From Williamsia sterculiae (GTDB taxonomy: Bacteria; Actinomycetota; Actinomycetes; Mycobacteriales; Mycobacteriaceae): DNA of 64,000 bases. How positions within the stretch are numbered: position 1 is the stretch's first letter; each line of letters starts with the position of its first letter. The position numbers were made by a program, and so were the translations under genes. The notes under the pieces were generated by a model. It ran no database searches. It was not told where the DNA came from and saw only the letters and a program-made list of their open reading frames with translations. Positions 1 to 64,000 of the stretch are shown here, in pieces. The DNA lies in assembly GCF_900156495.1 (NCBI RefSeq), contig NZ_FTNT01000009.1, positions 1-64,000 on the forward strand, written 5' to 3'.

Positions 1-2
1 TG

Positions 3-779
3 TCCACGGTGGTGACCGAGTTGGGCAAGGCGTTGAACGGTCAGGGGGAGAATCTTCGGAAGTTGTTGGATTCGTTGAGTGATTTGTCGAAGGCCGGGTT
101 GGACAGTTTGCCGCAGACGGTGTCGTTGATCCAGAACAGTGATGTGGTGTTGGGGACGCAGGCGGATCAGTCCGATGAGATCCTGAGTTGGTCGAAGAAC
201 ATCGACCTGGTGACGGCGCAGTTGCAGAGCAGTGATCCTGATATTCGGCGTTTGTTGACCACGGGGACGATGACGGCGACGCAGTTGTCGGCGTTGTTGC
301 AGCGTTCGGGTGGGGATCTGACCACGGCGATCCGCAACGCGGCCTCCGACGTCCGGGAAATCGCCCCGACGTTCCCGGTCATCTCGCCGGCGCTCGCCAT
401 CCTCTCTGGTATGTCAGCCGGTGGTTACACGGTCGCTCCGGGTGACAGCAACGTCCACTTCGGTCTGGTGTTGGAGACCAACAACCCGCCGTCGTGTACC
501 TACGGTTACGAGAGCACGCAGGCGATCATCGACAACGAGAAGAAGAAGAACCCCAACTTCGACATCAACTACGATGACTTCCCGTTCAACACCAACGCCA
601 ATTGCAACGTGGCGCAGGGCAATCCGACGGATGTCCGCGGCGCGAGTCGTGTGACGCTGTCCGATCCGAACATTCCGCAACCGTGGGACAACACGCCGAA
701 GAAGGATCCGGACAAACTCAACCTGAACCCGATCGCGACCCAGCTCGCAGCACTGCTGGGAGTGCGACCGGTCAAGTGA
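3..779 (+). CDS. Mce-family substrate-binding protein, MceF-like, 3' part
   Basis: This is the C-terminal part of an Mce protein whose 5' end lies outside the window; the reading frame is open from base 3. Mce proteins are exported lipid-binding subunits of actinobacterial Mce importers for sterols and other lipids. The visible part has the helical region of late Mce proteins (LRKLLDSLSDLSKAGLDSLP), followed by a polar C-terminal extension ending in LLGVRPVK. Being last before a terminator fits the sixth gene (MceF) of an mce operon. Codon use changes abruptly near base 320: upstream is rich in TTG, GAT and GGG, downstream is C-ending and genome-typical. The family call is firm; the F position is inferred from order. 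Confidence 0.85.
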   Translation, partial: STVVTELGKALNGQGENLRKLLDSLSDLSKAGLDSLPQTVSLIQNSDVVLGTQADQSDEILSWSKNIDLVTAQLQSSDPDIRRLLTTGTMTATQLSALLQRSGGDLTTAIRNAASDVREIAPTFPVISPALAILSGMSAGGYTVAPGDSNVHFGLVLETNNPPSCTYGYESTQAIIDNEKKKNPNFDINYDDFPFNTNANCNVAQGNPTDVRGASRVTLSDPNIPQPWDNTPKKDPDKLNLNPIATQLAALLGVRPVK

Positions 780-784
780 TCGGT

Positions 785-821
785 CCGCGGACCGGCGGGA
801 TCGAGTCCCGCCGGTCCGCGG
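785..821 (+). terminator. Hairpin terminator of the mce operon
   Basis: A perfect 16-bp inverted repeat (785-800 with 806-821, core CCGCGGACCGGCGGGA) with a 5-nt loop begins 6 bp after the mceF stop codon. Only a short T-containing tail follows, as is usual for actinobacterial terminators. It separates the mce operon from the Mce-associated genes downstream. Confidence 0.8.
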
Positions 822-877
822 TTCTGTCATGTGCCGGGTTCATACCGAACGATGAAGGTTTTCACAGACTTGATGGA

Positions 878-883
878 TACAGT
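878..883 (+). promoter_or_regulatory. -10 element (TACAGT) of the Mce-associated gene pair
   Basis: TACAGT lies 8 nt before the ATG at 892, the spacing expected for a leaderless transcript starting at or next to the start codon. No clear -35 was found. With the terminator just upstream, it suggests that the two Mce-associated genes are transcribed separately from the mce operon. Confidence 0.5.
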
Positions 884-891
884 GGCGCGCG

Positions 892-1842
892 ATGTCTGAT
901 GCGCGCGAAAATGTGACCCCGCCCACGGGTGACCTCGATGAGTTCACCCCGGTCGACCCCGACCACGACCCCACGCCGGGTACCGAGCCGGTCTCCAGCC
1001 CGCCCGCGAACGGTGATGACAGACCCGGGTCGGATGCGGCAGGTTCCTCGACGACGCCCAAGCGCCGCGTTTTTCGCCGCCGCCGTGCTGACGCCACCAG
1101 CGGTGCTGAGGCCACTGCGCCGACGCCGGGTCGCGAGCACTCGTCGGCCAAGGACATACAGCCCCAGGCGGCGAAGCGGGGTCGACGCCCGTCGGCGAAG
1201 GTGGCGGGGATCGTCGCAGCCGTGGCCATGGTGGCCGCGCTGGTCGTGGCGGGGTGGTTCCTGACCACCTACGTGATCGCTCTGATGGACGACCACGACG
1301 ACAACAACACCGCCCAGATCCGCGACGACGCCCTGTCGGGTGCCGATCAGGCGATGCTCAACGTCACCAATGTCGATCCCGCCGACCTCAACGGGTTCAA
1401 GAAGCGCGCCGCGTCGACCTTCTACGGCAACGTGGAGCAGCAGTTGTCCGAGGGCGGTTTCGATGCGCTCGCGAAGGCCGGACCGAATGCGGGCAAGCTC
1501 ACGTCGACGATCGCGCGCTCGTCGCTGGTGGAGTTGAACACGCAGGAGAGCACCGGCAAGGCACTGGTCTACGTCACCGTGACCGCCAAACGGCCGCAGC
1601 AGGCGTCGTCCAGTCAAACCCTCGGATTCCAGGTCGACATCCGCAAGGACGGGGACATCTGGAAAGCGCAGAACATCCAGGCTCTGGACGGCATCCAATC
1701 CGACGACACGGCCGCTGCGGCCACGACGGCTCCGGCCGCGCCCGCAACCACGACTCCGGCCGCTCCGGCGCCCGCCACGCCGGCGCCCGCCGCTCCGGCC
1801 GCGACAGCTCCGGCCGCCGCACCGACGACAGGGGGTAACTGA
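892..1842 (+). CDS. Mce-associated membrane protein
   Basis: A 316-aa protein with a charged, disordered N-terminal cytoplasmic region (about residues 1-102, basic patch KRRVFRRRR), one transmembrane helix (about 103-128), an extracytoplasmic Mce-associated domain (about 130-270) and a low-complexity Ala/Pro/Thr tail (about 275-316). Proteins of this type sit at the ends of mce operons; mycobacterial members are proposed to stabilise the Mce complex. The start is the ATG 8 nt after a TACAGT -10 element. The stop overlaps the next start (TGATG at 1840-1844), so the two genes are probably translationally coupled. The tail may span the cell wall, which is an inference. Confidence 0.82.
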   Translation: MSDARENVTPPTGDLDEFTPVDPDHDPTPGTEPVSSPPANGDDRPGSDAAGSSTTPKRRVFRRRRADATSGAEATAPTPGREHSSAKDIQPQAAKRGRRPSAKVAGIVAAVAMVAALVVAGWFLTTYVIALMDDHDDNNTAQIRDDALSGADQAMLNVTNVDPADLNGFKKRAASTFYGNVEQQLSEGGFDALAKAGPNAGKLTSTIARSSLVELNTQESTGKALVYVTVTAKRPQQASSSQTLGFQVDIRKDGDIWKAQNIQALDGIQSDDTAAAATTAPAAPATTTPAAPAPATPAPAAPAATAPAAAPTTGGN

Positions 1843-2951
1843 TGGCAACGCCGCCGCGTAAACGTCCCGGCCCGCCGACTCGACGCACTCCCAAGGTGGC
1901 TGGGGCGTCGCGGTCGTCTACCGCGCGCGACACCGCCAGTCCCCAAGCCCCGAACCCACAGGCCCCGAACCCCCAGGCCCCGAACCCGAAGACCCGGACC
2001 CCCAGGAGTCAGAGGGCCCCGCAGGAGCCGTCGACCACGAAGGGCCGCGCCACGAGCGCCCCGGTCGATGACGGCACCGCCCGCGAGCAGACCCCGACGA
2101 CGTCGCCGGGCGCTCCTGAGGGCTCGATGGCCACCGATGAGGCGACCCGAGCCGTCCCACCATCGGGGAGCGACGCACCGACCACCTCGGAGACGACGAC
2201 CGATACGACCACCGCCCCCGACGGAGAGCGGACAGACGCGCTGACGCCGGAAGCACGGTCCGCACCGGACCGGGCCACGCAGGACGAGAGCGCAGACGAC
2301 GACACCACCGCCGACTCGTCAGGCCGGTCGGGCGGCAGGCCCGCCGGCAAGCGGCGCCCGCCGGCCGCTCGGGTGTCGACCATCAAACCGGCTCCGCCCA
2401 GCACCACCACGGCGTCGCGACGTCCTGCCCGCACCAGGTCCAGGGCCCCGTTCTGGACCTGGCGCAAGGCAGCCGTCCTGGCACTGCTCGCCGCGGTGTT
2501 CGCGGTGGTCGCCGTGGTGTCGGCGTTCCAACCGGGTACCTCCGCGCCCGCCAACGTCGCTTTCGTCAACCTGCCGCTGACCAGTCAGATCAAGGCGCAG
2601 GCGTCGACGAGGATCTGTCAGGTCTTCAACATCGACTACACCAACCTCGACGGATGGCAGAAGGCGGGCGCCTCGGCGACCACCGGCAAGGCCTCGCAGA
2701 ACTTCCAGAAATACGTCGACGGCGTCAAGCAGGCCCTGCAGCAGTCCAACGTGACCAGCGGCAGCTCCGACTGCAAGGTCGACGTGGTGGGGGTGAAGTC
2801 CGCCGACGACCAGAATGCCGTGTTGCTGACCAACCTCATCTTCAGCGACAACCGTAATGGCGTCATCCAGGGCAGCAACACGGTGCGCTATCAGGTGGAC
2901 ATGCACAACGTGAACGGCAACTGGTTGGTCGCGGATTTCAACGGGTTCTGA
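1842..2951 (+). CDS. Mce-associated membrane protein with long disordered N-terminus
   Basis: A 369-aa protein. The first ~205 residues are disordered and rich in Pro, Ala, Thr and charged residues, including three perfect copies of the pentapeptide QAPNP (residues 35-49). One transmembrane helix follows (about 209-229) and then an extracytoplasmic domain (about 235-369) of the Mce-associated type. It overlaps the preceding paralogue by one base (TGATG). The domain layout supports a partner role in an Mce lipid-import complex; the N-terminal length is unusual for the family and its purpose is unknown. No terminator was found after it. Confidence 0.8.
   Translation: MATPPRKRPGPPTRRTPKVAGASRSSTARDTASPQAPNPQAPNPQAPNPKTRTPRSQRAPQEPSTTKGRATSAPVDDGTAREQTPTTSPGAPEGSMATDEATRAVPPSGSDAPTTSETTTDTTTAPDGERTDALTPEARSAPDRATQDESADDDTTADSSGRSGGRPAGKRRPPAARVSTIKPAPPSTTTASRRPARTRSRAPFWTWRKAAVLALLAAVFAVVAVVSAFQPGTSAPANVAFVNLPLTSQIKAQASTRICQVFNIDYTNLDGWQKAGASATTGKASQNFQKYVDGVKQALQQSNVTSGSSDCKVDVVGVKSADDQNAVLLTNLIFSDNRNGVIQGSNTVRYQVDMHNVNGNWLVADFNGF
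1944..1988 (+). repeat. 15-bp tandem repeat, three copies, coding QAPNP
   Basis: Three head-to-tail 15-bp units encode QAPNP repeats in the disordered N-terminus of the Mce-associated protein. The unit length keeps the frame, so copy-number change would be tolerated. Confidence 0.8.
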
Positions 2952-3375
2952 TGCGGCCGGACTGGACACGACCCGCGTCGATACGACCCCGGTGGGCAAA
3001 ATCTGTCAAAGTCGCGCGTTCCTCTTGACTACCGGGCCCCGCGGTTGCACGCTATTGACCAGCGACGGAACCGCAGGCAGCCACTTGCGCCGATCGTGAG
3101 GGATACCGCGGGTGATGGACGATCGCCCGCCTGACGCCCGGCCCGTCGAGGGTCGGCGGTCCGGGTGTTGTCCACCCCGTCATCTCTGTGCTACTGTAGG
3201 ACGTTGCGCTGGCTGCCTCCTGTCCATTCCACGATCACCCACCTGGCCACGGCTCTGTGTTCTCACAGTTGTGTCCGATGTGTTGATCGCTGAACGATCC
3301 AGGTCGTAAGCAGCGAACCGGCACATCACGCCACACACCGCTAGGTAGACAAAGTTCGTGTTGGAAGGACGTCCC
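2952..3375 (+). other. Intergenic region upstream of rpoB (424 bp)
   Basis: No convincing gene was seen in this gap. It holds the rpoB promoter region and a long untranslated leader. A TTGACT at 3025-3030 looks like a -35, but the best -10-like hexamer (CGCTAT, 3050-3055) is 19 bp away, so a second promoter there is only possible. The last part (3300-3375) is the ribosome-binding region. Confidence 0.55.
3168..3197 (+). promoter_or_regulatory. Probable rpoB-rpoC promoter
   Basis: TTGTCC (3168-3173), an 18-bp spacer and TACTGT (3192-3197) fit a mycobacterial SigA promoter. A start near 3204 would give a leader of about 170 nt before rpoB. Confidence 0.5.
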
Positions 3376-6864
<3,489 letters not shown>

Positions 6865-6943
6865 TGCGGGACGCAAGCGCCCGCAGGGCGAACTGACACA
6901 GACCAGACCCTTTACTGACAATTGAGCTACTGAAAGGCCACTA

Positions 6944-9900
6944 GTGCTCGACGTCAACTTTTTCGATGAACTCAAGATCGGTCTGGCAACAGCCGACGAC
7001 ATTCACAACTGGAGCTTCGGCGAGGTCAAGAAGCCGGAGACCATCAACTACCGCACGCTGAAGCCGGAGAAGGACGGCCTGTTCTGCGAGAAGATCTTCG
7101 GACCGACTCGCGACTGGGAGTGCTACTGCGGCAAGTACAAGCGCGTGCGCTTCAAGGGCATCATCTGCGAGCGGTGCGGCGTCGAGGTGACCCGCGCCAA
7201 GGTGCGTCGTGAGCGGATGGGTCACATCGAGCTGGCCGCACCGGTCACCCACATCTGGTACTTCAAGGGTGTGCCGAGCCGGCTGGGCTACCTGCTCGAC
7301 CTGGCGCCGAAGGATCTCGAGAAGATCATCTACTTCGCCGCGTATGTCATCACCTCGGTGGACGAGGAGCTCCGGCACAACGAGCTCTCGACCCTCGAGG
7401 CCGAGATGGCCGTGGAGAAGAAGGCCGTCGCCGATCAGCGCGACATCGACCTCGCCGAGCGTCAGCAGAAGCTCGAGGAGGACCTCGCGGCCCTGGAGGC
7501 CGAGGGCGCCAAGTCCGACGCCAAGCGCAAGGTCAAGGACGGTGCCGACCGGGAGATGCGTCGCATGCGCGACGCCGCGCAGCGTGAGCTCGACGATCTC
7601 GAGGAGATCTGGGACAAGTTCACCAAGCTGGCTCCCAAGGACATGATCATCGACGAGAAGCTCTACCGGGAGCTGCAGGATCGCTACGGTGAGTACTTCA
7701 CCGGTGCCATGGGTGCCGAGGCGATCAAGAAGCTGCTGGGGACCTTCGACATCGACGCCGAGGCGGAGTCGCTGCGCGACACCATCCGCAACGGCAAGGG
7801 GCAGAAGAAGCTGCGCGCGCTCAAGCGGCTCAAGGTCGTCGCGGCGTTCCAGCAGTCCGGCAACTCGCCGCTGGGCATGATACTCGACGCCGTCCCGGTG
7901 ATCCCGCCGGAGCTGCGTCCGATGGTGCAGCTCGACGGTGGCCGCTTCGCCACCTCGGACCTCAACGACCTGTACCGACGGGTGATCAACCGCAACAACC
8001 GCCTCAAGCGACTGATCGACCTCGGCGCGCCCGAGATCATCGTCAACAACGAGAAGCGGATGCTGCAGGAGTCGGTGGACGCGTTGTTCGACAACGGTCG
8101 TCGTGGTCGCCCGGTCACCGGTCCGGGTAACCGCCCGCTGAAGTCGTTGAGCGATCTGCTCAAGGGCAAGCAGGGTCGTTTCCGTCAGAACCTGCTCGGC
8201 AAGCGCGTCGACTACTCGGGCCGTTCGGTGATCGTGGTCGGCCCGCAGCTCAAACTGCACCAGTGCGGTCTTCCCAAGCTGATGGCGCTGGAGCTGTTCA
8301 AGCCGTTCGTGATGAAGCGACTCGTCGACCTGAACCAGGCGCAGAACATCAAGTCCGCCAAGCGGATGGTCGAGCGTCAGCGCCCGGCCGTGTGGGACGT
8401 CCTCGAAGAGGTCATCGCCGAGCACCCGGTGCTGCTGAACCGTGCTCCGACGCTGCACCGGTTGGGCATCCAGGCCTTCGAGCCGCAGCTGGTGGAGGGT
8501 AAGGCCATCCAGCTGCACCCGTTGGTGTGTGAGGCGTTCAACGCCGACTTCGACGGTGACCAGATGGCCGTGCACCTGCCGCTGAGCGCGGAGGCGCAGG
8601 CCGAGGCGCGCATCCTGATGCTGTCGTCCAACAACATCCTGTCCCCGGCGTCGGGTCGCCCGTTGGCGATGCCGCGTCTGGACATGGTGACCGGTCTGTA
8701 CTTCCTCACCGCGTCGAAGGACGGCGCGTTGGGTTCGTACCAGGCGGCCACCGACGACGACGTGGAGCGCGGTGTCTACTCGACCCCGGCCGAGGCCATC
8801 ATGGCCGTCGACCGCGGGGTCCTGAGTGTGCAGGCGCCGATCAAGGTGCGGCTGACCGATCAGCGTCCGCCCGCCGACATCGAGGCCGAACACTTCCCGG
8901 ACGGGTGGACCTACGGTCAGCCGTGGGACATCCACTCGACCCTGGGTCGCGTGCTGTTCAACGAGCTGCTGCCCGCGGACTACCCGTTCGTCGACGAGCA
9001 GATGCCCAAGAAGCGGCAGGCGGTGATCATCAACGATCTCGCCGAGCGGTACCCGATGATCGTGGTCGCGCAGACCGTGGACAAGCTCAAGGACGCCGGT
9101 TTCCACTGGGCCACCCGCTCGGGTGTCACCGTGGCGATGTCCGACGTGCTGGTCCCGCCGGCCAAGGCGGAGATCCTCGACAAGTACGAGGCTCGCGCCG
9201 ACGGGCTGGAGCGCAAGTTCCAGCGCGGTGCCCTGACCCCGGACGAGCGGCGCGACGCGTTGGTCGAGATCTGGAAGCAGGCCACCGAAGAGGTCGGTAA
9301 GGCCATGGAGGAGTACTACCCCGAGGACAACCCGATCACGATGATCCCGAAGTCGGGTGCGACGGGCAACATGACCCAGGTCCGCAACCTGTCGGGCATG
9401 AAGGGTCTGGTGACCAACCCGAAGGGTGAGTTCATCCCGCGTCCGATCAAGTCCTCGTTCCGCGAGGGCCTGACGGTGGCGGAGTACTTCATCAACACCC
9501 ACGGTGCCCGTAAGGGTCTGGCCGACACCGCGCTGCGCACCGCCGACTCGGGTTACCTGACCCGTCGTCTGGTGGACGTCAGCCAGGACGTCATCGTCCG
9601 GGAGACCGACTGCGGTACCGAACGCGGCATCATCACCACGCTGGCCGAGAAGCTGCCCGACGGCACGCTGATCCGCGACCCGCACGTGGAGACGTCGTCG
9701 TACGCCCGCACGCTGGCCGCCGACGCGGTCGACACCGACGGCAACGTCGTGGTCGAGCGCGGTCACGACCTGGGCGACCCGGCGATCGAGGCCCTGTTGG
9801 CCGCGGGTATCACCGAGGTCAAGGTCCGTTCGGTGCTGACCTGCACCACCGGCACCGGCGTCTGCGCCACCTGCTACGGCCGCTCGATGGCGACCGGGCA

Positions 9901-10900
9901 GCTGGTGGACATCGGCGAGGCCGTCGGCATCATCGCGGCCCAGTCGATCGGTGAGCCCGGCACCCAGCTGACCATGCGTACGTTCCACCAGGGTGGCGTC
10001 GGTGACGACATCACCGGTGGTCTGCCGCGTGTGCAGGAGCTGTTCGAGGCCCGCGTGCCCAAGGGCAAGGCGCCGATCGCCGAGGTGTCCGGACGGATTC
10101 GCCTGGAGGACGACGACCGCTTCTACAAGATCACGATCATCCCCGATGACGGATCCGAAGAGGTGGTCTACGACAAGATCTCCAAGCGTCAGCGTCTGCG
10201 CGTGTTCAAGCACGACGACGGCAGCGAGCGTCTGCTCGCCGACGGCGACCACGTGGAGGTCGGTCAGCAGCTGATGGAAGGTGCTGCCGATCCGCACGAG
10301 GTGCTGCGCGTGATGGGTCCCCGTCAGGTACAGGTGCACCTGGTCAACGAGGTCCAGGAGGTCTACCGCAGCCAGGGTGTGTCGATCCACGACAAGCACA
10401 TCGAGACGATCGTCCGTCAGATGCTGCGTCGGGTGACGATCATCGACTCCGGTGCCACCGAGTTCCTGCCCGGTTCGCTCACCGAGCGTGCCGAGTTCGA
10501 GGCGGCCAACCGTCGGGTCGTGGGCGAGGGCGGCGAACCCGCCGCCGGACGTCCGGTGCTCATGGGTATCACCAAGGCGTCGCTGGCCACCGAGTCGTGG
10601 CTGTCGGCGGCCTCCTTCCAGGAGACCACCCGCGTGCTGACCGATGCGGCCATCAACAGCCGTAGCGACAAGCTGGTGGGCCTGAAGGAGAACGTGATCA
10701 TCGGCAAGTTGATCCCGGCTGGTACCGGCATCAACCGGTACCGCAACATCCAGGTGGAGCCCACCGAGGAGGCGCGCGCCGCCGCCTATGCCATGCCGTC
10801 CTACGACGACACCTACTACACCCCGGACGGCACCTTCGGTGCCCCCGCCGGTGCCGCGGTGCCGCTGGACGACTACGGATTCAGCTCCGACTACCGATAA
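6944..10900 (+). CDS. rpoC: RNA polymerase beta' subunit
   Basis: The beta' subunit, 1318 aa, starting at GTG 6944 ([10 protein letters not shown]) as in mycobacteria, with a purine-rich GAAAGG upstream. Zinc-binding cysteines of the N-terminal zipper are C60, C62, C75 and C78. The active-site magnesium motif NADFDGDQ has its aspartates at residues 535, 537 and 539. The long coiled-coil-like segment near residues 140-220 is the actinobacterial lineage insertion. It is cotranscribed with rpoB and ends in a strong hairpin. The large antisense open frame across it is a codon-bias shadow. Confidence 0.98.
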
Positions 10901-10913
10901 GCGGTGACGGACC

Positions 10914-10947
10914 GACGAACCCCCGACCGGATGGTCGGGGGTTCGTC
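10914..10947 (+). terminator. rpoBC terminator
   Basis: A perfect 15-bp stem (10914-10928 with 10933-10947, core GACGAACCCCCGACC) with a GGAT loop starts 14 bp after the rpoC stop. Confidence 0.88.
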
Positions 10948-10988
10948 GTCGTTCGGGGGATCCGGATCGCAGGTGACACCGCATTCAC

Positions 10989-11024
10989 CGTGACAACGCG
11001 CGTTGACGTGACAATGAGCATTGA
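10989..11024. promoter_or_regulatory. Tandem operator-like repeats upstream of the diiron oxygenase
   Basis: Two adjacent 18-bp direct repeats (10989-11006 and 11007-11024) share CGTGACAAnGnGCnTTGA. Each has a palindromic core: CAACGCGCGTTG (perfect) and CAATGAGCATTG (imperfect at two central bases). The second overlaps a -35-like TTGACG. Paired dyads nearly two helical turns apart suggest a dimeric repressor; no regulator gene is adjacent. Confidence 0.5.
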
Positions 11025-11050
11025 CGTATCGACTTGGTGTTACGTACGGT
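11021..11050 (+). promoter_or_regulatory. Possible promoter of the diiron oxygenase gene
   Basis: TTGACG (11021-11026), an 18-bp spacer and TACGGT (11045-11050). The neighbourhood also contains a direct repeat of GTTACGT. The predicted leader is about 40 nt, with AAAGGTGG before the ATG. Confidence 0.4.
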
Positions 11051-11096
11051 TACGTGATCTGGCGCACTTTCCCGCGCTGTCGAAAGGTGGTTTGTC

Positions 11097-12095
11097 ATGA
11101 CGAACTCGATCACATACGCACCGGGAGCCGCGGTCACGGAACAGCAGGACTACGGTCGGATCCTCGATGATCTGTCGGCTGCATCCGTGCATCGCAGCTA
11201 CGACCCGTACATCGACATCGCGTGGGACGATCCGCACATGGCCGTCGTCGCCGACGACGACCGTTGGGTGTTGTCGGGGGAGGTCGATCCGATCGGTCGG
11301 CACCCCTGGTACCAGCAGCGGCCACGGCATGAACAGATTCGCATCGGGATGTGGCGTCAGGCCAACATCGCCAAGGTCGGCTTGCAGTTCGAGTCGATCC
11401 TGATCCGCGGATTGATGCAGTACAGCTTCAAGCTCCCCAACGGCGCCAGGGAATTCCGATACGGCACGCACGAGGCGAAAGAGGAGTGCAACCACACCCT
11501 GATGTTCCAGGAGCTGGTCAACCGGATCGGCGTGGACGTACCGGGAGCTCGTCGCTCATTCAAACGGTTGTCGCCCGTGGTGCCGTTGGCATCGACGGTG
11601 TTCCCGATGATCTTCTTCTTCGGAGTGCTGGCCGGTGAGGAACCCATCGACCACCTGCAGAAGGACTTGCTGCGGGACGGGACCACCGCTCATCCGACGA
11701 TGTCGGCGGTGTTCCAGCTCCACGTCGCGGAGGAGGCGCGGCACATCTCGTTCGCGCACACCCTCCTGCGCGAGAAGATCCCGGCGATGGGGCGCCTACA
11801 CCGGTTCCTGCTGTCGCTCATGTTCCCGATCGCGATGCGATGGTTGTGCGGCGTGATCATGGTGCCACCGCGGGAGTTCCGCCGTGAGTTCGATGTGCCA
11901 CGATCGGTGATGCGTGACATGTTCTGGCGGTCCCCGGAGTCGGCCGCCTTCCTGCGTGATGTGTTCGGTGACGTGCGGATGCTCGGGGATCAGTGCGGGT
12001 TGATGAACCCGGTCTCCCGTCGTGTGTGGCGCGTCCTTCGCATCGATGGCCGCTCATCTCGATACCGCAGCGAACCCACGTACTCGGCCGCCTGA
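11097..12095 (+). CDS. AurF-like non-haem diiron oxygenase
   Basis: A 332-aa protein resembling the AurF family (p-aminobenzoate N-oxygenase type), helical-bundle enzymes that use two irons and O2. The ligand pattern is complete: E99, the E130-x-x-H133 pair, E181 or E182, H209 and the E213-x-x-H216 pair. The family oxidises aromatic amines in some pathways, but most actinobacterial members have no known substrate and none is suggested here, since the gene stands alone. The ATG has a good ribosome-binding site (AAAGGTGG). It has its own promoter region with two dyad repeats and ends at a bidirectional terminator. Family call good, reaction unknown. Confidence 0.75.
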   Translation: MTNSITYAPGAAVTEQQDYGRILDDLSAASVHRSYDPYIDIAWDDPHMAVVADDDRWVLSGEVDPIGRHPWYQQRPRHEQIRIGMWRQANIAKVGLQFESILIRGLMQYSFKLPNGAREFRYGTHEAKEECNHTLMFQELVNRIGVDVPGARRSFKRLSPVVPLASTVFPMIFFFGVLAGEEPIDHLQKDLLRDGTTAHPTMSAVFQLHVAEEARHISFAHTLLREKIPAMGRLHRFLLSLMFPIAMRWLCGVIMVPPREFRREFDVPRSVMRDMFWRSPESAAFLRDVFGDVRMLGDQCGLMNPVSRRVWRVLRIDGRSSRYRSEPTYSAA

Positions 12096-12108
12096 ACGGG
12101 GCACGAGC

Positions 12109-12162
12109 CTGAACAACACCGCAGCCGCGACGAAAACCGGTCGCGGCTGCGGTGTTGTTCAG
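12109..12162. terminator. Bidirectional hairpin terminator
   Basis: A perfect 23-bp stem (12109-12131 with 12140-12162) with an 8-nt loop lies between convergent genes. The arms contain AACAACACCGCAGCCGCGAC and its complement. An A/T-containing outer stem can serve both directions. Confidence 0.9.
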
Positions 12163-12172
12163 CTGTGGAGGA

Positions 12173-13162
12173 TCAGCCGTTGAAGAACCAACCGCTGTTG
12201 GAGATGTTCCAGATCTCGTCCTGCCAGTAGCCCCAGGAGTGGATGCCCACCGCGGGGAAGTCGGCGCGGACCTTGGCGCCCGCGATCTGAGCGGCGAGGG
12301 CGAAGGTTCGCGACTGCTCCATCGACAGCACCTCGATCGCCGAGCCGTCGAGGCCGGTGCCGATGTTGTCGACCCAGGTGCGCCCGACCGGGTTGCGACC
12401 ACCCCAGGCGCCGGTACCCGCGTACAGCAGGAAGTGCTTGCCGGCCATCCGCGGCAGATTCAGCGTGGGGTCGCGGGTGAAGGCGCTGATGTTCGGGAAG
12501 ATCCCGTACATGTTGTTCAGGTCGAATCGGCCCGCGTCGAAGGCCGCCGCGCGCAGCATGGTCTGCATACCCGGCGCGGTCAGGTGCATGAAGCCCGACA
12601 TCGACACGGCGCGCTTGTAGAGCTGGGGGTAGTCGGTGGCCATCATGACCGCCGAACTCGCGGCCATCGACAAGCCGACCAGGGTGCGGTTACCGGAGAA
12701 CCCGATCGAGTTCAGGTAGGCGGGGAGGCTCTTGGTGAGCACGCTGCGCCAACGGTACGGAGCCCGCTGACCGGCGGTGGGGCTCGCCGCGTTCCAATCC
12801 TCGTAGAACGACGACTGGCCACCCACCGGCATCACCACGTTGTAACCGTGGCGGCTCAGGTACGCGACGTTGGTCTCCTTCTCCCACCCGTTGACGTCAT
12901 TGGTGGCCCGCAGTCCGTCGAGGAAGATCACGGTCGGAGCGGTCTTGGGGTTGCTGGTCTGCGAGGCCCAGGTGCGAACCCGGGTCTTGACGTCCATCCC
13001 GTAGCCGTTGATGGTCGCGTCCCTGAACCCCTTGGTCCCGGGTGGTCCCCAGGCCGATGCTGTGCCCGCACCGACGGTCAGCAGCGACAAGGAGACGAGC
13101 AGGGCGACGGCGAGGGCCGACAGAGCGGTGACGCTCCGCAGCGAGCGCTGTACCAATGGCAT
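12173..13162 (-). CDS. Secreted mycolyltransferase, antigen 85 family
   Basis: An exported esterase of the antigen 85 type, which transfers mycolic acids to trehalose and arabinogalactan in the outer envelope. From the chosen start (ATG at 13162) it has 329 aa with a signal peptide of about 37 residues ending TASA. Family signatures are FLDGLRATNDVNGW near residue 80, the nucleophile S165 in GLSMAAS, H308 in GIHSWGYWQ and an acidic candidate within residues 277-282. The frame opens earlier at 13234, but those 24 residues do not look like part of a signal peptide. It converges with the diiron oxygenase gene and diverges from the MFS gene. Confidence 0.88.
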   Translation of the reverse strand: MPLVQRSLRSVTALSALAVALLVSLSLLTVGAGTASAWGPPGTKGFRDATINGYGMDVKTRVRTWASQTSNPKTAPTVIFLDGLRATNDVNGWEKETNVAYLSRHGYNVVMPVGGQSSFYEDWNAASPTAGQRAPYRWRSVLTKSLPAYLNSIGFSGNRTLVGLSMAASSAVMMATDYPQLYKRAVSMSGFMHLTAPGMQTMLRAAAFDAGRFDLNNMYGIFPNISAFTRDPTLNLPRMAGKHFLLYAGTGAWGGRNPVGRTWVDNIGTGLDGSAIEVLSMEQSRTFALAAQIAGAKVRADFPAVGIHSWGYWQDEIWNISNSGWFFNG

Positions 13163-13275
13163 GTGTGCACCGGATTCATGTGAAGGATTCGGGGTCGGGA
13201 TGACGATACCCAATTCGTTATCGTTTGGTGACATCAGTGGCGTTACTCATACCGTGGTGCGGCAGAATCCCGGCT

Positions 13276-14562
13276 GTGCGGGTGTGGACGGTCTGGGCGG
13301 TCGGCGTCTGCGCATACATCGCCGGCGTGCTGCAGCGCACCACCTTCGGTGTGGTCGGAGTGGATGCGGCGCACCGATTCGGTGTGAACCCCGGCGTGCT
13401 CGCCACCTTCGTCGTGCTGCAGGTCCTGGTGTACGCCGCGATGCAACTCCCGGCCGGAGTACTGCTCGACCGGTTCGGATCCCGGGCGATGATCGCCACC
13501 GGGGCGGTGCTGATGGGGTGCGGGCAGTTCCTGATGGCCACCACCGACGTGCTGGTCCCGGCGCTGATCGCGCGCGTGGTCCTGGGCGTGGGGGACGGGC
13601 TGACGTTCATCGCGGTACTGCGGTTGGTGCCGCGGTGGTTCCCGGTCCGACGAGTGCCGATGATGACCCAGCTCACCGGCATCCTCGGCCAGGGCGGTCA
13701 GGTGCTCTCGGCGGTGCCGTTCCTGGCCATCATGAATGCGGCGGGCTGGTCCACCGCGTTCACCTCGGCCGGAGCGCTCGGCCTGCTGATGGCCGTGCTG
13801 GTGATCGCTGTGGTCCGTGACCATCCTCCCGGCACCCCCGACGCGACGCACATCAGCACTTTCCGCGACACCATCGCCCAGGTGCCCACCGTCTGGCGAC
13901 GCACCGGCACCAAGCTGGGGTTCTTCACCCACATGGGCACCCCGTTCCCGATCACCGTGTTCGCACTGCTCTGGGGTGTGCCGTATCTGACCACCGCGCA
14001 GGGGATGTCCCGCGCCGCGGCCGGGTCGATGCTCACCATCTCGGTGGCGGCGATCATCGCGGCCGGACTGGTGATCGGTGCGCTGACCGGCCGGTACCCG
14101 CTGCGACGGTCGGTGCTGGTGCTGGGCATCATCGGCGGGATCGCAACGGCGTGGACGGTGTTGCTGCTGGTTCCCGGACGTGCGCCGATCTGGTTGCTGG
14201 TGCTGGTGGTGGTGATCAGTTCGGTGGGTGCGCCCGGGTCGACCATCGGGTTCGACTACGCCCGTACCCACAATCCGCGGGCGAACCTGGGCACCGCGCA
14301 GGGGATCGTCAACGTGGGCGGCTTCCTGGCCGCGTTGCTGGTGATGCTCGGGATGGGGCTGGTGCTCACCGCGGCGGGCGGGTTCACCGCGACCGGCTTC
14401 CGGATCGCGTGGTCGCTGCAGTACGTCATCTGGTTGATCGCGGTGGTGGGGATCCTGCGTATGCGCGGTCGCGCGCGGCGCGAACTGGTCGCCGAGGGCG
14501 GCGTGCTGCCCCGACCGCTGATCGGAAGGGTCGCCGAGATCAGCGGGTTGCGACCGCGGTGA
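13276..14562 (+). CDS. MFS transporter
   Basis: A 428-aa major facilitator with hydrophobic segments along its whole length (about 12 helices) and the loop motif LLDRFGSRAM after helix 2. The substrate cannot be read from the sequence. The start is uncertain: TTG 13225 and GTG 13228 also open the frame, but GTG 13276 (MRVWTVWAVG) was chosen because CAGAAT lies 7 nt before it, as in a leaderless transcript, and the protein then starts right at helix 1. It is convergent with the phosphoribosyltransferase gene, with 3 bp between stops. Confidence 0.8.
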   Translation: MRVWTVWAVGVCAYIAGVLQRTTFGVVGVDAAHRFGVNPGVLATFVVLQVLVYAAMQLPAGVLLDRFGSRAMIATGAVLMGCGQFLMATTDVLVPALIARVVLGVGDGLTFIAVLRLVPRWFPVRRVPMMTQLTGILGQGGQVLSAVPFLAIMNAAGWSTAFTSAGALGLLMAVLVIAVVRDHPPGTPDATHISTFRDTIAQVPTVWRRTGTKLGFFTHMGTPFPITVFALLWGVPYLTTAQGMSRAAAGSMLTISVAAIIAAGLVIGALTGRYPLRRSVLVLGIIGGIATAWTVLLLVPGRAPIWLLVLVVVISSVGAPGSTIGFDYARTHNPRANLGTAQGIVNVGGFLAALLVMLGMGLVLTAAGGFTATGFRIAWSLQYVIWLIAVVGILRMRGRARRELVAEGGVLPRPLIGRVAEISGLRPR

Positions 14563-14565
14563 TCC

Positions 14566-15075
14566 TCACGAGTCGACGACACCCCCGCCGACCAGCGGCG
14601 GTTCCGTCGACCACGGGAAGTTGATCCACTTGTCGGTCCGCCGCCACACATAGCTGGCGTGGATGGTCGACTGGGGCTTCTGGTAGAGCACCGCGTGACG
14701 GACCTCGGCCACCTTGCCCTGATCCCGACAGAAGGCGTCGATGAGCGTGAGAGTCTTGCCGGAATCGGCCACGTCGTCGACCACCAGTACCCGCGCGTCG
14801 TGCAGATCCCCGGCGTCGAGCAACGACGGCAGCATCACCGGCTCGGCCAGGGTCTCCCCGACGCCGGTGTAGAACTCCACGTTGATCGACAGCAGGTTCT
14901 TGCAGTTCAGCGCGTACGCCAACGACCCGGCCGGGATGAGCCCGCCGCGGGCGATACCGAGCACCACGTCGGGCCGGAAACCGCTGTCGGCTACCTGGCG
15001 CGCGAGTTCGCGGCCTGCCTGCCCGTACAACTCCCAGGTCAGGACCTCGCGCTCGTCCGCGGGCTGCTCGCTCAT
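14566..15075 (-). CDS. Phosphoribosyltransferase (PRPP-binding)
   Basis: A 169-aa type I phosphoribosyltransferase. The PRPP loop is VLVVDDVADSGKTL, and the N-terminal half has the family's LGIARGGLIPAG. Such enzymes join a nucleobase to PRPP in purine or pyrimidine salvage; the sequence resembles xanthine/guanine-type enzymes, but base specificity cannot be fixed. The ATG at 15075 (MSEQPADE) was chosen over an upstream in-frame ATG at 15105; GAGGCT lies 6 nt before it. Confidence 0.8.
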   Translation of the reverse strand: MSEQPADEREVLTWELYGQAGRELARQVADSGFRPDVVLGIARGGLIPAGSLAYALNCKNLLSINVEFYTGVGETLAEPVMLPSLLDAGDLHDARVLVVDDVADSGKTLTLIDAFCRDQGKVAEVRHAVLYQKPQSTIHASYVWRRTDKWINFPWSTEPPLVGGGVVDS

Positions 15076-15201
15076 CGTGACAGCCTCGCACACCTCGACG
15101 TCCACGCGGCGTCACGACGACCGTCCGCGGGCCCGGTCGTCGGGCGGTTACGTTGGAGAGCAGACGCCGGAAACCCGGCGTGGAGGCAACCGGAGGTGAC
15201 T

Positions 15202-16437
15202 GTGGCACAGGAGAGCAGGGCACAGGAGAGCAGGGCACAGGAGAGCAGGGCACAGGGGAACGGAACCCGGACGGTAGGGCCGGACGCCGGGTTGGTGGTC
15301 GTGGGCAGCGGGCCGGGCGGACTGGGCGCGGCGACCACCTACCGTGACCTCCGACCGTCCTCACCGGTCACCATCCTCACCGCCGACGACCGGCTGCCCT
15401 ACGATCGGCCGCCGCTGAGCAAGGACTTCCTCCGTCGGGAGACATCGGCCGACGACATCGCACTGCAGGATGAGGGCTGGTACGGCGAACACCGCATCAC
15501 GGTGCGCACCGGTGTCGATGTCGAATCCATCGACCCGCGGGCGCACACGGTGACGCTGGCCGGCGGTGAGACCGTCGGGTACGCCTCGCTGGTCCTGGCC
15601 ACCGGTGCCGAGCCCGTGGTCCCACCGATCACCGGGGTGGGCGATCACGCATTCTTCCTGCGCAACCTCGACGATGCGACCGACCTGCGCGACAAAGCCG
15701 CCGACGCCGACTCCGCCGTGGTCATCGGGTCGGGATTCATCGGTTGCGAAGTTGCCGCGTCGCTGGCGTCGATCGGTGTCGCGACCACCATCGTCGCGCC
15801 CGAGGAGGTGCCGCAGCAGGCGCGCCTGGGCCGAGAGGCCGGGGAACGCATCCTGGGTTTTCTACAGCAGGCGGGCGTCAGCTACACCGGCGGCGTGACG
15901 GTCGAGGCCGTCGAGTCCGGCGTGGTGAGGTTGGGCGGCGGGGTCGCCATCGATACCGACCTGGTGGTCGCGGCCACCGGGATACGGTCGTCGAGCGGGT
16001 TGGCCAAGGCGGCGGGCATCACCCTCGCCGACGGTCGGGTGGCCGTGGACGAGTTCATGCGTACGGATGTCGCCGATGTGTACGCCGCCGGTGACGTGGC
16101 ATCCCCGGTCAACGCCACCGCCGGTCGTCGCATCCCCACCGAGCACTGGGACGACTCGTCGGCGCAGGGCGAGATCGCGGGTGCTGCCGCGGCCGGACAA
16201 CAGCGGGCGTGGGACGCGGTCCCGACGTTCTGGAGCGACATCGGTTCCGCGTCGATCCAGTACGGCGGGTGGGGTGACGGATACGACGACGACCACCTCG
16301 TCGACCGCGGTGACGGTGCCCTCGCCGTCTGGTACCGCACCGGTGACGTGACCGTCGGGGCGCTCACCGTCTCCGACGACGAGGACTACCAGATCGCGCT
16401 CAAGCTGATCGCGGAGAAGCGGCCGCCGGCGGGCTGA
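15202..16437 (+). CDS. FAD-dependent ferredoxin/rubredoxin reductase-like protein
   Basis: A 411-aa pyridine-nucleotide-disulfide-type flavoprotein. It has an N-terminal FAD motif (VVVGSGPGGLGAA), the DRPPLSKDFL signature of ferredoxin reductases, a second Rossmann motif for NAD(P)H (VVIGSGFIGCEVA) and the closing FAD motif VYAAGDVA. Such enzymes pass electrons from NAD(P)H to a ferredoxin or rubredoxin serving a P450 or oxygenase, but no such partner is adjacent. GTG 15202 was chosen because GGAGG (15192-15196) lies 5 nt upstream. The protein begins with three tandem AQESR repeats, absent from the conserved fold. Confidence 0.82.
   Translation: MAQESRAQESRAQESRAQGNGTRTVGPDAGLVVVGSGPGGLGAATTYRDLRPSSPVTILTADDRLPYDRPPLSKDFLRRETSADDIALQDEGWYGEHRITVRTGVDVESIDPRAHTVTLAGGETVGYASLVLATGAEPVVPPITGVGDHAFFLRNLDDATDLRDKAADADSAVVIGSGFIGCEVAASLASIGVATTIVAPEEVPQQARLGREAGERILGFLQQAGVSYTGGVTVEAVESGVVRLGGGVAIDTDLVVAATGIRSSSGLAKAAGITLADGRVAVDEFMRTDVADVYAAGDVASPVNATAGRRIPTEHWDDSSAQGEIAGAAAAGQQRAWDAVPTFWSDIGSASIQYGGWGDGYDDDHLVDRGDGALAVWYRTGDVTVGALTVSDDEDYQIALKLIAEKRPPAG
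15205..15249 (+). repeat. 15-bp tandem repeat, three copies, coding AQESR
   Basis: Three exact copies of GCACAGGAGAGCAGG directly after the start codon, followed by a partial fourth (GCACAGG). They encode an AQESR tail before the FAD-binding fold. Exact identity suggests recent expansion by slippage. Confidence 0.9.
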
Positions 16438-16446
16438 GTGCGCGTT

Positions 16447-16512
16447 GTTCGCACCAGTTTCCGTGATCTGCGCCGACTGCAGTGGATGCGCATCGCGGAA
16501 ACTGGTGCGAAC
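16447..16512. repeat. Palindromic intergenic element, copy 1
   Basis: Perfect 17-bp inverted arms (GTTCGCACCAGTTTCCG at 16447-16463 and its complement at 16496-16512) enclose a 32-nt spacer with further partial pairing. It lies between the convergent reductase and VOC genes, where it could act as a terminator. A second copy with the same arm core and the same spacer length is at 17019-17082. Confidence 0.85.
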
Positions 16513-16535
16513 GTCGCAGCACCCACGCCCCGGTG

Positions 16536-16910
16536 TCAGTCGTTCGTGTGTCGGTGAGGCAGATACTGCACGTTCCACCGGTTGCCGTCGGGATCGCTGA
16601 AGTAGACGAAGTGTCCCCACGGCTGCACGTCGACCTCGCTCACGTCGAAGCCGGCGTCGAGCAGGTGCTGCCGTGCCGCGGTGATGTCGTCCGCGCAGAG
16701 CATCAGATGGGCTCCGCCGGGCACGACTTCGGTGATGCCCTCACCGAATGCGATGGAACAGCCCGATCCCGGTGGGGTCATCTGCACGAACCGCAGGCCC
16801 TCGTGGACGACGCTGTCGTGGTCCGGATTGAACCCGGCGCGGGTGTAGAAGTCCTTGGACACGTCGACGTCGCTGACGCCGAGGAAGGCGACTTCGAGGG
16901 TCTGGTTCAT
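16536..16910 (-). CDS. VOC (glyoxalase/bleomycin-resistance fold) family protein
   Basis: A 124-aa single-module vicinal oxygen chelate protein with the paired beta-alpha-beta-beta-beta pattern (start NQTLEVAFLGVSDVDVSKDF, end YFSDPDGNRWNVQYLP). Members bind a metal and act as lyases, dioxygenases or drug-binding proteins; the specific role here is unknown. The ATG at 16910 has a strong GGAGG 6 nt upstream on the minus strand; an earlier in-frame start at 16988 lacks support. Palindromic elements lie on both sides of the gene. Confidence 0.8.
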   Translation of the reverse strand: MNQTLEVAFLGVSDVDVSKDFYTRAGFNPDHDSVVHEGLRFVQMTPPGSGCSIAFGEGITEVVPGGAHLMLCADDITAARQHLLDAGFDVSEVDVQPWGHFVYFSDPDGNRWNVQYLPHRHTND

Positions 16911-17018
16911 GGGATGCCTCCGGTGGATCGTCGGTGGATGTTGTCGCTCGTGAGTCTGCATCCGATTGCGGACAGTTTTGGTCCTCAATCGGGAGACGGC
17001 CTCGCCGAACCGACCAGA

Positions 17019-17082
17019 TCCGCACCAGTTTCCGCAAGCCGCGGCGCGGGCATCGGGTGCGAAGGTCGGAAACTGGTGCGGA
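17019..17082. repeat. Palindromic intergenic element, copy 2
   Basis: Perfect 16-bp inverted arms (TCCGCACCAGTTTCCG at 17019-17034 and its complement at 17067-17082) with a 32-nt spacer. It shares the arm core CGCACCAGTTTCCG with copy 1, while the spacer differs. It lies between the divergent VOC and polymerase IV genes. Confidence 0.85.
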
Positions 17083-17101
17083 AACGGCGAACAATGGCAA
17101 G

Positions 17102-18184
17102 GTGCCCATCACCCCGACCACCGAGACGCGGCCGCGGTGGATCCTGCACGTCGACCTCGACCAGTTCCAGGTATCGGTGGAACGGTTGCGTAGCCCGGAA
17201 CTGGCCGCCGTGCCGGTGATCGTCGGCGGCAACGGTGACCCCACCGAGGCGCGCAAGGTGGTGACCTGCGCGTCGTACGAGGCGCGCGACGTCGGCGTGC
17301 GGGCGGGGATGCCGTTACGCGCGGCCTACCGCAAGCTGCCCGACGCGGTGTACCTGCCCACCGACCACGTCACCTACGACGTCGCCTCCGAGGAGGTGAT
17401 GGACACGTTGCGCAGCTTCGGGCATCCGGTGGAGGTGTGGGGCTGGGACGAGGCCTACGTGGGCGCCGACGTCGACGACCCGGAGGCCCTGGCCGCGCAG
17501 ATCCGCGGGCGGGTGGCCGAGCGCACCGGGTTGGCGTCGTCCATCGGGATCAGCGACAACAAGCAGCGCGCGAAGATGGCGACCGGCTTCGCCAAACAGG
17601 GCACCCCGGGTGGTGACGACCGGGTGTTCACCCTCACCGGGGACAACTGGATGGCGCTGATGGGCCACCGGCCGACCCGCGACCTGTGGAGCGTCGGACC
17701 CAAGACCGCGGACAAGCTGACGGCACTCGGCGTCGACACCGTCGCCGACCTGGTGGGCACCGATCGCGACGCCCTGATCGAGCGGTTCGGGCCGCATCAG
17801 GGCAACTGGCTCTACGTCCTCAGCCGCGGCGGCGGTGACGCGACCATCGCGGTCGAACCGTATGTGGCGCGGTCGCATTCGAAGGTCGAGACGTTCCCGC
17901 GGGACCTGACCAGCCGCGACGAGATGGCCGCCGCGCTGTCGCGGTTGACGCGGGATCTGCTCGACCAGGTGGTCGCCGAGGGTCGCGTCGTGTTCCGGGT
18001 CGCGTTGACCGTGCGCACCACCACGTTCTTCACCAGGACCAAGTCGAAGAAGCTGCCGCACCCGACCACCGAGTTCACCGAGCTCGAAGCGGCGCTGCTC
18101 ACCCTGTTGGACCGCTTCGAACTCGACCGCCCGGTGCGGCTGCTCGGCCCGCGCCTGGATCTGGTGCTGCCGCCGGACGCCTGA
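17102..18184 (+). CDS. dinB: Y-family DNA polymerase IV, DinB2-like
   Basis: A 360-aa translesion polymerase close to mycobacterial DinP/DinB2 (shared VIVGGNGDPTEARKVVTCAS and GISDNKQRAKMATG). Catalytic acids are D18 (HVDLD) and D116/E117 (WGWDEAY). At the steric-gate position after D20-Q21-F22 it has Q23, where most DinB proteins have Phe or Tyr and DinB2 has Leu; that residue normally keeps out ribonucleotides. The protein ends soon after the little-finger domain (LDLVLPPDA) with no evident beta-clamp peptide. GTG 17102 was chosen because AACAAT lies 6 nt upstream and the conserved fold starts at once. Confidence 0.9.
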   Translation: MPITPTTETRPRWILHVDLDQFQVSVERLRSPELAAVPVIVGGNGDPTEARKVVTCASYEARDVGVRAGMPLRAAYRKLPDAVYLPTDHVTYDVASEEVMDTLRSFGHPVEVWGWDEAYVGADVDDPEALAAQIRGRVAERTGLASSIGISDNKQRAKMATGFAKQGTPGGDDRVFTLTGDNWMALMGHRPTRDLWSVGPKTADKLTALGVDTVADLVGTDRDALIERFGPHQGNWLYVLSRGGGDATIAVEPYVARSHSKVETFPRDLTSRDEMAAALSRLTRDLLDQVVAEGRVVFRVALTVRTTTFFTRTKSKKLPHPTTEFTELEAALLTLLDRFELDRPVRLLGPRLDLVLPPDA

Positions 18185-18194
18185 GGCGTACGTC

Positions 18195-18890
18195 TCAGAC
18201 GTGCTCGCGCAGCCCGACGAACGCGTCGAACAACCGACCGCACCGGGCGGCGTTCTCGTCGGCGGTGTCGACGATCTGCCGTCGCAGCGCCGCGATGTCC
18301 ACACCCAGGTCGGACTCCAGTGAGGCCGCCTTCGCGTCGGACCAGTCCGCCGTCCACGAATCGAACACGGCGGGCGAGATCTCCGGGTGGAACTGCACCC
18401 CCAAGTGTGGCCCGTGGACAAAGGCTTGGGCGGCGGCCGGGTTGCGGGCCACGGTCGTCGCACCGGGTGGGGTGGTGAACCGGTCCCAGTGCATCTGCAT
18501 CCACGGCCCGCTGTCGACGAGGTCGGCGCGGTCGGACCGTACGGTGACGAATCCGACCTCCGGTGCGGGCGCCGGGCCGACGGTGCCACCGAGTACGCGG
18601 CTCAACTGCTGGCCGCCGAAGCAGATCCCGAGGATCGGGGTGTCGGCGGCCAAGGCCGATCGCAGGTAGGCCACCTCGGCGCCCGACCACGACACCGACT
18701 CGTCATAGGCCGCCAACGCCGACCCGAGCACGATCACCGAGTGCAGGCTCCCGACGTCGGGCAGGTCGTCGGACGGGTGGGCGATGACCACCTCATGACC
18801 CGACGCGGCCACGTGGTCGGCCAACGACCCGGCGTTCGCGCGGCCGCGATCTCGGTCGTCCTCGTGGGCCAGGAACAGCACGGTCGACAT
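18195..18890 (-). CDS. Class I glutamine amidotransferase
   Basis: A 231-aa stand-alone class I amidotransferase domain (GMP synthase-like). The nucleophile is C90 in GICFGGQQLS; H168 and E170 complete the triad in VQFHPE. Such proteins release ammonia from glutamine or hydrolyse gamma-glutamyl bonds, but the partner or substrate is unknown. The ATG at 18890 has TACCCT 7 nt upstream on the minus strand, fitting a leaderless transcript. It is convergent with dinB, with 10 bp between stops. Confidence 0.82.
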   Translation of the reverse strand: MSTVLFLAHEDDRDRGRANAGSLADHVAASGHEVVIAHPSDDLPDVGSLHSVIVLGSALAAYDESVSWSGAEVAYLRSALAADTPILGICFGGQQLSRVLGGTVGPAPAPEVGFVTVRSDRADLVDSGPWMQMHWDRFTTPPGATTVARNPAAAQAFVHGPHLGVQFHPEISPAVFDSWTADWSDAKAASLESDLGVDIAALRRQIVDTADENAARCGRLFDAFVGLREHV

Positions 18891-18964
18891 ACAGCCCAGG
18901 GTAGGCCCGCGATCGTGGCAACGACCGGGTGCTGACACCGCCCCCACGGTGAGACACTGGACAC

Positions 18965-20590
18965 ATGGTCGACACCCACGAGGTCCTCAATCAGGTTCCG
19001 CCGCTGCGCGGGTACAACGCTGCCGACAACCCGTCGCTGGCCGAGGCGGTGGTCGCCGAGGGCGGCGGGTGGGGACTCGACGAGATCACCGAACTGGGTG
19101 CCGTCGCCGCGACCGATCGCGCGCAACGCTGGGGTGAGCTCGCCGACCGGCATGAACCGGTGCTACGCACCCACGACCGATATGGCCACCGGGTGGACGA
19201 GGTGGAGTACGACCCCGCCTATCACGAGCTGATGCGCACCGCCGTGGAGCACGGACTGCACGGCGCCCCGTGGGCCGACACCCGGCCCGGGTCGCACGTG
19301 GTGCGCGCGGCCAAACTGAGCGTCTGGACCGTCGAACCCGGCCACGTCTGTCCGATCTCGATGACCTACGCGGTGGTGCCCGCGCTACGCCACGCGCCCG
19401 ACCTCGCGGCGGTCTACGAGCCTCTGCTGACCAGCCGGGTCTACGACCCCACCCTCGCGGCCCCGACAGGCAAGGCCGGGATCATCGCCGGGATGTCGAT
19501 GACCGAGAAGCAGGGCGGCTCGGACGTCCGCGCCAACCGCACGCGAGCGACCCCCACCGGCGACGGCAGCTACCGGATCGTCGGGCACAAGTGGTTCACC
19601 TCGGCGCCGATGTCGGACTTCTTCCTGGTACTCGCGCAGGCGCCGGGTGGGTTGAGCTGCTTCTTCCTGCCGCGGGTCCTGCCCGACGGCACACGTAACC
19701 GGATGCGTCTGCAACGGCTGAAGGACAAGCTCGGCAACCGCGGCAACGCGTCGTCGGAGGTGGAGTACGACGACGCGACCGCCTGGTTGGTCGGCGAGGA
19801 GGGCCGCGGTGTCCGCACCATCATCGAGATGGTCAACCTGACGCGGCTGGACTGTGCGCTGGCCAGCGCGACCAACATGCGCCACGGGCTGACCCAGGCG
19901 GTGCATCACGCCACCCATCGGATGGTCTTCGGTGCGCACCTCATCGACCAGCCGCTGATGCGCAACGTGCTCGCCGACCTGGCGATCGAGGCCGAGGCGG
20001 CCACCGCGGTCGCCTTCCGGATGGCCGGGGCCACCGACGCCGCCGAACGCGGCGACGAACGCGAAGGACTCATCCGCCGGTTGGCGTTGCCCGCGGTGAA
20101 GTACTGGACCTGCAAACGCGCGCCCGCTCATGTCGGCGAGGCGATGGAGTGTTTCGGCGGCAACGGCTACGTCGAGGAGTCGGGGATGCCGCGGCTGTAC
20201 CGCGAGGCGCCGCTGTACGGCATCTGGGAGGGCAGCGGCAACGTCTCGGCGCTGGACATGCTCCGCGCCATGCTCACCGCCCCGAAGTCGGTGGACGCGG
20301 TCTTCGACGAGTTGGAGGCCGCGACCGGTCTCGACGACCGCTACGACGCCAAGCTCGGCGAGTTGAAGCGGCTCCTCGCGGACCACGAGCAGTTGCAGGT
20401 GAACGCCCGAATGGTCGCCGAGACGTTGTGCATCACGTTGCAGGGGTCGTCACTGCTGCGCCGCGGTGACCCGGCGGTCGCCGAGGGGTTCGCCGCCTCC
20501 CGGCTCGCGGGTCGGCACGGCGGCGCCTACGGCACCCTCCCGCAGGGTCTGGACGTCGGGAAGATACTCGACCGCGTAGCGGTCGGCTGA
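18965..20590 (+). CDS. AidB-like acyl-CoA dehydrogenase family protein
   Basis: A 541-aa flavoprotein aligning along its whole length with E. coli AidB: MTEKQGGSDV, GHKWFTSAPMSD, LSCFFLPRVLPDGTRN, LKDKLGNRGNASSEVE and the C-terminal ECFGGNGYVEESGMPRLYRE. AidB is an FAD- and DNA-binding protein of the alkylation response whose catalytic role is unsettled; mycobacterial homologues are annotated as FadE. The ATG at 18965 follows GACACT by 6 nt, predicting a leaderless message. No ada or alkA gene is adjacent. Confidence 0.9.
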   Translation: MVDTHEVLNQVPPLRGYNAADNPSLAEAVVAEGGGWGLDEITELGAVAATDRAQRWGELADRHEPVLRTHDRYGHRVDEVEYDPAYHELMRTAVEHGLHGAPWADTRPGSHVVRAAKLSVWTVEPGHVCPISMTYAVVPALRHAPDLAAVYEPLLTSRVYDPTLAAPTGKAGIIAGMSMTEKQGGSDVRANRTRATPTGDGSYRIVGHKWFTSAPMSDFFLVLAQAPGGLSCFFLPRVLPDGTRNRMRLQRLKDKLGNRGNASSEVEYDDATAWLVGEEGRGVRTIIEMVNLTRLDCALASATNMRHGLTQAVHHATHRMVFGAHLIDQPLMRNVLADLAIEAEAATAVAFRMAGATDAAERGDEREGLIRRLALPAVKYWTCKRAPAHVGEAMECFGGNGYVEESGMPRLYREAPLYGIWEGSGNVSALDMLRAMLTAPKSVDAVFDELEAATGLDDRYDAKLGELKRLLADHEQLQVNARMVAETLCITLQGSSLLRRGDPAVAEGFAASRLAGRHGGAYGTLPQGLDVGKILDRVAVG

Positions 20591-20604
20591 GGTCTGACCG
20601 ACAG

Positions 20605-21099
20605 TCAGGACTCGTCGGGGCGCGGCACCCGCATGCCGATCAGCGTCGACGTGTCGTCGGGCGACAGACCCAGCCGTTCCCACGGCGCCTGCACCCGCAG
20701 CACCGCGTACGCGGACGTGGGGAAGTGGTCGATATCGGCAGACGGGTCCAACTCCTGCGCCGTCTGCGGCATCCCCGGTTCGTGTCCCACCACCAGCACG
20801 GTCTCGGCGTCGTCGGGGGCGTGTCGCCGGATCGCGGCGAGCACCTCGTCTGCCGTTCCGCCGTAGATGGCGTCGAGGTACTCGGTGGGTGCGTCGACAC
20901 CGGTACGCTCCAGGGTCTGCCGGGTACGGGTCGCGGTGGAGCACAGCGCGGCGTCCACCTCGAGACCCTCCTCGGCGAACCACTCACCCGCGATCGTCGC
21001 CTCGCGACGACCCCGCTGCGCCAACGGGCGGTCGTGGTCGGTGACCCCGGCCGGATAACCGGATTTGCCGTGCCGCATCAGGATGAGCGTGCGGTTCAT
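20605..21099 (-). CDS. SixA-like histidine phosphatase
   Basis: A 164-aa histidine phosphatase superfamily protein with the RHG motif near the N-terminus (LILMRHGKSG), the distal VLVVGHEPGM histidine and a core matching SixA phosphohistidine phosphatases. The substrate in actinobacteria is not established. It follows a small helical protein gene after 3 bp, so the pair is probably one operon. It is convergent with the aidB-like gene. Confidence 0.83.
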   Translation of the reverse strand: MNRTLILMRHGKSGYPAGVTDHDRPLAQRGRREATIAGEWFAEEGLEVDAALCSTATRTRQTLERTGVDAPTEYLDAIYGGTADEVLAAIRRHAPDDAETVLVVGHEPGMPQTAQELDPSADIDHFPTSAYAVLRVQAPWERLGLSPDDTSTLIGMRVPRPDES

Positions 21100-21102
21100 C
21101 GC

Positions 21103-21390
21103 TCAGGCCACGCCGGAGGTGCGGTCGCTCACACCGTGACGCAGCGCGAGGTGCAGGGTCAGCAGCCGCGCCGTCTCGCGCCAGGCCGCCGCCTCCTGCT
21201 CGTGGTGCCGAGCGGTCTCCTCGTCGTCCCGGTCGGCGGCGAGGTCGGCGAGTTCGCAGAGTTCGATCTGCTCGTCACGGCTGTGTTCCACGAGGGCGAT
21301 GACGTCGGCATCCGGGCCGTCGATCGCGCGGAGTTGCGCGCGGGTCAGCGTCATCAGCCGTTCCAGGTCGGCGACAACGGTCTGGGGCAT
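21103..21390 (-). CDS. Small helical protein of unknown function
   Basis: A 95-aa acidic protein, mostly helical by composition (repeated E/A/L stretches such as LERLMTLTRAQLRAID and ETARHHEQEAAAWRETARLL), with no signal peptide or membrane segment. I do not recognise a family. The start ATG at 21390 gives MPQTVVADLE; the frame runs further upstream without coding character. It lies 3 bp before the SixA-like gene and is probably co-expressed with it. Confidence 0.6.
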   Translation of the reverse strand: MPQTVVADLERLMTLTRAQLRAIDGPDADVIALVEHSRDEQIELCELADLAADRDDEETARHHEQEAAAWRETARLLTLHLALRHGVSDRTSGVA

Positions 21391-21547
21391 GAGTCCACGG
21401 TAGGCCACCGCGCGCGAGTAGCGGTGTCGTCGGTCGAGCGTGTCGACACCGGTGGGCGTCCGGCAGTTCGGCCGATCGAATCGACCCCGGAGGAACGGGC
21501 ACAGAGGAAATGGGCACACGTGGCGACCGGCCGGTAGCCTCTGCCTG

Positions 21548-22411
21548 GTGCATGTCCTTCTCCCCATAGTGCTGGCCTTGGTGTCGGCTCTGTTGGTGGC
21601 GATCGGCACGCTCGTCCGGCAACGCTCCTCCACGTCGTCGGGTGGGATCACCAAGCGTTGGTGGATCGGCGTCGGCATCGCCGCGCTGGGCTTCGTCGTG
21701 CAGGCGGTCGCACTGGGTCTCGGCACCCTGCTGCTGGTGCAGCCGCTGATCGTCCTGTCGGTGTTGTTCGCGCTACCGATGGAGGCATATCTCGACCATC
21801 GGCGTCTGAGCTTCCACGAGTGGAAGTGGGGAATCATCCTCACCGTCTGCGTGGCGGCGTTCGTCGCGCTGGCCTTGCCCACCGGCAACAAGAACCTGGC
21901 TTCCGGACCCACCGTGGCGTACAGCACCGTCGTGGTGATCGCCATCCTGGTCGCGCTGGTGGTCGGTGCGAAGTTCGCGTCCCCGCACTACCGGGCCCTG
22001 CTGTTCGGATCGGCGTCCGGTCTGCTCACGGGGGTGCAGTCGTTCCTGGTGAAGATCGTCACCGGGCAGTTCTCCGACGGCATGGCGACACCGTTCCTGC
22101 ACCCTGAGCTGTACCTGATCATCGTGGTGGCGCTGGGGTCGGTGGTGACCCAGCAGTTGGCGTTCGCCGCCCACGACCTGCAGACGTCGTTCCCGGCGAT
22201 GACGGTCATCGAACCGGTCAGCGCGATGGCGTTGGGGGTCGCCCTGCTCGGCGAACGCACCCAGACCGGTCTGATCGGTGCGCTGGCCGCGTCCGTGGTG
22301 TTCCTGGTGATGCTGTGGGCGGTGGTGGTGCTGGCCAAACACGCCGCCGAACGCGAAGGGGAGTACGAGACCCCACATGTCGCGGTCGAACACGATCGAC
22401 ACGCGGCCTGA
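21548..22411 (+). CDS. DMT-superfamily (EamA/NIPA-like) transporter, first of tandem pair
   Basis: A 287-aa integral membrane protein with 9-10 hydrophobic segments of the drug/metabolite transporter type (LVSALLVAIGTLVRQRSS start, VIEPVSAMALGVALLGERTQ near the end). The substrate is unknown. GTG 21548 was chosen: TAGCCT lies 7 nt upstream. The next gene, 6 bp on, is a clear paralogue with the same motif order, so this is a tandem duplication that may form a heterodimer. A charged His-rich tail follows the last helix. Confidence 0.78.
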   Translation: MHVLLPIVLALVSALLVAIGTLVRQRSSTSSGGITKRWWIGVGIAALGFVVQAVALGLGTLLLVQPLIVLSVLFALPMEAYLDHRRLSFHEWKWGIILTVCVAAFVALALPTGNKNLASGPTVAYSTVVVIAILVALVVGAKFASPHYRALLFGSASGLLTGVQSFLVKIVTGQFSDGMATPFLHPELYLIIVVALGSVVTQQLAFAAHDLQTSFPAMTVIEPVSAMALGVALLGERTQTGLIGALAASVVFLVMLWAVVVLAKHAAEREGEYETPHVAVEHDRHAA

Positions 22412-22417
22412 CGCGCC

Positions 22418-23263
22418 ATGCACACCTGGCTCCCCGCGTTGCTGGCTGTCTGCTCGGCCTTCGTCATCGCCCTCGGTACGGTGCTGCGGCAGCGCTGCTC
22501 CACCCGCGAGGGGGCGCCCACCGCCGGCTGGTGGTTCGGCGCCGGGATCGCGGTGGCGGGGTTCGGCCTGATGGTGGCGGCTCTGGCCCTCGGGTCGGTG
22601 CTGCTGGTGCAGCCCCTCGTGGTGCTTGCGGTGCTGTTCGCCATGCCAATGGAGGCCTGGCTCGACCACCGTCGCCCCCGCCGGATCGAGTGGATCTGGG
22701 GTGGTGTGCTGGTGGCCGCCGTCGCGGTGTTCCTGGTCATCGCCGACCCCGAGTCGTCGGATCGTCGACCCGACCACGTCGTGATAGGCGGCTCGATCGG
22801 TGGGGTGTTCCTGCTGGTGGTGTTGTTGGTCATCGCGGCCGAGCGGTCGTCCACGCACTATCGGGCCCTCTGTTACGGGCTGGGTGCAGGCGTGCTGTTC
22901 GGGGCGTCGGCGATCGTGGTCAAGGCAGCTGCGTACCAGGTGTTGCACCGTGGCATCGGCGTCTTCGCGCATCCGGAGATCTACCTGTTCGCCGTGGCCG
23001 CGACCGGTGCGGTGGTGGCGCAGCAACGCGCGTTCGGCGCGGGGGAGTTGCAGACGTCGTTCCCCGCGATGTCGGTCACCGAACCCGCGACCGCGATGCT
23101 GCTCGGCGTCTTGCTGCTCGGTGAGGTGGTCGACGCCGGTTGGTGGCGCGCGATCATCATGGTCGTCATGCTTCTGCTGATCATGCGGTCGGTGGTGCAG
23201 TTGGCCAAGGCGTCCGCGATGCGCGAGACGGGTCAGGACAACGACGACCCGGTCCGGGTCTGA
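22418..23263 (+). CDS. DMT-superfamily (EamA/NIPA-like) transporter, second of tandem pair
   Basis: A 281-aa paralogue of the preceding protein: both share VLRQR/LVRQR near residue 25, GTLLLVQPL or SVLLVQPLVV, PMEAxLDHRR, the STHYRAL/SPHYRAL loop and LQTSFPAMxVxEP near the C-terminus. It starts 6 bp after its partner's stop and is certainly cotranscribed. The transported compound cannot be predicted. Confidence 0.78.
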   Translation: MHTWLPALLAVCSAFVIALGTVLRQRCSTREGAPTAGWWFGAGIAVAGFGLMVAALALGSVLLVQPLVVLAVLFAMPMEAWLDHRRPRRIEWIWGGVLVAAVAVFLVIADPESSDRRPDHVVIGGSIGGVFLLVVLLVIAAERSSTHYRALCYGLGAGVLFGASAIVVKAAAYQVLHRGIGVFAHPEIYLFAVAATGAVVAQQRAFGAGELQTSFPAMSVTEPATAMLLGVLLLGEVVDAGWWRAIIMVVMLLLIMRSVVQLAKASAMRETGQDNDDPVRV

Positions 23264-23289
23264 CCTGGGCGGGGTCGACGGCGCCGCGG

Positions 23290-24249
23290 TCAGTCGTGCC
23301 GGATCCGCCCCAGCAGACGCACCCGGTACGCCGCGACGCGAACCCACACCTGACGCTGCACGGCGAGGGTCGCCGCCCCGGCGAGCGCCATCCCCACCAG
23401 GTTGAGCAACAGCTGCGCGGTGCTGCCGACGATCGCTTCACGCACCCCGAAGACGATGCCGAGCGCGATGTTGCCCGCGGCGGGGATGGTGGTCACCGAG
23501 ATGAACACACCGGACAGGCCACCGAGACGCGCCGAGGTCAGCGACAACACCCCGGCCGCCCCGGCGATCACCGCGACCAGGAACGACCACTTGTCGGGGG
23601 TGTAGATGAAGTGCGTACCCGGGCGCGGTCCGGTCACGTCGTCGACGACCACCCACCCCAGCGTCCGGGCGATCAGTGCACACACGATGCAGAACACTAT
23701 GGCGACGGTGAATCCGCCGATCAGCGCGGTGATGGCCCGCCGCAGCAGGGTCCACCGCTTGCGGACCAGTGCGACACCCAGGGCGGCCACCGCCCCGAAT
23801 TCCGGACCGAGCACCATCGCCCCGATCAACAGGATCGTCGAATCCAACACGATGGCGATGGTGGTCAGCACGGTGGCGAGACACATGAAGGTGGCGAAGA
23901 TCCAGTTGAACTCGGAGTCGTCGTACGCCTGCTGGGTGACCTGACTCCACACCACCGCGTCGGCACCCGCGCCCGGAGTCCGCTCGTCGGCCTGGAAACC
24001 ACGACTCGAGATCCAGGTGGGGATGGTGGTGACGTGGATGCTGCCCTCGTGTTGGATCCCCCAGTCGCGGAGACGATCGATCACCGCGTCGGCACCTTCG
24101 CGCGACACGTCGGCCTCGACCACGTCACCGGGCGGGTCGACAGCGGCACCACGCACCATCGTGACCGTGCTGACCGCGGGATCGGTGGTGAGCAGTTCGA
24201 CGAGGTCGCCGCTGCGGCACGCGGGTGCGACGATCCGCAGGTGCAGCAT
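23290..24249 (-). CDS. DUF389 membrane protein
   Basis: A 319-aa protein with an N-terminal soluble ACT-like domain (about 1-100; [18 protein letters not shown]) and a C-terminal membrane domain of about six helices typical of DUF389 ([40 protein letters not shown]). The function of the family is not established. The ATG at 24249 is preceded by TATCCT at 6 nt, consistent with a leaderless transcript. It is convergent with the second DMT gene. Confidence 0.85.
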
Positions 24250-24271
24250 CAGCGCAGGATACGACGACTCG

Positions 24272-25651
24272 TCAGAGCATCACGCCGGGATTGAACAGCC
24301 CGTCCGGGTCGAGGGCGTTCTTGATGACCGCGGTCAGCTCCATCACGTCCGGCCCCACCTGGTCTGGCAGCCACGCCTTCTTGAGTCGACCCACCCCGTG
24401 CTCGCCGGTGATGGTGCCGCCGAGCCCGATGGCCAGGTCCATCACCGCACCGAAGGCCACCTCGGCGCGTTGGTGCTCGTCCGCGTCCTCGGGGTCGAAG
24501 ACGATCAGCGGGTGGGTGTTGCCGTCACCGGCGTGCGCGATGACGGAGATCGTGACCCGTTGCCGATCGGCGATGGCCGCGATCCCGTCGATGAGGGTCG
24601 GCAGCGCGGGCAACGGCACGCCCACGTCCTCGAGCAGCAGCGACCCGGTGCGCTCGAGAGCCGGGATGGCCATCCGGCGGGCCGCGGTGAAGGCTTCCCC
24701 CTCGGCGGCGTCGTCGGTGGCGAACACCTCGGCAGCCCCGTGCGCGGTGAAGGCGCGGGTGATGATCTCCACCTCGGCGGCCGCCGCGGGCCCCACGGCA
24801 TCGGACTGGGCGACGAGCATGGCGCCCGCGGTACGGTCGAGCCCCATCCGCAGGTGGTCCTCGACGGCGTTGATGGCCACGCCGTCCATGAACTCCAGCA
24901 TGGCCGGGCGCATCTCGGCGGTGACGGCCAGCACCGCGGCACATGCGGCGTCCACGTCGGCGAAGCCGGCGACCACCGTGGCGGCGGGCGGTTGCGGGGG
25001 CAACAGCCGCAGGGTGACCTCGGTGATGATGCCCAGTACCCCTTCGCTACCCACGAACAGTTTGGTCAGCGACAGTCCTGCGGAGTCCTTGAGCCGGTTG
25101 CCGCCGAGCGCCACGGCGCGGCCGTCGGCCAGCACCACCTCCAGGGCGAGCACGTAGTCGGTGGTCACGCCGTACTTGACACAGCACAGGCCGCCGGCGT
25201 TGGTGGCCACGTTGCCGCCGATCGAGCAGATCTCGAACGACGACGGGTCGGGCGGATACCAGAGCCCGGCCGCCGCGGCCGCGGCCTTGACCTCGGAGTT
25301 GAACAACCCGGGCTGCACCACCGCGGTTCTGGTCGCGGTGTCGATGCGGAGCTCACGCATCTTCTCGGTGCAGATCATCACGGCGCCGTCGACGGCGGTC
25401 GACCCGCCGGACAGGCTGGTCCCCGCGCCGCGGGTGATCACCGGGACCCGGTGGGTCGCACACCACCGGACCACCGTCTGCACCTGGTCGGTGGTGTGCG
25501 GGCGGATGAGGGCCAGCGGGGTACCCGCCTGCGGGTCGAAGGCCCGGTCCTGCCGGTACCCGCCGACGATGTCGGGGTCGGTGACCACCATGCCGGGTGG
25601 GAGCGACGACGCCAGCGCCGTGACGGTGGGTGTGGCTGTGACGTGGGTCAT
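24272..25651 (-). CDS. FAD-linked oxidase, GlcD/D-lactate dehydrogenase type
   Basis: A 459-aa flavoprotein of the VAO/PCMH family: PCMH FAD domain (about 45-225; [40 protein letters not shown]) and a C-terminal catalytic domain ending [14 protein letters not shown] then [13 protein letters not shown]. Such enzymes oxidise 2-hydroxy acids such as glycolate or D-lactate; the acceptor is not evident. It begins 4 bp after the stop of the flavodoxin gene, so the flavodoxin may be its electron partner or only co-regulated. Confidence 0.88.
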
Positions 25652-25655
25652 GTCG

Positions 25656-26153
25656 TCAGCGTAACGGCGTGACGACGGGGACGGATCGGCCCGCGGTCAC
25701 CGAATGCCGGGTGATCAGTGGGGAGATCGTCGCGGCCCACTCCGCGCCCTGACGGGCCGGCCGTATCGCCGAGGAGTTGTCGTGACGGGCGTGTTCACCC
25801 ACCTGGGTCGCGCCGAGATCGCCGAGTGTCTCGGCGATCAGTTCGCCACCGCGGTTGAAGGTGTCCTCGTAGATGATGTCGCCGAGTCCGAACACCGCAA
25901 AGGTCAGATGCGTCAGGTCGGGTCGTTCGTCGGTGAGCGCCTCGATGAACGGCTCGGCGCCGCTGGGCACCTCCCCTTCGCCGTAGGTCGAGCAGACGGT
26001 GACGAGGAACCCCACGTCCTCGAGGTCGCCGATGTCGAAGTCGGACATGTCGTAGACCGACGGCGCGTGGTCGCGGGACAAGACGTCGGCGATGGCGTCG
26101 GCGACGAGTTCGGCGGTACCGGTCTCGGTGCCGTAGAGGACGAGTAGGGACAT
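25656..26153 (-). CDS. Flavodoxin-domain protein
   Basis: A 165-aa single-domain flavodoxin (MioC/flavodoxin-like). The FMN phosphate loop is YGTETGTAE near the N-terminus, with the second FMN loop STYGEGEVPSG and the FGLGDIIYED region. It carries electrons at low potential, often replacing ferredoxin when iron is short. A DtxR/IdeR-like box lies 43 bp upstream (26196-26214). First gene of an operon with the GlcD-type oxidase. The last ~35 residues after the flavodoxin core are an extension. Confidence 0.87.
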   Translation of the reverse strand: MSLLVLYGTETGTAELVADAIADVLSRDHAPSVYDMSDFDIGDLEDVGFLVTVCSTYGEGEVPSGAEPFIEALTDERPDLTHLTFAVFGLGDIIYEDTFNRGGELIAETLGDLGATQVGEHARHDNSSAIRPARQGAEWAATISPLITRHSVTAGRSVPVVTPLR

Positions 26154-26195
26154 CGGAGCTCCCGTCGGTACGAAGCGGTGGGTCTGGCCGAGAAT

Positions 26196-26214
26196 AGAGG
26201 AAAGGCTTGCCTAA
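26196..26214 (-). promoter_or_regulatory. Possible DtxR/IdeR iron box of the flavodoxin operon
   Basis: The 19-mer AGAGGAAAGGCTTGCCTAA (plus strand) matches the classical iron-box consensus TTAGGTTAGGCTAACCTAA at 13 of 19 positions, including AGGC at the centre and CCTAA at one end. It lies between the flavodoxin start (26153) and the divergent mmsA promoter, so repression by iron-bound IdeR/DtxR is plausible for the flavodoxin. Confidence 0.5.
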
Positions 26215-26250
26215 CAGAAATGTCCGCAGATATTTACTAGGATATGCAAG

Positions 26251-26256
26251 TATACT
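26251..26256 (+). promoter_or_regulatory. -10 element (TATACT) of the mmsA operon
   Basis: TATACT is the best -10 in a short A/T-rich pocket (about 26219-26256) and forms the 8-bp palindrome AGTATACT. The -35 is unclear. The predicted leader to ATG 26311 is about 48 nt. Confidence 0.4.
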
Positions 26257-26310
26257 GTGGTGTGGAACACGCAGCCCGAGACGGACCCACAACAACCCCC
26301 GGAGGTGACG

Positions 26311-27873
26311 ATGACCGTGCAGATCCCCCACCTGGTCAACGGTGAACGGACCATGAGCCCGGCAGGTGACACGACGCCGCGCACCGCTGAGGTGCTCAAT
26401 CCCAGTACCGGGGCGGTGCGGGGGCAGGTGGCGATGGCGACCGCCGCCGATGTCGACGCGGCGGTCGCCTCCGCGGCGGTTGCGCAGCGCGCCTGGGCGG
26501 CCTGGAATCCGCAGCGTCGGGCGCGGGTGATGATGCGGTTCGTCGACCTGGTCAACCAGAACGCCGACGAGTTGGCCGAGTTGCTCTCCGTCGAACACGG
26601 CAAGACCGTGGCCGATGCCCGCGGCGACATCCAGCGCGGCGTCGAGGTGATCGAATTCGCCATCGGCGCACCGCACCTGCTCAAGGGCGAGTACACCGTG
26701 GGGGCGGGTGCGGGAATCGACGTCTACTCGGTGCGCCAACCGCTGGGCGTGGTCGCGGGCATCACCCCGTTCAACTTCCCGGCGATGATCCCGCTGTGGA
26801 AGGCGGGCCCGGCGCTGGCGTGTGGCAACGCGTTCATCCTGAAACCCAGCGAGCGGGATCCGTCGGTGCCGCTGCGGTTGGCGGAACTGTTCGTCGAGGC
26901 GGGTCTGCCCGCCGGGGCGTTCCAGGTGATCCAGGGCGACAAGGAGGCCGTCGACGCGTTGCTGGCCAACCCGGACGTCGCGGCCATCGGCTTCGTCGGC
27001 AGCTCCGACATCGCGCAGTACATCTACGCCACCGCGACGGCGAACGGCAAACGTGCCCAGTGTTTCGGTGGCGCGAAGAACCACATGATCGTGATGCCCG
27101 ACGCCGATCTCGACCAGGCCGTGGATGCGTTGATCGGCGCCGGGTACGGCAGCGCGGGTGAGCGGTGCATGGCCATCAGTGTGGCGGTACCGGTGGGTGA
27201 GGAGACCGCGGACCGGTTGCGGGAGCGGCTGGTCGACAAGATCGCCGGGTTACGGGTGGGGCACAGTCTCGATCCCAAGGCCGATTACGGCCCGCTGATC
27301 ACGCCTGCGGCGCTGGAGCGGGTGCGCGGTTACCTCGCCGCCGGTGTCGAGGCCGGGGCCGAGATGGTGGTCGACGGACGCGAACGGGCCAGCGACGACC
27401 TGCAGTTCGGTGACGACAGCCTCGCCGGCGGCAACTTCATCGGGCCCACCCTGTTCGACCACGTCACCCCCGACATGTCGATCTACACCGATGAGATCTT
27501 CGGCCCGGTGCTGTGCATCGTGCGCGCGGCCGACTACGAGGAGGCGTTGGCGCTACCGTCGGAACACGAATACGGAAACGGCGTGGCGATCTTCACCCGC
27601 GACGGCGACGCCGCCCGCGACTTCACCGAACGGGTGCAGGTGGGCATGGTCGGGGTGAACGTGCCGATCCCGGTCCCGGTGGCGTACCACACCTTCGGCG
27701 GCTGGAAACGGTCCGGCTTCGGCGATCTCAACCAGCACGGACCGGCGTCGTTCCAGTTCTACACCAAGGTCAAGACCATCACCTCACGCTGGCCGTCGGG
27801 CATCAAGGACGGGGCGAGCGGAGCGACGGGGTATGACGGCAGCGCTGAGTTCTCCATCCCGACGATGGAGTGA
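26311..27873 (+). CDS. mmsA: Methylmalonate-semialdehyde dehydrogenase (CoA-acylating)
   Basis: A 520-aa aldehyde dehydrogenase oxidising methylmalonate semialdehyde to propionyl-CoA at the end of valine (and thymine) breakdown. The MmsA signature is PLGVVAGITPFNFPAMIPLW, and the catalytic cysteine is in SAGERCMAIS. GGAGG (26301-26305) lies 5 nt before ATG 26311; an in-frame ATG at 26257 would place the ribosome-binding site inside the gene and was not used. It opens an operon with an isobutyryl-CoA dehydrogenase and mmsB, the same trio as in mycobacteria (mmsA-fadE9-mmsB). Confidence 0.93.
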   Translation: MTVQIPHLVNGERTMSPAGDTTPRTAEVLNPSTGAVRGQVAMATAADVDAAVASAAVAQRAWAAWNPQRRARVMMRFVDLVNQNADELAELLSVEHGKTVADARGDIQRGVEVIEFAIGAPHLLKGEYTVGAGAGIDVYSVRQPLGVVAGITPFNFPAMIPLWKAGPALACGNAFILKPSERDPSVPLRLAELFVEAGLPAGAFQVIQGDKEAVDALLANPDVAAIGFVGSSDIAQYIYATATANGKRAQCFGGAKNHMIVMPDADLDQAVDALIGAGYGSAGERCMAISVAVPVGEETADRLRERLVDKIAGLRVGHSLDPKADYGPLITPAALERVRGYLAAGVEAGAEMVVDGRERASDDLQFGDDSLAGGNFIGPTLFDHVTPDMSIYTDEIFGPVLCIVRAADYEEALALPSEHEYGNGVAIFTRDGDAARDFTERVQVGMVGVNVPIPVPVAYHTFGGWKRSGFGDLNQHGPASFQFYTKVKTITSRWPSGIKDGASGATGYDGSAEFSIPTME

Positions 27874-27877
27874 CGGG

Positions 27878-29041
27878 GTGTTCGAACTCGATGACGACGA
27901 ACGGGTGATCACCGAGACCGCGGCGGCGTTCGCGGCGAAACGGTGGGCGCCGTTCGCCCTCGACTGGGACGCCGCCGCGCATTTCCCGGTGCGGGAGTTG
28001 CGCGAGGCGGCCGACTTGGGCATGGGGGCGATCTACTGTCGCGAGGACGCCGGGGGCAGCGGGTTGCGCCGACTCGACGGGGTGCGGATCTTCACCGAGT
28101 TGGCCGCGGCCGATCCGGCGGTCGCGGCCTTCCTGTCGATCCACAACATGTGCGCCTGGATGATCGACAGCTACGGGACCGGCGAACAACGCACGACCTG
28201 GGTGCCGCGTCTCGCCTCGATGGACACCATCGCCAGCTACTGCCTGACCGAACCGTCGGCGGGGTCGGATGCCGCGGCGCTGCGTACCCGGGCGGTCCGC
28301 GACGGTGACCACTATGTGCTCGACGGGGTCAAGCAGTTCATCTCCGGTGCCGGGGTGTCGGACGTGTACGTGGTGATGGCCCGCACCGGGGGCGACGGAT
28401 CCAGGGGCATCTCCGCCTTCGTCGTCGACAAGGACACCCCCGGAATGAGTTTCGGTGCGCAGGAACGCAAGATGGGCTGGCATGCGCAACCCACCGCCCA
28501 GGTGGTCCTCGAGGGCGTGCGGGTGCGCGCGGACCGGTTGCTCGGTGGGGTGGAGGGCGCCGGTTTCGGTATCGCGATGAACGGTCTCAACGGCGGGCGG
28601 ATCAACATCGCCGCCTGTTCGCTGGGTGGTGCACGCACCGCCTACGAGAAGGCCGCGGCCTACCTGGCCGACCGGGAGGCGTTCGGCGGCAGCCTCATCG
28701 ACGAGCCGACCATCCGGTTCACGTTGGCCGACATGGCCACCGCCCTGGAGAGCTCACGACTGCTGCTGTGGCGGGCCGCCTCCGCCCTCGACGCGGGCGA
28801 TCCCGACGCGGTGATGCTCTGCGCGATGGCCAAGCGACACGTCACCGACAGCTGTTTCACCGTCGCCGATCAGGCACTGCAACTGCACGGCGGTTACGGC
28901 TATCTCGAGGAGTACGGCATCGAGAAAATCGTCCGGGATCTGCGGGTTCATCGCATCCTGGAGGGGACCAACGAGATCATGCGGGTGGTGATCGGACGCG
29001 CCGAGGCGAGTCGGGTCAGACGCGCAGCCGGAAGGAACTGA
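27878..29041 (+). CDS. Isobutyryl-CoA dehydrogenase (acyl-CoA dehydrogenase)
   Basis: A 387-aa flavin acyl-CoA dehydrogenase close to mycobacterial FadE9, converting isobutyryl-CoA to methacrylyl-CoA in valine catabolism. The substrate-site SYCLTEPSAGSDAA and the catalytic base E362 in ILEGTNEIM (short/medium-chain position) are present. GTG 27878 was chosen because FadE9 starts at the same residue (MFxLDDDERVI); the upstream frame to 27833 overlaps mmsA. It starts 4 bp after mmsA. The call rests on operon context and on the close FadE9 match. Confidence 0.9.
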   Translation: MFELDDDERVITETAAAFAAKRWAPFALDWDAAAHFPVRELREAADLGMGAIYCREDAGGSGLRRLDGVRIFTELAAADPAVAAFLSIHNMCAWMIDSYGTGEQRTTWVPRLASMDTIASYCLTEPSAGSDAAALRTRAVRDGDHYVLDGVKQFISGAGVSDVYVVMARTGGDGSRGISAFVVDKDTPGMSFGAQERKMGWHAQPTAQVVLEGVRVRADRLLGGVEGAGFGIAMNGLNGGRINIAACSLGGARTAYEKAAAYLADREAFGGSLIDEPTIRFTLADMATALESSRLLLWRAASALDAGDPDAVMLCAMAKRHVTDSCFTVADQALQLHGGYGYLEEYGIEKIVRDLRVHRILEGTNEIMRVVIGRAEASRVRRAAGRN

Positions 29042-29048
29042 CAACGCC

Positions 29049-29918
29049 ATGAGCACCATCGCATTTCTCGGACTCGGCAACATGGGCGGCCCGATGGCCG
29101 CGAACCTGGTGGCTGCCGGACACACCGTGCACGGGTACGACCCGGTCCCCGCCGCCGCGGAGCGCGCCGCGGCGACCGGGGTCACCGTGTTCCCGGCCGG
29201 GCTGGAGGCGGTGATGGACGCCGCGGTGGTGATCACCATGCTGCCCAGCGGTGAACTGGTCCGCCGGTGCTACGACGAGATCCTGCCCGGGGCGCAGACG
29301 GGCGCGCTGTTCATCGACAGTTCCACCATCTCCGTCGACGACGCCCGCACGGTTCACCAGATCGCAGGCGATGCGGGCCACGCCCAGCTCGACGCACCGG
29401 TCTCGGGTGGGGTCAAGGGGGCCACCGCGGGCACCCTGGCGTTCATGGTCGGCGGCACCGAGGCGGCGGTCACCGCCGCCCGCCCGATCCTGGAACCGAT
29501 GGCGGGCAAGGTGATCCACTGCGGCGCGACCGGGAGCGGGCAGGCGGCCAAGGTGTGCAACAACATGGTGCTGGCCGTGCAGCAGATCGTGGTCGGCGAG
29601 GCCTTCGTCCTCGCCGACAAACTGGGCTTGTCCGCCCAGTCGCTGTTCGACGTCATCACCGGGGCCACCGGGAACTGTTGGGCGGTGCACACCAACTGCC
29701 CGGTGCCCGGTCCGGTGCCCACCTCACCGGCCAACCACGACTTCCGGCCCGGTTTCGCCACCGCGCTGATGCACAAGGACCTCGGTCTGGCCATGGATGC
29801 GGTGCGATCGACCGCATCGGTGGCGCCACTGGGTACCCACGCGGCGGAGATCTACGCGGCGTTCGTCGTCGACCACGGTGGGGAGGACTTCAGCGCGATC
29901 ATCGAGACCCTGCGCTGA
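29049..29918 (+). CDS. mmsB: 3-hydroxyisobutyrate dehydrogenase
   Basis: A 289-aa NAD-dependent dehydrogenase turning 3-hydroxyisobutyrate into methylmalonate semialdehyde. The Rossmann motif is FLGLGNMGGPMAANL, substrate loop DAPVSGGVKGATAG, and the catalytic lysine is in GSGQAAKVCNNM. It lies 7 bp after the isobutyryl-CoA dehydrogenase gene and supplies the substrate of MmsA. No enoyl-CoA hydratase or 3-hydroxyisobutyryl-CoA hydrolase gene is present in this operon, so those steps must be coded elsewhere. Confidence 0.93.
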   Translation: MSTIAFLGLGNMGGPMAANLVAAGHTVHGYDPVPAAAERAAATGVTVFPAGLEAVMDAAVVITMLPSGELVRRCYDEILPGAQTGALFIDSSTISVDDARTVHQIAGDAGHAQLDAPVSGGVKGATAGTLAFMVGGTEAAVTAARPILEPMAGKVIHCGATGSGQAAKVCNNMVLAVQQIVVGEAFVLADKLGLSAQSLFDVITGATGNCWAVHTNCPVPGPVPTSPANHDFRPGFATALMHKDLGLAMDAVRSTASVAPLGTHAAEIYAAFVVDHGGEDFSAIIETLR

Positions 29919-29954
29919 GCACTGCGGCGCGGTCGGTTCGGACGAGGTGAGGGT

Positions 29955-30449
29955 TCAGAAGTCGCCTTCGTCGCGACGTAACGTCTCGATCGCCGACGCC
30001 AGCGCCCGTGACTCCTCGGGGGAGAGTCCGGTGTCGGCGAACACCTCGTCGTTGAGGGTGATCGTCGCCTCCTCCACGGTGGACCGCCCGATCGGGGTGA
30101 TGCGGACCAGGGTGGTACGACCGTCGGTGGGGTGGGGGATGCGCTCCACGAGACCGTTGGCCTCCAGCCGCCGGATGGCGTGGGTGACGCTGGTGACGTG
30201 CACCTGCAGTCGGTCGGATGCCTTGGTGATCGGAAGTGCCCCGGTGCGGGTGAAGGCCAGCAACCGCAGCAGCTCGAAGCGGGAGAAGCTGAGGTCGTAC
30301 GGGCGTAATGCGTTCTCCACCCGTGCCAACAGGATCTGGTGGGCACGCATCACCGAGGTCACCGACACCATGCCATCGGCCACCGCACCCCAGCCGGCGC
30401 GTTCCCAGTTCTGCCGGGCCAGCGCGATGGGGTCGACCTCGCTGCTCAT
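29955..30449 (-). CDS. MarR-family transcriptional regulator
   Basis: A 164-aa MarR-type winged-helix repressor: the recognition helix region is ITKASDRLQVHVTSVTHAIRRL, the wing PTDGRTTLVRITPIG, with dimerisation helices at both ends. The ligand is unknown. Its ATG overlaps the stop of the uracil-DNA glycosylase gene (ATGA), so it is translated from the same message. It faces mmsB but need not control the valine operon; autoregulation through the shared promoter is the simpler guess. Confidence 0.85.
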   Translation of the reverse strand: MSSEVDPIALARQNWERAGWGAVADGMVSVTSVMRAHQILLARVENALRPYDLSFSRFELLRLLAFTRTGALPITKASDRLQVHVTSVTHAIRRLEANGLVERIPHPTDGRTTLVRITPIGRSTVEEATITLNDEVFADTGLSPEESRALASAIETLRRDEGDF

Positions 30450-31165
30450 CGCCGACCACCCCCGGTGATGCCCGCCGCGGTCTTCGCCTGCGCCAGCACC
30501 TCTTCGAGCATGGACGGGGTCAGCCGTCCGGTGAACGTGTTCTGTTGGCTCACGTGGTAGCTGCCGATGAGGGTGACCGGCGGTACGTGATCGCCGTACA
30601 GCACCACCTGCGCTCCGTGGCCGAACCTCGGTTGCGGGCGCGGGATCCGCCAACCGTGATCGCGGAGCACCCGCAACGCCGCCGCCCAGCCGAAACCGCC
30701 CAGGGTCATCACCACCCGCATCGTCGGGGCCAGTAGGTCCAGCTCGGCGTGCAGCCAATCCGCGCAGGTGTCGCGCTCCTCGACGGTCGGCTTGTTGTCC
30801 GGCGGCGCGCAGTGCACCGGCGCGGTGATGCGGGTGTGGTAGAGCTGCAGGCCGTCGTCGTGCGCGGTGGACGTGGGCTGGTTGGTCAGGCCGACCGCGT
30901 ACAGCGCGGCGAACAGGACGTCGCCGCTGCGGTCACCGGTGAACATCCGGCCGGTGCGGTTACCGCCGTGTGCCGCAGGGGCTAGGCCGAGGATGAGGAG
31001 TTCGGCGTCGGCCGGACCGATACCGGGAACCGGTAGCCCCCAATATGTCTCGTCCCGATACGCCGCACGCTTGGTGTTCGCGACCTCCTCGCGCCAGGCC
31101 ACCAGGCGAGTGCAGGCCCGGCACTGCACCAGAGCGGAATCCATGGCGGCGAGGTCGGTGTACAT
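30446..31165 (-). CDS. udgB: Family 5 uracil-DNA glycosylase (UdgB)
   Basis: A 239-aa Fe-S uracil-DNA glycosylase like mycobacterial UdgB, which removes uracil, and in UdgB also other deaminated bases, from DNA. Likely cluster cysteines are C15, C18, C119 and C134. Motif A is LGLAPAAHGGNRTGRMFTGD and the second active-site motif YHVSQQNTFTGRLTP. It is followed by a marR gene overlapping by 4 bp. A TAGACT -10 lies 9 nt before the ATG on the minus strand, so the leader is very short or absent. Confidence 0.88.
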   Translation of the reverse strand: MYTDLAAMDSALVQCRACTRLVAWREEVANTKRAAYRDETYWGLPVPGIGPADAELLILGLAPAAHGGNRTGRMFTGDRSGDVLFAALYAVGLTNQPTSTAHDDGLQLYHTRITAPVHCAPPDNKPTVEERDTCADWLHAELDLLAPTMRVVMTLGGFGWAAALRVLRDHGWRIPRPQPRFGHGAQVVLYGDHVPPVTLIGSYHVSQQNTFTGRLTPSMLEEVLAQAKTAAGITGGGRR

Positions 31166-31192
31166 CGTCCGGCCAGTCTAGCGATCACCGCG

Positions 31193-32359
31193 TCAGCCGA
31201 TCGGCGCCGCGTCCACCGGGTCGGGTCCGATGAGCTCCATCAGACCGTACGGCGCGGTCTCGCCCAGGCACAGGTCGAGCACGTGCCGGGCCTGCACCGC
31301 GAACGAGGCGCTGCGGGCGAACATCGTCTCCTCGTAGGCGGCGAGGGCGGCGTCCGTGTCATCGGGGTGCTCGACGATGGCCATGGCCAGTTCGGCGCCG
31401 TCGAGCATGGCCAGGTTGGCACCGTCTCCCGACGGTGGCATCAGGTGGGCGGCGTCGCCGAGCAGGGTCACACCCGGTACCCGAGCCCACCGGTGGTCGT
31501 CGGGCAACGAGTAGATCTTGCGGGGGACCGGCGCGGTGTCGGTTGCGGTGACCAGTGCGGTGAGCTCGGGCGCCCATCCGTCGAACTCGGCCGCGACGCG
31601 GGCGGTGGCGGCCGCGGGATCGGTGAAGTCGATGCCGTCGACCCAGTCGGAAGGGCGCTGCAACTGGGCGTAGGCGTGCAGTATGTCGCCGCTCTCGCGG
31701 TGGGCGGTGATGCCCTGTCCGGGGGTCAGTGCGAACATGCCGCCCTCGCCGACCATCGTCGCGATGGCCGGATGACTGTGCTCCACGTCGTGCAGGTAGG
31801 TCTCGATGAACACCGCTCCGGCGTAATCCGGGGTGGCGTCGGACAGCAGCGGACGCACCCTCGACCACGCGCCGTCGGCACCGACCAGCAATTCGGCGAC
31901 CGCGGTCGACCCGTCGGCGAACGTCAGCTCGTGACCTGCATCGGGCAGGGGACGGATGGCCGTCACCTTGTGACCCCAGCGGACGGTGCCGTCGGGAAGC
32001 GAGTCGAGCAGGATGCGGCGCAGGTCGCCCCGCAGCACCTCCGGACGTCGGCCCGAACCGTCGTCCGGCTCGTCGAGCAGCAGGGTGGCGTTCGCGTCGA
32101 CGAAGCGGGTGGCCTCCGCGCCCTCGTCGATGATGGCCCGGAACTCGGCGGTGAGTTCGGCGGCCGCCAACGCGGCCTGACCGTCCTCGATGTGGATGTC
32201 CAACCGTCCGCCCTGGGTACGGGACTCGGGTGACGGGTCGGCCTCGTAGACGGTGACGGGGATGCCGTGCACGTGCAGCACGCGGGCTGCGACGAGTCCG
32301 CCGAGTCCGGCGCCCACGATGGCGATGGATGGTGTGGGGGTTGCGTCTCCGACAGTCAT
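31193..32359 (-). CDS. Tet(X)-like FAD-dependent monooxygenase
   Basis: A 388-aa group A flavin monooxygenase. FAD binding: IAIVGAGLGGLVAARVL at the N-terminus and TLLGDAAHLMPPSGDGANLA near residue 300. Several stretches (GGRLDIHIEDGQAAL, RGDLRRILLDSLPDG) align in place with Tet(X), the tetracycline hydroxylase, but the natural substrate is unknown and resistance should not be assumed. ATG 32359 has AGAGGA before it; the frame runs to 32383. It is divergent from a TetR gene across a region with two identical-type palindromes, so substrate-induced derepression is likely. Confidence 0.82.
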   Translation of the reverse strand: MTVGDATPTPSIAIVGAGLGGLVAARVLHVHGIPVTVYEADPSPESRTQGGRLDIHIEDGQAALAAAELTAEFRAIIDEGAEATRFVDANATLLLDEPDDGSGRRPEVLRGDLRRILLDSLPDGTVRWGHKVTAIRPLPDAGHELTFADGSTAVAELLVGADGAWSRVRPLLSDATPDYAGAVFIETYLHDVEHSHPAIATMVGEGGMFALTPGQGITAHRESGDILHAYAQLQRPSDWVDGIDFTDPAAATARVAAEFDGWAPELTALVTATDTAPVPRKIYSLPDDHRWARVPGVTLLGDAAHLMPPSGDGANLAMLDGAELAMAIVEHPDDTDAALAAYEETMFARSASFAVQARHVLDLCLGETAPYGLMELIGPDPVDAAPIG

Positions 32360-32423
32360 GGTCGTTCCTCTCTTCACATTCACGAGTCGTTCTCAGGGAG
32401 TCGAGCGTCGGGACCGAACACCT

Positions 32424-32464
32424 CTGGAACGACGTTCCAGGAGAGAGTTTGGAACGGCGTTCCA
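32424..32464. promoter_or_regulatory. Twin TetR operators between monooxygenase and regulator
   Basis: Two 15-bp palindromes, TGGAACGACGTTCCA (32425-32439, extendable to 17 bp) and TGGAACGGCGTTCCA (32450-32464), differ only near the centre. Their centres are 25 bp apart, in the divergent region between the monooxygenase and TetR genes; the second ends 7 bp before the presumed -10 of tetR. Confidence 0.82.
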
Positions 32465-32483
32465 GAAATGTCAAGATGGAGTG

Positions 32484-33143
32484 ATGAGTACCGGTCGACG
32501 CACGGAGTCGCTGTCCAAGGACCGCATCGTGGCCGCGGCCATCGAGATCCTCGATGCCGAGGGCGAACGGGCGCTGACCTTCCGCGCCCTGACGGCGCGG
32601 TTGCGGACGGGGGCGGGCGCGCTCTACTGGCACGTCGCCGACAAGGGGGATCTGCTCGCCGCCGCGGCCGACGAGATGGTCGCGCGGGTGACGGACGCCG
32701 CGCCGGGAGCGGCGGCACCGGACGAGGCGATCCGGGTGCTGGCGCTGGGGATCTTCGACGCCATCGATGACCACCCGTGGGTGGGTACCCAGTTGTCGAG
32801 CGCACCGCGTCAGCCCGGCATGCTGAGGATCTTCGAGGCCGTCGGCAGCCGGGTGCAGGCACTCGGTGTGCCCTCAGCCGCACAGTTCGACTGCGCCTCG
32901 GCGTTGGTGAACTACGTGCTGGGTGTCGCCGGTCAGAACGCGGCGAACAGTCGTGCCGCGACGGCCCGCGAACTCGGACGGACGGCATTCCTGCAGACGA
33001 TCGCCGACGACTGGGCCGGTCTCGACCCGCAGGAGTACCCGTTCGTCACCCAGGTGGCCGACCGGGTCCGCGACCACGACGACCGTGAACAGTTCCTCGC
33101 GGGCATCGACCTCATCCTCGCGGGCATCGCCGCCTCCCACTGA
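32484..33143 (+). CDS. TetR-family transcriptional repressor
   Basis: A 219-aa TetR-type repressor: N-terminal helix-turn-helix (about 10-55; FRALTARLRTGAGALYWHV) and a C-terminal ligand-binding domain resembling TetR_C class members. It likely represses itself and the divergent Tet(X)-like monooxygenase through the twin palindromes at 32424-32464. ATG 32484 was chosen; CAAGAT lies 6 nt upstream, consistent with a leaderless message. An in-frame GTG lies one codon earlier. Confidence 0.88.
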   Translation: MSTGRRTESLSKDRIVAAAIEILDAEGERALTFRALTARLRTGAGALYWHVADKGDLLAAAADEMVARVTDAAPGAAAPDEAIRVLALGIFDAIDDHPWVGTQLSSAPRQPGMLRIFEAVGSRVQALGVPSAAQFDCASALVNYVLGVAGQNAANSRAATARELGRTAFLQTIADDWAGLDPQEYPFVTQVADRVRDHDDREQFLAGIDLILAGIAASH

Positions 33144-33149
33144 CCCGTC

Positions 33150-33208
33150 GAGCGGGCCGACATCCCCGCCGAGCGGGCCGACAGCCCCGCCGAGCGGGCC
33201 GAGAGTCC
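33150..33208 (+). repeat. 21-bp tandem repeat, 2.8 copies
   Basis: Units start GAGCGGGCCGACATCCCC at 33150, 33171 and 33192; the third is partial and diverged. They lie just after the TetR stop codon and stay in its frame, where they would read ERADxPA. Confidence 0.85.
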
Positions 33209-33249
33209 GGGTCGCACCCGGTGCCGCGCCGCATCCGTACCCTGGACCC

Positions 33250-33447
33250 ATGGCACGTGAGATCGATCCCGCGCGACGTCGAGCGAACCGCGACGTGGTC
33301 CGTCAGAACCCCGGCATGGTGGCGTTCGCCGTATCGCCGGCAATTCTGGTGTTCGCGGGCGTCTGGTGGGCGCTGGGCTTCTGGATCGCGGTGATCGCGG
33401 CAGTGGCGGTGGGCGGCGCGACCGCCTACTACTTCCTGCGCAGATGA
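33250..33447 (+). CDS. Small membrane protein of unknown function
   Basis: A 65-aa protein with a charged N-terminus (AREIDPARRRANRDVVRQNP) and two adjacent hydrophobic segments (about 21-41 and 43-61). No family recognised. TACCCT lies 6 nt before the ATG, so it is probably leaderless and first in a unit with the S4-domain gene 10 bp downstream. Confidence 0.65.
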   Translation: MAREIDPARRRANRDVVRQNPGMVAFAVSPAILVFAGVWWALGFWIAVIAAVAVGGATAYYFLRR

Positions 33448-33457
33448 GTGCGGTCGG

Positions 33458-33823
33458 ATGAGCACGGTCCGGGTCGACAGCTGGATCTGGGCGGTCCGTC
33501 TGACCAAGACGCGGTCCCAGGCCGCGAGCGCCTGCCGAGCCGGACATGTACGGATCAACGGCGTCACAGCGAAGCCCGCCGCGCAGGTCGCCATCGGTGA
33601 CGAGATCCGGTTGCGGGCGGCAGGACGGGAGCGGATCGTCGAGGTCACCCGGCTGATCGGCAAGCGCGTCGGTGCGCCGGTGGCCGCCGAATGCCTCATC
33701 GACCGCAGCCCGCCACCGCCACCGCCCGAGATCCGGGCGACCCTCCCCGTGCGCGACCGCGGGGCCGGACGACCGACCAAACGCGAACGGCGCGATACCG
33801 ACCGCCTCCGTGGTCGAGTCTGA
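33458..33823 (+). CDS. S4-domain RNA-binding protein (Hsp15-like)
   Basis: A 121-aa protein with an S4 RNA-binding domain at residues 4-60 (VRVDSWIWAVRLTKTRSQAA then GHVRINGVTAKPAAQVAIGD) and a basic, Pro-rich tail ending RRDTDRLRGRV. The closest characterised relative is Hsp15, which binds 50S subunits with blocked nascent chains; whether this protein does so is inferred. It follows the small membrane protein gene by 10 bp. Confidence 0.85.
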   Translation: MSTVRVDSWIWAVRLTKTRSQAASACRAGHVRINGVTAKPAAQVAIGDEIRLRAAGRERIVEVTRLIGKRVGAPVAAECLIDRSPPPPPPEIRATLPVRDRGAGRPTKRERRDTDRLRGRV

Positions 33824-33845
33824 CCGTGCCCCCGTCGGTGCGCAC

Positions 33846-33851
33846 TACACT
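33846..33851 (+). promoter_or_regulatory. -10 element (TACACT) of the DUF3558 lipoprotein operon
   Basis: A near-consensus TACACT lies 7 nt before GTG 33859, which predicts a leaderless transcript for the lipoprotein pair. Confidence 0.55.
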
Positions 33852-33858
33852 TGCGCAG

Positions 33859-34425
33859 GTGTTCGGCTGGACTCGAGGCAATCCCCGACGATCGGTGGCG
33901 CTGCTGGCGCTGGCCGTCGCGCTGACGACACCGCTGGCCGCCTGTTCGGACGACTCGGGCGACTCCGCACCCGCGACCGCCGCGAGCCCGACCGCCCAGG
34001 CTGGATCGGGGCCGTTCTTCGGTCATTGCGGCAACATCACCTCTCAGGAGGTGACCACCATCTCCGGGCTGCCCGGACTCACCAACACCGTCAACAACTC
34101 GTCCGGGTGCGAGTGGACCTCCGGCGATGTCACCGGCCCGCATCTGTCGTTCAACTGGTACCGCGGCAGCCCCATCGGACGCGAACGCTCCACCGAACAG
34201 CTCTCCCGCCCGACGGTCAAGGACATCTCCGTCGGCGGCGCACCCGGATTCCTCGCCTCCGACCTGGGCATCTGCGAGATCGGGATCGACTTCGGCGCCG
34301 ACTTCGTCGAATGGTCGCTGTCGACCGGTACCACCAGCGGGCAACAGCCCTTGCGGACCACCGACCAACTCTGTGACTCGGCGACCCAGCTGTCCACGCT
34401 GACCGTGCAACGAGGTCAGAGATGA
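33859..34425 (+). CDS. DUF3558 lipoprotein
   Basis: A 188-aa exported lipoprotein with a type II signal (basic start, LLALAVALTTPLAAC; lipidated C29) and a DUF3558 domain containing paired cysteines (FGHCGNIT, SGCEWTSGD, LGICEIG, DQLCDSAT). DUF3558 proteins are common lipoproteins of mycolic-acid bacteria with no established role. GTG 33859 was chosen because of the upstream TACACT. The stop overlaps the start of a second DUF3558 gene (ATGA). Confidence 0.82.
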   Translation: MFGWTRGNPRRSVALLALAVALTTPLAACSDDSGDSAPATAASPTAQAGSGPFFGHCGNITSQEVTTISGLPGLTNTVNNSSGCEWTSGDVTGPHLSFNWYRGSPIGRERSTEQLSRPTVKDISVGGAPGFLASDLGICEIGIDFGADFVEWSLSTGTTSGQQPLRTTDQLCDSATQLSTLTVQRGQR

Positions 34426-34979
34426 GGCGCCGTACCGTCGCGACCGCGCTCACGCTGCTGGCGTTGTTGGCCCTCGCGCTGACGGGCTGCACGCGCACCG
34501 TCGACGGTGACCCGGTCGCGGTCGGCGGTTCCGGCGGCGGACAGGCCCAGGGCAACGTCGACACCGACCAGTTCGACCGCTTGTTGCTCGAGTGTTCGCT
34601 GGTCAAACCCGAGCAGATCGCGCAGATCGTCGGCGGCAGCGGTGCCGAGTCCACCTTCAACGGTGCCATCTGCCGCTGGCTGGTCGCCGGTGCTGTCACC
34701 GCCGACGTCACGTTCAACTGGTTCGAGAACGGCACCATGCAGGTGGAGAAGGACACCGCCAAGCGGCTCGGCTACACCACCGAGAACGTCCGGGTGGCCA
34801 GCCAGGCCGCGTTCACCCAGCGCGACCCGAACCGCCCGGCCGCCTGTGCGGTCACCGCCAAGTCGCCGGACCGCGGGATCTACACGTGGTGGGTCGAACC
34901 GCGCACCACCGCGGCCACCGGTGACCCGTGTGAGGCGCCGACCAAGCTCATGGAGTTGGTGCTGCGCGGAGGTCAGTGA
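34422..34979 (+). CDS. DUF3558 lipoprotein, second copy
   Basis: A 185-aa lipoprotein with lipobox LALTGC (C23) and a DUF3558-type domain (cysteines in LLECSLVKP, GAICRWLV, AACAVTAK, GDPCEAPT; shared FNWF/FNWY strand with its neighbour). It is coupled to the upstream copy by a 4-bp overlap. Its last 32 bp overlap the 3' end of the convergent thioesterase gene. The function is unknown; two different members suggest they may act together. Confidence 0.82.
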   Translation: MRRRTVATALTLLALLALALTGCTRTVDGDPVAVGGSGGGQAQGNVDTDQFDRLLLECSLVKPEQIAQIVGGSGAESTFNGAICRWLVAGAVTADVTFNWFENGTMQVEKDTAKRLGYTTENVRVASQAAFTQRDPNRPAACAVTAKSPDRGIYTWWVEPRTTAATGDPCEAPTKLMELVLRGGQ

Positions 34980-35799
34980 TACTGACCGTCGCGGCCACCT
35001 GCTGGCCGCCCTCGTTGTCGCCGATGAGCATCCAGATCAGCAGTCGGTGGGCTTCCCGACGCCTGCGCAGGATGATCCGCACCCCCGGCACGATCGGCCG
35101 TAGGTACTCGATGACCGCACGGTGTGGACCGGCGACGAGATCGGCGTGGCTCTGCAGTTCGTCTTCCACCGCCGCCCAGTAGGCGGCGTTGTTCAGATGT
35201 TTGAACGCGTCGAAATCCGTACTGCGCAGGATGTGTTCGCGATCCTCGGGTGCCAGGTCGGACAGTTCACCCGCTTCCGGCAGCGGATCCGGGTGCATCG
35301 TCTTCCACTTCAGACGATGTTCGTGGGTCATCTCCGCGAGTAGGTCGAAACCCTCGTCACTCAGCCGGGTGGGCATACCCTTCTCGTTGACCAGGATCCA
35401 GAAGGCCTCGGTCTCGATGCGACCCGCAGGCCGTGGTTCGGGATTGAACCGATTCGTCTCGTGGTCCGCGCGGATGGACACCCGCATGTTCGTCCACCGG
35501 GTCGACAGTCCACCGCACCATCGCTGCAGGGTGACGTTCCCCGGCCAACCGATCGGCTCGATCACGTCGATCACGGTTCGCCGGACGATCCAGAACGGGT
35601 CGGTGTCGTGGAACGGCGTCGCCTCGAGGTTGTCGTTCGCGATGTCCTGCAGGTAGCGGGCCACCGTGTCCAGGCGTACCCGCATCTCCTGATCCACGTC
35701 ACCGGTGCGGATGCGGTAGGTCGCCTCGTAGAAGCGCGACCCCGGCAGACGTTCGCTCATCGTGCTGGCGACCTCGGGCTGGGCTGTGTCATGGGGCAC
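34948..35799 (-). CDS. Acyl-ACP thioesterase (FatA/FatB-like)
   Basis: A 283-aa double-hotdog thioesterase releasing fatty acids from acyl carrier protein; near-homologues occur in mycobacteria. The first hotdog has FYEATYRIRTGDVDQEMRVR and the second the family signature TDFDAFKHLNNAAYWAAVED (Asp/His/Asn active-site pattern). GTG 35799 was chosen because TACTGT lies 7 nt upstream; ATG 35760 (MSERLPG) is the main alternative and a frame to 35850 also exists. Its 3' end overlaps the convergent DUF3558 gene by 32 bp, with no room for a terminator. Confidence 0.82.
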   Translation of the reverse strand: MPHDTAQPEVASTMSERLPGSRFYEATYRIRTGDVDQEMRVRLDTVARYLQDIANDNLEATPFHDTDPFWIVRRTVIDVIEPIGWPGNVTLQRWCGGLSTRWTNMRVSIRADHETNRFNPEPRPAGRIETEAFWILVNEKGMPTRLSDEGFDLLAEMTHEHRLKWKTMHPDPLPEAGELSDLAPEDREHILRSTDFDAFKHLNNAAYWAAVEDELQSHADLVAGPHRAVIEYLRPIVPGVRIILRRRREAHRLLIWMLIGDNEGGQQVAATVSITDLRAAPTP

Positions 35800-35979
35800 G
35801 CGGTCTACAGTAAGCGCACACCGGACCCGTGCAGGTTCGCTCCGCACCATTCGCCACGGCGCGGACGAGCGACGTCGGGCTCCGCACGTGAAGATGGACC
35901 CCAGCGCGTGCCGCCGCTTTCGACGCGTGAAGATGAACGGGGTCCCCGGCGTGTCGGGTACTCGGACGAGAGGGGTTAC

Positions 35980-37236
35980 GTGCGCATCGCTCTGCTCTCA
36001 TATCGCAGCAAGCCGCATTCCGGGGGGCAGGGCGTCTACGTTCGACACCTGAGTCGTGAGCTGGTGCGGCTGGGACACGAGGTGGAGGTGTTCTCCGGCC
36101 AGCCCTATCCCGACCTCGACCCCGGGGTGCGGTTGACCCAGGTGCCGAGCCTCGACCTCTACGGACCGCCGAAGCCGTTCCGCACGCCCCGACCGCGCGA
36201 GATCCGGGACTGGATCGACGTGCTCGAGGTGCTGACCATGTGGACCGCAGGCTTCCCCGAGCCGCTGACGTTCAGCCTGCGCGTGGCCCGCCTCCTGAAG
36301 CACCGCGTGCGCGACTTCGACGTGGTCCACGACAACCAGTGCCTCGGCTACGGACTGCTGCGGATCCAGCGATTCGGGATGCCGCTGATCGCCACCATCC
36401 ACCACCCGATCCACCGCGACCGCACGCTCGCGGTGAAGGCGGCCAGGGGATGGCGCAAACTGACCGCGATGCGCTGGCACGGCTTCCTGCGGATGCAGAC
36501 CAGGGTGTCGCGGCGACTGCCCGAGATCCTGACCGTCTCGCGCAGCAGCGAGGTCGACATCCGCAAGTCCTTCGGCGTGCCCGCCGCGCGCATCACCACC
36601 ATCCCGCTCGGCGTGGACACCGAACTGTTCCTGCCCGCGGAGACCCGGACCCCCGGGAGGGTCGTCAGCATCGCGTCGGCCGACGCACCGCTCAAAGGGG
36701 TCGCGTACCTCGTCGAGGCCATCGCGAAGGTCGCCGTCGAACATCCCGAGGTGGAACTGCACCTGGTCTCCCCGCTGTCGCCCGACGGACCCACCGCGCG
36801 ACGGATCCGTGAACTCGGCATCGCCGACCGGGTGCGGGTCCGGGCCGGACTGGACGACGCGGAGATCGCCGCACTGTTGGCCTCGGCGTCGATCGCCTGC
36901 GTGCCGTCGCTGTACGAGGGGTTCTCACTACCCGCGGTGGAGGCCATGAGTTGCGGCACCCCGCTGGTCGCGACCACCGCCGGGGCGATACCCGAGGTCG
37001 TCGGGGACCGTGAGGAAGCCGCGGTCCTGGTCGCACCCCGCGATTCCGGGGCGCTGGCCGCGGCGATCTCCCGGTTGCTCGACGACCCGGCATCGCGGGC
37101 CCGCCTCGGGGCCGGCGGACTGGCCCGGGTGGCCGAGCGCTACAGCTGGTCGGCGGTGGCCGCGCGGACCGCCGACGAATACCGTCGCGTCATCGACGCG
37201 GGATCGCGCGAACAGGAAGGGACCGTGCAGTGCTGA
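35980..37236 (+). CDS. GT4-family glycosyltransferase
   Basis: A 418-aa retaining GT-B glycosyltransferase. The N-terminal domain has SGGQGVYVRHLSRELVRLG, the C-terminal nucleotide-sugar domain the E-x7-E motif at E313 and E321 (EGFSLPAVE), followed by GTPLVATTAGAIPEVV. GTG 35980 was chosen (GAGAGGGG upstream; product begins MRIALLSYRS). It opens a three-gene unit with a methyltransferase and a toroid protein and may add a hexose to a lipid or wall precursor, but the acceptor is unknown. Confidence 0.88.
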   Translation: MRIALLSYRSKPHSGGQGVYVRHLSRELVRLGHEVEVFSGQPYPDLDPGVRLTQVPSLDLYGPPKPFRTPRPREIRDWIDVLEVLTMWTAGFPEPLTFSLRVARLLKHRVRDFDVVHDNQCLGYGLLRIQRFGMPLIATIHHPIHRDRTLAVKAARGWRKLTAMRWHGFLRMQTRVSRRLPEILTVSRSSEVDIRKSFGVPAARITTIPLGVDTELFLPAETRTPGRVVSIASADAPLKGVAYLVEAIAKVAVEHPEVELHLVSPLSPDGPTARRIRELGIADRVRVRAGLDDAEIAALLASASIACVPSLYEGFSLPAVEAMSCGTPLVATTAGAIPEVVGDREEAAVLVAPRDSGALAAAISRLLDDPASRARLGAGGLARVAERYSWSAVAARTADEYRRVIDAGSREQEGTVQC

Positions 37237-37940
37237 CCGTTGACTTCGACCGACTCGGTGTCGGGCCGGACACCAGGGCCATCGACATCGGGGCGGGTCA
37301 GGGACGCCACTCGTTCGAGATGTTCCGGCGCGGTGCCGACGTGATCGCCTTCGACCAGTCGGAGTCGGATATGGCCGCAGTGGCCGAGATGTTCGACGCG
37401 ATGATCGCCGAGGGTGAGGTGCCCGCGTGGGCCAAGGCGCGTGCCGAGGTCGGCGACGCACTGCATCTCCCGTACGCGGACAACAGCTTCGATCTGGTGT
37501 TGATGTCGGAGATCCTCGAACACGTCCCCGCCGACACCGCCGCGATCGCCGAGATGGTCCGTGTGCTGGCCCCGGGCGGCCATGCCGCGGTCACCGTGCC
37601 CCGCTACTGGCCGGAGAAGGTCTGCTGGCAACTGTCGGATGCGTACCACCAGGTGGAGGGCGGCCACGTACGCATCTACAAGGCCGACGAACTCGCGTCG
37701 TCGCTGACCGCGGCCGGACTGGAGGTGGTGGGCAGGTCCCATGCGCACGCCCTGCACAGTCCGTACTGGTGGATCAAATGTGCTGTGGGCGTGGACAACG
37801 ACACCAATCCGCTGGTCAAGGCCTACCACAGGATGCTGGTCTGGGACATGCTCGCGGCGCCGCGGGTGACCAGGACGGCGGAGCGGTTGCTCGACCCGGT
37901 GCTCGGCAAGAGCGTCGTGCTGTATCTGCGGAAGCGCTGA
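37230..37940 (+). CDS. Class I SAM-dependent methyltransferase
   Basis: A 236-aa methyltransferase of the UbiE/Methyltransf_11 type. The SAM-binding motif is AIDIGAGQGRHSFEM, motif II DNSFDLVLMSEILEHVP and motif III VRVLAPGGHAAVTVP. It overlaps the glycosyltransferase gene by 7 bp and is followed after 4 bp by the toroid-protein gene, so the three proteins are probably made together. The substrate may be the product of the neighbouring transferase; this is inference. Confidence 0.87.
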   Translation: MLTVDFDRLGVGPDTRAIDIGAGQGRHSFEMFRRGADVIAFDQSESDMAAVAEMFDAMIAEGEVPAWAKARAEVGDALHLPYADNSFDLVLMSEILEHVPADTAAIAEMVRVLAPGGHAAVTVPRYWPEKVCWQLSDAYHQVEGGHVRIYKADELASSLTAAGLEVVGRSHAHALHSPYWWIKCAVGVDNDTNPLVKAYHRMLVWDMLAAPRVTRTAERLLDPVLGKSVVLYLRKR

Positions 37941-37944
37941 CCGC

Positions 37945-40704
<2,760 letters not shown>

Positions 40705-40727
40705 TCGGCCGAACAGGAGTTCACATC

Positions 40728-41000
40728 ATGTGCCGGAACATCACCGAACTGCGCGGGTTGGCCCCGCCCGCGACCGACACCGAGATCGAGGCCGCCGCAC
40801 GTCAGTACGTGCGCAAGGTCAGCGGGATCACCAAGACCTCGTCGAACAACGAGGCCGCCTTCGAACGGGCCGTCGCCGCGGTCACCGCCGCGACTCACGA
40901 GTTGCTCGCCGAGCTGCCTCAGCGTCGGCAGCCGCCGAAGAGCGTGCCGCCGCTGCGTCGTCCGGAGGTACAGGCGCGAATCGCCGCCCGCGGCGCCTGA
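40728..41000 (+). CDS. DUF2277 protein
   Basis: A 90-aa protein matching DUF2277 (opening MCRNITELRGLAPPATDTEI, then ARQYVRKVSGI). The function of the family is unknown. AGGAG precedes the ATG. It is cotranscribed with the upstream reductase gene. Confidence 0.87.
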   Translation: MCRNITELRGLAPPATDTEIEAAARQYVRKVSGITKTSSNNEAAFERAVAAVTAATHELLAELPQRRQPPKSVPPLRRPEVQARIAARGA

Positions 41001-41008
41001 GGCCGTCA

Positions 41009-41014
41009 TACCCT
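41009..41014 (+). promoter_or_regulatory. Possible -10 (TACCCT) of the acyl-CoA synthetase gene
   Basis: TACCCT lies 26 nt before TTG 41040; a start near 41021 would give a short leader carrying GGGAGG. Confidence 0.35.
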
Positions 41015-41039
41015 GTCTCCCGGGAGGGAGGCGAGCCGG

Positions 41040-42632
41040 TTGCCGGAGACCATGCAGCAGCTGTTGAGGACGCGGGCGAGCGAGGAGACCGTCGCGGTCC
41101 GCGTCGCCGATCGTGCGCAGAGCTGGCGCGAGCACATCCGCGAGGCCGAACAGATCGCGTCCGCCATCCTCGCCATGGCCGACACGAGCCGACCGATGCA
41201 CGTGGGAACCCTGCTCGGCAACACCCCGGCGATGCTCGGTGCGCTGGCGGCCGGTGGACTGGGCGGTTTCACGCTGTGCGGCATCAACACCAGCCGACGC
41301 GGTGCCGGGCTGATCCGCGACATCCGCATCGCCGACGTCCAGATCTTGTTGGTCGACGACCGTCATCTACCTCTGCTGACGGGCCTGCCCATCGGCGACG
41401 TGCGGGTGGTGAACGTCGACAGTGGCGAATGGCACCGGCTGGTGGACCGGGCGGGGCCGTTGCGGCCGTACCGAGAGACCACCGCGACCGACGTCTTCAT
41501 GCTGATCTTCACCTCGGGTACCAGTGGGGATCCCAAGGCCGTACAGGTGTCGGAGATGATGGTGGCGATCGGGGGCACCATGTTGGCCGATCGCCTCGCC
41601 TTGAGCGGCCGCGACGTGTGCTATCTGCCGATGCCGCTGTTCCATTCGGCAGCGGTGATCGCGGGGTGGGCGACCGCTGTGGGCGCGGGCGCGACGATGG
41701 TGCCCGCCCAGTTCTCCGCGTCGGGATTCCTCGCCGACGTCAGGCGCTACTCGGTGACCTACCTGCACTACGTGGGCACGGCGCTCGCCTACATCCTCAC
41801 CACCCCGGAGCGCGACGACGACGCCGACAACCCTCTCCGAACCGCCTTCGGAAACGAGGCGTCGGACCGCGATATCGCCGACTTCGGGCGGCGCTTCGGT
41901 GTCGACGTGACCGACGGTTTCGGGTCGACCGAGAACGGTGTCATCGTGACCCGGGTCCCGGGTACGCCGCCCGGTTCGATCGGGCAGGGTCTGCCTGGCG
42001 TCGCGGTGTTCGACTCGGCGACGGTGACCGAATGCGCCGCAGCGGAATTCGATGCCGACGGAATCCTGGTGAACCCGGAGCACGCGGTCGGTGAACTGGT
42101 CAACACGACCGGCAGGGGGTTCTTCACCGGTTACTACAACGATCCCGCCGCCGAGGCCGACCGCATGCGGCACGGCATGTATTGGTCGGGCGACCTGGCT
42201 TATCGGGACGCCGGGGGCTGGATCTATCTGGCCGGGCGCACGGCGGACTGGATGCGGGTGAACGGGGAGAACCTGGCCGCCGCGCCGATCGAGCGGATAT
42301 TGCGTCGTCACCCCGCGATCAGTCAGTTGGCGGTCTATGCGGTACCCGACCCGCATATCGGTGACCAGGTGATGGTCGCCCTGGTGTTGCGACCCGGTGA
42401 GGGCATCACCACCCGGGCGTTCACCGACTTCCTTGCCGCACAGTCGGATCTGTCGCCGAACGCGTGGCCGCGGTGGGTTCGGTTCCCTCGGGAGCTGCCG
42501 GCGACGGCGACCAACAAGATCATCAAGCGTCAGCTGATCGGCGAGAGGGTCACCGTCGGCGGCGAGATGTTGTGGCAGCGTGCGGAGCGCGGCACCTCGT
42601 ATGCCGACGTGGCTGGGAGGACGCCGGTGTGA
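41040..42632 (+). CDS. Acyl-CoA synthetase (FadD-like AMP-binding)
   Basis: A 530-aa acyl-CoA ligase resembling FadD17-type proteins. It has the AMP-binding P-loop FTSGTSGDPKAVQ (from about residue 157), GFGSTENG (A5 region), YWSGDLAYRDAGGWIYLAGR (A7/A8) and the catalytic lysine region ATATNKIIKRQL. It activates a carboxylic acid, identity unknown; the adjacent carboxylase operon makes a branched acid a reasonable guess. TTG 41040 (MPETMQQLL) was chosen for its GGGAGG upstream; ATG 41052 is an alternative. Confidence 0.85.
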   Translation: MPETMQQLLRTRASEETVAVRVADRAQSWREHIREAEQIASAILAMADTSRPMHVGTLLGNTPAMLGALAAGGLGGFTLCGINTSRRGAGLIRDIRIADVQILLVDDRHLPLLTGLPIGDVRVVNVDSGEWHRLVDRAGPLRPYRETTATDVFMLIFTSGTSGDPKAVQVSEMMVAIGGTMLADRLALSGRDVCYLPMPLFHSAAVIAGWATAVGAGATMVPAQFSASGFLADVRRYSVTYLHYVGTALAYILTTPERDDDADNPLRTAFGNEASDRDIADFGRRFGVDVTDGFGSTENGVIVTRVPGTPPGSIGQGLPGVAVFDSATVTECAAAEFDADGILVNPEHAVGELVNTTGRGFFTGYYNDPAAEADRMRHGMYWSGDLAYRDAGGWIYLAGRTADWMRVNGENLAAAPIERILRRHPAISQLAVYAVPDPHIGDQVMVALVLRPGEGITTRAFTDFLAAQSDLSPNAWPRWVRFPRELPATATNKIIKRQLIGERVTVGGEMLWQRAERGTSYADVAGRTPV

Positions 42633-42643
42633 CCGCATGAAAA

Positions 42644-42685
42644 CAATCATGCTTGCTTGCTTTTTTGCGTGCGCTGTGTGAACCT
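42644..42685 (+). promoter_or_regulatory. Promoter and possible TetR site of the accA2/accD2-type operon
   Basis: In an A/T-rich pocket, TTGCTT (42657-42662) and GAACCT (42680-42685) are 17 bp apart, and the start codon follows 6 nt later, predicting a leaderless transcript. The overlapping CAATCATGCTTGCTTGC (42644-42660) is repeat-rich and may bind the TetR coded at the operon end. Confidence 0.45.
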
Positions 42686-42691
42686 CGTCGC

Positions 42692-43495
42692 ATGAGTGTG
42701 CTGTCCGCATTGGTGGACGATCTGGTCGCCGAATCCGCCTCGCTCGACGATCTGGTCGCCGACCTCGACGAGAACGCGTGGCGGACCCCGACCCCGGCCG
42801 CGGGGTGGACCATCGCCCACCAGATCGGCCATCTCTCCTGGACCGACCGCATGTCGGTCATCGCGGCCACCGACACCGAGGGATTCACCCGAGTGCTGGA
42901 ACAGGCGTTCGGCAACCCAGGAGGATTCGTCGACGAGGGCGCCGAGGTGGAAGCCGCACAGGCCTCCGACGTCATCCTGACCCGGTGGCGGGAGGCGCGC
43001 GGCCAACTCGCCGCCGCGCTGCTCGGGGCGGGAGAGGGCGTCAAACTCCCGTGGTTCGGGCCGCCGATGTCACCGGCCTCGATGGCGACCGCGCGGATCA
43101 TGGAGACCTGGGCACACGGACAGGACGTGGCGGATGCGCTCGGGGTCGGCGTCGAGCCGACCGATCGGCTGCGCGCGGTCGCTCACATCGGCGTCCGCAC
43201 CCGCGACTTCGCCTATCAGGTGAACAACAAGCCGGTGCCCGCCGCGCCCTTCCGCGTGGAACTCACCGCGCCCGGCGGCGACCTCTGGACCTGGGGTCCG
43301 CACGACGCGGACAACCGCATCACCGGCCCGGCCCTGGACTTCTGCCGCCTGGTCACCCAGCGCCGCGCCGTCGCCGATCTCGCACTGGACATCGTCGGCG
43401 ACGATGCGCGTGAGTGGTCCACCATCGCACAGTGTTTCGCGGGCCCGCCGGGATCCGGTCGCGAACCCCTGACCGCTCGAGGAGCTGAGGAATGA
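42692..43495 (+). CDS. TIGR03084-type metal-binding protein (DinB-like/maleylpyruvate isomerase fold)
   Basis: A 267-aa protein of the actinobacterial TIGR03084 family with an N-terminal DinB-like four-helix domain carrying likely metal-binding histidines ([25 protein letters not shown]). It may act as a thiol-dependent isomerase or transferase, inferred from the fold. First gene of the operon, ATG 42692. Its stop overlaps the DUF1446 start by 4 bp (ATGA). Confidence 0.8.
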
Positions 43496-45207
43496 GTATT
43501 CGGATCGGCAACGCATCGGGGTTCTACGGCGACCGGTTCGCCGCCGCTCGCGAGATGCTCGACGGTGGCGACCTCGATTACCTGACCGGTGACTACCTGG
43601 CCGAGCTGACCATGCTGATCCTCGGCCGGGACCGGATGAAGGACCCCACCCGCGGATACGCCAAGACCTTCCTGCGGCAGATGGAGGACTCCCTCGGGCT
43701 CGCCGTCGACAAGGGGGTGAAGATCGTGGTCAACGCCGGTGGTCTCAACCCCACCGGTCTGGCCACGGCGTTGCGCGAGCTGGCCGATCGGGTGGGTGTC
43801 ACCGCGGCGATCGGGCAGGTCGACGGTGACGACCTGATGGACCGGGCCGCTGACCTCGGTCTCGGTACCCCGCTGACCGCGAACGCCTATCTCGGCGCGT
43901 TCGGTATCGCCGCCGCGCTCGACGCCGGTGCCGATGTGGTGGTCACCGGGCGGGTCACCGACGCATCCCTCACCGTGGGGCCCGCGGCCAGCGCATTCGG
44001 TTGGGGTGCCACCGATCTGGACCAGCTGGCCGGCGCGGTGGTCGCCGGGCACATCATCGAGTGCGGGGCGCAGGCGACCGGTGGCAACTACAGCTTCTTC
44101 ACCGAGCTGCCGAACCTGGGACGCATCGGTTTCCCCATCGCCGAGGTCGCCGCCGACGGGTCGTCGGTGATCACCAAGCACGACGGCACCGGTGGCGCGG
44201 TCACCGTCGGCACCGTCACCGCCCAACTGCTTTACGAGATCGGCGGTCCGCGCTATCTCGGACCCGATGTGACCACCCGGCTCGACACGGTCGCCCTGAC
44301 CCAGCTCGGCCCCGACCGGGTACAGGTGTCCGGGGTACGCGGTGAGGTGCCGCCGGTGGACCTCAAGGTGTCCACCAACCATCTCGCCGGTTTCCGCAAC
44401 GAGATGACCCTGGTGCTCACCGGACTCGACATCGACACCAAGGCCCGTTGGGTGCAGCAGCAGGTGGAGGAGGCCCTGTCGCCGCGGCCCGCCGACCTGC
44501 GGTGGGAGCTGGCCCGCCTCGACCAGCCCGACGCCGACACCGAGGAGCGGGCCAGCGCGTTGTTGCGCTGCGTGGTGAAGGACAACGATCCGAACACTGT
44601 CGGCCGGGCGTTCTCGTCGGTGCTCGTCGAACTGGCCCTGGCCAGCTACCCGGGATTCACCATGACCGCCCCGCCCGGCAACGGCACCCCGTTCGGGGTG
44701 TTCGAACCCCGCTACGTACCCGCCGACGAGGTGCATCACCGAGTGACCGCACCGGACGGCACCACCAGTGAGATACCGCCGAGCCCGGTGCGTGGCGACG
44801 TGCCCGCCGACGAGCCGGTCGACGCCCCGGCGTCGCCGTCGGACTGGGGCCCGACCACCGAGGCACCGCTCGGCACCGTGGTGGGCGCGCGCAGCGGTGA
44901 CAAGGGCGGCGACGCGAACATCGGTGTGTGGGTGCGCGATCCGGACCAGTTCGAGTGGCTCGACGCGACCCTGTCGGTGGCCGCACTCCGACGACTGTTG
45001 CCCGAGATCGCCGACCTCGAGGTGCGTCGCCACCGGCTGCCGAACCTGTCGGCGCTGAACTTCGTGATCTCCGGCGTCCTCGGCCGCGGGGTGGCCGACA
45101 ACGTCCGCTTCGATCCGCAGGCCAAGGGGCTCGGCGAGTGGCTGCGGTCACGCGTCGTCGAGATCCCCGAGAATTTTCTGTCCGACACGAGAGGTGCCCA
45201 CACCTGA
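43492..45207 (+). CDS. AtuA-like protein (DUF1446)
   Basis: A 571-aa protein with a large DUF1446 domain ([55 protein letters not shown]) and a C-terminal AtuA-type ferredoxin-fold domain ([16 protein letters not shown]). AtuA is required for acyclic terpene degradation in Pseudomonas, but its reaction is not known. The mycobacterial homologue sits in the same gene order with accA2/accD2. Overlaps at both ends with its neighbours (ATGA, TGATG) indicate coupled translation. Confidence 0.87.
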
Positions 45208-46358
45208 TGCCTGATCAGTGGTCCACACCGGAGCGGGTCGCGTTGCGCGAGACCGTCCGGTCCTTCACCGAGCGGCACGTGCTGCCGTACCAGAACGACT
45301 GGGAACGGGACGGACTGATCCCGCGTGAACTCCATCTCGAGGCGGGCAAACTCGGGCTGTTGGGCATCAACATGCCCGAGCAGGTCGGGGGCGCAGGTGG
45401 CGACGCGATCGACGCCTGCATCCTGGCCGAGGAGTTCCACGTCGCAGGCGGTGCGGGCGGCGTGTTCGCCTCCCTGTTCACCTGCGGCATCGCGCTGCCG
45501 CATCTGATCGCCGCCGGTGATCGGGACCAGATCGACCGCTGGGTGCGCCCCACCCTGGCCGGGGAGAAGATCGGCAGCCTCGCCATCACCGAGCCCGGTG
45601 GGGGATCCGACGTGGGTCACCTGACCACCCGTGCCGACCGCGACGGTGACCACTACGTGGTCAACGGTGCCAAGACCTACATCACCTCGGCGGTCCGCGC
45701 CGACTTCGTCGTCACCGCCGTGCGCACCGGCGGCCCCGGGGCCGCCGGCGTGTCGCTGTTGGTGATCGACAAGGACACGCCCGGTTTCACCGTGTCCCGC
45801 AAATTGGACAAGATGGGCTGGCGGGCCTCGGACACCGCGGAGCTGTCGTTCGTCGACGTCCGCGTCCCCGTGGAGAACCTCGTCGGTGTGGAGAACACCG
45901 GGTTCACCCAGATCGCGGCCGCCTTCGTCAGCGAGCGGGTGGGACTGGCCGTGCAGGCGTACGCGGGCGCCCAGCGCTGCCTCGACCTGACGCTGGCGTG
46001 GGTACGCGACCGCGAGACCTTCGGCAAACCGCTCATCAGGCGGCAGGCCGTGCAGGACAGCGTCACCGAGATGGCCCGCAAGATCGACGTGGCCCGGGTC
46101 TACACACGCGCGGTCGTCGACCGCAACGTCACCACCGGTGACGACCTGATCGCCGAGGTCTGCTTCGCCAAGAACACCGCCGTCGAGACCGGGGAGTGGG
46201 TGGCGAACAAGGCCGTTCAGCTGTTCGGCGGTCTCGGTTACATGGCCGAGTCCGAGGTGGAACGCCAGTACCGCGACATCCGCATCCTCGGCATCGGCGG
46301 TGGCACCACCGAGATCCTCACCGGTCTCGCGGCAAAACGATTGGGGTACCAGGCATGA
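45207..46358 (+). CDS. Acyl-CoA dehydrogenase, FadE13-like, isovaleryl-type base
   Basis: A 383-aa acyl-CoA dehydrogenase. The substrate loop is AITEPGGGSDVGHL. The usual C-terminal catalytic Glu (EGTxE) is replaced by IGGGTTEI, as in isovaleryl-CoA dehydrogenase, and the base is instead E243 in the SERVGLAVQ helix. This placement suits substrates branched near the beta carbon, a family-based inference. It corresponds in order to mycobacterial fadE13. Stop and start overlap its neighbours (TGATG, ATGA). Confidence 0.88.
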   Translation: MPDQWSTPERVALRETVRSFTERHVLPYQNDWERDGLIPRELHLEAGKLGLLGINMPEQVGGAGGDAIDACILAEEFHVAGGAGGVFASLFTCGIALPHLIAAGDRDQIDRWVRPTLAGEKIGSLAITEPGGGSDVGHLTTRADRDGDHYVVNGAKTYITSAVRADFVVTAVRTGGPGAAGVSLLVIDKDTPGFTVSRKLDKMGWRASDTAELSFVDVRVPVENLVGVENTGFTQIAAAFVSERVGLAVQAYAGAQRCLDLTLAWVRDRETFGKPLIRRQAVQDSVTEMARKIDVARVYTRAVVDRNVTTGDDLIAEVCFAKNTAVETGEWVANKAVQLFGGLGYMAESEVERQYRDIRILGIGGGTTEILTGLAAKRLGYQA

Positions 46359-47953
46359 CCGCACTGCGATCCACACTCGACCCCACCGGGGAGGGCTACG
46401 CGGCCGCCGCCACCTCGATGGAGGCCAAGCTCATCGAGCTGCAGGTGGAGTTCGACAAGGCGTTGGCGGGCGGCGGCGAGAAGAAGGTGCAGCGGCACCA
46501 CTCCCGCGGCAAGATGCTGGCCCGCGAACGCATCGAGCTGCTCGTCGACCCCGACACCGCCTTCCTGGAACTGTGCCCGTTGGCCGGGTACGGCTCGGAC
46601 TTCCAGGTCGGCGCCTCGCTGGTCGTCGGGATCGGGGTGGTCGAGGGGGTGGAATGCATGATCGTCGCCAACGACCCGACCGTGCGGGGCGGTACCTCCA
46701 ACCCGTGGACCCTCAAGAAGGGGTTCCGCGCCAACGAGATCGCACTGCAGAACCGGTTGCCTTGCATCTCCCTGGTGGAGTCGGGCGGGGCCGACCTGCC
46801 CACCCAGAAAGAGGTTTTCATCCCCGGTGGGCGCATGTTCCGCGACATCACCCAGCTGTCCGCGGCCGGGATCCCCACCATCGCACTGGTCTTCGGCAAC
46901 TCGACCGCCGGTGGCGCCTACATCCCCGGGATGAGCGATCACACGGTGATGATCGAGAATCGGTCCAAGGTGTTCCTGGGTGGTCCACCGCTGGTGAAGA
47001 TGGCCACCGGTGAGGAGAGCGACGACGAGTCGTTGGGCGGAGCCCAGATGCACGCCCGCCAGTCGGGTCTGGCCGACTACTACGCCCAGGACGAACAGGA
47101 CGCGGTGCGCATCGGCCGACGGATCGTCGCCCGGCTGAACTGGCACAAGAAGGGCCCCGGCCCGATTGCCCCGTCCGTCGAGCCGCGCTACGACCCCGAG
47201 GAACTGCTCGGCATCGTCCCGGCGGATCTCAAGATCCCGTTCGACCCCCGCGACGTGATCGCCCGGGTGGTCGACGACTCCGACTTCGACGAGTTCAAGT
47301 CCGAGTACGGGTCGTCGCTGGTCACCGGATGGGCGCGGATCCACGGGTACCCGGTGGGCATCCTGGCCAACGCCCAGGGCGTGCTGTTCAGCCAGGAGGC
47401 GCAGAAGGCGACCCAGTTCATCCAGCTGGCCAACCGCAGCGACACCCCACTGTTGTTCCTGCACAACACCACCGGCTACATGGTCGGCAAGGAGTACGAG
47501 CAGAACGGCATCATCAAGCACGGCTCGATGATGATCAACGCGGTCTCCAACTCCACCGTGCCACACATCTCGCTGCTGGTGGGCGCGAGTTACGGTGCCG
47601 GTCACTACGGCATGTGCGGGCGCGCCTACGACCCCCGCTTCCTGTTCGCCTGGCCCAGCGCGAAGTCGGCGGTCATGGGGGCCGCGCAGTTGGCCGGGGT
47701 GATCTCGCTGGTGTCGCGGGCGGCCACCGAGGCCCGCGGCGGCACCGTCGACGAGGCCGCCGACGCGGGGATGAAACAGATGATCGAGGCGCAGATCGAG
47801 AAGGAGTCGGTCCCGGCGTTCCTGTCCGGGATGCTCTACGACGACGGCATCATCGATCCCCGCGACACCAGGACCGTGCTGGGGCTGTGCCTGTCGACCA
47901 TCGACAACACGCCGGTCGAGGGGACGTCCAACTTCGGCGTCTTCCGGATGTGA
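46355..47953 (+). CDS. accD2: Acyl-CoA carboxylase carboxyltransferase (AccD2-like)
   Basis: A 532-aa carboxyltransferase (beta) subunit of a biotin-dependent acyl-CoA carboxylase, of the 3-methylcrotonyl/geranyl-CoA type rather than the propionyl-CoA type (LVESGGADLPTQKEVFIPGG, NSTAGGAYIPGMSDHTVM, LLVGASYGAGHYGMCGRAY). It pairs with the biotin carboxylase coded 7 bp downstream. Substrate is inferred from neighbours: a 3-methyl-branched enoyl-CoA. Order matches mycobacterial accD2-accA2. Confidence 0.9.
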   Translation: MTALRSTLDPTGEGYAAAATSMEAKLIELQVEFDKALAGGGEKKVQRHHSRGKMLARERIELLVDPDTAFLELCPLAGYGSDFQVGASLVVGIGVVEGVECMIVANDPTVRGGTSNPWTLKKGFRANEIALQNRLPCISLVESGGADLPTQKEVFIPGGRMFRDITQLSAAGIPTIALVFGNSTAGGAYIPGMSDHTVMIENRSKVFLGGPPLVKMATGEESDDESLGGAQMHARQSGLADYYAQDEQDAVRIGRRIVARLNWHKKGPGPIAPSVEPRYDPEELLGIVPADLKIPFDPRDVIARVVDDSDFDEFKSEYGSSLVTGWARIHGYPVGILANAQGVLFSQEAQKATQFIQLANRSDTPLLFLHNTTGYMVGKEYEQNGIIKHGSMMINAVSNSTVPHISLLVGASYGAGHYGMCGRAYDPRFLFAWPSAKSAVMGAAQLAGVISLVSRAATEARGGTVDEAADAGMKQMIEAQIEKESVPAFLSGMLYDDGIIDPRDTRTVLGLCLSTIDNTPVEGTSNFGVFRM

Positions 47954-47960
47954 GGAACCC

Positions 47961-49952
47961 ATGACCACCACAGACATCACCTCGGTACTCGTCGCCAACC
48001 GCGGCGAGATCGCGCGACGGGTCTTCCACACCTGCCGCGAACTCGGCATCGGCACGGTCGCGGTGTTCTCCGACCCCGACGCCGACGCGCCGCACGTCCG
48101 GGAGGCCGACGTCGCGGTGCGGCTGCCGGGTTCCACCTCCGCCGAGACCTATCTGCAGCCGACGGCGCTGATCGCCGCGGCACGGTCCGCCGGTGCCGAC
48201 GCGATCCATCCGGGCTATGGATTCCTGTCGGAGAACGCCGGCTTCGCACAGCAGGTGATCGACGCCGGGTTGGTCTGGATCGGACCGACCCCCAAGGCGA
48301 TCGACGCGATGGGCTCCAAGGTCAACGCCAAACAGATCATGGGCGCCGCCGGGGTGCCGCTGCTCGGTGACCTCGACCCGGAGACGGTGACCGAGGCCGA
48401 CCTGCCGGTGCTGATCAAGGCCTCGGCGGGTGGCGGGGGACGCGGTATGCGCATCGTTCGCGACCTCGCAGAATTGCCCGACCAACTCGAGGGTGCACGT
48501 CGCGAGGCCCAGTCGGCCTTCGGCGACGCGACGGTGTTCTGCGAGCCGTACGTCGAACGCGGCCACCACATCGAGGTGCAGGTGCTCGCGGACACCGCGG
48601 GCACGGTGTGGGCGGTGGGCGAGCGGGAATGCTCCATCCAACGTCGTCATCAGAAGGTGGTGGAGGAGGCGCCGGCACCGCTGGTGGAACGCATCGGGGG
48701 TGAGCTGCGGACGTCGCTGTACTCCGCCGCCCGAGCGGCGGCCGAGGCCATCGGCTACCAGGGTGCGGGCACGGTGGAATTCCTGGCCGACGATGCCGGC
48801 CGGTTCTGGTTCCTGGAGATGAACACCCGGCTGCAGGTGGAACACCCGGTCACCGAGGCGACCACCGGCCTCGACCTGGTGCAGTGGCAGCTGCGGGTCG
48901 CCGCCGGTGAATCGTTGGTCGGCGAGCCGCCACACGCGACCGGTCATGCCATCGAGGTCCGGCTCTACGCCGAGGACCCGGCCGCCGACTGGCAACCGCA
49001 GTCGGGGACCGTGACCCGTTTCGAGATCGAGTCCGACAGTCGGTTCGGGCCGTTGTCGCGGGCAGGCATCCGGGTCGACAGCGGGGTGCGCGACGGCAGC
49101 GAGATCTCTACCTTCTACGACCCGATGCTGGCCAAGGTCATCAGCTGGGCGCCCACCCGGCGGCAGGCGGCCGCCCGGCTGGCCACCGCGCTGCAACGGG
49201 CGCGGTTGCACGGACTCACCACCAACCGCGACATGCTGATCAACACCCTGCGCAACCCGCTGTTCCTGGCCGGTGACACCGACACCGGGTTCATCGACAC
49301 CGTCGGTCTGGGGGTGTTGTCCGCCCCGCTGGCCGACGCCGACGAGACCCGACGCGCGACCATCGCCGCGACGCTGGCGACGGCCGCGGCGCACCGCAGC
49401 ACGGCAGGTGTACAGCGCGACCTGCCCGCGGGGTGGCGCAACCTGTTCTCCGCGCCCGCTCGGCGCCGGTTCCTGCTCGGTGACGACGAGGTGGAGGTGG
49501 CGTACCGGTTCACCCGCACCGGCGTCACCCTGCCCGACGACCCGGGTGTCGAGGTGGTCGCCGCGACCCCGGATCAGGTGGTGATCGACGTCGACGGACT
49601 GCGTCGGCACTACGACGTGGCGATCGTCGGTGACCGTATCGATGTCGACGGGGTGTCCGGGTCGGTGACCCTGACCGAGGTGCCGCGATTCGTCGACCCG
49701 AACGCGGTGGAACGACCCGGATCGCTGTTGGCGCCGATGCCCGGCGCGGTGATCAGGGTCGCGGTCGAGCAGGGTGATCACGTCACCGCGGGACAACCGC
49801 TGCTGTGGATGGAGGCGATGAAGATGGAGCACACCATCGCCGCGCCGGCCGACGGGGTGGTCACCGTGCTGTCGGCGCAACCAGGACAACAACTCGCGGT
49901 GGGGGACGTGCTCGCCGTCATCACCGGACACGACGAGGAAGAGAACGCATGA
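47961..49952 (+). CDS. accA2: Acyl-CoA carboxylase biotin carboxylase/BCCP subunit (AccA2-like)
   Basis: A 663-aa alpha subunit with biotin carboxylase (ATP-grasp; VLIKASAGGGGRGMRIV, EMNTRLQVEHPVTE) in residues 1-450, a linker, and a C-terminal biotinyl domain with EAMKMEH (biotinylated K621). It carboxylates biotin for the AccD2-like partner. Gene order and spacing place it with the FadE genes and hydratase in one pathway. The stop overlaps the next start by 4 bp (ATGA). Confidence 0.92.
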   Translation: MTTTDITSVLVANRGEIARRVFHTCRELGIGTVAVFSDPDADAPHVREADVAVRLPGSTSAETYLQPTALIAAARSAGADAIHPGYGFLSENAGFAQQVIDAGLVWIGPTPKAIDAMGSKVNAKQIMGAAGVPLLGDLDPETVTEADLPVLIKASAGGGGRGMRIVRDLAELPDQLEGARREAQSAFGDATVFCEPYVERGHHIEVQVLADTAGTVWAVGERECSIQRRHQKVVEEAPAPLVERIGGELRTSLYSAARAAAEAIGYQGAGTVEFLADDAGRFWFLEMNTRLQVEHPVTEATTGLDLVQWQLRVAAGESLVGEPPHATGHAIEVRLYAEDPAADWQPQSGTVTRFEIESDSRFGPLSRAGIRVDSGVRDGSEISTFYDPMLAKVISWAPTRRQAAARLATALQRARLHGLTTNRDMLINTLRNPLFLAGDTDTGFIDTVGLGVLSAPLADADETRRATIAATLATAAAHRSTAGVQRDLPAGWRNLFSAPARRRFLLGDDEVEVAYRFTRTGVTLPDDPGVEVVAATPDQVVIDVDGLRRHYDVAIVGDRIDVDGVSGSVTLTEVPRFVDPNAVERPGSLLAPMPGAVIRVAVEQGDHVTAGQPLLWMEAMKMEHTIAAPADGVVTVLSAQPGQQLAVGDVLAVITGHDEEENA

Positions 49953-51127
49953 ACGCAGTGACCGAGACCAACCCGTTCGCCGAGACCGAGGAGCGGGCCG
50001 CGCTGCGCGCATCCGTTGCGGGCCTGGCCAAGCGCTACGGCCAGGAGTACTTCCTGGCCTGCGCCCGGGAGGGTCGTAAGACCGACGAGATGTGGAACGA
50101 GGCAGGCAAGCTCGGCTTCATCGGCGTCAACCTGCCCGAGGAGTACGGCGGCGGCGGGGCGGGAATGTACGAACTCGCCATCGTCATGGAGGAGATCGCG
50201 GCGGCGGGCACCGGTCTGCTGATGCTGGTGGTCTCGCCGGCGATCTGCGGCAACATCATCGCCCGCTTCGGCACCGACGACCAGAAGCAGCGTTGGCTGC
50301 CGGGTCTGGCCGACGGCAGCATCACCATGGCGTTCAGCATCACCGAACCCGACGCCGGATCGAACTCGCACAAGATCACCACCACCGCCAAGCGGGACGG
50401 CGACGAGTGGTTGCTCACCGGGCGCAAGATCTACTGTTCGGGTGTCGACCAGGCCGACGCGGTGCTGGTGGTCTCGCGGACCGAGGACGCCAAGACCGGC
50501 AATCTCAAACCGGTGTTGTTCATCGTCCCCACCGACGCACCGAACTTCGAGTACAAGCAGATCGACATGGATCTGGTGAACCCGGAGAAGCAGTTCCTGC
50601 TGTTCCTCGACGACGTGCGGCTGCCCGCGGATGCCCTGGTGGGATCCGAGGACGCCGCGATCGGCCAGCTGTTCGCCGGGCTGAACCCGGAACGGATCAT
50701 GGCGGCCGCCTCGGCGATCGGGATGGCCCGGTTCGCCCTCGACAAGGCGGTCCGCTACGTCAACGATCGCACGGTGTGGAAGCAGCCCATCGGCGCGCAC
50801 CAGGCCATCGCGCACCCGCTGGCGCAGGGCAAGATCGAGCTGGAGATGGCCAAGCTGATGATGCAGAAGGCCGCGACGCTGTACGACGCGGGCGACGACT
50901 GGGGTGCCGCGGAACCGGCGAACATGGCCAAGTACGCGGCCGCCGAGGCCGCGGTGAAGATCGTCGACCACGCCGTGCACTCGATGGGTGGCAACGGGCT
51001 GAGCAGCGAGTACGGGATGGCGCCGTTGCTCTCGCTGGCGCGGATCGCCCGGGTGGCCCCGGTCAGCCGCGAGATGATCCTCAACTTCGTCGCGCAGACC
51101 AGCCTCGGCCTGCCCAAGTCGTACTGA
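49949..51127 (+). CDS. Acyl-CoA dehydrogenase, FadE12-like
   Basis: A 392-aa acyl-CoA dehydrogenase distinct from the first in the operon. Motifs: FSITEPDAGSNSHKI and IMEEIAAAGTGLLMLV. It lacks the C-terminal EGT Glu (RIARVAPVSREMI) and has E248 in NPERIMAAAS, so it too uses the isovaleryl/long-chain-type base position. Two such dehydrogenases suggest two oxidations of one branched substrate or two related substrates. Corresponds to fadE12 in mycobacterial order. Confidence 0.87.
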   Translation: MNAVTETNPFAETEERAALRASVAGLAKRYGQEYFLACAREGRKTDEMWNEAGKLGFIGVNLPEEYGGGGAGMYELAIVMEEIAAAGTGLLMLVVSPAICGNIIARFGTDDQKQRWLPGLADGSITMAFSITEPDAGSNSHKITTTAKRDGDEWLLTGRKIYCSGVDQADAVLVVSRTEDAKTGNLKPVLFIVPTDAPNFEYKQIDMDLVNPEKQFLLFLDDVRLPADALVGSEDAAIGQLFAGLNPERIMAAASAIGMARFALDKAVRYVNDRTVWKQPIGAHQAIAHPLAQGKIELEMAKLMMQKAATLYDAGDDWGAAEPANMAKYAAAEAAVKIVDHAVHSMGGNGLSSEYGMAPLLSLARIARVAPVSREMILNFVAQTSLGLPKSY

Positions 51128-51130
51128 GTC

Positions 51131-51928
51131 GTGGGTGATCCGGTGACCGACCTGGTGACCTACACAGTCGAGGGCGGGGTGGCGACGGTGACGCTGGACT
51201 CGCCGGCGAACCGCAACGCGCTGAGCATGTCGCTGACCGAACAGCTCACCGAGCGCTTGGCGCGGGCCGCGGCGGACGAGGCGGTGCGCGCGGTGGTGCT
51301 GACCCACACCGGCACCTCGTTCTGTGCGGGCGGTGACCTGTCCGAGGCGACCAGTCGGGGACTGTCGATCGAGGAGGCGTCCGCGGCGGGCACCCGGGCC
51401 ATGCTGGCGTTGATGCGGCAGATACTGGAACTGCCGAAGCCCGTGGTGGCCAGGCTGAACGGGCACGCCCGGGCCGGCGGCCTGGGGCTGCTGGGTGCGT
51501 GCGACGTCGTGATCGCGGGGGAGCGCAGCACCTTCGCGCTCACCGAGGTCCGACTCGGCTTGGCGCCGGCGATGATCACCCTGACCCTGCGGCCCCGGGT
51601 GGCGCCGCGGGCGCTGAACCGCTACTACCTGACCGGTGAGAAGTTCGACGCGGCCACCGCGGAACAGATCGGGCTGATCACCGAGGCCGTGGCATCGGAC
51701 GACGAGCTGGAGGCGACCGTGACGGCGATCCTCGGCGACCTGCGCAAGGGATCGCCGCAGGGACTACGGGAGAGCAAGCGACTCGTGACGGCGCCAGTGC
51801 TGGCCCACTTCGACACCGAGGGGGAGTCGCTCGCGGCGTTGTCGGGGTCGCTGTTCGCCTCGGACGAGGCGCGAGAGGGCATGATGGCGTTCCTGCAGAA
51901 GACCACCCCGCGGTGGGCAGAGACCTGA
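51131..51928 (+). CDS. Enoyl-CoA hydratase, LiuC/AtuE/EchA7-like
   Basis: A 265-aa crotonase-fold hydratase. The first usual catalytic Glu (after GGG) is replaced by Gly in RAGGLGLLGACD, while the second Glu is kept in ALTEVRLGLAPAMI. This pattern is that of 3-methylglutaconyl-CoA hydratases (LiuC) and AtuE, and of mycobacterial EchA7, supporting hydration of a carboxylated branched enoyl-CoA. GTG 51131 start. The stop overlaps the TetR gene by 16 bp. Confidence 0.87.
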   Translation: MGDPVTDLVTYTVEGGVATVTLDSPANRNALSMSLTEQLTERLARAAADEAVRAVVLTHTGTSFCAGGDLSEATSRGLSIEEASAAGTRAMLALMRQILELPKPVVARLNGHARAGGLGLLGACDVVIAGERSTFALTEVRLGLAPAMITLTLRPRVAPRALNRYYLTGEKFDAATAEQIGLITEAVASDDELEATVTAILGDLRKGSPQGLRESKRLVTAPVLAHFDTEGESLAALSGSLFASDEAREGMMAFLQKTTPRWAET

Positions 51929-52521
51929 CCGCGGTCCGGGAACCGAAGCAGGACCGCTCACGGGCGACTCGTGAGCGGTTGCTCTCGTCGACCATCGAAC
52001 TGCTGGCGCGCCGCGGCTGGGACGCGTCGACGGTGTCGACGGTGGCCGCGGCGGCGGGCGTCTCGCGGGGCGCCGCGCAGCACCACTTCCCGACCAGGGA
52101 GGCATTGATCACCGCCGCGCTGGAGCAGGTGTTCGAGGAGATGACCCAGCGGATCCGCGAGGTCAGCCAGACCCTGCCCGACGGACCGGCCCACATCCAC
52201 GCGGTGGTGGAACGGGCCGTCGACATCTACACCGGCATGGAGTTCAAGGCCGCTCTGCAGGTCTGGGCCGCGGCCGCATCCGACTCGGCGTTGCGCGACC
52301 TCATCCTGCCGTTGGAGGGCAAGTTCGCCCGGGCCGCGCACCGGTACACGATGGTCGCGCTCGGCGTGGATCCCGACGACGTCCAGGCGCACCGTCTGGT
52401 GCAGGCCACCCTCGACCTCGCGCGCGGGCTGGGTCTGGCCGACACCCTCTCCGACGACTCGGCCCGTCGGGCCCAGGTGATCGACACCTGGTCGCGGCAA
52501 CTGGCGCTGGCGCTGGCCTGA
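51913..52521 (+). CDS. TetR-family regulator at the end of the carboxylase operon
   Basis: A 202-aa TetR-type repressor: HTH residues about 20-65 (TVAAAAGVSRGAAQHHF) and a ligand domain. It overlaps the hydratase gene by 16 bp, so it is made with the pathway enzymes and is the natural candidate to sense an acyl-CoA intermediate and control the operon promoter near 42644-42685. Start GTG 51913; other starts possible. Confidence 0.85.
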   Translation: MGRDLTAVREPKQDRSRATRERLLSSTIELLARRGWDASTVSTVAAAAGVSRGAAQHHFPTREALITAALEQVFEEMTQRIREVSQTLPDGPAHIHAVVERAVDIYTGMEFKAALQVWAAAASDSALRDLILPLEGKFARAAHRYTMVALGVDPDDVQAHRLVQATLDLARGLGLADTLSDDSARRAQVIDTWSRQLALALA

Positions 52522-52934
52522 GCGCACGGCTCGGGAACACCGCCGTGGCCCCGGTCGTTGTCACATCGAGGCGTTCCGTCACTCCTACAGCGCCCTCGCG
52601 TCACCCGTCATTCATCCGGCCATTTCGCTCACCCGGCGTTTTTTGACCAGCGCGAAGGCGGTCGGTAGAGTTGATCGCTGTGCCTGGCAACCGCTGGGCC
52701 AGTCCGCATGCCTGCGATCGAATGGTCGTCGGGGATGTCCCGGATTGACGTGCGACACCGGTCCGACGTGCGATGACACGCCCGACTCAGGGGTGGCAAT
52801 CAATAGTTTGACCAGCGCAGACGTGCTGGTGGGGCGAGTTGCGGAAGTCGGCGAACCGCGAGGTTCTCGACTTGCCCGGAGCACCAACCGCGATGCCGAG
52901 CAGAATCACGCCGAACGGAAAGAAGAAGTACTCA
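52522..52934 (+). other. Intergenic region and leader upstream of rpsL (413 bp)
   Basis: No confident gene seen. The region contains the str-operon promoter (52643-52671) and a leader of about 257 nt. TTTGACCAGCGC occurs twice (52642-52653 and 52807-52818); the second copy has no fitting -10 downstream. A 22-codon frame (52708-52776) lies in the leader without clear coding support. Confidence 0.55.
52643..52671 (+). promoter_or_regulatory. Str-operon promoter
   Basis: TTGACC (52643-52648), a 17-bp spacer and TAGAGT (52666-52671) form the best-matching vegetative promoter of the window. Predicted start near 52678. Confidence 0.75.
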
Positions 52935-53309
52935 GTGCCAACGATCAATCAGCTGGTCCGCAAGGGCCGTCACGACAAGACCGCCAAGAAGAAGACGGCG
53001 GCCCTGAAGGGCAGCCCGCAGCGCCGTGGCGTGTGCACCCGCGTGTACACCACCACCCCCAAGAAGCCGAACTCCGCGCTGCGAAAGGTCGCCCGTGTGC
53101 GCCTGACCAGTGGCGTCGAGGTCACCGCCTACATCCCCGGTGAGGGTCACAACCTGCAGGAGCACTCGATGGTGCTCGTCCGCGGTGGTCGTGTGAAGGA
53201 CCTCCCGGGTGTGCGGTACCGCATCATCCGTGGCTCGCTGGACACCCAGGGCGTCAAGGGTCGCAAGCAGGCCCGTAGCCGCTACGGCGCGAAGAAGGAG
53301 AAGGGCTGA
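52935..53309 (+). CDS. rpsL: Ribosomal protein S12
   Basis: S12 of the 30S decoding centre, 124 aa, the normal length. K43 (TPKKPNS) and K88 (GGRVKDLPG) are unchanged, so a streptomycin-sensitive form is predicted. Start GTG 52935 ([11 protein letters not shown]), preceded by a purine-rich GGAAAGAAGAAG. It overlaps rpsG by one base (TGATG). Confidence 0.98.
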
Positions 53310-53779
53310 TGCCACGTAAGGGACCCGCTCCGAAGCGGCCGCTGATCAACGATCCCGTCTACGGTTCGCCGCTGGTCACCCAGTTGGTCAACAAGATCCT
53401 GCTGGACGGCAAGAAGTCGACCGCCGAACGCATCGTCTACCAGGCCATGGAACAGGCCCGGGAGAAGACGGGCACCGATCCGGTCATCACCCTCAAGCGC
53501 GCGCTGGACAACGTCAAGCCCGCCCTCGAGGTGAAGAGCCGTCGTGTCGGTGGTGCCACCTACCAGGTGCCGATCGAGGTCAAGCCCGGTCGCGCCAACA
53601 CCCTGGCCCTGCGCTGGCTGGTGACCTTCTCCCGGCAGCGCCGCGAGAAGACCATGGTCGAGCGCCTGGCCAACGAACTGCTCGACGCCAGCAATGGTCT
53701 CGGCGCGTCGGTGAAGCGCCGTGAGGACACCCACAAGATGGCCGAGGCCAACCGGGCGTTCGCGCACTACCGCTGGTGA
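53309..53779 (+). CDS. rpsG: Ribosomal protein S7
   Basis: S7 of the 30S head, 156 aa, binding the 3' domain of 16S rRNA ([20 protein letters not shown] to FAHYRW). It starts on the last base of the rpsL stop codon, so translation is coupled. fusA follows after 88 bp. Confidence 0.98.
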
Positions 53780-53867
53780 CAACGAATCGGGGGGCCGGCG
53801 GCGCCCGCCGTCGGCCACCACCGGTTCACCCCATGAACATCCTCAACGCAACAGAGCGAGGCAGATA

Positions 53868-55973
53868 GTGGCACAGGAAGTGCTCAAGGACCTCAACAAG
53901 GTTCGCAACATCGGCATCATGGCCCACATCGATGCCGGTAAGACCACCACCACCGAGCGCATCCTCTTCTACACCGGTATCACCTACAAGATCGGTGAGG
54001 TCCATGACGGCGCGGCCACCATGGACTGGATGGAGCAGGAGCAGGAACGCGGCATCACGATCACGTCGGCCGCGACCACCTGCTACTGGGACGATCACCA
54101 GATCAACCTGATCGACACCCCGGGACACGTCGACTTCACCGTCGAGGTGGAGCGCAACCTACGGGTGCTCGACGGTGCGGTCGCGGTGTTCGACGGCAAG
54201 GAGGGGGTGGAGCCCCAGTCGGAGCAGGTCTGGCGTCAGGCCGACCGCTACGACGTGCCGCGTATCTGCTTCGTCAACAAGATGGACAAGCTCGGTGCCG
54301 ACTTCTACTTCACCGTGCAGACCATCAAGGACCGCCTCGGTGCCAAGCCATTGGTGATCCAGCTGCCGATCGGCGCGGAGAACGACTTCGAGGGCATCAT
54401 CGACCTGGTCGAGATGAACGCGAAGGTCTGGTCGGCCGAGGCCAAGCTGGGTGAGCGCTACGAGGTCGTCGAGATCCCCGACCACCTCAAGGAGCGCGCC
54501 GAGGAATACCGGCAGGAACTGCTGGAGACGGTCGCCGAGTCCGACGAGGAGCTCCTGGAGAAGTTCTTCGGTGGCGAGGAGCTCACCAAGGACGAGATCA
54601 AGGGCGCCATCCGCAAGATGACCGTCAACTCCGAGCTGTACCCGGTGCTGTGCGGTTCCGCCTTCAAGAACAAGGGCGTGCAGCCGTTGCTGGACGCCGT
54701 GGTCGACTACCTGCCGACCCCGTTGGACGACGGTGGCACCGACGGTCACGTCCCCGGCCACGAGGACGAGATCATCCACCGTGACGCCGATGTCGACGCG
54801 CCGTTCTCGGCGCTGGCGTTCAAGATCGCGACGCACCCGTTCTTCGGCAAGTTGACCTACATCCGCGTGTACTCCGGTCGCGTGGAGTCCGGTTCGCAGG
54901 TCGTGAACTCGGTCAAGGGCAAGAAGGAGCGGCTGGGCAAGCTGTTCCAGATGCACTCCAACAAGGAGAACCCGGTCCCCGAGGCCCGTGCGGGTCACAT
55001 CTACGCGGTCATCGGTCTGAAGGACACCACCACCGGCGAGACGCTGTGTGACCCCAACGACCAGATCGTGCTGGAGTCGATGACCTTCCCGGATCCGGTC
55101 ATCCAGGTCTCCATCGAGCCGAAGACCAAATCGGACCAGGAGAAGCTGGGCACCGCGATCCAGAAGCTGGCCGAGGAGGATCCCACCTTCTCCGTGCAGC
55201 TCGACGAGGAGACCGGCCAGACCGTCATCGGTGGCATGGGTGAGCTGCACCTCGACATCCTGGTCGACCGGATGAAGCGGGAGTTCAAGGTGGAGGCGAA
55301 CGTGGGCAAGCCCCAGGTCGCCTACCGCGAGACCATCCGCAAGACGGTCGAGAAGCACGAGTACACGCACAAGAAGCAGACCGGTGGCAGCGGCCAGTTC
55401 GCGAAGGTCGTCGTCAAGCTCGAGCCGTTGGTCGACGCCGAGGACGGTGCGACCTACGAGTTCGCCAACGCCGTCACCGGTGGCCGCGTCCCCCGCGAGT
55501 ACATCCCGTCGGTGGACGCCGGTGCGCAGGACGCCATGCAGTACGGCGTGCTGGCCGGCTTCCCGCTGGTCAACCTGAAGTTCACCCTGCTCGACGGTCA
55601 GTACCACGACGTCGACTCCTCGGAGATGGCGTTCAAGATCGCCGGTTCGGCCGCGATGAAGGAAGCCGCCAGGATGGCGGGTCCGGTCATCCTGGAGCCG
55701 ATGATGGCGGTCGAGGTGATCACCCCCGAGGACTACATGGGTGACGTCATCGGCGACCTGAACTCGCGTCGTGGCCAGATCCAGGCCATGGAGGAGCGCA
55801 GCGGTGCCCGCGTCGTCAAGGCGTTGGTCCCGTTGTCGGAGATGTTCGGCTACATCGGAGACCTGCGGTCGAAGACCCAGGGCCGGGCCAACTACTCGAT
55901 GGTGTTCGATTCGTACGCCGAGGTCCCGGCGAACGTGTCGAAGGAGATCATCGCCAAGGCGACGGGCGAATAG
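53868..55973 (+). CDS. fusA: Elongation factor G
   Basis: EF-G, 701 aa, the GTPase driving ribosome translocation. G1 is [16 protein letters not shown]3 [10 protein letters not shown]4 NKMDK, followed by domains II-V. Start GTG 53868 ([11 protein letters not shown]) was chosen over longer upstream frames because it matches family length and lies past the rpsG stop. In the str operon with rpsL, rpsG and tuf. Confidence 0.97.
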
Positions 55974-56057
55974 CCGCTTCTCGCGGCAACCAGTACATTT
56001 TCAAACCCTTGTATCTGAGAAGTACTCAGACGCAACAACAGTCCAGGAGGACATCAA

Positions 56058-57248
<1,191 letters not shown>

Positions 57249-57275
57249 CGCGCTGATCGCCTGATCGACACACGA

Positions 57276-57305
57276 GGCGCCCGATCCCGACAGGGGTCGG
57301 GCGCC
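57276..57305 (+). terminator. Terminator of the str operon
   Basis: A 13-bp stem (57276-57288 with 57293-57305) with one G-U pair, loop GACA, core GGCGCCCGATCCC, 27 bp after tuf. Confidence 0.85.
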
Positions 57306-57335
57306 TTCGTGTCGGGGCATGGCACGCTGATGACC

Positions 57336-58799
57336 ATGGCCGACGATGCGGTGACAGCCGGGGCGACAGTGGCGATCGACAGCGGGGTGGTCCGCGGACG
57401 GCAGGTCACGACCACCGCGGGTCGGATCCACGCGTTCCTGAACGTGCCGTTCGCCGCACCGCTGACCGGGGCGACACGATTCGCGGCACCGCAGCCGGTG
57501 CAGCCGTGGTCGGGGGAGCGCGATGCGACCGAGCCGGGGCCCACCGCGCCGCAGACCCCGTATCTGCCGCCCACGTCGTCGTTGCTGCCCGACTCGATAG
57601 TGCCGGGGGACGAGTTCCTCAACCTGTCGGTGTGGACGCCCGACCCCGCTGCGCCCGGACTACCGGTGATGGTGTGGATCCACGGCGGTGCGTTCGTCCG
57701 GGGTGGTCACCGCATCCCCACCTACGACGGATCGGCGTTCGCTCGCGACGGGGTGATCTGCGTGGGCATCAACTACCGGCTCGGCGCCCTGGGGTTCCTC
57801 AGCCTGCCCGACGCCCCGGACAATCGCGGACTGCTCGACCAGATCGCCGCGCTGCACTGGGTGCGGGAGAACATCGCCGCCTTCGGGGGCGATCCCGACC
57901 GGGTGACCGTGGTCGGCGAGAGCGCAGGGGCGATGAGTATCGCCGCGCTGCTCGCCTCGCCGCTGGCCCAGGGCTTGTTCCGTCGCGCTGTGCTGCAGAG
58001 CGGTAACCCGCTGACCGCCGCCGAGGTGCCCGACGCCCGGCTGGTGGCGGCCGAGTACGCGGCGATCGTCGGATGTGACCCGACTGCCGCGGCACTCGGT
58101 GAGGTGCCGACCGACGCGCTGTTGGCGGCGCAGGTCGCGATGGCGGCCGCGCTGGTCGCCGAGCCCGACCCCGCACGGTGGGGTGCCACCATCATCGACC
58201 GCGGGTTGACCGTGATGAGCATGTTCCCCACCGTGGACGGGACCGTCATCGATGAGGTACCCCGTAACGTCATCCGCGACGGCGGTGGGACCGGGGTGGA
58301 TGTGCTCGCCGGTGCCACGCGCGACGAGTTCCGGTTCTTCCTGGTGCCCAGCGGCCTGGCCGCGCAGGTCACCGACGACATGGTGCCCGCGCTGCTCGGC
58401 CGATTCGGTCTCGACCCGGCGACCGCCACCGACCACGAGCCCCGACAGCCCGGTGCGACACCCGGTGACGTGCTGTGCGAGATCCTCACCGAGCACGCCT
58501 TCGGCGCGCCGACCACCGAACTCGTCGAGACGGTGGGCGGCCGCGGTGGGGACCAGGCCTGGCAGTACGAGTTCGCCTGGCCGTCACCGATCGCCGATCT
58601 GCGGGCCTGTCACGCACTCGAACTCGGCTTCGTGTTCGACACCCTGGGGACCGCCGCGCCGCTGGCCGGCCCGAACCCGCCCCAGACCCTGGCCGACGAG
58701 ATGCACGCCGCCTGGGTACGGTTCGCGACCACCGGCGACCCGGGGTGGGCGCCGGTCCGCGCGGGCGGGCCGGTGCGGGTGTTCGGCGAGAGCGTCTGA
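57336..58799 (+). CDS. Type B carboxylesterase
   Basis: A 487-aa carboxylesterase of the alpha/beta-hydrolase type. The oxyanion hole is VMVWIHGGAFVRGG, the nucleophile elbow VVGESAGAMS; the acid and histidine follow (ACHALELGFVF near residue 430). No signal peptide, so it is likely cytoplasmic and acts on unknown esters. ATG 57336 was chosen over 57309 because the -10-like CACGCT lies 7 nt before it. It is followed by menC after 3 bp. Confidence 0.85.
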   Translation: MADDAVTAGATVAIDSGVVRGRQVTTTAGRIHAFLNVPFAAPLTGATRFAAPQPVQPWSGERDATEPGPTAPQTPYLPPTSSLLPDSIVPGDEFLNLSVWTPDPAAPGLPVMVWIHGGAFVRGGHRIPTYDGSAFARDGVICVGINYRLGALGFLSLPDAPDNRGLLDQIAALHWVRENIAAFGGDPDRVTVVGESAGAMSIAALLASPLAQGLFRRAVLQSGNPLTAAEVPDARLVAAEYAAIVGCDPTAAALGEVPTDALLAAQVAMAAALVAEPDPARWGATIIDRGLTVMSMFPTVDGTVIDEVPRNVIRDGGGTGVDVLAGATRDEFRFFLVPSGLAAQVTDDMVPALLGRFGLDPATATDHEPRQPGATPGDVLCEILTEHAFGAPTTELVETVGGRGGDQAWQYEFAWPSPIADLRACHALELGFVFDTLGTAAPLAGPNPPQTLADEMHAAWVRFATTGDPGWAPVRAGGPVRVFGESV

Positions 58800-58802
58800 G
58801 GC

Positions 58803-59786
58803 GTGCTGTTCGACCTGCCAGGCATCGACGACCTGCTCGACACCGCGATCGTGGTCGCGCTGCCCATGCGCGAACGGTTCCGCGGCATCTCCGTCCGCGA
58901 GGCACTGCTGGTCCGCGGGCCCGCCGGGTGGGGTGAGTTCGCACCGTTCGTCGAGTACGACGATGCCGAGGCGGCATGGTGGCTGGCCGCTGGCCTCGAG
59001 GCCGCGTGGGTCGGCCCGCCGCCGGCGCGACGGGACCGGGTACCGGTGAACGCGACCGTCCCAGCCGTCCCCGCCGACGACGTGGCCGACATCGTCGCCC
59101 GCTTCGGCGGTGTGCGGACCGCCAAGGTGAAGGTGGCCGAACCGGGGCAGTCCCTCGACGACGATCTGGCGCGGGTGGCCGCGGTTCGTCAGCTGCTACC
59201 GCACGTCCGGGTCGACGCCAACGGGCGGTGGACCGTCGAGCAGGCGGTCGAGGCGATCGGTGCCCTCGGCGCCCTGCAGTACGTCGAACAACCGTGCGCG
59301 ACCATCGATGAGCTCGCGCGGGTGCGGGCGGCGGTGGACACGCCGATCGCCGCGGACGAGAGCATCCGGCGCGCCGACGACCCGCTGCGTGTGGTGCGCG
59401 CCGGAGCGGCCGACGTCGCGGTCCTCAAGGTCGCGCCCCTGGGTGGGATGCGTCGCGTGCTACGCCTCGCCGAGCAGATCGACCTCACCGTGGTGATCTC
59501 CAGCGCTCTGGACACGGCGGTCGGGATGTCGGCGGGGGTCGCGACCGCCGCCGCGTTGCCGGTGACGCCGCCCGCCTGCGGACTGGGCACCGGCAGCATG
59601 TTCACCGCCGACGTCGCCGCGCCGTTCGTCGCGGTCGACGGGATGCTGACCCCCAGGGTCGTCGAACCGGATCCGGTCACCCCGTCGGCCACCGCCGACC
59701 GCCGCGCCTGGTGGGTGGAGCGACTGCGACGCTGTCACGCCCTGCTCGCCCATCACCACCCGGCCGGCCAGGGGTTGGTGTGCTAG
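58803..59786 (+). CDS. menC: o-Succinylbenzoate synthase
   Basis: A 327-aa enolase-superfamily enzyme making o-succinylbenzoate in menaquinone biosynthesis. Catalytic residues expected of MenC are visible: K108 and K110 (TAKVKV), metal ligands D138 (RVDANGRW), E162 (VEQPCA), D185 (AADESI) and K209 (VLKVAPLGG). GTG 58803 start. No other men gene is in the window; pairing with a carboxylesterase is also seen in relatives but has no known meaning. Confidence 0.9.
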   Translation: MLFDLPGIDDLLDTAIVVALPMRERFRGISVREALLVRGPAGWGEFAPFVEYDDAEAAWWLAAGLEAAWVGPPPARRDRVPVNATVPAVPADDVADIVARFGGVRTAKVKVAEPGQSLDDDLARVAAVRQLLPHVRVDANGRWTVEQAVEAIGALGALQYVEQPCATIDELARVRAAVDTPIAADESIRRADDPLRVVRAGAADVAVLKVAPLGGMRRVLRLAEQIDLTVVISSALDTAVGMSAGVATAAALPVTPPACGLGTGSMFTADVAAPFVAVDGMLTPRVVEPDPVTPSATADRRAWWVERLRRCHALLAHHHPAGQGLVC

Positions 59787-59821
59787 ACATCACACTCGGC
59801 CCGAAGATACGATTTCGATGA

Positions 59822-59834
59822 TCTGTTTCACAGA
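59822..59834. promoter_or_regulatory. Possible operator upstream of the tetR gene
   Basis: TCTGTTTCACAGA, 5-bp arms with a 3-bp centre, lies 24 bp before the TetR start and could be an autoregulatory site. Confidence 0.35.
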
Positions 59835-59857
59835 CCGGTCGACAGGAGGCGCAGGGG

Positions 59858-60463
59858 ATGAGCACCACAGCGGAGGTGAACACGCGTAAGGCACGGACGA
59901 GTGCATCACCCGCCGACCAGCAGGACGCCATCCTGGACGCCGCCGCCGCCGAGTTCACCGAGGTGGGGGTACGACGCGCCAGCATGGACGATGTCGCCCG
60001 TCGTGCGGGGGTCAGCCGCAGCACGCTCTATCGGCGCTTCCCCAACAAGGAGGCACTGCTCGTCGGTGTCGCCGAACGGCTGTACCGCGAAGGCATGGTG
60101 CGCCTCGACCAGGCCACCATCGGCCACACCCCCCGCGACGCGGTCGCCGAGGCGTTCTCCGAAGGCGCCCGGATGATCGTCGACGACCCACTGATGCGGC
60201 GACTCGTCCTCACCGACGCCGAGATCAAGGGCATCACCGCGTCGGTGACCACGATGTTCATCGACAGTGCCACCGACCGCATCGTGCGCACTCTCCGGCG
60301 TGCAGGCGCGGTGCGCCCCGATCCGGAACTGCGCGAGGCGGTGGAGATCCACGTCCGGCTGGTGTTGTCGTTCCTGGAGATCCCGTCCACCGAACCGGGC
60401 CGCAACGATCCCGAGCGGGTCCGGCAGTACGCCTTGATGCACCTCGCCCCGATGGTGTGGTGA
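59858..60463 (+). CDS. TetR-family transcriptional regulator
   Basis: A 201-aa TetR-type repressor with a clear HTH (SMDDVARRAGVSRSTLYRRF, about residues 42-61) after a disordered N-terminus, and a helical ligand domain. Good ribosome-binding site (GGAGG, 59844-59848). Its target is unknown; the closest candidate site is the palindrome at 59822-59834. Confidence 0.88.
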   Translation: MSTTAEVNTRKARTSASPADQQDAILDAAAAEFTEVGVRRASMDDVARRAGVSRSTLYRRFPNKEALLVGVAERLYREGMVRLDQATIGHTPRDAVAEAFSEGARMIVDDPLMRRLVLTDAEIKGITASVTTMFIDSATDRIVRTLRRAGAVRPDPELREAVEIHVRLVLSFLEIPSTEPGRNDPERVRQYALMHLAPMVW

Positions 60464-60542
60464 CCGGATAGGTCAGAGCACCCGCACCGGACGGCCGGTC
60501 GAGTCGTGGCCCGGCGCCACCCGGGATACGCCCGCCGATCGC

Positions 60543-60911
60543 TCACCACTCGTCGAGGGTGGTGTGCCCGTCCTGGATGGCCCGGGCGAACAGGCTGGCC
60601 TTCGATTTGGCCGGGCGCCCCACGGCGACGTACTTGGCCCGGATCCGGGTCAGATGAGTGTTCACCGTCGATGCCGTGATGAACAATCGTGCCGCCGCCT
60701 GTTCCTTGGAGTCGGCCGCGAGCCAGGCGATCAGCACCTCGATCTCACGTCCCGACAACCGGGGCGCAGCGTAGGGCATCGACGGTCCGGCGGGCCCGTG
60801 GTCGTGGGGCGCCGAGCCGGTCGCGGCGGGCTGTCCCGGCGCGAGAGGTGGGCGCGACGCCCCTGTCGGATGCAGCGGAATCGCCGGTGCCAATTGTTCG
60901 GCAGTGCTCAT
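60543..60911 (-). CDS. Small LuxR-type HTH regulator
   Basis: A 122-aa protein with a Pro/Ala-rich N-terminus (1-50) and a LuxR/NarL-type HTH at residues 52-113 (RLSGREIEVLIAWLAADSKE, ASTVNTHLTRIRAKY). There is no receiver or autoinducer domain, so its activity is presumably set by expression or a partner. ATG 60911 was chosen; the frame extends to 60938. Convergent with the TetR gene. Confidence 0.8.
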   Translation of the reverse strand: MSTAEQLAPAIPLHPTGASRPPLAPGQPAATGSAPHDHGPAGPSMPYAAPRLSGREIEVLIAWLAADSKEQAAARLFITASTVNTHLTRIRAKYVAVGRPAKSKASLFARAIQDGHTTLDEW

Positions 60912-61071
60912 GGTTGTGGTGCCCCCACTTTCTCTCACCCCGACCTGTCGTGTGCCGCCATTGTTCCGTAACCGCAGCTATGGTGTGGACCGAACGGCGG
61001 TGTGATCACGCGGCGATACGCACGTCGATACAACCGACCTGCGAGAACTGGTTTCGGACAAGGGGTGGCGG

Positions 61072-61197
61072 ATGCGGCCGGACGAAGTCGATACCCGGGA
61101 GGATCTACGGCAGGCGCTGACCGATCTGCGGGTCGCGGCCGGTCCGACGGTCCGTCACGATTACGTGACGACCTGTCCGGGCACCTCAGCCGGGTAG
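61072..61197 (+). pseudogene. Possible remnant of an HTH regulator N-terminus
   Basis: A 41-codon frame reads MRPDEVDTREDLRQALTDLR then VAAGPTVR, which resembles the opening of XRE-type or NB-ARC actinobacterial regulators (usually continuing into VRDVAR), but the frame then turns into unrelated sequence and ends. It overlaps the 3' end of the universal stress gene on the other strand. Likely a fragment of a lost gene; a chance resemblance is possible. Confidence 0.35.
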
Positions 61198-62061
61198 CAC
61201 CAGTACCGGCACCGGTGAGGCGGTGACGATCCGGGTAGCGGTGGATCCGAGGAAGATCCGCCGGGTCGCCCACCGTGAGGTGGTCCCGATGACCAGCATC
61301 TCACCCCGTGGCCAGTCGATGCTGCCCACCGCGTCGACCCAGGTGCGGCCGGTGGCCACGACCCGCTCGACGTCCGACCCGATCACCCCCTGACCGACCA
61401 GACCGTCCTGTTCGACGACCATCTGCTCGCGCCAGGCGTCGAGCATCTGTTGCTCGGCGTCGAAACCCACCGAGGTGGGATACATCTGCGCCGGTGTCAC
61501 CCCGAATGTCGTCACCCGCAGGCGCACGCCGACCTGGGCGGCGATCTCGCCGGCCTCGGCGATCATCCCGCGCGCCGCGGTCAGACCCGACCACGCACAG
61601 GTCAGTCCGGTGATCCCGCCGTCGGGGTAGGTGAAGTCGTTCGGTGCCAACGCGATCGGCAGATCCGCGGAGTGCAGCAATCGGCTGATGGTGGAACCGA
61701 TCCGGATCTTGCCGGTCTCGCCCGCCGACGAACCCAACACCAGCACCTGCGCCTCCGTCTCCCGGCTCACCCGCATCAGCGCCTCACCGGCCGAACGGTC
61801 GGGAACGCTGCGGTACGAGACCGGCACGTCGACATCGATCGTGTGGAGGTGGGCGGCGGCCGCATCGTGCGCCTCGGCGGCGAGTCGTCCCGCATAGGCG
61901 GAGAACTCGGCGTCCACCTTCGCCATCGAGGGGGTGGCCCACGGTCGGGGGACCACGGTCATCACCCCGATACCGGTGTGCAGTTCGCGAGCGAGCGCGA
62001 CCGCCAGTTCGAGGGCGCTGTTCGCACCCGGTCCGGGTAGATACCCGACGGCCACGCTCAT
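61186..62061 (-). CDS. Universal stress protein with two UspA domains
   Basis: A 291-aa protein with two tandem Usp domains (about 1-135 and 140-291). The first has VLVLGSSAGETGKIRIGS and the second MLVIGTTSRWATRRIFLGST, the phosphate-binding G-2x-G-9x-G(S/T)-like motifs of nucleotide-binding Usp proteins. The stop of the APC permease overlaps its start by 4 bp (ATGA), so transporter and stress protein are co-translated; regulation of the permease by Usp binding is a testable guess. Confidence 0.87.
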   Translation of the reverse strand: MSVAVGYLPGPGANSALELAVALARELHTGIGVMTVVPRPWATPSMAKVDAEFSAYAGRLAAEAHDAAAAHLHTIDVDVPVSYRSVPDRSAGEALMRVSRETEAQVLVLGSSAGETGKIRIGSTISRLLHSADLPIALAPNDFTYPDGGITGLTCAWSGLTAARGMIAEAGEIAAQVGVRLRVTTFGVTPAQMYPTSVGFDAEQQMLDAWREQMVVEQDGLVGQGVIGSDVERVVATGRTWVDAVGSIDWPRGEMLVIGTTSRWATRRIFLGSTATRIVTASPVPVLVLPG

Positions 62062-63512
62062 GATTCGCCCAGCGGGTCGTCGGTGACATTGAGCAGGGAG
62101 TGATGTCGGCCCCAGAACAGGTAGAAGGTCACCACCACCGCCACCCAGACCAGGAAGAACAGATACGTGTACCAGTGCAGTCCGGACAACACGTAGATGC
62201 AGGCCGCTATGGCGAGGATCGGGGTCACCGGGTACAGCGGAACCTTGAACGGTCGATGCAGATCCGGCACGCGGACCCGCAGGATGATCACACCCGCGCT
62301 GACCACGATGAAGGCCACCAGGGTGCCGATGGACACCATGTCGGCCAGATAGTCCAGCGGGATGAATCCGGCCAGGATCGACACCACCACCGCGACCACG
62401 ACGGTGTTGTTCACCGGCGTCAGTGTCTGCGGGTTCACCTTGGTGAAGAACTTCGGCAGCATGCCGTCGCGGCCCATCGCGAACAGGATGCGGGTCTGGC
62501 CGTACATGGTCACCAGGGTCACCGAGAAGATGGAGATGACCGCGCCGGCGGACAGGATCAGCGACGGCCACGACGCCCCGGTCACGTCGTCGAGGATCTG
62601 CGCCAGGCCGGCCTCCTCCTGCCCCTCGAACTTCGACGCCTGCTGTGCGCCGATCGCGGCGAAGGAGACCAGCACGTAGATCGCCACCACGGTGATCAAC
62701 GCCGCGATCAGGGCGCGCGGCATGGTCTTCTGTGGGTCCTTCACCTCCTCACCGGCGGTCGACACGGAGTCGAGTCCGATGAAGGAGAAGAAGATGGTGC
62801 CCGCCGCCAGGGTCACGCCGCTGAATCCCTCGGGGGCGAACGGACTGAGGTTCCCGGCGTCGAAGGCGCTGAACGCGATCGCCGCGAACATCGCCAGCAC
62901 ACCGAGTTTGATGAACACCATCACGGTGTTGACCCGAGCCGACTCGCTTGCCCCGCGGATCAACAGCACCGCGCACATCGCCACCAGGATGATCGCGGGC
63001 AGGTTCACCACCCCGGGGTCGGAGTCCCACGGGGCCGCGCTGAGCACGTGCGGGATGGCGGGGATGTGCAGATCTCGGAGCAGTTCGTTGAGGTAACCGC
63101 TCCAGCCGACGGCGACCGCGGCCGTCGACACCCCGTACTCCAACAGCAGGCAGGCGGCGACGCCCATCGCCACCACCTCGCCGAGGGTGGCGTAGGCGTA
63201 GGAGTAGGTGGACCCCGAGACCGGCACCGCCGACGCCATCTCCGCGTAGCAGATGGCGGCGAGCCCGGCCGCGACGCCTGCGACGAGGAACGAGATGATC
63301 ACCGCGGGCCCGGCCTCCGGGACGGCTTGCGACATCACGAAGAAGATGCCGGTGCCCACGGTCGCGCCGACGCCGAAGCTGGTCAGTTGCAGGGTCGAGA
63401 TGTTGCGGTTCAGACCGGTGTCCGCTTCGGCCTGATCACCCTGCGGAAGCGGTTTCAGGCGGAACAGCGTGGCGGGTGTCAGCGGTACACGCGGAGTTCG
63501 CGAAGTGGACAT
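62058..63512 (-). CDS. APC-superfamily amino acid permease
   Basis: A 484-aa membrane protein of the cationic amino acid transporter type within the APC superfamily, with about 12 hydrophobic segments. The opening helix motif is GVGATVGTGIFFVMSQAV, and FFSFIGLDSVSTAGEEVKDP follows in the helix 6 region. Substrate specificity is not predictable. It is followed by a coupled double-Usp gene. Confidence 0.87.
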   Translation of the reverse strand: MSTSRTPRVPLTPATLFRLKPLPQGDQAEADTGLNRNISTLQLTSFGVGATVGTGIFFVMSQAVPEAGPAVIISFLVAGVAAGLAAICYAEMASAVPVSGSTYSYAYATLGEVVAMGVAACLLLEYGVSTAAVAVGWSGYLNELLRDLHIPAIPHVLSAAPWDSDPGVVNLPAIILVAMCAVLLIRGASESARVNTVMVFIKLGVLAMFAAIAFSAFDAGNLSPFAPEGFSGVTLAAGTIFFSFIGLDSVSTAGEEVKDPQKTMPRALIAALITVVAIYVLVSFAAIGAQQASKFEGQEEAGLAQILDDVTGASWPSLILSAGAVISIFSVTLVTMYGQTRILFAMGRDGMLPKFFTKVNPQTLTPVNNTVVVAVVVSILAGFIPLDYLADMVSIGTLVAFIVVSAGVIILRVRVPDLHRPFKVPLYPVTPILAIAACIYVLSGLHWYTYLFFLVWVAVVVTFYLFWGRHHSLLNVTDDPLGES

Positions 63513-63576
63513 GCCTCATCTCACCACCGTTGGTCCTGGACGGCGCGTCGAATGACCCGTCCTATCATGGCGCCAC

Positions 63577-64000
63577 ATGGCTACGCTGCGGTTCACTCGG
63601 GCGCCCGCCGACCCGGTTCCCGCCCGGGTCGTCTGGGCCGTCGTCGTGCTCGTACTGGCGGTGACGGTGGTGACCGCCGTGTTCGTGGCCCGTTGGGTGT
63701 CGTCCTCGCCCGGATACGGCGACGACGCCCGCCGACAGGTCGTCCGCAGGGAAGTGGGGTTGCTCGTCACGCCCGACGCCGCGGATCCGGACCGGTCCCG
63801 CGAGATCCTGGCGGGCGCCACCGGGACCTTCCGTGATGCGTTCGCCCAGTCGGCCGACGCGTACACCCGGTTCGTGCGTCAGGTGGGGACGGTGTCGCGG
63901 GGCGAGGTCGACGGGATGGGGTTGGAGTCGGTCGACGGCGACGTCACGCGTCATCTGGTCACGGCCTGGGTGGCGACGACCCGCGCGGGCGAGTCCGCGG
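63577..64000 (+). CDS. Mce-associated membrane protein, 5' part
   Basis: The first 141 residues are in the window; the 3' end lies beyond it. A short cytoplasmic N-terminus is followed by one transmembrane helix (about 19-40; VVWAVVVLVLAVTVVTAVFV) and an extracytoplasmic part (FRDAFAQSADAYTRFVRQVG, GMGLESVDGDVTRHLVTAWV) resembling Mce-associated proteins. TATCAT lies 8 nt before ATG 63577. No mce genes are seen beside it, so it may be a solitary member. Confidence 0.62.
   Translation, partial: MATLRFTRAPADPVPARVVWAVVVLVLAVTVVTAVFVARWVSSSPGYGDDARRQVVRREVGLLVTPDAADPDRSREILAGATGTFRDAFAQSADAYTRFVRQVGTVSRGEVDGMGLESVDGDVTRHLVTAWVATTRAGESA

Follow-up and report, generated by a model that had tools for sequence, protein, structure and literature searches.

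The window, i.e. the whole stretch of 64,000 nucleotides of Williamsia sterculiae DNA that was analysed, carries between positions 42692 and 52521 eight plus-strand genes that overlap or nearly touch (Table 1). Directly 3′ of them lie rpsL, rpsG and fusA, which were recognised by eye from their translations. Family-profile searches returned for all eight genes the families that an earlier, sequence-only reading of this DNA had named. The 4-bp and 1-bp overlaps described in that reading were found at four of the seven junctions: dinB/atuA, acad1/accD2 and accA2/acad2 overlap by 4 bp and atuA/acad1 by 1 bp. The other three are equally tight, with gaps of 7 bp (accD2/accA2) and 3 bp (acad2/ech) and an overlap of 16 bp (ech/tetR); both ech and tetR start with GTG. 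The operon start had been placed at 42644, which had to be corrected, as this position lies inside a conserved palindrome and the conserved start is the downstream ATG. Promoter and terminator scans gave results at chance level only.

Table 1. Coordinates of the genes and sites of the operon
Feature	Position	Strand	Basis or remark
Candidate TetR operator, imperfect palindrome	42640..42663		29 bp ahead of first-gene start
First gene, TIGR03084/MDMPI_N ('DinB-fold')	42692..43495	+	Family profiles, metal-site residues, structure model
AtuA (PF07287 + AtuA_ferredoxin PF23544), candidate acetate-releasing lyase	43492..45207	+	Pfam, fold, profile
Acyl-CoA dehydrogenase 1 (acad1), base Glu243	45207..46358	+	Pfam, structure alignment, aligned rows
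AccD2, carboxyltransferase beta subunit, GCC-type Gly158	46355..47953	+	Pfam, alignments, tree
Gly158 codon of AccD2, opposite MCC Phe191 / GCC Gly162	46826..46828	+	Alignments and rule of PMC4673880
AccA2, biotin carboxylase + BT_MCC_alpha + biotinyl domain	47961..49952	+	Family profiles, biotinyl motif
Acyl-CoA dehydrogenase 2 (acad2), base Glu248, without EGT motif	49949..51127	+	Pfam, aligned rows
Enoyl-CoA hydratase (ech), NF005879 family, Glu139 + Gly119	51131..51928	+	Family model, aligned rows
TetR-family regulator, candidate local repressor	51913..52521	+	Family profiles; tetR presence tracks palindrome

For comparison, 80 named loci were used, the best of at least 587 AtuA matches, all with an AtuA at least 62% identical to that of W. 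sterculiae. Among these best 80, the gene order is common to Gordonia, Williamsia and Rhodococcus. The palindrome was present ahead of the operon in 45/45 of the loci with tetR and in 2/35 of those without it, both of which are truncated by a contig end (best 80 of at least 587 matches). By chance, 0.01 matches would be expected in the window; the threshold was reached by none of 1600 shuffled sequences when dinucleotides were kept where possible, and by 2 of 1600 in single-base shuffling. With up to three mismatches allowed, it was the single site in the genome, and thus no second palindrome pointed to a further regulon member as a clue to the substrate. The pairing of palindrome and tetR gene is seen at the level of sequence, and we infer that TetR would bind this candidate operator and repress the operon through it, controlling this operon alone. 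TetR might respond to a pathway intermediate, as suggested in the sequence-only reading.

Immediately upstream of the operon, on the other side of the palindrome, are genes for a FadD1-type ligase and an alcohol-dehydrogenase-like protein. Both were considered as operon members and rejected, because the palindrome sits after both genes and because, in the six named Gordonia loci, the ligase was on the opposite strand about 2 kb away in three and was not found in three.

Lineage and pocket of the carboxylase

AccA2 carries the biotinyl motif EAMKM with Lys621, and sequence comparison supports the placement of AccA2/AccD2 in the gamma-carboxylating MCC/GCC lineage. According to Jurado 2015 (PMC4673880, excerpt), a Phe with a three-residue insertion marks MCC and a Gly with a short loop marks GCC. 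In the reference set, Phe and insertion occurred in 7/7 MCC and Gly in 3/3 GCC. AccD2 has neither MCC Phe191 nor the insertion preceding it: Gly158 occupies the position of Phe191, corresponding to GCC Gly162. Gly without insertion was likewise found in all 75 AccD2 rows from AtuA loci (best 80 of at least 587 matches). In a separate set of AccD rows, 74 of 77 passed a length filter. Counting against a GCC-like assignment, AccD2 falls outside the GCC clade (see below), Gly is replaced by Ala or Ser in three of the 23 AccD2-like tree members, and AccD2 scores higher overall with MCC than with GCC among solved proteins (562 vs 494 bits).

In the beta-subunit tree, which contained three GCC rows, AccD2 formed a clade of its own beside GCC, separate from MCC and GCC with support of 99-100. 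Rooting was tried as a way of placing AccD2 nearer to GCC or to MCC and was discarded. The outgroup grouped with GCC and MCC in the tree with a mis-framed row (L190), and AccD2 grouped with GCC when this row was removed, as well as in a further tree with one outgroup sequence, from which L177 and L088 were left out. For this one-outgroup tree, the AU test did not reject either of the two alternative groupings (p 0.124 and 0.129). As the placement differed among trees and alternatives were not rejected, the separateness of the AccD2 clade alone is claimed.

The overall similarity to MCC would fit a second route for leucine or isovalerate, with AccA2/AccD2 as a spare 3-methylcrotonyl-CoA carboxylase, as would the 4/20 AtuA relatives that have AccD2 but lack an AccD1 of at least 70% identity. 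Such a function is nevertheless very unlikely, because AccD2 is without the MCC-defining Phe and insertion and the same genome already encodes an MCC-type AccD1 (47% identical to AccD2) in a leucine-type cluster of its own. Moreover, an M. smegmatis accD2-accA2 deletion strain is described as growing on isovalerate like the wild type (PMC4347857, excerpt). That AccA2/AccD2 is an alpha-carboxylase that acts on acetyl- or propionyl-CoA and serves lipid synthesis, as the older naming of the genes implies, is improbable in the extreme. This view follows annotation tradition and the depositors' names of two solved relatives of AccD2, 9tps (propionyl-CoA carboxylase, among the top relatives) and 4q0g ('probable acetyl-/propionyl-CoA carboxylase'), but both carry the MCC insertion, AccD2 shares only 30-32% identity with the genome's remaining acyl-CoA carboxylase paralogues, and the operon partners are catabolic. 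The M. smegmatis deletion also caused no lipid defect, as far as the excerpt of PMC4347857 goes.

The MCC/GCC lineage, the GCC-type pocket, the separate AccD1 and the isovalerate growth of the M. smegmatis mutant therefore make a beta-branched substrate other than a leucine intermediate the likeliest. The proposal of the sequence-only reading, a 3-methyl-branched acid distinct from leucine, is thus retained as the likeliest reading. Counted against it is the CoA-thioester profile of the same deletion strain, in which no additional peak appeared under the conditions of that study (PMC4347857, excerpt). That paper left the role of mycobacterial AccA2/AccD2 open in 2015, and no substrate assignment was found in the openly accessible literature searched.

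AtuA and the other enzymes

AtuA matched Pfam AtuA (PF07287) with 518.8 bits (gathering score 22.8). Its structure model (pLDDT 91.2) matched the fold of a single solved member of the AtuA family, CmlA (citramalate lyase subunit A; 9erq/9evf), with a Z score of 27.6 vs 10.5 for the next match, and in the profile search this subunit was the single stand-out (E 1.5e-8). A single-sequence search of solved structures gave arginine-repressor matches alone (E 0.2-0.3). The fold is shared with CmlA across residues 1-423, at an identity of 16-18%; unlike CmlA, AtuA has an added C-terminal AtuA_ferredoxin domain, and its presumed substrate is a CoA ester. Citramalate lyase yields pyruvate and acetate (PMC4682846, excerpt), and an acetate-yielding cleavage is predicted for AtuA as well; within the Atu pathway, AtuA has tentatively been assigned the part of acetate lyase (PMC4847356, excerpt). 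The CmlA fold thus supports AtuA as the acetate-releasing lyase otherwise missing from the operon, a role that, judged from the model, is likely for this candidate. When 396 genomes were sampled across the phylum, 71 had AtuA, and AccD2 was present in 61/71 genomes with AtuA vs 4/325 without it (three candidates scored per genome; the statistics ignore relatedness of the genomes). Among relatives, the corresponding values were 20/20 and 1/11. Two points count against the pathway proposed below. No AccD2-like protein above the threshold was found in 10 of the 71 AtuA genomes. Also, LiuE of Pseudomonas reportedly cleaves the intermediate of the Atu pathway, in which case no lyase such as AtuA would be needed. 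Among the matches listed, the AtuA of Myxococcus xanthus is 62% identical and is encoded next to a carboxylase of the GCC clade; Pfam searches of seven ORFs in the flank of this locus gave no dehydrogenase and no hydratase.

Both dehydrogenases lack the EGT glutamate, and alignments confirmed Glu243 and Glu248 as the bases assigned to them from sequence. Dehydrogenase 1 strongly matches the solved chain 3oib; opposite Glu243, the long-chain dehydrogenase has Glu in chain 8w0t and Gln in chain 8w0z. Glu243 was found in 79/79 and Glu248 in 76/76 aligned rows (best 80 of at least 587 loci), of which 12 and 4 rows, respectively, probably represent the other dehydrogenase of the pair, from loci without the true one, as indicated by C-terminal motif residues. 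The hydratase scored above the cut-off of NF005879 and below that of the gamma-carboxygeranoyl-CoA hydratase model, the latter counting against the preferred reading. In its active site, Glu139 is kept and Gly119 stands at the first-Glu position of crotonases, each in 58 of 64 rows (best 80 of at least 587), and the same two residues occur in 3i47 and 4kpk. The remaining six rows are probably unrelated hydratases from loci without the true one. We take this arrangement to be the LiuC/AtuE pattern.

The structure model of the first gene product (pLDDT 93.7) matched mycothiol-dependent maleylpyruvate isomerase (2nsf/2nsg), with 219/240 residues of 2nsf aligned over both domains. The His and Glu-x3-His metal-site pattern is shared as well, its residues H47, E138 and H142 being present in 48/48 rows (best 80 of at least 587 loci). 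Identity to 2nsf is about 9-15% and the substrate must differ; a single-sequence search of solved structures returned nothing at 0.1. The match over both domains makes the protein a candidate E/Z isomerase, and from the model it may be a mycothiol-dependent isomerase or S-transferase. A trans to cis isomerisation is mentioned, without an enzyme name, in an excerpt of PMC8637051. It is doubtful that the operon is a self-contained module for beta-methyl excision, in which the first gene product would be a mycothiol-dependent E/Z isomerase that turns trans into cis 3-methyl-2-enoyl-CoA for the carboxylase and AtuA would be a nucleotide-binding, acetate-releasing lyase.

Proposed pathway and comparison with known systems

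The operon is probably an actinobacterial operon of the Atu type, by which a beta-methyl branch is removed so that beta-oxidation can continue, with substrates larger than isovaleryl-CoA. A 3-methyl-branched acyl-CoA of this size would be converted by one or both dehydrogenases to the 3-methyl-2-enoyl-CoA, the methyl (gamma) carbon of which would be carboxylated by AccA2/AccD2. Hydration by the hydratase would then give 3-hydroxy-3-alkylglutaryl-CoA, from which AtuA would release acetate, leaving a 3-oxoacyl-CoA to be split by a thiolase encoded outside the operon. Isoprenoid acids, e.g. citronellic, geranic, farnesoic or phytenic acid, seem the likeliest substrates. The same gamma-carboxylation might instead act on a beta-substituted cyclic-terpene, naphthenic-acid or steroid fragment, or on another branched acid. 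No feature of the window identifies the substrate, and plasmid-borne relatives of AccD2 have other catabolic genes as neighbours: in Dietzia, where AtuA accompanies the carboxylase, those for a hydrolase, a mycofactocin-coupled SDR and an FAD-dependent oxidoreductase, and in Rhodococcus ketosteroid-isomerase-related genes. These copies are, however, more distant (59-62% identity) and not orthologues of the operon's AccD2, and the GCC pocket as solved is known for an acyclic terpenoid; a substrate of this kind is unlikely, though it keeps some weight. If the operon acts as proposed, the purpose of mycobacterial AccA2/AccD2 would be explained, its role being narrowed, from sequence, to beta-branched enoyl-CoAs larger than methylcrotonyl-CoA. 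The AtuA family would gain a likely reaction and the operon a candidate operator, and the pocket rule would help to amend 'acetyl-/propionyl-CoA carboxylase' labels.

The Liu pathway, like mycobacterial AccD1-AccA1, shares with this operon a gamma-carboxylase, an acyl-CoA dehydrogenase and a hydratase. It differs in that AccD2 is without Phe and insertion, that AtuA takes the place of an HMG-CoA lyase or CitE, neither of which is among the eight genes, and that AccD1 is encoded separately in the genome. The pairing of Liu and Atu pathways in the sequence-only reading was therefore narrowed to Atu, to which the pocket residues and the AtuA partner point. The mycobacterial accA2/accD2 operon, presumably Rv0971c-Rv0976c in M. 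tuberculosis, has the order atuA-acad1-accD2-accA2-acad2-ech in named loci that extend far enough, and, unlike the present one, is without an adjacent first gene, tetR or palindrome (best 80 of at least 587). In some of these mycobacterial loci ech is missing, and one assembly has a gap.

From the Atu pathway of Pseudomonas and Thauera, the operon differs in having a carboxylase outside the GCC clade, two dehydrogenases, an extra MDMPI-type first gene and another gene order. Family-profile searches found no counterparts of AtuB, AtuG or AtuH among the eight genes, and AtuA shares 36% identity with its counterpart in the single proteobacterial cluster of GCC type that was used for comparison (L173). 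Both systems nevertheless combine AtuA, a carboxylase pair with a GCC pocket, an acyl-CoA dehydrogenase, a hydratase and a TetR-type regulator, here within a single operon, and the chemistry proposed for them is the same (PMC4847356, PMC4097962, excerpts).

Operon layout, regulation and distribution

Translations and a check of the junctions resolved eight genes, with overlaps of 4, 1, 4, 4 and 16 bp and gaps of 7 and 3 bp between neighbours. Family searches identified the products as a TIGR03084/MDMPI-type protein (the first gene), AtuA, an acyl-CoA dehydrogenase, the carboxylase subunits AccD2 and AccA2, a second acyl-CoA dehydrogenase, an enoyl-CoA hydratase and TetR. The sequence-only reading had proposed this eight-gene operon, and its gene set, junctions and residues were borne out; the start lies at 42692 and not at 42644. 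Three further genes lie immediately upstream of the candidate TetR operator, and may supply the operon pathway. They encode an alcohol-dehydrogenase-like oxidoreductase, a DUF2277 protein and a FadD1-type acyl-CoA ligase (860.3 bits, exceeding the model cut-off).

Coordinates of the operon and associated features
Feature	Location	Position	Strand
Three-gene group	window	39736-42632	+
Palindrome (candidate TetR operator)	window	42640-42663	
Eight-gene operon	window	42692-52521	+
accD2/accA2 single open frame	L065, genome G023	5455-8904	-

The palindrome, of the form AACAAkCAwGCATGmTTGmTT, stands upstream of the first gene. Among the best 80 of at least 587 AtuA matches, it was present in 45/45 named loci with tetR versus 2/35 without; in these two (L120 and L150) the contigs stop short of the tetR position. 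The motif had been derived without 29 of the 45 tetR loci, and all 29 carried it. None of 1600 shuffled upstream regions reached the palindrome threshold, and 2 of 1600 did so with a cruder shuffle of slightly longer regions. With up to three mismatches allowed, the 4.44 Mb genome contained a single site, so that TetR looks like a local regulator. Four named mycobacterial loci (L112, L113, L115 and L119) showed another imperfect palindrome, CTAACC...GGTTGG, about 50-90 bp 5' of atuA in place of the TetR motif, which suggests a different regulator in mycobacteria. In M. bovis BCG, echA7, fadE12, accA2 and accD2 (orthologues of Rv0971c-Rv0974c) were jointly down-regulated when InbR was overexpressed and under treatment with isoniazid (PMC4564863).

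Gordonia and Williamsia were the closest named relatives among the matches listed. All eight genes were retained in the named Gordonia, Williamsia and Rhodococcus loci among the best 80 of at least 587 AtuA matches. Among the matches listed, Nocardia loci had tetR and no adjacent first gene, mycobacterial loci had neither, and dehydrogenase 1 was missing in all eight Streptomyces loci. In seven of these eight, the region downstream of dehydrogenase 2 partially matched an AMP-dependent ligase (Pfam-checked in L162 only), suggesting a free acid as the substrate there.

Carboxylase selectivity and the leucine route

According to Jurado et al. (2015; PMC4673880), beta subunits of methylcrotonyl-CoA carboxylase (MCC) have Phe191 after a three-residue insertion, and those of geranyl-CoA carboxylase (GCC) have Gly162 without it; G162F abolished the geranyl-CoA activity of GCC, and MCC gained some of this activity through F191G. 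Aligned with both, AccD2 of the operon has Gly158 and lacks the insertion, a state found in 75/75 AccD2 rows from AtuA loci (the length filter kept 74 of 77 loci with an AccD match). In the tree set, the reference enzymes had Phe plus insertion in 7/7 MCC and Gly in 3/3 GCC. None of the 23 AccD2-like proteins carried the insertion, and 20 had Gly, the exceptions being L083 and L176 (Ala) and L088 (Ser). They formed a single clade (support 99-100), separate from MCC and GCC in a tree whose root is unsettled.

Ehebauer et al. (2015; PMC4347857) described the pocket segment of M. tuberculosis AccD2 as divergent and left the role of the protein open; the M. smegmatis deletion is given there as having unchanged lipids, normal growth on isovalerate and no extra CoA-ester peak. 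The connection of this divergence to the GCC rule is made here, and no paper making it was found in the literature searched. Two variant carboxylases were also observed. In L065, from the same class, accD2 and accA2 form one open frame of 1150 residues, possibly a natural fusion of both subunits. In L177 (Phaeobacter plasmid CP104101.1), AtuA adjoins a hydratase and a carboxylase whose biotin carrier is a separate gene; its beta subunit combines the insertion with a Gly at the selectivity position, and by these sequence features is of an intermediate type.

The operon is unlikely to serve leucine breakdown: the same genome also encodes AccD1, which carries the MCC motif. The AccD1 cluster further includes genes for a biotin carboxylase, an acyl-CoA dehydrogenase, a MaoC-type hydratase, an HpcH/HpaI (CitE-type) lyase and a ligase. 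We take this to be the leucine cluster, from the AccD1 motif and the mycobacterial counterpart. AtuA was found in 20 of 31 relatives, of which all 20 had AccD2 (46-51% identity to AccD1) and 16 had AccD1 (at least 70% identity); the 11 without AtuA yielded one AccD2 fragment, in a 66%-complete genome, and AccD1 in five. Across 396 genomes of the phylum, AccD2 (at least 600 bits) was present in 61/71 with AtuA versus 4/325 without, and TIGR03084 in 46/71 versus 17/325.

AtuA and the other enzymes

AtuA, of which DUF1446 is presumably the former name (the sequence-only reading gives both), gave a confident AlphaFold2 model (pLDDT 91.2, pTM 0.91). Among solved structures 9evf, entitled 'Citramalate lyase - ADP - pyruvate complex', stood far clear, both by Foldseek (E 1.3e-17; runner-up 3.8e-4) and by structural alignment (VIA Z 27.6, 386 residues, rmsd 3.5; runner-up Z 10.5). 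The sole PDB match of the family profile up to E 1 was the 9erq/9evf sequence, 'AtuA family protein | Citramalate lyase, subunit A'. Citramalate lyase yields pyruvate and acetate, a cleavage of the same kind as that proposed for the AtuA step; in enterobacteria a DUF1446 gene adjoins that of methylaspartate ammonia-lyase, and the citramalate-cleaving enzyme there was given as not known (PMC4682846). From fold and chemistry, we infer that AtuA may be the acetate-releasing lyase of the pathway, and family searches of the eight genes recognised no C-C lyase besides it. Counter to this, LiuE of Pseudomonas reportedly performs the cleavage step. On two sphingomonad plasmids (L172 and L179) AtuA homologues had no carboxylase nearby, that of L179 being followed by a Coq4-family gene, so that AtuA probably has roles outside gamma-carboxylation pathways.

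Both operon dehydrogenases lack the EGT glutamate. Glu243 of dehydrogenase 1 aligns with a Glu of 8w0t, which is Gln in chain 8w0z; Glu243 was kept in 79/79 aligned rows and Glu248 in 76/76, some rows being probably paralogues. The hydratase residues Gly119 and Glu139, also paired in 3i47 and 4kpk, form what we take to be a LiuC/AtuE-like pattern; 4zu2 (AtuE) entered this comparison as a table entry only. The hydratase scored under the cut-off of the gamma-carboxygeranoyl-CoA hydratase model.

The first-gene model (pLDDT 93.7) matched mycothiol-dependent maleylpyruvate isomerase 2nsf over both domains (Z 17.2, 219 residues, rmsd 3.9), and also 2nsg, its H52A mutant. Below it (Z up to 15.6) came helical bundles with one domain and some 150 residues; what distinguishes the 2nsf match is thus less its Z than its coverage of both domains. 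H47, E138 and H142 were unchanged in 48/48 aligned rows. In 43 of the 114 AtuA loci examined the gene stands next to atuA in the same orientation, and some genomes without it at the atuA locus (G038 and G050) encode a homologue at another place. Since Pseudomonas reportedly isomerises trans-geranyl-CoA to the cis form for entry to the central pathway (PMC8637051), this structural match makes the protein a candidate E/Z isomerase, as a guess open to testing; a role as S-transferase or in protection is at least as likely.

Relation to the Atu system

In Myxococcus xanthus, an AtuA of 62% identity adjoins a GCC-clade carboxylase, and a tetR homologue and the palindrome are present. The GCC clade does not include the carboxylase of the operon, and none of the eight genes is a counterpart of AtuB, AtuG or AtuH of the Atu pathway; the operon is therefore not classed as a strict Atu member. 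It is a real and widely conserved system, which most likely functions like the Atu pathway.
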